Source: a virus
IMG/VR virus record: IMGVR_UViG_3300005530_000415
Location: 1 to 22,999 of that record
Length of the DNA stretch: 22,999 bases
Reading direction: 5' to 3' (one strand)
The notes beneath the pieces are model-generated. The model worked only from the letters and a program-made list of their open reading frames with translations. It made no database searches and was not told where the DNA came from. The position numbers and the translations under genes are program-made. This document shows positions 1 through 22,999 of this stretch, piece by piece. Position 1 is the stretch's first letter; the number at the start of each line of letters is the position of its first letter.

Positions 1-64
1 GCTTGCGGGCTTCTCTCCGGAGTCGCCCGTCAAGCTCGCGGGTCAGCTGACGGTGCTGCCATGA
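1..64 (+). CDS. 3' end of a rightward phage gene (partial)
   Basis: An open frame enters from the left edge and ends at the TGA at 62-64, which overlaps the ATG of the next gene in an ATGA arrangement. The visible residues end in the short string LAGQLTVLP. Its length and function cannot be told. The tight start-stop overlap suggests it is cotranslated with the following gene and is the last part of a rightward module, probably virion structural genes. That last point is inference from phage gene order only. Confidence 0.6.
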   Translation, partial: LAGFSPESPVKLAGQLTVLP

Positions 65-387
65 GCGAGGAAATCGACCTTGGGTCGCAGCATTGGATCC
101 GGATCGCTGTCTGGGACCCCGACCTCGACCTGAACCCGCAGTACGCGCATCTCGTGAGTCAGCTCCCCGCTAAGACGTCTGGCATCATCCGTCATGCGCT
201 ACCGGGAATTGAGGGTGGTCCCTTCTGCGAAGGTGCGATAACCTTCGACACTCCGACCGCGAGAGAGGTCTTCAAGGGGCCATTTTGGCAGGTCGAGTCG
301 TGGGATCCGCTCACGCTGTCCCCTTCCATCCTGTGCTCTTGCGGAGATCACGGGTACATCCGGGAGAGCCGGTGGGTCCCCGCGTAA
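61..387 (+). CDS. small conserved-looking actinophage protein, function unknown
   Basis: This 108-residue protein starts with an ATG overlapping the upstream stop codon. The C-terminal third (WDPLTLSPSILCSCGDHGYI, then a final RWVPA) resembles a short family I recall from many actinobacteriophages, often encoded near the tail genes, with a C-x-C-G-D-H-G core that could bind metal. No enzyme motif is visible. It is the last rightward gene before the convergent hairpin at 406-437, and it probably belongs to the structural operon. The family resemblance is from memory; the role is unknown. Confidence 0.75.
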   Translation: MSEEIDLGSQHWIRIAVWDPDLDLNPQYAHLVSQLPAKTSGIIRHALPGIEGGPFCEGAITFDTPTAREVFKGPFWQVESWDPLTLSPSILCSCGDHGYIRESRWVPA

Positions 388-405
388 GAATCTCTAGGCA
401 CACGA

Positions 406-437
406 AAGCGGCGGTATACTATCATATACCGCCGCTT
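406..437. terminator. bidirectional terminator between convergent operons
   Basis: A perfect 13-bp inverted repeat (AAGCGGCGGTATA and its complement) encloses a 6-base loop at 419-424. It lies midway between the stop of the rightward gene at 387 and the stop of the leftward endolysin at 464, where both transcripts should end. There is no long U-tract on either strand, which is common in high-GC hosts. The structure is seen directly; the terminator role is inferred from its position. Confidence 0.8.
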
Positions 438-463
438 CCGATCCGTCCGGAGGATTCTGCCGA

Positions 464-1270
464 CTACTCGGAGTAGATCGCCTCCCACGTCATCGGACCG
501 ACGATCCCGTCGCGGGTCAGTCCGAAGTGGTTCTGTACCTCCTTCACGGCTTCAGTCGTCTTCGCGCCGAAGACCCCGTCCGTAGTCAGCGGAGCGAGCT
601 TGAGACCGACGTCGTTGATCACCTGGTTGAGGATGTGCTGGAGCTTGTGGACGTAGAACACCCGACCGGCGACGTCGTACATCCCCTGCTGGAGCACAGG
701 GAGGACCATCGGCACCGAGACCATCTTCAGCGCCTGGAGGCTCCGGTGGGTGTCCCACAGCGGGAGGGCGGCGTTCGCGAGGCTGACGTCCTCGTTCTGG
801 AGGCTGAGGTACTGCGTCATCCCCTCGCCGGTGTGCAGGTGCGGAACGCTGGTCCAGTCCGCACCCCAGTAGTACCCGTCCGGGTTCATGTTGCCACGGA
901 GGGTGCTCTCCGAGCCGTAGTCGATGACGGGGTAGCCCTTGATGACGCTCGCACCGTTGAGGATGGAGACGAACGTGTGCGTCCAGCCCGGGTCCACAGC
1001 CATCTCGGAGTCCAGAGCGACGAGACTCCCGATCGGCACGCCGAAGCGGGCCAGAGCCACGAGGCACCGAGCGGCGTCAGCCGCGGGATCGACCTGATGC
1101 GGGTTGTCGCGGACCCAGATCGGGAGGCGGAACCTCTCCGGACGGGCTTCGATCTCCGGCGGTGACCAGACCCTGAACGCGTCACCACCGATGTAGAAGG
1201 CGACCCCGTCGAACGGACCTCCTGAGATCGAGGCCGAACTGATGGCGTCGACGAACTTAAGTGTTGGCAT
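464..1270 (-). CDS. endolysin: glycoside hydrolase-like (GH25/DUF1906-type) domain plus peptidoglycan-binding domain
   Basis: The 268-residue protein is probably the lysin that cuts host peptidoglycan at the end of infection. Residues 1-190 form a lysozyme-like barrel: it opens with a GVAFYIGGD block, has an acidic pair in VALDSEM (D87, E89) that fits the catalytic position of this fold, and then a GYPVIDYGS block. Residues 205-268 are a PG_binding_1 type domain with DGVFGAKTTEAVKEVQ and GIVGPMTW. I chose the ATG at 1270 because AGAGGAA precedes it at good spacing; a longer frame upstream only shadows the next gene. It overlaps the MazG-like gene by 14 bp and follows a holin candidate. No export signal is seen, so holin-dependent release is likely. 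Confidence 0.8.
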   Translation of the reverse strand: MPTLKFVDAISSASISGGPFDGVAFYIGGDAFRVWSPPEIEARPERFRLPIWVRDNPHQVDPAADAARCLVALARFGVPIGSLVALDSEMAVDPGWTHTFVSILNGASVIKGYPVIDYGSESTLRGNMNPDGYYWGADWTSVPHLHTGEGMTQYLSLQNEDVSLANAALPLWDTHRSLQALKMVSVPMVLPVLQQGMYDVAGRVFYVHKLQHILNQVINDVGLKLAPLTTDGVFGAKTTEAVKEVQNHFGLTRDGIVGPMTWEAIYSE

Positions 1271-1514
1271 GCTTGTTCCTCTTCTCGATGATGCGGCACT
1301 TGAAGTAGTAGGCGAGATCGAGGATCTCCTCGTAGGCGTGCTGGTCCCAGTCGTGGTACGCCTCCGGTCCCACAACCTGGGAAACGCCATACTGAGCCTT
1401 GCCCAGTTCTCGGCGTGCGTTGAGATCACGAAGGAGCTCCTCCCACGCGCCCTCAGTGTCTACGACCTTCGACTTCCGCAGGTCGAGATCGAGGTCGGAC
1501 GAGTCGGTGCTCAT
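1257..1514 (-). CDS. MazG-like nucleotide pyrophosphohydrolase-type small protein
   Basis: The protein has 85 residues. It has the pattern of short phage MazG-like proteins: an EELLRD helix, then a YGVSQ turn, then HAYEEILDLAYYFKCRI, which gives the E-E-x-x-D and E-x-x-D metal-binding pairs of the all-alpha NTP pyrophosphatase fold. The family hydrolyses (d)NTPs to monophosphates and may help clear host or unwanted nucleotides. The ATG at 1514 overlaps the upstream TGA (ATGA) and there is no strong ribosome site, so translation is probably coupled. It sits inside the lysis cassette, which is an odd place for a nucleotide enzyme. The assignment rests on a short motif and could be wrong. Confidence 0.55.
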   Translation of the reverse strand: MSTDSSDLDLDLRKSKVVDTEGAWEELLRDLNARRELGKAQYGVSQVVGPEAYHDWDQHAYEEILDLAYYFKCRIIEKRNKHANT

Positions 1515-1765
1515 CGCTCGTGCGTCTCGTGGTAGCACTTCGTGCTGAGGGCAGCGAACTCAGCTCCTGGATGCGCGTTCGGACAGAGTCCGTCGAGCTG
1601 CGGGAGCACCGCCGCCGCCAGTACGCACGTCCAGGCGTGGACCCCGATCCGGCTGTTGCAGTGCGGACGGAGGGGCCACTTGCGGTAGAGCTTGACCAGA
1701 CCACCGAGAATGCCCGTCGAGAGGAGAAGGGGGCAGTTCGATGAGTCCGGCGGAGGTGTCGCCAT
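1511..1765 (-). CDS. Cys-rich small protein of unknown function
   Basis: This 84-residue protein has a very strong ribosome site (AGGAGGTAACCCG before the ATG at 1765) that overlaps the stop of the holin candidate. It has five cysteines spread through its length (NC, HC, TC, LC, KC) and a central hydrophobic run WTCVLAAAVLPQL that could be a buried helix or a weak membrane segment. I do not recognise it. Position within the lysis cassette would allow a spanin-like or holin-partner role, but nothing in the sequence proves that. Its stop overlaps the start of the MazG-like gene, so the set is cotranslated. Confidence 0.6.
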   Translation of the reverse strand: MATPPPDSSNCPLLLSTGILGGLVKLYRKWPLRPHCNSRIGVHAWTCVLAAAVLPQLDGLCPNAHPGAEFAALSTKCYHETHER

Positions 1766-1776
1766 CGGGTTACCTC

Positions 1777-2055
1777 CTACCTCTTGCCCCACAAGAGTCC
1801 GCCCTTGTTGCGCGCCGGGTGCACGATCGATCCGTACGGGATGGCGTACTTCACCAGGGCAGCCCAACCTCCGCCAGCGAGGATCGCGGCGAGGGCGAAG
1901 TGCGAACTGGAACTGCCGCCGCTCCACAGTCGGCGGATCCGCGGCGGGATCTGCCTGTACAGCAGTGTGAGCAGCAGCGGTGGTCCGATCCACCACACCC
2001 ACTTGTGACTGATCGGAGCTCTCGGACCCGCCGGAACGGGAAGGTTCGTGTTCAT
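1777..2055 (-). CDS. holin candidate (small membrane protein)
   Basis: The 92-residue protein has two hydrophobic segments: about residues 18-34 (WVWWIGPPLLLTLLY) and about 52-72 (FALAAILAGGGWAALVKYAI), separated by a basic and Ser/Gly-rich linker, with a basic C-terminus ending in WGKR. This fits a two-span holin that makes the lesion through which the endolysin escapes. AGAAGGAGGAACG precedes the ATG at 2055. It lies two genes upstream of the endolysin in the same operon. Holins share little sequence, so the call is by size, topology and neighbours only. Confidence 0.55.
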   Translation of the reverse strand: MNTNLPVPAGPRAPISHKWVWWIGPPLLLTLLYRQIPPRIRRLWSGGSSSSHFALAAILAGGGWAALVKYAIPYGSIVHPARNKGGLLWGKR

Positions 2056-2087
2056 CGTTCCTCCTTCTAGTAGACAGCCTTCCGAGC

Positions 2088-2129
2088 CGGTCCGGGAGAT
2101 CGGCGGACGATATCGCTTACCCCGGACCG
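2088..2129 (-). terminator. hairpin between the secreted-protein gene and the lysis cassette
   Basis: A 9-bp perfect inverted repeat (CGGTCCGGG at 2088-2096 and its complement at 2121-2129) with a 24-base loop follows the stop codon at 2143 and precedes the ribosome site of the holin candidate. It could be a terminator or an intercistronic processing or insulation hairpin. There is no U-tract. The rest of the 2056-2142 gap holds only the downstream ribosome site. Confidence 0.5.
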
Positions 2130-2142
2130 ACCCGCACGGCTC

Positions 2143-2571
2143 CTACGAGAGCGGAACCGCGCAAGTGATCTTGGTGATCTGGTTCGGGTCGTTCGAACCC
2201 CTCACCGAGGCGCCGGACGCGTCCTGGTTGGTGGAGCAGACCTCGTTGAGGGTGGAGCTGCCGACCACGAACTGGATGTCGAACGTCTGCGGCAGGAACG
2301 GCGTGTTGAACTCCGCCTGCGTGTAGCCCGTGGCGCAGTTGCCGATGGTGCCCGGAGCGGTGTGCTCCTCGAAGTAGAACTTCGACTCGTTCGTCTGGCT
2401 GACGCAGACGTGCACGGCGGTGTTGAACGCGTTCTGGTCCGTGTTGACGCCCGGACCCGGGTTTGACGCCAGCGCGAGTGCCGCCGCCGGGACACCACCG
2501 GCCAGCGCACCAGCGAAGGTCGCGACGATCACGAGCTTCACGGTCAGGCTCATCTTGCTGAACAACTTCAT
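2143..2571 (-). CDS. secreted or membrane-anchored Cys-containing protein, unknown function
   Basis: The 142-residue product begins with a short basic stretch and a hydrophobic segment (KLVIVATFAGALAGGVPAAA, about residues 9-28) followed by an Ala-rich run with LALAS, which looks like a Sec signal peptide with a cleavage site or an N-terminal anchor. The mature part has four cysteines (VCV, NCA, VCS, TCA), likely two disulfides outside the membrane. GGAGG lies 6 bases before the ATG at 2571, so I prefer this start over the ATG at 2577 that touches the ribosome site. It is isolated between a helicase gene and a hairpin. A role at the host envelope, such as lysis help or exclusion of other phages, is a guess. 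Confidence 0.65.
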   Translation of the reverse strand: MKLFSKMSLTVKLVIVATFAGALAGGVPAAALALASNPGPGVNTDQNAFNTAVHVCVSQTNESKFYFEEHTAPGTIGNCATGYTQAEFNTPFLPQTFDIQFVVGSSTLNEVCSTNQDASGASVRGSNDPNQITKITCAVPLS

Positions 2572-2603
2572 GGACATCCTCCTGCGTTGTGGATCGCCGG
2601 GAG

Positions 2604-3950
2604 CTACTCTCCCATAGCTGCGCGGATGGCTTCCCCGCGTTTGTGCGCAATCCGCCAGACAGTGTTATCCACGGAGTCGGCGGCACGAATCCGTGTTACC
2701 ACCACCGGACGCTTCTGTCCCCTCCTGAGCAAACGACGGACGGCCTGCTCGTTCTCTCCCGGGAGATACGACTCCTCGAGGAAGGCACAGTGGTGCCCTG
2801 CCTGAAGGTTCACTCCCGCGTTCATCGCCGCGATCGTGCCAACCACGACCGCGTTCGAGTGCTCCGCGTACCCCTCTTGGGCGGTGACCTTCTCGCGGAC
2901 TGAGGAGTCACCCGAGAACCGGTATAGGGGACGCTTCGGCGACAACTTCTGGACCACCCTCATCGCAGCCTCAACCACCTCCCTGTGCCACGCGAAGACG
3001 ACGATCCGCTCGGCGGAGTGGTCCTCGAGGTAGCCTCGGAAGGCGTCCAGCTTCGGCTGCGCCGTCGTCGGTGGGAGCGCCGTCAGCAAGCGCATCTGCG
3101 CGTGGATCGCACCGGCATGCTCGAACACGACGTCTTCGGGAAGGTCCTCGTGCCTGAGCCGGTAGTTGCTCTGCAGCTCCTTGAGCATGCGGTACACGCT
3201 CGCGGGGAGAGTGACCGTTACGTCCTTGAACACCATCTCCAGACCCGCGAGCTGCGGGATCTGCTCGCACAGTCGCCTCATGCTGTAGTCCCGCATCATC
3301 GCGCGGAACTCCTCACTACGACCCGCTCGCAGCTTACCGACCTGGCGCTCCCAGGGCGTGTCGGTGACGTAGCACCAGTGCTCGGCCCAGTCCCAGAACC
3401 CGGGGTACGCCTTCCGGTTGCACATGTGGAGGAAGGTCCAGACGTCCTTCGGTCCGGCAACCAGCGGCGTTCCGGTAAGCCACCACACGGGCGTGTCGCG
3501 GTTCTTGGAGTCCGCGTTCCGGAGCTTGAACACCTGCTTGGTCCAGAGGGAGTTCATCCCCCGCATTCGGTGTGACTCGTCGAACGCGCACGCACCCCAG
3601 CGTCGGTTGTGCAGCTGCGGGTACCGGGGTTTGGCACCGTCGAAGGTGGACCAGGTGTTGTACGACGCGAGGACGAAGTCGGCGGAGGACTCCAGTGCGG
3701 CGGTCTTAGCCGCTTTCCCATCCAGGAGCGTCGTCGCAATGGTGAGGTTCGGGTCGTACTGCTTGATCATGCCGGCGAACTGCGGGATGAGGTACGCGGG
3801 CATCGTGAACAGCCTCGAACCAGGGTACTGCAGCGCCGCGTGGATGGTCGGGTGCGACTTCCCGACGCCAGCCTCATCGAACAGGCCGAACTCGCTTCGG
3901 GCGAGCAGCTCGTTGACTGCGTCCCGCTGGTAGTCGTCGAGCTGGATCAC
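2604..3950 (-). CDS. SNF2-type superfamily 2 DNA helicase/translocase
   Basis: The 448-residue protein has the full set of SF2 motifs: a DDYQRDAV entry, Walker A EAGVGKSH (K31), DESH (124-127) as motif II, LTGTPL (158-163) as motif III, and in the second half GTIAAMNAGVNLQ and QAVRRLLRRGQKR as motifs V and VI. The layout is that of compact phage SNF2-like ATPases without extra domains. It probably works in phage DNA replication, recombination or remodelling in the cytoplasm. It starts at a GTG whose bases overlap the TGA of the small upstream gene, so translation is coupled. It lies far from the other replication genes of this window. Confidence 0.85.
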   Translation of the reverse strand: MIQLDDYQRDAVNELLARSEFGLFDEAGVGKSHPTIHAALQYPGSRLFTMPAYLIPQFAGMIKQYDPNLTIATTLLDGKAAKTAALESSADFVLASYNTWSTFDGAKPRYPQLHNRRWGACAFDESHRMRGMNSLWTKQVFKLRNADSKNRDTPVWWLTGTPLVAGPKDVWTFLHMCNRKAYPGFWDWAEHWCYVTDTPWERQVGKLRAGRSEEFRAMMRDYSMRRLCEQIPQLAGLEMVFKDVTVTLPASVYRMLKELQSNYRLRHEDLPEDVVFEHAGAIHAQMRLLTALPPTTAQPKLDAFRGYLEDHSAERIVVFAWHREVVEAAMRVVQKLSPKRPLYRFSGDSSVREKVTAQEGYAEHSNAVVVGTIAAMNAGVNLQAGHHCAFLEESYLPGENEQAVRRLLRRGQKRPVVVTRIRAADSVDNTVWRIAHKRGEAIRAAMGE

Positions 3951-4105
3951 GGCTCGCCAACCACCTCCACCTTCGTGACAGGTAGGTCGAACTCGTCTCC
4001 GCTGTCGACGAGGTAGACGAACGACCCGAGTCTTGCTCGCTCCTTCAGGACCTCCCGGACGTCATCCGACAGGTCGTCCCGGAGTGTGATCAGTAGCTGC
4101 TTCAC
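3947..4105 (-). CDS. 52-residue acidic small protein, unknown
   Basis: A short frame opens at a GTG (4103-4105) preceded by AGGAG at good spacing and closes with a TGA that overlaps the GTG of the helicase gene. The product starts VKQLLITLRDDLSDDVREVL and is predicted to be one charged helix followed by a short beta segment. The perfect gap filling between two genes, the ribosome site and the GTGA overlap make it a real gene. No family is recognised. It may be a partner of the helicase that it is coupled to, which is inference from position. Confidence 0.65.
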   Translation of the reverse strand: MKQLLITLRDDLSDDVREVLKERARLGSFVYLVDSGDEFDLPVTKVEVVGEP

Positions 4106-4113
4106 GTACTCTC

Positions 4114-4509
4114 CTAGTTCGGCCAGAACGAGTAGGAAATGCCTCCGTTCGCACGCGTGTACATCTCGGAGACTCCTCGGTCAGTCACGAGTACGACTTG
4201 GTGAGCCTCGGTCTCAGGATCCAGTGGGATACCCGCCATCAGTAGCGCGCTTGCTTCGCTCGTTATCTGGTTCGGTCCCCCAAGGTGGACCTGCACCCGC
4301 AGCAGTGCATTACCTGCCTGGTCTGTGATGCTGGCTCCCCACGTCTGAATCCCCAGACTGTACTTGGCGGAGGTTGCTGCAGAGATCGAGAGCCACGCCC
4401 CGAAGATAGAGACAGACCGTGTTGTCTGTGGCAGTAGTTCGACTGTGTGCCCCGCTTGGACTTGGACCGCACTCGCTATCGTGAGAAGCGGTTGCTGCGG
4501 GGTCGACAC
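4114..4509 (-). CDS. beta-rich hypothetical protein
   Basis: The 131-residue product starts at the GTG at 4509, behind an unusually long purine ribosome site made of repeated AGG units. The frame continues upstream through two tRNA-like genes, so a longer start is excluded. The sequence alternates hydrophobic and polar residues (TVELLPQTTRSVSIFGAWLS, LLRVQVHLGG, HQVVLVTDRG), with no Cys and no catalytic motif, and suggests a beta sandwich such as a virion decoration or binding protein. It is the first protein gene after the tRNA cluster. I do not recognise the family. Confidence 0.65.
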   Translation of the reverse strand: MSTPQQPLLTIASAVQVQAGHTVELLPQTTRSVSIFGAWLSISAATSAKYSLGIQTWGASITDQAGNALLRVQVHLGGPNQITSEASALLMAGIPLDPETEAHQVVLVTDRGVSEMYTRANGGISYSFWPN

Positions 4510-4533
4510 TCGCTGCTCCTCCTCCTCCTTAGG

Positions 4534-4587
4534 TGGGACTGGCGGGTGGGATTCGAACCCACAACCCTGCCGCTCACGCCAGTCCCG
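4534..4587 (-). other. truncated tRNA-like hairpin (acceptor stem plus T arm, no anticodon arm)
   Basis: On the minus strand a 10-bp stem (GGGACTGGCG at 4586-4577 with its exact complement at 4544-4535) encloses a perfect T arm, GTGGG-TTCGAAT-CCCAC (4562-4546). Only 14 bases stand where a D arm and an anticodon arm should be. The total is about 54 bases, too short for a normal tRNA. It lies 18 bases after a complete tRNA-Ser. It may be a decayed tRNA gene with an internal deletion, or a minihelix kept for a reason. No integrase supports an attachment site. Confidence 0.6.
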
Positions 4588-4604
4588 TGGGATCCCGCGG
4601 CTCG

Positions 4605-4682
4605 TGGGAGAGGCTCGGACTCGAACCGAGCACTGCAGACTTAGCAGGTCTGCGCTAGCGTCTACCTTTCCGCCACTCTCCC
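4605..4682 (-). tRNA. tRNA-Ser(GCU), short variable loop
   Basis: The minus strand folds into a cloverleaf of about 78 bases: acceptor GGGAGAG with CTCTCCC, D arm GCGGAAAGGTAGACGC, anticodon stem CAGAC/GTCTG with loop CTGCTAA, and T arm CTCGG-TTCGAGT-CCGAG. U33 is followed by GCU, which reads AGC and AGU serine codons, and CTGCTAA is the usual loop of such tRNAs. The variable region is only about 4-5 bases, whereas bacterial serine tRNAs carry a long variable arm. One extra base sits between the T stem and the acceptor. CCA is not encoded. Confidence 0.8.
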
Positions 4683-4726
4683 GTACGGGTACGGGTTCGT
4701 TGAACGACCCGATCCGCAAGTTGGGG

Positions 4727-4758
4727 CGGGCGAGGACTGCACCGACAGTCCTCGCCCG
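4727..4758 (-). other. strong hairpin upstream of the tRNA genes
   Basis: A perfect 13-bp inverted repeat (CGGGCGAGGACTG and complement) with a 6-base loop stands 44 bases upstream of the tRNA-Ser in the transcribed direction. It may be a terminator for the transcript coming from the right, or a processing hairpin for the tRNA precursor. The rest of the stretch from 4683 to 4853 shows no convincing gene, only short direct repeats of ACGGGT near 4684-4697. Confidence 0.6.
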
Positions 4759-4853
4759 TTGGACGACTCGACGGACCCTCTACTCAGCTCCGGGGTCTGG
4801 AGCCGGAGCCTTTCCGCACCACACCCGTGCGTGCCCACACCGCGAGTCGCCCT

Positions 4854-4894
4854 GACTGAGGGGAGATCCGTCCCTTGAAGGGCACCCCTCAGTC
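4854..4894 (-). terminator. terminator of the KOW-protein gene
   Basis: A 10-bp perfect stem (GACTGAGGGG at 4854-4863 and complement at 4885-4894) begins three bases after the stop codon at 4898. Inside it a second short stem, CCCTT with AAGGG, is possible. The position directly after a gene that has its own promoter supports a terminator. Confidence 0.7.
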
Positions 4895-4897
4895 CGT

Positions 4898-5338
4898 CTA
4901 CCAGCCGGTGCTGGCTTCCTCCGCTGCGATCTCCTGCTCGATCTCCTGCTCGAGCGCGGCCTCGTCGGCGGGGCTCTCCGCCTTGGGGGCGACCTCCTCG
5001 GCCTTCGCGGTCTCAGTCGGAGCCGCGACCGGCGCCGGCGTGGGAGCGGGCTCCGCCTTGAACTCGTCGATCTTCTTGAGCGACGTGGCCCTCATGTCGT
5101 ACAGCGGCTGCTTGCCCTCCGGCCGACGGCGGCCGGTGCCGTACACGAGGAGCTGCACGCGGACGTACGGGACCATCGCCTTCTCGACGACGTCGAGCAC
5201 GACACCCTGGTTGCCAGGGTAGTCGCCGCCGGTGAGCTCGACCTTCTGCTCCTTCGGCCACTCCTGCTGCATCGCCGTGAGCTTGTCGGCGCGAGCCTTC
5301 TCCGCCGCCGCCAGTATCGCGTCGTTCACTTCGGGCAT
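4898..5338 (-). CDS. KOW-like domain protein with long acidic Ala/Pro-rich tail
   Basis: This protein has 146 residues. An N-terminal helix (residues 1-28) leads into VELTGGDYPGNQGVVLDVVE (about 33-52), which matches the KOW pattern of NusG and ribosomal L24 type domains, with beta strands to about residue 92. The rest is a low-complexity Ala/Pro/Glu tail ending in EQEIEQEIAAEEASTGW. The gene has AGGAGG before the ATG, its own promoter-like site (5389-5416) and a terminator, so it is probably a strongly and separately expressed unit. KOW domains bind RNA or polymerase complexes, so a transcription or translation role is possible but not proved. The acidic tail with a terminal Trp recalls tails of single-strand DNA binding proteins. 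Confidence 0.7.
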   Translation of the reverse strand: MPEVNDAILAAAEKARADKLTAMQQEWPKEQKVELTGGDYPGNQGVVLDVVEKAMVPYVRVQLLVYGTGRRRPEGKQPLYDMRATSLKKIDEFKAEPAPTPAPVAAPTETAKAEEVAPKAESPADEAALEQEIEQEIAAEEASTGW

Positions 5339-5388
5339 TTCAACCTCCTAGTAGGACTGCCTTCGTCGCATTTGAGCGCCTATATTCA

Positions 5389-5416
5389 ATTATAGTGGAC
5401 CATCCCCTGGGTTCAA
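5389..5416 (-). promoter_or_regulatory. promoter-like site, copy 1 (TTGAAC - 16 bp - TATAAT)
   Basis: On the minus strand TTGAAC (5416-5411) and TATAAT (5394-5389) are separated by 16 bases, matching the host vegetative consensus closely, some 50 bases before the KOW-protein ATG. The spacer and -10 contain a block, GGGATGGTCCAC, repeated at 18813-18840. The whole area 5381-5420 is AT-rich against a GC-rich background. The remaining gap to 5479 holds only a weak inverted repeat, GGGTTC/GAACCC (5410-5439). Confidence 0.75.
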
Positions 5417-5479
5417 AAGTGCTTCCCGCAAAGAACCCATACGGAATTTTACGTGGCGGAAAGCAACCGCGTACTAAGT

Positions 5480-5746
5480 CTAACGCCTCAGACCCGATCC
5501 GTCCGTCGGATTCCGGTGCATCACACCCGGACACCCGCCGCCCGCGCCGCCTCCTTCCTCGGCGCCGCAGTACCCGCAAGAGGTGTTCGGGAACTTCCTG
5601 GCCTCGTTCGACTGCACCGGGTCGAAGGCCTTGCCTCCGTGACCGATGTGGTACCCGAGGTGCGTGAAGGTCGCGACTTGCCTCCAGGGTTTGACGCCCG
5701 CCCTCGTCATCGCATCCGCGAGAACGCGTGCCGTCGGCATGTCCAC
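5480..5746 (-). CDS. small CxxC protein, unknown function
   Basis: This product has 88 residues. A GTG at 5746 directly follows the TAG of the FkbM gene and has AGGAGG 6 bases before it; an ATG two codons later is possible but lies too close to its ribosome site. The C-terminal half has SCGYCGAEE, a Gly run and GGCPG, so three cysteines and nearby histidines could hold a metal. The N-terminal half looks helical (TARVLADAMTRAG). No known family is recognised. It is the last gene of the leftward block that begins at the DNA polymerase. Confidence 0.6.
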   Translation of the reverse strand: MDMPTARVLADAMTRAGVKPWRQVATFTHLGYHIGHGGKAFDPVQSNEARKFPNTSCGYCGAEEGGGAGGGCPGVMHRNPTDGSGLRR

Positions 5747-6412
5747 CTACATCCTCCTCGCCTTAATCCAGCCGTGCGTCCACCACATAGTGCTGCCCTC
5801 CGGGTAGTGCGGGTGACGAATGACGTCGAGGTAGTGACCTTCCTTCTCTAGGATCGACACGCAGTCGTCGAAGTTCTCGCGCGTGTGGAACTCAACCAGC
5901 CAGCGCACATCCCGCGGAAGCGTTTCCACCGCCCCTCGGAGTACGTCGACTTCGCCACCCTCTGTGTCCACCGTGATGAAGTCCGGAATGCCGTACTGTT
6001 GGGCGTACCAGTCGACCGTCGAGCAGGCGACGATCCGCTCCTCCGTGATCCCACCGTACGGCAGCTCCCGTAGCGGGTCGGTCTGGTACCCAGTAGGCAC
6101 AGGAGGGATGTGGAAGCTCACGAGCTGTCCGGAGTCGACTGCTTCCTCTCGACGGTGCAGAGCCAACTTCCCGCGGTGTGCCGCGAGTGCGATCGAGAAC
6201 AGCGTCACGCGCGAGTCCCGGCCGTACTTCCGGTCGAGCACCTGGTACGACTCCAGGCAGGGCTCGAATGCGAGCACCCTCCGGAAGCCGTTTCCGAGCA
6301 TGGTGCTGACCGCCTGACCGGTGTTCGCACCGACATCCCACCCTGTGCTCCCGCGAACGTCACCCCACAGTGCCGGCATGACCTCACGCGGGTCAGTCGC
6401 GTCGCGTATCAC
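5747..6412 (-). CDS. FkbM-family SAM-dependent methyltransferase
   Basis: The 221-residue protein has the class I methyltransferase fold of the FkbM family: WDVGANTGQAV (about 25-35) is the SAM loop, LAFEPCLESY (47-56) carries the acidic ribose-binding residue, and DFITVDTEGGEVDVLRGA is the family hallmark. These enzymes usually O-methylate sugars. I chose the GTG at 6412 because AGGAGGTAGCG precedes it; the longer frame overlaps the upstream gene too far. It overlaps the Gly-rich protein gene by 20 bp and follows a glycosyltransferase gene, so the two enzymes probably build and methylate a glycan on a virion protein or other phage product. The substrate is inference. Confidence 0.85.
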   Translation of the reverse strand: MIRDATDPREVMPALWGDVRGSTGWDVGANTGQAVSTMLGNGFRRVLAFEPCLESYQVLDRKYGRDSRVTLFSIALAAHRGKLALHRREEAVDSGQLVSFHIPPVPTGYQTDPLRELPYGGITEERIVACSTVDWYAQQYGIPDFITVDTEGGEVDVLRGAVETLPRDVRWLVEFHTRENFDDCVSILEKEGHYLDVIRHPHYPEGSTMWWTHGWIKARRM

Positions 6413-6713
6413 CGCTACCTCCTCCTCCGATGATGTGGATCTCCGATGAGCCTTCCTGGACCGTGTACGGCTCTCCCGCTCCTCCGCGACTCCCGACGGT
6501 GTAGGTACGGGGTTCGGGCGCGTACTCACCCCCGCCGCCAGCTCCGAAGCACGTCACTCGGACACGTGACACGCCTGTGCCGAACGTAACTACGGGTCGC
6601 ACCTCCTTGGAGGTTAGTCCGAGGACTCGCGGACGCAGGAGCGTCTTGAACGCCTGCCACCGGGTCAGGGTGACCTCGTACCGGGTGTACACAGGGAGGT
6701 TGACCTCACTCAT
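6393..6713 (-). CDS. Gly-rich hypothetical protein between glycosyltransferase and methyltransferase
   Basis: The 106-residue product has an N-terminal half with beta-like strands (YTRYEVTLTRWQAF) and a C-terminal half with Gly clusters (FGAGGGGEY, IIGGGGSG). Gly-rich repeats of this kind occur in phage tail-fibre tips and receptor-binding proteins, but the protein is short. GGAGG lies 9 bases before its ATG and its start overlaps the end of the glycosyltransferase gene by 8 bp. Position between two sugar-modifying enzymes makes it a candidate substrate or a small virion protein. No family is recognised. Confidence 0.6.
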   Translation of the reverse strand: MSEVNLPVYTRYEVTLTRWQAFKTLLRPRVLGLTSKEVRPVVTFGTGVSRVRVTCFGAGGGGEYAPEPRTYTVGSRGGAGEPYTVQEGSSEIHIIGGGGSGDTRRD

Positions 6714-7872
6714 GGAGCAGCGCCTCCAAAGTCGGCTTCCAGTAGGTCCTCCACACGTGCTCGACGTCGTAGTTGTCGACCACGAACTTGCGTGCCAGCT
6801 CCCCTTCCAGCTTAAGGTGCTCCTGCGTCGTGTTGCGAACCAGGCAGTACTTGTCGTAGATCTCGTCGACGTGCGGGACCCTCCAGGACGCGCCGTGGCT
6901 GTCGACGAACCACGGTTCCGTCCGCTCCTTCGGGATGAGCCACTTCGTCGGGAGCAGCTCCGTCATCGAGCTGTTCTCCACACCGATCACTGGGATCCCG
7001 ACCGCCATGCCCTGGAGGATACCTCGACCGAACCCCTCAGCGGCGGAGGCGTGCGAGATCATGTCGCACCGCCTCGTCCACTCGATCATGTAGTCTTCGC
7101 CGTACAGACCCGCGTGGTAACGGTACTCGTTCTCCGGGAAGACCGCGCACTGACCGATCCCGAGGCGGTCGATGAGGCGAAGCAGGTCCTTCCCTGGAGG
7201 CGTCTTCGGGGCGGTGTGCAGAAGGAGTCTCGACTCCGGGTACTCCCTGTGGAAGGCCTCGAAGCCGTAGAGCTGAGGAACGAGCGCCTTCCGCACCGGG
7301 TCGATGTTGGTCGCGTTGATGCCAATGGTGAAGTAGTTCGGGTCCGGTCGGACCTCCGGATCGGGGCACCACAGGTGCGTCTCGCAGGAGTGCGGAACGT
7401 AGTGGCAGTCGATCCCCTCGTTCAGAAGCTGCCTCTGCCCGAAGCGCGACATCGCGATCGGTCGGATGTCCGCTCCGCCCTTCTTCGCGAGGTACAGCAC
7501 CGTCTTGTCCTGATCGCTCAACGGCTCGCAGTCGATCGGCATCCACGCTGCAACGCGCGGGAGCTGCTTCAGGACGTCCGCGGAGATCGCCCAGAGATCG
7601 CACAGGGTGAAGACGATCTTCGGCTTCAGCTCCTTGCACAGGTGGGGGAGCGATCCTCCGCGGAGGTCGCTTGGGAAGTGGTGGAACTCCCGACCGCTGG
7701 GCGACGTCCACACGTGGTCAGTCCCCTGCACTCCGGCGAGTGCGGCGACGACCATCCGGAGGTAGCCCTCCTTCTCGAAGCGCTCCCACCAGATCCGGGC
7801 CTCTTCACCGTACCCGGTGTGGGCCCACATCGACGCCCCCTGTGCTAGGGCGAGGGGTACCTCCTCAAACAT
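6706..7872 (-). CDS. GT4-like (GT-B fold) glycosyltransferase
   Basis: The protein has 388 residues. The C-terminal half holds the nucleotide-sugar site: CDMISHASAAEGFGRG (269-284) followed by GMAVGIPVIG. E279 is the first acid of the usual E-x7-E pair, while the second position (287) is Gln. The N-terminal half has an acceptor-side Rossmann pattern (KPKIVFTLCDLWAIS). It should transfer a sugar from an activated donor in the cytoplasm. Such genes occur in actinophages that glycosylate their virion proteins, and the FkbM gene downstream fits that use; glucosylation of DNA is another option given the modification genes to the right. GGAGGAG precedes the ATG. Confidence 0.85.
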   Translation of the reverse strand: MFEEVPLALAQGASMWAHTGYGEEARIWWERFEKEGYLRMVVAALAGVQGTDHVWTSPSGREFHHFPSDLRGGSLPHLCKELKPKIVFTLCDLWAISADVLKQLPRVAAWMPIDCEPLSDQDKTVLYLAKKGGADIRPIAMSRFGQRQLLNEGIDCHYVPHSCETHLWCPDPEVRPDPNYFTIGINATNIDPVRKALVPQLYGFEAFHREYPESRLLLHTAPKTPPGKDLLRLIDRLGIGQCAVFPENEYRYHAGLYGEDYMIEWTRRCDMISHASAAEGFGRGILQGMAVGIPVIGVENSSMTELLPTKWLIPKERTEPWFVDSHGASWRVPHVDEIYDKYCLVRNTTQEHLKLEGELARKFVVDNYDVEHVWRTYWKPTLEALLHE

Positions 7873-7987
7873 GTCTCCTCCAGAACGAGAGCGACGAGCA
7901 CATCGCGATCAGGTTCGCCAGCGCCGAGCAGGGCGCCGAGGGCGGTGGGTTAGCTGGGTATCCACGACGTCTCTGCCATGATCTCAT
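7865..7987 (-). CDS. 40-residue basic small protein, tentative
   Basis: The 111-bp gap between the polymerase and the glycosyltransferase holds a frame whose ATG (7987) overlaps the polymerase TGA (ATGA) and has a strong ribosome site, CTGGAGGTAGC. It ends inside the start of the glycosyltransferase gene. The product opens with MRSWQRRRGY, then a Pro/Ala stretch, then a short hydrophobic segment (LANLIAMCSSLSFW) and a basic end. The overlaps at both ends support a real gene, but it has no known relatives and may be only a coupling device. Confidence 0.5.
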   Translation of the reverse strand: MRSWQRRRGYPANPPPSAPCSALANLIAMCSSLSFWRRHV

Positions 7988-10626
7988 GCTACCTCCAGTT
8001 TGTAGTCCTCAACTTCTCCCAGTGAGGGACCGACCTGTACGTCGACCGACAGCTTGACCCAGATCTGCTCCGGAGTTGTCGTCATCTCCTTCACCATCAG
8101 GGCGATGCCCTCGTCGAGACGGTCCTCACGGATCTCCGTAACGATCGAGTCGTGCACAGGGAAGAGGACGTGCCCGAGTCCTTCTTCCGGGAGTCGATGC
8201 GACAGTCGCGTAACTGCCATGAGACAGATGTCCGACGCGACCGACTGTGGTACGTGCGACGCCGCCTGGTTCCGAATGCCCTTAACGAGTTCGGGAGTGA
8301 CGAGCCTCCAACGTCGCTTGCGTCCGAAGCACGTCGTGATCTCGCCCTCCTCGAGGGCCATCCTCTCCCACTCGTCCCGGCCCCGCTTCCAGTCTGGGAA
8401 GCGCTTCCACAGAGCGTCGATGTACCCCTGTGCCTTGTCGACGTCGCCGCCGGTGAGTTCTTCCAGCTCGCCGATCGCCAGCGAGTACGCCTGTCGTCCG
8501 TAGCCCACGCCGTAGGTCACGAACTTGCTGTTGAACCGGTCGGTGCCCGAGACCTCCATCAATGGCTTCCCGAACATCGCAGAGGCGGCATGTCGGTGGA
8601 AGTCTGCCCGACCGAGCTCAGGGATCACATCGGTCAAGGCCTTGTACAGCGCCATGTCGTGCGTCTCGTTAGCCGCCGTGTACAGCTCGATCGCGGAGTA
8701 GTCCGCCTCGACGATGAGGTACCAGATCCCGTCGACCTTCCTCGCCGTCGTCCCGCGGAACAGCTTCCGCGTCATCTTGGCTAGCTTGGGGTTTACCTGC
8801 CACTTGGGGAGGGTCTGCACAGGAGGGTTGTGTACCGCAAGACGACCGGATCGGGTACCGAACAGGAGGAAGTCAGGGTGGACACGGCCGTCACTCCATA
8901 CATCATCGACGATCCCGTAAACGTAGTGTCGTAGGAGGCCATCCTTCTCCCGCAGGTCGAACAACATCTTGGCGAACGGTCGGCCTTGGTTCACATCGAG
9001 GAACTCCGCGTCGCACGACCTCCGGCCTCCTGGCATCTCCATATCCAGGATGTCGAACGCAAGGTGCTGAAGCTGCTTCGGCGACCGTGGGTTAAGCTTG
9101 CCTTCCCGCACCCGGTTGATGATGTACCGGCGCTTGTAGCACTTCGAGCACGACCCGTCCGCGATGGTGGTGTGCGTGTTCATCAGCTCACGCCACTGCG
9201 TCCGGGGTTTGCCAGATCCGATCAGCTTCTGCGCTGCCCACTCCGGCACGCACTCCGGGCAAGGTACGCCGACCTCAGTCTCCGGCACGACCTTCGGGTC
9301 ACGCGGGAATCCCTGCATCTTGGCGTACCGCTGGATCGATGCCTCAGTGTGCTGGATCTCCGGGAGCCACTCCTTCTCGATCTCCTGGGCGTACTCGAGG
9401 TCGATCTCCGCTCCGTGGGCTTCGTCGATCGCGAACGCCCGTTGTGCAGGGAGGAGAATGTTGACGTACAGCTGGTAGTTCTTCTCCACCTCCTGTGCCA
9501 GCCGCCGGAGGATCGGCCTCAGCGCTCTCGTGTTGAAGGCGTCGTACGCACCGTACCGGGCTTCCGCCAACCACTGTGCTGGTGTCTGAGGTCCTGTGCG
9601 GAAGATGTTGCCCGGAAGACCCTGCTCGTAGTACGGAGCGTTCAGGTACTGCCTCGACAGTGCCTTCAGTCCGACCTGTTCACCTCGTTCCGTTAGGCAC
9701 AGGGCGAGGGCCATGGTGCAGTCCGCGTTCGGGGGTACCGCTCCGATCTCTGCCTGGAGCACCTGGAAGTCGTACGACAGGTTGTGGAAGTCCCACCAGA
9801 TGTTCGAGTGCAGGAGAAGTGCCTTCATCAGGTTCCGACTGAAGTCGACGTCTTGTACGCGGCAGGAGTAGGTGTGCCACGGGTCCTCGTTCCTCGGACC
9901 GATCGTCACCTGGAACATGTCCCAGGTATCCTCGCCCGGTCGGGGTTGGTCGAATGGTCCGTGCGACTCCGTGTCGAGGCTGACCTCGAGTTCGCGTTGG
10001 CCAGCCCGCTCAAGGATCCGCTGTAGGAGGTGATCGATCTCCTTCCCGTCTTGGAGGTAGGTCCACGCGACCTTGTACTCCTTGTCCGGGAACGGTACCG
10101 TACCCTCAGTCAGGTGCCGGACTCGCTCAAGCGACCGGTAAATGTCGTCGAAGAACCCTTGACCTCCGTGTAGCACAGCCGCCGGATGATACGTAGGTAG
10201 AACCCACGCCGCCATCTCCTCCGACCACTGTAGTACACCCTGAACCTTGCCGATCCCATCCTTAGTGTGAAGTAGGCGTTGGGACGCGGTAGCTCCCATG
10301 GCAACGATGACTCGCGGATGACGCTGTCGCAGCTCTTCAACAAGCCTTGGAGTGCAAGCCTCCAGCATAGCTGCCGAAGGCGGGGCATCCTTGCCTTCCT
10401 TGGTGGGTCGACAGCCAACCGCATTGGTGACATAGACGTCCTTCCGTCGAAGTCCCACTCCCTCGAGTGTCGCGTCGAGCAATTGACCGGAAGCTCCAGT
10501 GAATGGCACCCCAGTCCGTACTTCATTGTAACCGGGTGCTTCTCCGACGATGCAGATTTCCGCGGTCGTCGGTCCGGAGCCAAAGCACTTCTGCCCGCCG
10601 TTCGGGCAGTTAAGGCACGCTGACAA
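7984..10626 (-). CDS. DNA polymerase I (family A) fused to an N-terminal family 4 uracil-DNA glycosylase
   Basis: The protein has 880 residues. Residues 1-175 are a family 4 uracil-DNA glycosylase: VGEAPG (27-32), TNAVGCRP, YHPAAVL (146-152) and Cys 4, 7, 72 and 91 for an Fe-S cluster. Residues ~205-380 are a 3'-5' exonuclease with all three motifs (D218/E220; N282/D286; Y358/D362). C456/C459 and C493/C496 suggest an inserted zinc site. The polymerase has motif A DYSAIEL (642-648), motif B R697-K701-Y705-YG, and motif C HDS (825-827), where most relatives have HDE. Y705 is Tyr as in T7 polymerase. It is the replicative enzyme, with uracil sensing or repair built in. The only sensible start is TTG at 10626; a 17-codon leader ORF overlaps it. 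Confidence 0.92.
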   Translation of the reverse strand: MSACLNCPNGGQKCFGSGPTTAEICIVGEAPGYNEVRTGVPFTGASGQLLDATLEGVGLRRKDVYVTNAVGCRPTKEGKDAPPSAAMLEACTPRLVEELRQRHPRVIVAMGATASQRLLHTKDGIGKVQGVLQWSEEMAAWVLPTYHPAAVLHGGQGFFDDIYRSLERVRHLTEGTVPFPDKEYKVAWTYLQDGKEIDHLLQRILERAGQRELEVSLDTESHGPFDQPRPGEDTWDMFQVTIGPRNEDPWHTYSCRVQDVDFSRNLMKALLLHSNIWWDFHNLSYDFQVLQAEIGAVPPNADCTMALALCLTERGEQVGLKALSRQYLNAPYYEQGLPGNIFRTGPQTPAQWLAEARYGAYDAFNTRALRPILRRLAQEVEKNYQLYVNILLPAQRAFAIDEAHGAEIDLEYAQEIEKEWLPEIQHTEASIQRYAKMQGFPRDPKVVPETEVGVPCPECVPEWAAQKLIGSGKPRTQWRELMNTHTTIADGSCSKCYKRRYIINRVREGKLNPRSPKQLQHLAFDILDMEMPGGRRSCDAEFLDVNQGRPFAKMLFDLREKDGLLRHYVYGIVDDVWSDGRVHPDFLLFGTRSGRLAVHNPPVQTLPKWQVNPKLAKMTRKLFRGTTARKVDGIWYLIVEADYSAIELYTAANETHDMALYKALTDVIPELGRADFHRHAASAMFGKPLMEVSGTDRFNSKFVTYGVGYGRQAYSLAIGELEELTGGDVDKAQGYIDALWKRFPDWKRGRDEWERMALEEGEITTCFGRKRRWRLVTPELVKGIRNQAASHVPQSVASDICLMAVTRLSHRLPEEGLGHVLFPVHDSIVTEIREDRLDEGIALMVKEMTTTPEQIWVKLSVDVQVGPSLGEVEDYKLEVA

Positions 10627-10663
10627 GTCTCCCCCGGATGGCGTCGACAGAACCTACTTCCAT
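10610..10663 (-). CDS. 17-codon leader ORF overlapping the polymerase start
   Basis: A perfect ribosome site (TAAGGAGACGTA) precedes an ATG at 10663 that opens a 17-codon frame, MEVGSVDAIRGRLVSVP. It ends at a TAA 14 bases inside the polymerase gene. The polymerase itself starts at TTG 10626 with only a weak, too-close purine run. Either the leader couples translation to the TTG, or ribosomes shift +1 near CGGGGGAGAC and make a longer polymerase. The sequence shows the arrangement; which holds is unknown. Confidence 0.5.
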   Translation of the reverse strand: MEVGSVDAIRGRLVSVP

Positions 10664-10672
10664 TACGTCTCC

Positions 10673-10903
10673 TTACACAACAGTGGGTCCCGGCTCGGAC
10701 TGAACGGTACCGCCTTGGACCATCGGTACGCCGGAGGTCGGGGTTGACGGAGCGACTCCTATGAGCGTAAAGTCGAGCACCAGTCCAACTACGAGGAGGG
10801 CTACAAGGAGGACAGCCCACACCGGATGCCGGCGGTACTCGTTCCAAAACCAGCTGACGGCTAACTCACCTCCACCGTTCAGGTAGGCTACACAACTCGG
10901 CAC
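10673..10903 (-). CDS. single-span membrane protein, unknown
   Basis: This product has 76 residues. A basic segment (NEYRRHP) precedes one strong membrane helix, VWAVLLVALLVVGLVLDFTL (about residues 28-47), and a Pro/Ser/Gly-rich tail that would be outside if the N-terminus is inside. The start is a GTG at 10903 within the end of the upstream gene, with AAGG 7 bases before it; no better start is seen. It lies just before the polymerase leader. The function is not known. Confidence 0.6.
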   Translation of the reverse strand: MPSCVAYLNGGGELAVSWFWNEYRRHPVWAVLLVALLVVGLVLDFTLIGVAPSTPTSGVPMVQGGTVQSEPGPTVV

Positions 10904-11136
10904 ACCACCACCTTAGGTCGAGCTGGAGGGTCGACGACGGCGACTGACGGATCGTCGAGCTCTCGGAACGCTCTCGCCTCGGTGAGCTCGAACTTGATCC
11001 GTGCGTCGCCGTACACAGAGTCGGGAGGGAAGCACGCTCGGAGGTCGATCTGGGTGATCTGACCGTTGTCCGCGAAGTGGACCTTCGTGATCTCGCCTTC
11101 GACGAGCGGGATCTCCAACTCAGTTGGAGGCGCCAT
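10888..11136 (-). CDS. hypothetical protein
   Basis: The 82-residue product starts at the ATG at 11136, behind GGAAGGA; a GTG further upstream in frame has no ribosome site and would overlap the upstream gene more. It looks like a small beta-rich fold (EIPLVEGEITKVHFADNGQI, then TQIDLRACF). No metal or catalytic motif is visible. It overlaps its neighbours by 16-17 bp on both sides, as is usual in this operon. I do not recognise it. Confidence 0.6.
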   Translation of the reverse strand: MAPPTELEIPLVEGEITKVHFADNGQITQIDLRACFPPDSVYGDARIKFELTEARAFRELDDPSVAVVDPPARPKVVVCRVV

Positions 11137-11437
11137 CAAGCGTTCCTTCCACCGTTGGACAGTTTGCGTGGGATACCTCGTCACCGTTCACTTCGCAGGT
11201 CGTCAAGGTGTGGTGCTGCAACGTCCACTGACCCGGCTTGAAGTCGGGTATCACGAAGATGTCGACAGCGAGTAGGTCGTACGTCGTCTGCATCGGATCG
11301 ACGCCTCGAGGTCGCGTTTTGCTCGCAGGTGCCGCTGCCTTCAGCGCCTCCCACACGTCGGCAGCGCACCTGAAGTCCTTCCGGCCGAACTGCTGCGCGG
11401 CCTTCGTCAGCATCTCGACCAGGGCGTCGATCTTCAC
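11120..11437 (-). CDS. hypothetical protein
   Basis: The 105-residue product starts at a GTG (11437) with GGAGGTGAG upstream. The first 40 residues look helical (DALVEMLTKAAQQFG, DVWEALKAAA) and the remainder beta-rich. It has three cysteines without a clear zinc pattern. It is one of four small genes between the Gat-QueC fusion gene and the polymerase. The close packing suggests shared expression with the DNA-modification operon, but no function can be given. Confidence 0.6.
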   Translation of the reverse strand: MKIDALVEMLTKAAQQFGRKDFRCAADVWEALKAAAPASKTRPRGVDPMQTTYDLLAVDIFVIPDFKPGQWTLQHHTLTTCEVNGDEVSHANCPTVEGTLDGASN

Positions 11438-11583
11438 ACCTCACCTCCGTCGACACCGGGCGGAGGCAGTCCGGGATGCTTCCACCCGTACGCTCCGCGT
11501 ACTTCATGCTCCTCCTCCCGGACGAACAACGGCACATCAGTTCCACTGACCCAGCCGATGTGGTTCCAGCCAAGCTCCTTCAT
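11434..11583 (-). CDS. 49-residue hypothetical protein coupled to gat-queC
   Basis: A short frame starts at an ATG (11583) that overlaps the TGA of the Gat-QueC fusion gene (ATGA) and ends overlapping the next gene's GTG by four bases. The product (MKELGWNHIGWVSGTDVPLF and so on) is acidic to neutral and may form a single small domain. A longer upstream frame exists but would run 100 bases inside gat-queC without a ribosome site. Translational coupling implies its level follows the QueC enzyme. The family is unknown. Confidence 0.55.
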   Translation of the reverse strand: MKELGWNHIGWVSGTDVPLFVREEEHEVRGAYGWKHPGLPPPGVDGGEV

Positions 11584-13031
11584 CGCGCTGATGAGGTCTG
11601 GTCGAGGTACCTCGTCGGGTCCGGAACGTTCGCCATCCGAAACGCTGTGCTCCTCTGGAGGCACGGACCGCACGTCCCGCAATGCAGCTCACCTCCCTTA
11701 TAGCAGCTGTACGTGTACTGGTGCGGCACCTGGAGCTTCGCTCCGAGCGTGACGATCTGGTGCTTCATCAGACCGCCGAGCGGATCGCTGATCCTGATGT
11801 GCCGGTAGGGAGCGACCGCGAACGGGACCAGCTGACGGAGCTTCTCGTACGTCTCCTGCTCGTTGTCGACGAACGCACACCCCTCCTCCTGGTTCGTCCC
11901 GAAGGCCACGCAGTCGTAGTTGTCCCGCTCCGCGATGGCGAGCGCCAGTGAGGCGAAGACCAGATTCCGGGCTGGGACCCACTCGGTCGACAGCTCCGCT
12001 CCAACCGCACCGGGAGCGATCGTTCCCTCGTTGGTGAGGACCGACGGGACCGTGGTGTTGAAGAAGTCCGTCTCCACGATCTGCACCGAACACCCGAGAT
12101 CGGCGGCCAGGTGCCCGATCGAGTCCAACTCCCTCCCCTGTGCTCGGCAGCTGTAGGCGAAGTGCAAGAGCGTAACGTCGTTCTTCCACGTCTTCTTGTG
12201 GAGGTACGCCACCGTGGCACTGTCCAGACCACCGCTGCACACGACCAGCACGCGGTCGGGTGTCGGAGCCTTCGCCGGGTACAGCTCCGCGTCGGCGTGC
12301 AGGACGTTGACCTGTCCTGACCCGTACTTGACGACCTGAACGTTGCCGGCGGCGTACGGACCGAGTTGCACAGGTGAGGGATCGTTGAGCGGGTCGTACA
12401 TGCCGTCGAAGTACGCTCGCTGCGAGGCGAAGAGCACCCCATCCTGTGTCCGCAGAGCATACAACGGCTTGTAGTTGCAGCCCCACCACATGCGGTTGTG
12501 CTCCGACTTGTGTACAGCGAGGATCGCGAAGGACCCCTTCAACATCTCGCAGGCGTCCTTGAACCCGTACCGGTCCAGCAGGATGCCAATCGCGTACGAG
12601 TCGATCCGAGTTGGGGGAGCGGGTGAGAATGCGTCCCGCGAGAGTTGTTCCTCGCGGTATCCCTGCATGATCTCGCCATCGTTCGCGATGACGCCGTTGT
12701 GGGCGAAGATCCAGTTGCCCGACGGCGACATGAACGGAGGGATGTCCTCCGGCTTCTTTTGCTGCACCCATTCCGTCGCTGGTTCTCCGCGAAGGGTGCC
12801 GACTCCCGCGAACGGGTGATCCGGGATCGGTCGCGGTAGGATCGTGTGCGAGTGGTCAGGGAACGGACCGAAGTTCCTCCACGGTGCGGTCACCACACCC
12901 TTCGGTGCGACGTACTGCCATCCCCACGAGTCCTCGCCACGGTCCGTCGACCGCTTCATCAGTTCGCGCCACCAACGGTCGAACTGGACTGTCGGTGCCG
13001 CACTGACGGCCCCGACGATTCCACACCCCAT
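11580..13031 (-). CDS. gat-queC: glutamine amidotransferase-QueC fusion (7-cyano-7-deazaguanine synthase with class II GAT domain)
   Basis: The protein has 483 residues. Residues 1-240 are a class II amidotransferase: the nucleophile Cys in MGCGIVGA, then RSTDRGEDSWG, GTLRGEP, FAHNGVIAN and RIDSYAIG. Residues 258-470 are QueC: the ATP loop SGGLDS (266-271) and the zinc site C443, C451, C454, C457. QueC turns 7-carboxy-7-deazaguanine and ammonia into preQ0. Fusions of this type are known in phages with deazaguanine DNA, where the GAT part is thought to supply ammonia that converts preQ0 to the amidine (archaeosine base). The catalytic Cys is residue 3 rather than 2, so more than Met removal would be needed to free it. 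GGAGGGG precedes the ATG. Confidence 0.9.
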   Translation of the reverse strand: MGCGIVGAVSAAPTVQFDRWWRELMKRSTDRGEDSWGWQYVAPKGVVTAPWRNFGPFPDHSHTILPRPIPDHPFAGVGTLRGEPATEWVQQKKPEDIPPFMSPSGNWIFAHNGVIANDGEIMQGYREEQLSRDAFSPAPPTRIDSYAIGILLDRYGFKDACEMLKGSFAILAVHKSEHNRMWWGCNYKPLYALRTQDGVLFASQRAYFDGMYDPLNDPSPVQLGPYAAGNVQVVKYGSGQVNVLHADAELYPAKAPTPDRVLVVCSGGLDSATVAYLHKKTWKNDVTLLHFAYSCRAQGRELDSIGHLAADLGCSVQIVETDFFNTTVPSVLTNEGTIAPGAVGAELSTEWVPARNLVFASLALAIAERDNYDCVAFGTNQEEGCAFVDNEQETYEKLRQLVPFAVAPYRHIRISDPLGGLMKHQIVTLGAKLQVPHQYTYSCYKGGELHCGTCGPCLQRSTAFRMANVPDPTRYLDQTSSAR

Positions 13032-13811
13032 CTACCCCTCCAGGTACTCCCGCCATGCGGCTATGTTGTGTCGAGCGTGCTCGATGTGCTCTCGGTTGTC
13101 TGTGTGGTAGTCGAAGTAGCCGACTCGGCCACCGAGCGACTTCCGACCCGGGTACTTCGACGGTACCAGGTTCGGCAGACACGCGAAGCCGTTCAGTCCC
13201 CACACGACGACCTTGGATGCGTCGCACGTTGCGACGCGGTCGAGCGTCTCACTCGGGAGCGAGAACTCGCAGAAGCTCTCGGACAGACCGTTCAGGTGTA
13301 GCGGCTTCCGGGTGATCTCGGCGACGTCGTGGATGAGTTCGGCTCTCGTGCGACCGTACAGGTGCGCTTCCTCTACCAGTCCGATGTGGTCGACCGACCA
13401 GAGCGCGTCGAGTGCTCCGACGCACGCCGCGTACTCAGGCCACGAACGTCCGTGAGCGACGCCGATGGTCTTGATGTGCGGCAGAGCGTCACGGACTGTA
13501 CGACCGCAGTTCAGCGCGAGGTCGATCGTCGCCCTCGCGTTGCCGCCATCCTCGCCCCATGCGTCCGGGAGGATGAGAGTCTTGGCGTGGACCGTTCGGG
13601 CTGCCGTGATCAGGTCGTACATGTTGGCGACCTGACCCGTCTCGAACACGTCGCTGTCGACGATGATGTGGTCACCCCGGACGCCGCGGTTGTGGTAGAA
13701 CCTGCGGTAGCTGTCGTCCTTGAGCTGCGACGCGACCACCAGATGGGTCCTGTCCTCGGCGGACAGGACCTCATCCAGCAGCGGCGTCGGCACGATGTGT
13801 GCCAGTCGCAT
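13032..13811 (-). CDS. dpdA: DpdA-like DNA transglycosylase (7-deazaguanine insertion)
   Basis: The 259-residue protein is a TGT-like barrel by motif: HIIVDSDVFETG (48-59) sits where the first catalytic Asp and substrate loop lie, LPDAWGEDGGN (81-91) is a second acidic loop, and IGVAHGRSWPEY (116-127) matches the GxxxG base-binding loop. Known DpdA proteins swap guanine in DNA for preQ0 or its derivatives, as tRNA-guanine transglycosylase does in tRNA. Its location inside an operon with all preQ0 genes supports a DNA rather than tRNA role. The ATG overlaps the upstream TAA (TAATG). The similarity is read by eye, so the exact DpdA subgroup is uncertain. Confidence 0.75.
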   Translation of the reverse strand: MRLAHIVPTPLLDEVLSAEDRTHLVVASQLKDDSYRRFYHNRGVRGDHIIVDSDVFETGQVANMYDLITAARTVHAKTLILPDAWGEDGGNARATIDLALNCGRTVRDALPHIKTIGVAHGRSWPEYAACVGALDALWSVDHIGLVEEAHLYGRTRAELIHDVAEITRKPLHLNGLSESFCEFSLPSETLDRVATCDASKVVVWGLNGFACLPNLVPSKYPGRKSLGGRVGYFDYHTDNREHIEHARHNIAAWREYLEG

Positions 13812-14812
13812 TACGCCTCGTAGATGGTGAACATGTCGGTGTAGGTCTGACCGTCCCACGACGAGTGCGCCTCGCGGGTGTCGTGAGCGACACGCTTGAA
13901 CCCTCGCTCGTGCTCCAGGTAGTCGAACACCTCCTCCGGGTCGGGCGAGTTGGTGCTCTGCGTGGAGACGCAGAAGCTACCCGCGCCGCGGTCGAAGGCC
14001 TTCCCGATCCAACTGGCGACGTCCCGCATCGGAGTCGTGTCGTCGTCGTTGGACCAGAAGTCGATGTGCGGGACGTCCTTCTGCGTGACGATCCCGCCGA
14101 CCTCGTAGGTGTAGAACTCGTACGGGTTGACGGCGTCGTCCGCCACGTACTGCTTCTGCCACGGCCACGCCGGGTCGATGTAGCACATCGCACCCGGGAC
14201 GATGTGCATCTCGTCCAGCGCGTCGTCCGCGTCGGCGTTGGTGCACTGCACCGGCGACGCCGTGAGGAGCGAGACACGCATCTTCCACTGCTCGACGAGC
14301 GACTCGACCACCTGAGTCTTGAACGTGGTGAGCGACTCCGTCCACGTCGGAGTCCACGAGCGCTTGTCGTCCGCTCGGTAGTACTTGACCAGCGTCCGAC
14401 CGACGGCCGCAGCGAACTCCGGATGGATCCGGACGATGCCGTCGATGTGACGACAGATGCTGATCGGAGCGATCGCCGCCAGCTGACTGTTCCGCGTCGT
14501 CCATCCCTCGACCGGGTCGATGCCGAGGAGGACCTCCGCGTAGGCGGTCCTCAGCATCGGCTCCGTGTAGTTGGCGTCGTCCGGAGTGGCCTGCATCGAC
14601 GCCTTGTGCCCGTAGTGTGCGTACGGGTTGCGGTCGTTGACGCCGACCGCGATCCCGTGCCGCGCGTAGTGCAGGGGGATCTGCGCGCCGCCGGCGGTCA
14701 GGTCGATGTACTGCGGTGACTCGAACGCTCGGTGCTGGACCACGTCCGGCATCTCGTCCAGAGACTGCGTACCCCAGTAGACGGTGGGCTTGTCGCTGAT
14801 GATCTTCGTCAC
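13811..14812 (-). CDS. methyltransferase-like protein inside the deazaguanine operon
   Basis: The protein has 333 residues. IDLTAGGAQIPLHYA (36-50) followed by VGVNDRNPY resembles the SAM-binding motif I and acidic motif II of DNA methyltransferases of the D12/N6-adenine kind, and MCYIDPAWPW (209-218) fits catalytic motif IV with DPAW in place of DPPY. It may methylate adenine or cytosine in phage DNA, or decorate the deazaguanine base itself. The GTG at 14812 overlaps the TGA of folE and has GGAGGG upstream; a longer frame shadows folE. Its place between folE and dpdA means it is coexpressed with them. Substrate not determined. Confidence 0.65.
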   Translation of the reverse strand: MTKIISDKPTVYWGTQSLDEMPDVVQHRAFESPQYIDLTAGGAQIPLHYARHGIAVGVNDRNPYAHYGHKASMQATPDDANYTEPMLRTAYAEVLLGIDPVEGWTTRNSQLAAIAPISICRHIDGIVRIHPEFAAAVGRTLVKYYRADDKRSWTPTWTESLTTFKTQVVESLVEQWKMRVSLLTASPVQCTNADADDALDEMHIVPGAMCYIDPAWPWQKQYVADDAVNPYEFYTYEVGGIVTQKDVPHIDFWSNDDDTTPMRDVASWIGKAFDRGAGSFCVSTQSTNSPDPEEVFDYLEHERGFKRVAHDTREAHSSWDGQTYTDMFTIYEA

Positions 14813-15438
14813 TGCAGGATCCCTCCAACGGGTGTCATCAAGGTCATGAACTCTGCCTTCGCGGCGCCGTCGGTGAGGAAAAGGCCCCGGACCGCCGACG
14901 TTACAGTACCCGCACATGGTTCTTCCACTCCGCGAAGGGACATACAGCCGTGCCACGCGCGAATAACCACCATACATCCGCGCGGTTCGAGGTACTGATC
15001 AACAGCCTCGACGATCTGCTGCGTCAGTCTCTCCTGGATGGTGAGCTGATGCGCATAGTGGTCAACGAGTCGTGCGAGCTTGCTGAGGCCGGTGACGCGG
15101 GAGTCGGGTATGTAACCGACCCAGGCCCAGCCGGTGACGGGGAGGACGTGATGAGCACACATCGATACGACCTGGATGGGTCCAACCTGGACCATGCTGT
15201 CATGCTGCGACTCAAAATCGCGGCCAAGGTACCGCTCGACTGCGACATCGTTCTCCTTCCTTCGGAACTCCCAGAGCGCCTTCGCCGCACGCGCCGGCGT
15301 GTCCTGCATGTGCTCGTCGTGACGGTTGTACCCGAGGAGCTCCAGGATCTCCGCGTACTTCTGCGCGATCCCCTCCTGCTTCCAGGCCGCGAGAGATCCC
15401 ATCGGGAGGTCGTTCGGAACGTTGAGCTGGATCGTCAC
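14809..15438 (-). CDS. folE: GTP cyclohydrolase I
   Basis: The 209-residue protein converts GTP to dihydroneopterin triphosphate, the first step to preQ0. The hallmarks are CAHHVLPVTG (94-103) with the zinc ligands C94 and H97, AWVGYIPDSRVTGLSKLARL, and HGCMSLRGVE with the third zinc ligand C165. Length matches the family. The GTG at 15438 overlaps the TGA of queE (GTGA) and has GAGG 6-7 bases upstream. The long frame upstream only shadows queE. Having its own folE lets the phage pull GTP into deazaguanine synthesis independently of the host folate pathway. Confidence 0.93.
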   Translation of the reverse strand: MTIQLNVPNDLPMGSLAAWKQEGIAQKYAEILELLGYNRHDEHMQDTPARAAKALWEFRRKENDVAVERYLGRDFESQHDSMVQVGPIQVVSMCAHHVLPVTGWAWVGYIPDSRVTGLSKLARLVDHYAHQLTIQERLTQQIVEAVDQYLEPRGCMVVIRAWHGCMSLRGVEEPCAGTVTSAVRGLFLTDGAAKAEFMTLMTPVGGILQ

Positions 15439-16157
15439 GTAAACCTCGCATCGGGGTGCCAGACGTACTTGTGTACCTGCAGCGTGAGCCTCCACGGCAG
15501 CTTGCGCGTACGGAGGTACTCCACGACGACCTTCGGGTCGATCTGGCCCCACACCGGTCCGACGAACACAGGGAGGTGGAAGCTATTCGCCGAGTCGTGG
15601 TACGCCAGGTATGCGGAGGTGAGGTCCGCTACGGACCCTACCGTGAACTTGATCGCGTTGCCGCTAGCGTTCGCTCGCATGTCGCGGAGGTTCGTTGCCC
15701 GGGTCTGGATCTGCTCGTCGGTGAGGACCTCACCCGATCCGGGCAGCTTCCAGTCCAGGACGATGTTGCCGTACTGCGCGATCCACGTGCCGTACGGCAG
15801 GGTGCCGTTCGAGAACATCTCGACGTGAAGGCTGGCTTCCTTGAGCTCCTTGAGGAGCAGTGCGACGGACGTTGCCGGCTGGAGCATCGGCTCGCCGCCG
15901 GTGAGGCACACGTTCCTCGCACCTGTGTCTCGTGCGAGGTCGATCGTCTCTCGTGCGAGCTCGATCGGTTCGACGACCTTCTGCTCCTTCCGGTACAGCT
16001 TCGGGTCGATCGCGTGAGGAGTGTCACACGGCCATCCGGGACACGTCAGGTTGCACCCCGCGAACCGGACGAAGATCGTCGGCACCCCGACCCGAGGACC
16101 CTCACCCTGTGTCGAGTAGTACAACTCGAGGAGTCGCAGCGACTTGGGGTCCGTCAC
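15435..16157 (-). CDS. queE: 7-carboxy-7-deazaguanine synthase (radical SAM)
   Basis: The 240-residue protein makes 7-carboxy-7-deazaguanine from carboxytetrahydropterin. It opens with ELYYSTQGEGPRVG (11-24), typical of QueE, then FAGCNLTCPGWPCDTP with C35, C39 and C44 for the Fe-S cluster, then VCLTGGEPMLQ. The cysteine spacing is C-x3-C-x4-C; most radical SAM enzymes use C-x3-C-x2-C, and other QueE variants exist. The GTG at 16157 overlaps the TGA of queD and has GGAGGAACTC upstream. It is in the middle of the four-gene preQ0 set. Confidence 0.92.
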   Translation of the reverse strand: MTDPKSLRLLELYYSTQGEGPRVGVPTIFVRFAGCNLTCPGWPCDTPHAIDPKLYRKEQKVVEPIELARETIDLARDTGARNVCLTGGEPMLQPATSVALLLKELKEASLHVEMFSNGTLPYGTWIAQYGNIVLDWKLPGSGEVLTDEQIQTRATNLRDMRANASGNAIKFTVGSVADLTSAYLAYHDSANSFHLPVFVGPVWGQIDPKVVVEYLRTRKLPWRLTLQVHKYVWHPDARFT

Positions 16158-16594
16158 GAGTTCCTCCACTCCGCGTTGTTGACGGAGGTCTCCCAGACTG
16201 AGACGGAGACTGCCTCGATGCCGGTGGCGCCGACCATGCGCTCGCCGATGATGCGAGCGAGGTTTTCGGTGGTTGGTTCGACGTCGAGCGTCGCCAGTCC
16301 GGGAAGCGAGACCCAACCCTCAGTGTCCACAAGATGAAGCTTCTTCGCCCACGGGTCGTCCTTGTTCAGCAGGACGCGGTGGTCGAAGTTCCGGTCGAGG
16401 TAGTTCCGGAACGTCGCCTTGAGGTCGCCGAAGTCGATGCCTTCGAGGTAGCCTCGACCGTCGACCTCGCCCGTGACCTCGAGTGTCGCCCACCACGAGT
16501 GACCGTGGATGGCTTCGCACTTACCGGGCGTGAGGAACAGGCGATGCGCCATCTCGAAGTTGTGCCTCACCCGAATGAGCTGAACCTGACTCAC
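16154..16594 (-). CDS. queD: 6-carboxy-5,6,7,8-tetrahydropterin synthase
   Basis: The 146-residue protein acts second in the preQ0 path. The zinc ligands are H17 (FEMAHRL), H30 and H32 (IHGHSW), the active Cys is C26, and NFDHRVLLN and VEPTTENLA supply the other catalytic and substrate residues. It starts at a GTG with GAAGGAGGG upstream. The start lies 74 bases inside the end of the RuvC-like gene, a longer overlap than elsewhere in the operon. The stop overlaps the queE start, so queD, queE and folE are translationally coupled. Confidence 0.93.
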   Translation of the reverse strand: MSQVQLIRVRHNFEMAHRLFLTPGKCEAIHGHSWWATLEVTGEVDGRGYLEGIDFGDLKATFRNYLDRNFDHRVLLNKDDPWAKKLHLVDTEGWVSLPGLATLDVEPTTENLARIIGERMVGATGIEAVSVSVWETSVNNAEWRNS

Positions 16595-17180
16595 TGGTGC
16601 CCTCCTTCTCGTAGTACCCGATCGCGAGACCGACGTGGTACCGAACGAACCCGGCTGCGCTGCGGTTGACTGACCGGGCCGCGTCCTCAAGCATCTGCTT
16701 GAAGCGCGGACTGACGTTGACGCCGAGTAGCTCGGAGAGCTTCTCCTTGTCGTCAGGCGTCACTGTCTCCACTAACTTCCCTCCTCCCTCTGCTAGTGCG
16801 TGCGCTAGTGCGTCCGCGGTGTGTATTGGTAGCGTAAGGCCGAACTTCGCGTTCCATCGAGCGACCTCCGCCTTGGCTTCGGTCAAGTAGGCCTTGCGTC
16901 GCGCGGGCTGTACAACCTTCACGTTCCACCGCTGCAGCTGACTGCCGTAGTCGAGAAAGCCCACCACCCCGATGGTGTGCCGAGCGTGTGAACTGATCGG
17001 ACCCGCGGCTTGGAAGTCCTCGATGATGAGCCGTGATCCGGTGGCCGGAACGAACCTCGAGATCCACCTCCACGTCAGCAACGGGTCAGTGAGGTACGCG
17101 AGGTCGACCGCTATGCCTCCACCGAGGGTGACACAGGCAAGGCCAGTCGTTCTGCCGGGATCGACTGCGACGATGTACAT
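16521..17180 (-). CDS. RuvC-like Holliday junction resolvase
   Basis: The protein has 219 residues. MYIVAVDPGRTTGLA (D7) opens an RNase H fold, LIIEDFQ (E54) gives the second acid, and HTADALAHAL (D123) the C-terminal acids, as in RuvC-type resolvases that cut branched DNA before packaging. It follows the Sak4-like and DUF669-like genes, completing a recombination set. TAAGGAGGAGC precedes the ATG, directly after the structured element at 17191-17285. The last ~25 residues, rich in Ser and Gly, overlap queD in another frame and are probably a flexible tail. Confidence 0.82.
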   Translation of the reverse strand: MYIVAVDPGRTTGLACVTLGGGIAVDLAYLTDPLLTWRWISRFVPATGSRLIIEDFQAAGPISSHARHTIGVVGFLDYGSQLQRWNVKVVQPARRKAYLTEAKAEVARWNAKFGLTLPIHTADALAHALAEGGGKLVETVTPDDKEKLSELLGVNVSPRFKQMLEDAARSVNRSAAGFVRYHVGLAIGYYEKEGTSESGSAHSGEAQLRDGASPVPHAR

Positions 17181-17190
17181 GCTCCTCCTT

Positions 17191-17285
17191 ACGTAACCTC
17201 AAGGTGGCCCACGTCGGACAGGGACCCGGACGACAGAGCTGCGCAGGTAACGCCCGGCACGACGTGGACCACGTTCAGGCTACGT
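17191..17285 (-). ncRNA. intergenic two-stem RNA fold, divergent copy 3
   Basis: Two 26-base arms (17191-17216 and 17260-17285) match as an inverted repeat at 22 of 26 positions. A second stem of 7 bp (17251-17257 with 17226-17232) sits inside after a TG spacer. The outer stem keeps the CTGAACG/CTTGAG mismatch pattern of the copy at 21586-21679. It lacks the unpaired block found in the other two copies. It covers the stop of the DUF669-like gene and abuts the ribosome site of the RuvC-like gene. Cis-acting RNA, terminator and processing site are all possible. Confidence 0.45.
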
Positions 17286-17719
17286 TACCAGCCCGACTCC
17301 GAAGAGTCGACTGAGAGCATCGTCGCTCGGTTCTGCATCTTCGGCGAGCCGTCGGGGTTCTTGCCCGGACGGTAGGTGTCCTCCTCCTCGGTCATGTCGA
17401 GGATGAGCTCGTAGCCGACCGGGAAGGTCTCCCGCAACCACTCCTTGAAGTCGTCCAGGTCGAGCTCACCGGGCGGGTCGATGCCCATGTTGGTGAGCTC
17501 CTCCTTGAACCGCCAGAGGACGGTGGGAGCGAGCGACCTCGTCTCCCAGTGCTTCTGGCTCGGGTCCTTGAGCTGGAACTCGAAGTTGATGTTCCAGTTG
17601 CCCTTGGTCGACTTCGACGGCACGATCTCCGGGAGCTTGCTGATCGTGGCCTCGTACTTGCCTGCCGGAACGACGGTGAAGCCCGTGGCTCCGGCCAGGT
17701 TGATCACTACTGGGGGCAT
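17285..17719 (-). CDS. DUF669-like protein, probable single-strand DNA-binding partner of the recombinase
   Basis: The 144-residue product starts at an ATG behind GGTGGAGGAG. It begins FTVVPAGKYEATISKLPEI, the usual opening of DUF669-type phage proteins, followed by NWNINFEFQLKD and a helical part (LWRFKEELTNMGIDPPGELD). Such proteins are commonly encoded next to Sak4-type ATPases and are thought to act as SSB-like accessories in recombination. It ends in SVDSSESGW, a short acidic tail with a terminal aromatic residue, which recalls the partner-binding tips of SSB proteins. The gene has a long structured leader (17740-17913). Confidence 0.75.
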   Translation of the reverse strand: MPPVVINLAGATGFTVVPAGKYEATISKLPEIVPSKSTKGNWNINFEFQLKDPSQKHWETRSLAPTVLWRFKEELTNMGIDPPGELDLDDFKEWLRETFPVGYELILDMTEEEDTYRPGKNPDGSPKMQNRATMLSVDSSESGW

Positions 17720-17739
17720 CTCTTCTCCTCCACCACTAT

Positions 17740-17913
17740 GAGGTGCCTACTTACTGGACATGCGGGGTACCCGTTCTCCCGCTCCTCGGCACGTAGTCAC
17801 ATGAGGCACGTCAGCGTATACGCGTCAGTGCCCGTCCCTCGCCGGCTGGTTCAGTTCCGCTCCTCGAGGACCGCTTTACCGCCTGACCGGACGATTACCG
17901 AGCCCTCACTCGT
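17740..17913 (-). other. 174-base intergenic region with hairpins, no gene seen
   Basis: No convincing frame is found between the DUF669-like start and the Sak4-like stop. The region can form GCGGG/CCCGC (17762-17766 with 17778-17782) and a palindrome GCGTATACGC (17814-17823) flanked by two direct CGTCAG copies. These could end the upstream transcript, be an operator, or control translation of the DUF669-like gene. Nothing decides between them. Confidence 0.4.
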
Positions 17914-18771
17914 CTAGCTGACTCCGGCCTTCTCGAGCGGACCGACCAGACCCTCGACCTTGAGCTTCTCGTTGCGGAACTTGTTGAGCTCGTCGATGTG
18001 GTCGAGAATGGTACCCATCTTCGGACTGACGAGTTCGAGCGGGAGCTGCGGCGCACCGGAGTCCTTGATCGGCTGCCGGTACTTGGCGATGAACTTGCCA
18101 GTCCGGTGCAGGTAGAGCGTGTAGACGCTCTCCTTCCGTCCGGCGTTCGGTGGCTTCTCCTCGAGGTAGCCGATCGTGTCGACCAGGCGGGGGATCTCCT
18201 CAGAGAGTCCCGGTGTGGCCTTGATGCGGATGTGCAGGACGCCGGTGCTCTCGTCCGTGCCCTCGATGACGTCCTTGGCGTGAGCGTTGACGATGAAGTT
18301 GATGCCCTTCGCTCTGCTCCGGTCGCACCACTCCTCCATGAACTCGATGCAGAGCTCGTTGGCCTTCCGCCAGTCGCCCCACTCCGGCTGCCTCGTCGTA
18401 CCACCGAGCGCCTTGTCCAGCGCCAGTCGGTACAGCTTGGTCAGGTCGTCGAGGACGTACGTCTGGAACCCGCCCGTCTTCTGGGCGTGCTGGTTCAGCT
18501 TGGCGTTGACGTTGACGAACTTGTCCCAGGTCGGGACGCCGTCCTCCGCCCGCGGCCACGTCTGGATGTCCGTACGGTGCGCGAGGGAGCGGATGCCGGA
18601 GTCGATCGCCCAGAAGAAGACGTTCTTGCCCAGCGGATGGTCCTGGGCGGTCATGGCGAGTGTCGTCTTGCCACACCCTGTGTAGCCGAAGATGGCTGCA
18701 TTGAACCCCGTCGTGCTAGCGTTGACCGCGGCGGGGCCCCACGGCAAGCCCTGAGCAACGGCCGTGCTCAC
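17914..18771 (-). CDS. Sak4-like RecA-fold ATPase (AAA_24), phage recombinase
   Basis: This product has 285 residues. IFGYTGCGKTTLAM (27-40) is the Walker A loop and YVLDDLTKLY (105-114) the Walker B region; NFIVNAHAKDV then fits the sensor strand of RecA-type cores. Small ATPases of this layout beside a DUF669-type gene are Sak4-like single-strand annealing or exchange proteins. It should act on ssDNA during replication and repair of the phage genome. The GTG at 18771 has only a weak AGG upstream, about 40 bases below the promoter-like site at 18813-18840, so it is the first gene of that transcript. Confidence 0.8.
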   Translation of the reverse strand: MSTAVAQGLPWGPAAVNASTTGFNAAIFGYTGCGKTTLAMTAQDHPLGKNVFFWAIDSGIRSLAHRTDIQTWPRAEDGVPTWDKFVNVNAKLNQHAQKTGGFQTYVLDDLTKLYRLALDKALGGTTRQPEWGDWRKANELCIEFMEEWCDRSRAKGINFIVNAHAKDVIEGTDESTGVLHIRIKATPGLSEEIPRLVDTIGYLEEKPPNAGRKESVYTLYLHRTGKFIAKYRQPIKDSGAPQLPLELVSPKMGTILDHIDELNKFRNEKLKVEGLVGPLEKAGVS

Positions 18772-18812
18772 GTGTCGGTACCTGTCAGCGATGAATTTCT
18801 GCGCATATATCT

Positions 18813-18840
18813 ATTCTAGTGGACCATCCCATCAGACCAA
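18813..18840 (-). promoter_or_regulatory. promoter-like site, copy 2 (TTGGTC - 16 bp - TAGAAT)
   Basis: On the minus strand TTGGTC (18840-18835) and TAGAAT (18818-18813) are 16 bases apart. The -10 and the adjoining spacer (18 bases) match the site at 5389-5416 at 17 positions, including GGGATGGTCCAC. The flanks are AT-rich. It stands before the Sak4-like gene and should drive the recombination and deazaguanine genes. A shared spacer block suggests a common activator or repressor rather than chance. Confidence 0.7.
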
Positions 18841-18875
18841 AAGGTACACGCCTAGTTTTCCTGGTACCAACTTGG
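18837..18875 (-). repeat. inverted repeat upstream of promoter copy 2
   Basis: CCAA and GGTAC (18837-18847) are mirrored by GTACC and TTGG (18864-18875) around a 16-base centre. It overlaps the -35 of the promoter-like site and follows the Cys-rich gene ending at 18934. It may be an operator or a terminator for the upstream transcript. The stretch 18876-18933 shows nothing else. Confidence 0.4.
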
Positions 18876-18933
18876 TGCGTTGTCCATCAACCCACGCGGG
18901 GGGAGAACCTATCTCGGGGTAGTCGCATAGAGC

Positions 18934-19095
18934 CTATGAGCGGACGAAGAACCGGATCCGGCCCAGAGAGAAGCCGGAGATAGCGCCACATCGGCACTTG
19001 ATCCAGTAGCACTGCACTGAGGCACAGTGGAAGGGGGACTCCGTCCCGAAGTTCTCTCCGCACCGACCACACTGGTCGGGGAGCTTAATCGCCAT
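18934..19095 (-). CDS. 53-residue zinc-ribbon-like protein
   Basis: A short frame begins with ATG at 19095 and ends with TAG. The product has QCGRCGENF, FHCASVQCYW and IKCRCGAISG, giving two CxxC/CxC pairs and further Cys and His that fit a zinc ribbon, with a basic end (RIRFFVRS). The ATG overlaps the end of the preceding Cys-rich gene by 11 bases and there is no clear ribosome site, so coupling is likely. A frame on the same strand at 18887-19072 overlaps it but shows no such pattern. A nucleic-acid or protein-binding role is possible. Confidence 0.65.
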   Translation of the reverse strand: MAIKLPDQCGRCGENFGTESPFHCASVQCYWIKCRCGAISGFSLGRIRFFVRS

Positions 19096-19273
19096 CGATG
19101 ATCGTCACCATCATGTACTCGAGTCCTTCTCGGACGGCCTGCAGGAGTACACGATTCACGTGTCTCCCGCAGGCCCTCAACGTGATGTTCGCGCCCTTAA
19201 TGACCCAGCAGACGGGAGCCTGACACCCGTCCAGTCCGGCGAGTTCCGCGTCGCACTTACGCCTCGTCGAGAT
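19085..19273 (-). CDS. Cys-rich small protein without a normal start codon (AUC start or +1 frameshift)
   Basis: The frame reads ...STRRKCDAELAGLDGCQAP, then VCWVIKG, LRACGRHVNRVLL and ends in TIIDGD. The C, C, C and CGRH positions look like a small metal-binding phage protein. No ATG, GTG, TTG or CTG occurs in this frame between its preceding stop (near 19350, from the Cas4-like region) and the conserved start of the protein. An ATC at 19273 has AGGAG 7 bases upstream and would give M-STRRKCDAEL. Alternatively ribosomes on the nuclease gene could slip +1 at GCG-TAA-G and fuse the two proteins. A mutation or a sequencing error is the third option. Confidence 0.5.
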   Translation of the reverse strand: MSTRRKCDAELAGLDGCQAPVCWVIKGANITLRACGRHVNRVLLQAVREGLEYMMVTIIDGD

Positions 19274-20420
19274 GTCCGCGCTCCTGAATCTCGCTGAGGC
19301 GTCGCGAAGCGAGCGACAGTAGGTCGCCCGTGGAGTGGATGCTGTCCGGCTCTGTCATCCGGAGCGTGAGACGAGTGCCGTACGACGACGGAGCGTAACC
19401 CCGCAGGAGGTAGTCAAGGTCTCCTCCTCGGATCTGCGTCCGGCAGAGCTTCTCGACGGCGCAGTCCCAGCAACCATCCCACTTGCGGTTCCACGTGATC
19501 TCTGGCTCCGAGGCGATGTAGCGACACGCCGCAAAGGCGTTCTCCATCCACGACCGCTTCGCCTGTGAGGTGTAGGTGACGACAAAGCGTGCCCAGAACG
19601 GGTTGCCGCCAGAGTTGATCGTCCGGTCCTGCACCTCGAGGTTTCGGATGAGGCTCGCGTACTCCGGATCGTCGGCCCTCTGGCCGTTCCGGATCAAGGC
19701 CTCCTTGAACATCCCGGCCGTGGTCACGATAGCGGCTTTCGAGACGCGACCGTCCGTCTTCCGGATGTCTGGGTAGCGAGGAAGGACCTTACCCAGTCCG
19801 TTGTACAGCAACCCAACGACCGGTTCCTGGATCAGGTGCTCGAGGCACGTGACGTACCCCAGTCCCTGCCAGTCCACCTCCCACATGCCTCGGTCGGGCT
19901 TGGAGCTGAACGTCTTGTTCTCGGCCACGTAGAAGCGCTCAGTCTCGTCCCGTGCCACGCCGTCGAACGTGCCCACGATGTGGATCTCACGTCCGTCCTT
20001 GAGCTTGATCCCTGTCGGGATGCAGAACGTCAGTTCGGGGATGACGTACGTGTACGGCTTGATCGGGTTGTCGACGCCAAACCGGCGGAAGTAGTTCTCC
20101 ATCATGCCGAAGATGAGGTCTCGGTCCTTCGTGATGAAGGCCAGCTCTCCCTCACTCGGTTCCGCCCTCGTACGCTCGACGTACCGCTCTCGGTACTTCA
20201 CCCGCTCGAGACGGAACCACCGGTCCAGCTCTACCCGCCAGTCGAGTCCGCAAGCGTTAGCCTCGACAGCGTAGTGGCACGCTGAACCCGTGTGGAAGTA
20301 CGACGGAGTCGGTCCGGCGGGCATCAGTCCCTTGCGGGACGGACTCGTCCAGTCCCACATCCGCATGCAACGCCAGATCTCGCCAAACTCCGTGATGGAT
20401 ATGTAGTAGGGCTCGGTCAC
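19257..20420 (-). CDS. RecB/Cas4-like PD-(D/E)XK nuclease with probable Fe-S cluster
   Basis: This product has 387 residues. The nuclease core is H49 in GSACHYAVE, D153 in VGTFDGV, and E167/K169 in YVAENKT, followed by a Gln motif at DWQGLGY. Cys 18 (IWRCMRMW) near the N-terminus and C317, C320 and C326 near the C-terminus give the four ligands of a Cas4/AddB-type 4Fe-4S cluster. It should resect DNA ends to make ssDNA for the Sak4-like protein. The GTG at 20420 overlaps the TGA of the upstream gene and has GGAG upstream. Its TAA is the possible frameshift site discussed for 19085-19273. Confidence 0.82.
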   Translation of the reverse strand: MTEPYYISITEFGEIWRCMRMWDWTSPSRKGLMPAGPTPSYFHTGSACHYAVEANACGLDWRVELDRWFRLERVKYRERYVERTRAEPSEGELAFITKDRDLIFGMMENYFRRFGVDNPIKPYTYVIPELTFCIPTGIKLKDGREIHIVGTFDGVARDETERFYVAENKTFSSKPDRGMWEVDWQGLGYVTCLEHLIQEPVVGLLYNGLGKVLPRYPDIRKTDGRVSKAAIVTTAGMFKEALIRNGQRADDPEYASLIRNLEVQDRTINSGGNPFWARFVVTYTSQAKRSWMENAFAACRYIASEPEITWNRKWDGCWDCAVEKLCRTQIRGGDLDYLLRGYAPSSYGTRLTLRMTEPDSIHSTGDLLSLASRRLSEIQERGHLDEA

Positions 20421-20668
20421 TGAACTCCCATCTGCTGCAACTGCATCATGGCGTAGGCGTTGATGCGGTTGGCCATCAAGACGCTCGTCGCTTGGAAGAT
20501 CCACGCCCCCTGTGCTTGCGGCAGCCATCCCGCGTACGTGTAGAGCGGTTCGAGCTCTTGCTCCGTCCTCGCGACTTCCAAGGCCTGAGCGAGCATCCAC
20601 ATCAGCTCACGCGACTTCGCGTGCGTTCCCGCCGGGAACGGTGGTAGAGGCGTCAGAGGCAGTTGCAC
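20417..20668 (-). CDS. hypothetical helical protein
   Basis: The 83-residue product is Met/Gln/Ala-rich and helical (KSRELMWMLAQALEVARTEQ, then QATSVLMANRINAYAMMQLQ). I chose the GTG at 20668, which overlaps the upstream TAG (TAGTG); a GTG five codons earlier is possible, and neither has a strong ribosome site. It is coupled to the nuclease gene by a GTGA overlap, so a structural or accessory role for that nuclease can be imagined. The family is not recognised. Confidence 0.6.
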   Translation of the reverse strand: MQLPLTPLPPFPAGTHAKSRELMWMLAQALEVARTEQELEPLYTYAGWLPQAQGAWIFQATSVLMANRINAYAMMQLQQMGVQ

Positions 20669-20859
20669 TATGCGTCCATCCACTTCTCAGTGACCGGGTT
20701 GTAGGTGTACTCGTTGCCGTCGGGGTCCTCGAGGTAGAGGTACCTCTTCGGGTCTGCTTCGTCGAGTTCGATGAGCTTCGCCTTCGCGTCCGTCTCCGAA
20801 CCCTCGAAGACCGGATCGCGTCCGTCGCCCCACACTCGCCAAACTGGCGTTCCTGACAC
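20668..20859 (-). CDS. small acidic protein, unknown
   Basis: The 63-residue product starts at a GTG with AGGAGGAGCG upstream. It is acidic with short beta-like blocks (TPVWRVWGDGRDPVFEGSET, YLYLEDPDGNEYTYNP), giving a WW-like or other tiny beta sheet. It has no cysteine. It lies in a run of four small genes between the VWA gene and the nuclease gene. Nothing shows its function. Confidence 0.6.
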   Translation of the reverse strand: MSGTPVWRVWGDGRDPVFEGSETDAKAKLIELDEADPKRYLYLEDPDGNEYTYNPVTEKWMDA

Positions 20860-20867
20860 CGCTCCTC

Positions 20868-21068
20868 CTAGGTTAGCGGGCACGCCTGTGCCTCGTACTT
20901 CTTCTGTACGGTGACGTGCACCTCGACAGGTCGTCCGGGAACGACCGTCCACGTGCCGGCGATCTGGTGCTCGGTCGCGGCCAGGATGGCTGCTCCTTCG
21001 GGGGTCTCCGCCTCAACGTCAGAGGAGTAGACCGTGTCACGGGCATCGATGTAGCAGTGGAACTGCAT
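20868..21068 (-). CDS. small hypothetical protein
   Basis: The 66-residue product starts at an ATG (21068) with AGGAGGACGG upstream; the frame continues upstream but without a ribosome site. It alternates strands and one helix (FHCYIDARDTVYSSDVEAET, PEGAAILAATEHQ, VEVHVTVQKKYEA), which resembles a small alpha/beta fold. No family is recognised. It ends just before the next gene's ribosome site. Confidence 0.6.
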   Translation of the reverse strand: MQFHCYIDARDTVYSSDVEAETPEGAAILAATEHQIAGTWTVVPGRPVEVHVTVQKKYEAQACPLT

Positions 21069-21076
21069 CCGTCCTC

Positions 21077-21577
21077 CTAGTGTACCCAGCACGGATTGAC
21101 GATCCGGCAAGGCTTTCCATCCGTGCGGGGCTTACCGCAACGGTCGCCTACCACCCTCCCCTGTGCTCCGGCGGTGGCATGAATGCGTTCGTACGCCGCG
21201 GTCGTCTCAGCGAGGATCTCCTTCCACCTCGGTGAGCGGTCACCGTCACGCGCGGGATCGAATGTGCTCACCTTCGGCCACGTCGGTATCGGCTGACCGA
21301 GTCGCATCCGCGGTGTCTGCATCCGACCATCCAAGATCAGCGTTGCGAGACTCGCCTCCGCGACGAAGCCGTGTGACCACTCCAGCATGCACTTGATGCT
21401 GCAGAAGAAGTGCTTGTCGTGCTCGTATCCGTCAAACCACGGTTGGAACCAAACCGGACACTCGTCCCGATGACACAGGGTGTAGCCCGACTTGTCGATT
21501 TGCGCCGGCCCGGCATACGGCTGACGGGGGTGAGCCGCCATCCAGGTCGTCTTGAGGTACGCTTCGTAGGTCTGCAT
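21077..21577 (-). CDS. Cys-rich protein with putative zinc finger
   Basis: The protein has 166 residues. The middle has LCHRDECPVWF and HFFCSIKCMLEWSHG (about residues 34-70), where C, C, C and C could form one zinc site in the style of treble-clef or TRASH-like fingers, and the C-terminus has RCGKPRTDGKPCRIVNPCWV, a second group. AGAGGAGGATAGG precedes the ATG; part of this ribosome site lies inside the RNA fold at 21586-21679. It may bind nucleic acid or protein. Its true family is unknown. Confidence 0.65.
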   Translation of the reverse strand: MQTYEAYLKTTWMAAHPRQPYAGPAQIDKSGYTLCHRDECPVWFQPWFDGYEHDKHFFCSIKCMLEWSHGFVAEASLATLILDGRMQTPRMRLGQPIPTWPKVSTFDPARDGDRSPRWKEILAETTAAYERIHATAGAQGRVVGDRCGKPRTDGKPCRIVNPCWVH

Positions 21578-21585
21578 CCTATCCT

Positions 21586-21679
21586 CCTCTCAAGGCCCGA
21601 CTCGGGCTGCTACTCCTGTTTCGCGGTGCGGCGATGCGCGCCAGCATGGCGCCGCACACCCGAGCCGGACGTTCAGAGG
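21586..21679 (-). ncRNA. intergenic two-stem RNA fold, copy 1
   Basis: On the minus strand CCTCTGAACGTCCGGCTCGG begins an outer stem that closes with CCCGAGTCGGGCCTTGAGAG. An inner stem, TGCGGCG/CGCCGCA (21650-21656 with 21627-21633), follows after a TG spacer, and an unpaired block GCGAAACAGGAGTAGCAG (21624-21607) sits between the two stems on the 3' side. It fills the gap from the VWA stop codon to the next gene, and its 3' end overlaps three bases of that gene's ribosome site. Paired positions differ from copy 2 but stay paired. Confidence 0.7.
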
Positions 21680-21683
21680 ACGA

Positions 21684-22400
21684 CTACGCCGCAGTCCCCG
21701 TCAGCCTGCGAAGGTCGAACGCGACCTCCATCGGGTCCGTGACGCCGGTGAACGCCACGACGCTGACGTACGGGTTGCCTTCCGCGATCTTGGTGTAGTG
21801 CCGGACGGCCTCGTCGTGCCCGTCACCGTAGCCGATGATGGCGACGCAGCACACCGCGGTCTCGTCGGCCTGCGCGACCCACTTCTCGAACGCGTCACCG
21901 TCGTGCAGCTTGCCGTCCGTGATGATGAGGATCTCCTGCGTCGGCCTGTTACGCAGCGGTCGGTGGCCGAACTCCTCCTGGAAGTCCGCCTCCGCGAGCT
22001 TGACGGCGTCCATCGCGAAGGTCTGACCGCCCCAGTCGATCGACTGCAGCTTCCGCTGGATGTTGCTGGAGTTGAGGTCGCCGATCTCCTGTGCCCGACC
22101 GCGGTCGGAGAAGGCGAACGTGAGGCAACCGCCGAGCTCGTCTGACCCACCGGCCTGCTCATGCGCGGCCTGCGAGTCGTCACCCTCGAGCGCACCGACG
22201 ATCAGCGGCAGGACCTCCTCGACGAGCTCGTGCTTCGTCTTAGGGTTGTCCGGACCCGCCGGTTCTTCGTTGGAGGTGGAGACGTCGACGAGGAAGATGA
22301 CCTCGATCTCCCTCCCACCGGTCTTCGGCGCCTCGATCTGCTCACGCGGCGTCCGCCCCTGGAGACCAGTGACGGGCGTCTCGACGAGATCAGTAGGCAT
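21684..22400 (-). CDS. von Willebrand factor A domain protein
   Basis: The 238-residue protein is one VWA fold: the metal site DVSTS (39-43, DxSxS), T127 in WGGQTFAMD, and D162 in IITDGK. A 30-residue tail precedes it and there is no signal peptide, so it works in the cytoplasm or virion as a metal-dependent binding module. Lone VWA proteins occur in phages and in defence or AAA-partner systems, but no MoxR-like partner lies beside it here. AAGGAGT precedes the ATG. Structured RNA elements flank the gene on both sides (22442-22526 upstream, 21586-21679 downstream). Confidence 0.85.
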   Translation of the reverse strand: MPTDLVETPVTGLQGRTPREQIEAPKTGGREIEVIFLVDVSTSNEEPAGPDNPKTKHELVEEVLPLIVGALEGDDSQAAHEQAGGSDELGGCLTFAFSDRGRAQEIGDLNSSNIQRKLQSIDWGGQTFAMDAVKLAEADFQEEFGHRPLRNRPTQEILIITDGKLHDGDAFEKWVAQADETAVCCVAIIGYGDGHDEAVRHYTKIAEGNPYVSVVAFTGVTDPMEVAFDLRRLTGTAA

Positions 22401-22441
22401 GCGTACTCCTTCTTGCCGGGGAACCAGCCCTGTTGCTAGCT

Positions 22442-22526
22442 CCTCGAGGCCCGGTCCGGGCTGCTACTTCTGTTCGCTGCGCTACGGCTTGACCTGGCAT
22501 TAGCGCACCCGGACCGGACGTCGAGG
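22442..22526 (-). ncRNA. intergenic two-stem RNA fold, copy 2
   Basis: The outer stem pairs CCTCGACGTCCGGTCCGGG (22526-22508) with CCCGGACCGGGCCTCGAGG (22460-22442). The inner stem is TGCGCTA/TAGCGCA (22507-22501 with 22484-22478), and the unpaired block is GCGAACAGAAGTAGCAG (22477-22461). It starts three bases after the stop of the secreted-protein gene and ends ~40 bases before the VWA start. The same plan as copy 1 with different stem bases points to a conserved RNA structure. Confidence 0.7.
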
Positions 22527-22528
22527 GG

Positions 22529-22777
22529 CTAGTTGAAGCGGATGGTCTTACCGTTGAACGTGCTCGACAGCTGCGGGTTGCTGATCCGGAACGAGCACGC
22601 GTTCTGCGGGATGTTGCACCGACCGTTCGTCCACGTGACGTGGTGCGGCACACCCTGGAAGGTCAGGGTCTCGCCCACAGCAACCACGTCCGGCGTGGTG
22701 AAGACCTGACCGTTGTCGTGCGCGACGACCGGACCGCTGAACGCCAGCGGAAGAAGAGCGGCCGTGATGAGGATCAT
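22529..22777 (-). CDS. small secreted protein, unknown
   Basis: The 82-residue product starts with a short hydrophobic leader (MILITAALLPLAFSGPVVAH) that looks like a Sec signal peptide with cleavage near residues 18-20. The mature part is about 62 residues, beta-rich (VVAVGETLTFQ, HHVTWTNG), with two cysteines (RCN, ACS) that may form a disulfide. TAAGGAGACACG precedes the ATG. Together with the protein at 2143-2571 it is one of two likely exported proteins here. A role at the host surface is a guess. Confidence 0.65.
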   Translation of the reverse strand: MILITAALLPLAFSGPVVAHDNGQVFTTPDVVAVGETLTFQGVPHHVTWTNGRCNIPQNACSFRISNPQLSSTFNGKTIRFN

Positions 22778-22810
22778 CGTGTCTCCTTATTTGTACCCCT
22801 TGCAGGGTCC

Positions 22811-22833
22811 TGACTCGACCTGTTTTCGAGTCA
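22811..22833 (-). other. short hairpin in the leader of the secreted-protein gene
   Basis: TGACTCGA (22811-22818) pairs with TCGAGTCA (22826-22833) around a 7-base loop, 34 bases upstream of the ATG in the transcribed direction. It may shape the 5' leader. No convincing promoter is visible in 22834-22999. Confidence 0.45.
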
Positions 22834-22856
22834 AGGCTAAACGAGAGGTCCGTGAA

Positions 22857-22901
22857 GTCGAGAAGAGACCCCTGGCTGGCGGTCCAGGAGTCCTTCTCGA
22901 C
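22857..22901 (-). other. long hairpin upstream of the secreted-protein gene
   Basis: GTCGAGAAG (22857-22865) and its complement (22893-22901) make a 9-bp base, and the stem continues imperfectly through CCCTGG/CCAGGAG. It may be a leader structure or a terminator for the gene beyond the right edge. The 220 bases from 22780 to the edge hold no gene. Confidence 0.5.
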
Positions 22902-22966
22902 GAGCTGGTCAGCCCCCTTTATGATCAGCTCATCCTAAGTCACGAGGGGATGGTGTTCGGGATAGG

Positions 22967-22996
22967 GGTCCGGCCAGGGGCCGATCTGGCCGGACC
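22967..22996. terminator. strong hairpin at the right edge, terminator-like
   Basis: GGTCCGGCCA (22967-22976) pairs perfectly with TGGCCGGACC (22987-22996) around a 10-base loop. It is likely the terminator of an adjoining gene beyond the window. There is no U-tract on either strand. Confidence 0.55.
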
Positions 22997-22999
22997 GCT

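Follow-up and report, generated by a model that had tools for sequence, protein, structure and literature searches.

A phage family A DNA polymerase fused to a family-4 uracil-DNA glycosylase domain, encoded beside 7-deazaguanine genes

RESULTS

A single chain of glycosylase, exonuclease and polymerase

The window analysed here is a stretch of 22,999 nucleotides from an uncultivated virus (IMG/VR record IMGVR_UViG_3300005530_000415, positions 1 to 22,999). A sequence-only reading had placed a uracil-DNA glycosylase (UDG) fused to a family A polymerase at 7984-10626. The open reading frame is real and these coordinates are exact; the strand, which that reading did not state, is minus. The gene starts with TTG at 10626, stops at 7984 and is open across 880 codons, giving an 880-aa chain. 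A G-rich stretch resembling a ribosome binding site, GGGGGAG, lies two bases before the TTG. Since the upstream in-frame stop is just nine codons before the TTG (open frame 889 aa), the true start cannot be far ahead of it, and the protein contains the first two cysteines of the UDG domain (C4, C7) whether or not the start shifts in that direction. The gene and its parts are as follows.

7984..10626, minus strand: UDG - 3'-5' exonuclease - family A DNA polymerase fusion, 880 aa (Pfam, TIGR00758, AlphaFold2, PDB fold match)
10102..10626, minus strand: family-4 UDG domain, aa 1-175 (Pfam, TIGR00758, residue table, alignment to 1UI0)
9505..10026, minus strand: DnaQ-type 3'-5' exonuclease, aa 201-374 (Pfam DNA_pol_A_exo1, E 1.5e-8; motif positions)
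9139..9261, minus strand: insert with CPEC (456-459) and CSKC (493-496) near the start of the polymerase domain (sequence scan)
8017..9111, minus strand: family A polymerase domain, aa 506-870 (Pfam DNA_pol_A, motif positions)

The Pfam families fall in the order UDG, DNA_pol_A_exo1, DNA_pol_A. AlphaFold2 returned a single confident model of the full fusion (pLDDT 87.9, pTM 0.86), with low confidence at aa 447-489, and the best PDB fold matches to this model were Pol I Klenow, Bst and Taq. The fusion architecture is not a chance artefact.

Pfam UDG was matched at aa 15-163 (E 3.8e-31), and the NCBIfam model TIGR00758 (UDG_fam4) gave 126.4 bits, just above its cut-off of 125.3. The top PDB match of the domain was the Thermus thermophilus UDG, 1UI0 (E 7e-25), and catalytic residues were assigned by alignment to 1UI0 and to relatives. 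Motif A is GEAPG (28-32), with E29 as the motif A Glu and E35 as the second Glu; the Asn motif is T67-N68-A69-V70 (TNAV); and motif B is TYHPAAVL (145-152; HPAAVL at 147-152), with H147 as the motif B His and His153 at its end, where family 4 has Arg. The Fe-S cysteines are C4, C7, C72 and C91, which align with the cysteines of relatives. In UdgX, uracil is held by the equivalents of the Asn and His, and the nucleophile is activated by a Glu that family 4 also conserves (PMC10359453); E29, N68 and H147 are the counterparts of these Glu, Asn and His residues, which engage uracil and water in UdgX and in family 4. UdgX-type cross-linking was rejected, with TIGR03914 at 106.5 versus 189.95 bits, GEAPG rather than GEQPG, and no KRRIH. 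The stand-alone family-4 enzymes of T. thermophilus (1UI0), T. maritima (1VK2) and S. tokodaii (4ZBX) share the fold family and the motifs but, unlike the window's protein, have no polymerase fusion. By TIGR00758, both motifs and the four cysteines, the domain thus appears complete in catalytic and cluster residues, in agreement with the earlier description of an intact family-4 UDG.

Exonuclease and polymerase motifs

The exonuclease motifs are intact (D218-T-E220, N282..D286 and Y358..D362), with D218, E220, D286 and D362 as catalytic acids. The polymerase domain (Pfam E 1e-48) carries motif A as D642..E647, motif B as R697..K701..Y705 and motif C as V824-H825-D826-S827 (VHDS). With these Pfam domains and catalytic acids, the protein belongs to the family A polymerases with a 3'-5' exonuclease, and the proposed fusion of UDG to both activities is borne out.

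Two polymerase residues had been singled out as departures from the usual pattern. HDS is indeed present in motif C in place of the Pol I-type HDE, but it is not odd: of the 92 UDG-linked polymerases with a readable motif C, 60 have HDS, 25 HDA, 4 HDE, 2 HDN and 1 HDQ, whereas HDE is the commonest form among UDG-free polymerases (31). Since 85 of the 92 have HDS or HDA, the absence of HDE does not disqualify phage members, and HDS is the norm for UDG-fused polymerases. Likewise, Tyr705 does occupy the position of Phe762 in E. coli Pol I, but is not singular, being one of 8 Tyr among 151 polymerases (17 have Leu and the rest Phe), all 8 in the window's clade. Tyr at this site is also known from T7. 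Both residues are ordinary for phage polymerases.

The CPEC...CSKC insert may form a zinc-binding ribbon; part of it falls in the low-confidence segment 447-489. It is absent from close relatives, and a similar double CxxC occurs in the UDG-free polymerases of loci L159, L167 and L177.

Deazaguanine genes upstream of the polymerase

Five genes, all upstream of the polymerase and on the same strand, form a deazaguanine cluster.

11580..13031, minus strand: Gat-QueC, a glutamine amidotransferase fused to QueC (Pfam, PHROG, similarity)
13032..13859, minus strand: DpdA-like transglycosylase, TGT fold (AlphaFold, Foldseek, HMM)
14809..15552, minus strand: FolE, GTP cyclohydrolase I (Pfam E 2.6e-56)
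15435..16316, minus strand: QueE-like radical SAM 7-carboxy-7-deazaguanine synthase, its true start probably inside this frame (PHROG QueE-like, E 1.6e-34)
16154..16690, minus strand: QueD-like 6-carboxytetrahydropterin synthase (Pfam PTPS E 2.9e-24; PHROG QueD-like)

Gat-QueC shares ∼36% identity along its whole length with phage proteins that carry an archaeosine synthase annotation; a single-sequence scan with it gave no match. The DpdA-like protein matched no Pfam or PHROG family, and its model (pLDDT 89.9) had tRNA-guanine and archaeosine transglycosylases as best Foldseek matches (E 1e-7, prob 1.00). An HMM connects it with the genes that immediately precede the polymerase in phages StAshley, Youna2 and BSP7 and in ∼30 viral loci. 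The whole dG+ gene set (FolE, QueD, QueE, (Gat-)QueC and DpdA) is encoded in the window, and in studied phages Gat-QueC in place of QueC leads to dG+ (PMC6884629). The DNA of this phage is thus likely, judging from its genes, to carry an archaeosine-type 7-deazaguanine, and the deazaguanine context that had been proposed is supported at the level of genes.

Between FolE and DpdA lies a 388-aa frame (13811-14977, minus strand) with no Pfam, PHROG or NCBIfam match, whose fold, judged by eye, is possibly DNA methyltransferase-like. ARAGORN predicted a tRNA-Ser (GCT anticodon) at 4604-4682 on the minus strand.

The fusion is already known from phages

The fusion had been taken to be unusual, and this is not supported: the design has been known since phage SPO1, recurs in Thermus phiLo, Serbin, PMBT14 and other phages, and is carried by dozens of uncultivated viral loci. 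A tblastn search of phage records gave 24 in which the match covers 80% or more of the protein; most are from SPO1-type Bacillus phages, with ∼25% identity, and they are joined by Brevundimonas, Weizmannia and environmental phages. With the UDG part as the sole query, 56 phage records matched, many of the matches being annotated as polymerases and some as stand-alone UDGs, including Serratia Serbin, Pseudomonas PMBT14, Thermus phiLo and Bacillus BSP7. In IMG/VR, a single-sequence scan with the fusion found no relative, an alignment query being needed; the alignment-based scan returned 80 loci, nearly all with a fused UDG-polymerase. As to a cellular or prophage origin, a scan of cellular genomes with a single polymerase motif A pattern, which was not exhaustive, gave matches confined to the polymerase half and no fusion.

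Three sets of known phages bear comparison with the window. SPO1 gp31 and its counterparts in SP82G, CampHawk and phi18 have the same order of UDG-like domain, exonuclease and polymerase, with ∼25% identity over 94-95% of the protein, so that the window's chain, with UDG N-terminal to exonuclease and polymerase, is of SPO1 type. The SPO1-type relatives examined share HDS in motif C; unlike the window, phi18, an Exiguobacterium phage and SBSphiC have a degenerate UDG motif A and have mostly lost the Fe-S cysteines. SPO1 DNA carries hydroxymethyluracil, not deazaguanine. The second set comprises Brevundimonas StAshley and MaInes, Bacillus BSP7 and Weizmannia Youna2, in the window's polymerase clade, where a DpdA-like gene lies directly upstream of the fused polymerase, with QueC, QueD, QueE and FolE nearby; they differ in a QueC without the amidotransferase part and in Phe at 762, and are ∼24-27% identical to the window's protein. 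Thermus phiLo and PDB entry 9qhs (1142 aa), which also contains a UDG domain, likewise join UDG, exonuclease and polymerase in one chain, the UDG motifs of phiLo being intact, but their polymerases are longer (1142-1175 aa) and far from the window on the tree, and deazaguanine genes were not found within the stretch examined. The 9qhs protein may be that of phiLo, since its molecule name, 'Putative DNA-directed DNA polymerase I', matches that of the phiLo gene.

In Youna2 (L004:5965-9234) and BSP7 (L097:19905-22808) the polymerase gene is broken within motif B or immediately behind it, that of Youna2 ending in ...KAVNFG and a stop, with the C-terminal part in a later frame in both; the interruption is probably an intron. 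Another clade of fused polymerases (L002, L094, L095 and related loci) has as neighbours a divergent thymidylate synthase and a conserved gene that belongs to no Pfam family, to which Serbin and PMBT14 add a dCMP deaminase; the neighbourhood is possibly a thymine-modification cluster.

Patchy decay of the UDG domain

Catalytic loss in relatives had been named as the observation that would reduce the UDG domain to a structural role, and the outcome was divided: such loss is seen in many relatives, while the window and 29 of the 56 UDG domains in its clade, whose members were picked manually on the first tree, retain E/D29, E35 and H147, despite polymerase identities of ∼25-35%. The four Fe-S cysteines are more widely kept (48/56), and 20 of the 56 domains have all four but are missing E/D29, E35 or H147. 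In a 15-member subclade most members have SRSPG...NNP, and deazaguanine genes were not found in the flanks. On the polymerase tree the window's sister (99) is locus L180 (IMG/VR 3300025530_000352), which is only 26% identical by BLAST and has the same gene order, QueD-QueE-FolE-DpdA-GatQueC-polymerase, but whose UDG domain no longer has the Asn, the catalytic His or the Fe-S cysteines; its residue 762 is Phe. Some glycosylase families have Asn where H147 stands, so a domain scored as degenerate is not proof of inactivity. Nevertheless, the repeated loss of catalytic residues indicates that the conserved feature of the domain is its fold rather than its activity, and the role shared across relatives, as read from these residues, is probably DNA binding or uracil sensing.

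Within the clade, deazaguanine genes were present and absent, respectively, in 27 and 1 loci with an intact UDG and in 6 and 12 with a degenerate one (p = 5e-6, uncorrected). With three supported independent pairs only, this association was not significant.

Strength of the link to deazaguanine genes

A DpdA-like gene adjoins the polymerase, or lies a few genes away on the same strand, in ∼35 loci; its usual place is just upstream of the fused polymerases, though chiefly in a single polymerase clade. Among non-redundant viral loci of at least 10 kb, collected by similarity searches seeded with the UDG-polymerase family, at least two preQ0 genes were nearby at 21 of 60 UDG-linked versus 1 of 39 UDG-free polymerases (p = 1e-4, by Fisher tests that ignore the relatedness of loci); many of these loci have short flanks, so that the absence of a gene is weak evidence. 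Thymidylate synthase showed no bias in the same loci (p = 1), and this enzyme, a possible sign of hydroxymethyluracil, was rejected as a general partner of the fusion, although together with a second conserved gene it is common in one other clade. On the tree, nearly all deazaguanine UDG-polymerases fall within one 61-member clade; the large trees were built with FastTree and have several long branches, the window being one of them in the first tree. Independent-pair tests of the association between UDG and deazaguanine genes were not significant (median p 0.5-1).

A scan seeded with FolE gave 28 deazaguanine loci whose polymerase domain was usable, 6 of them fused, 9 split (a UDG-bearing frame adjoining a shorter polymerase frame) and 13 UDG-free; the fusion is present in all 4 of its loci that have a DpdA-like gene as well as a polymerase. 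Given the 13 UDG-free polymerases and the tree-corrected tests, a universal link between deazaguanine and UDG was rejected. We take the DpdA/deazaguanine-polymerase link to be real synteny within a lineage, and its functional meaning is putative.

Two variant arrangements were also seen. Split replicases in deazaguanine loci (L209, L232, L236, L239, L241, L245, L246, L251 and L253) have a UDG frame of 350-420 aa followed by a polymerase frame of 467-523 aa. In L020, L022, L026 and L032, two tandem full-length UDG-exonuclease-polymerase genes lie downstream of the DpdA-like gene, which all four fragments include, one UDG being canonical (GEAPG, in the two loci inspected) and the other altered (GEFPSYYE), which suggests a division of labour after duplication.

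DISCUSSION

The fusion architecture itself is near certain. For its role, we lean towards a tailed-phage replicase with a DNA-binding or uracil-sensing UDG domain at its front that, in this copy, can probably still excise uracil. The polymerase would be the replicative enzyme, presumably the main one, of a tailed phage with archaeosine-type 7-deazaguanine DNA; as the window is a 23-kb fragment, another polymerase may lie elsewhere. The UDG domain probably arose as a part that keeps hold of DNA or detects uracil close to the polymerase, and it is widely retained in that capacity. With every uracil-excision residue present in the window's copy, real excision would be expected, by which the enzyme would inspect the template or the fresh product for uracil, while the exonuclease would proofread and the HDS polymerase extend. 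The abasic sites produced by excision at the fork would call for repair enzymes, and neither an AP endonuclease nor a ligase was recognised among the frames searched in the window; sensing or stalling without excision is therefore possible.

Several findings in the family would fit a UDG domain that only holds DNA or is architectural, its catalytic residues being remnants or binding uracil uncut: the 20 of 56 clade domains with their cysteines and a broken catalytic set, the SRSPG...NNP of nearly all the 15-member subclade, the SPO1-type phages without GEAPG and in some cases without cysteines, and L180, which retains the domain after losing the Asn, the His and the cysteines. For the window's protein, however, we regard this as doubtful, since all catalytic and cluster residues have been retained at great divergence, as have the catalytic residues in 27 of the 33 members with deazaguanine genes. 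Those same 27 (against 1 without such genes, and 6:12 where the UDG is degenerate) could instead tie the domain to the 7-deazaguanine pathway, for example in reading the modified base, or an abasic intermediate left by DpdA, at the fork. The DpdA-like genes beside or near the polymerase in ∼35 loci, the bias in preQ0 genes (21/60 versus 1/39) that thymidylate synthase does not share, and the split UDG and polymerase frames in nine other deazaguanine loci point in this direction. The loci are related, however, and the independent-pair tests not significant; in the FolE scan, 13 deazaguanine loci encode a polymerase that lacks UDG, and deazaguanine genes are missing from the flanks of many UDG-fused ones. 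We consider such a tie very unlikely. It also seems very unlikely that DpdA and the fused polymerase make up a conserved unit of replication, with the UDG domain linking base exchange, or a check on exchanged or abasic sites, to the polymerase as it moves; if true, deazaguanine marking and uracil surveillance would both take place at the fork.

Databases list UDG-polymerase fusions under names like 'phage SPO1 DNA polymerase-related protein', and we found little that explains what they do; in the open-licence literature we found no paper on the function of the fusion or on its pairing with DpdA. The replicase with a DNA-binding or uracil-sensing front domain is ordinary as a fusion; the linkage to DpdA and the patchy decay of the UDG domain are the interesting part. 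Comparable polymerases offer a natural series, from an intact UDG, through a cluster without the catalytic residues, to a fully degenerate domain, which makes the role of the domain directly testable. The recurrent pairing of DpdA-like and polymerase genes offers a clue to the way in which phages introduce 7-deazaguanine into their DNA.
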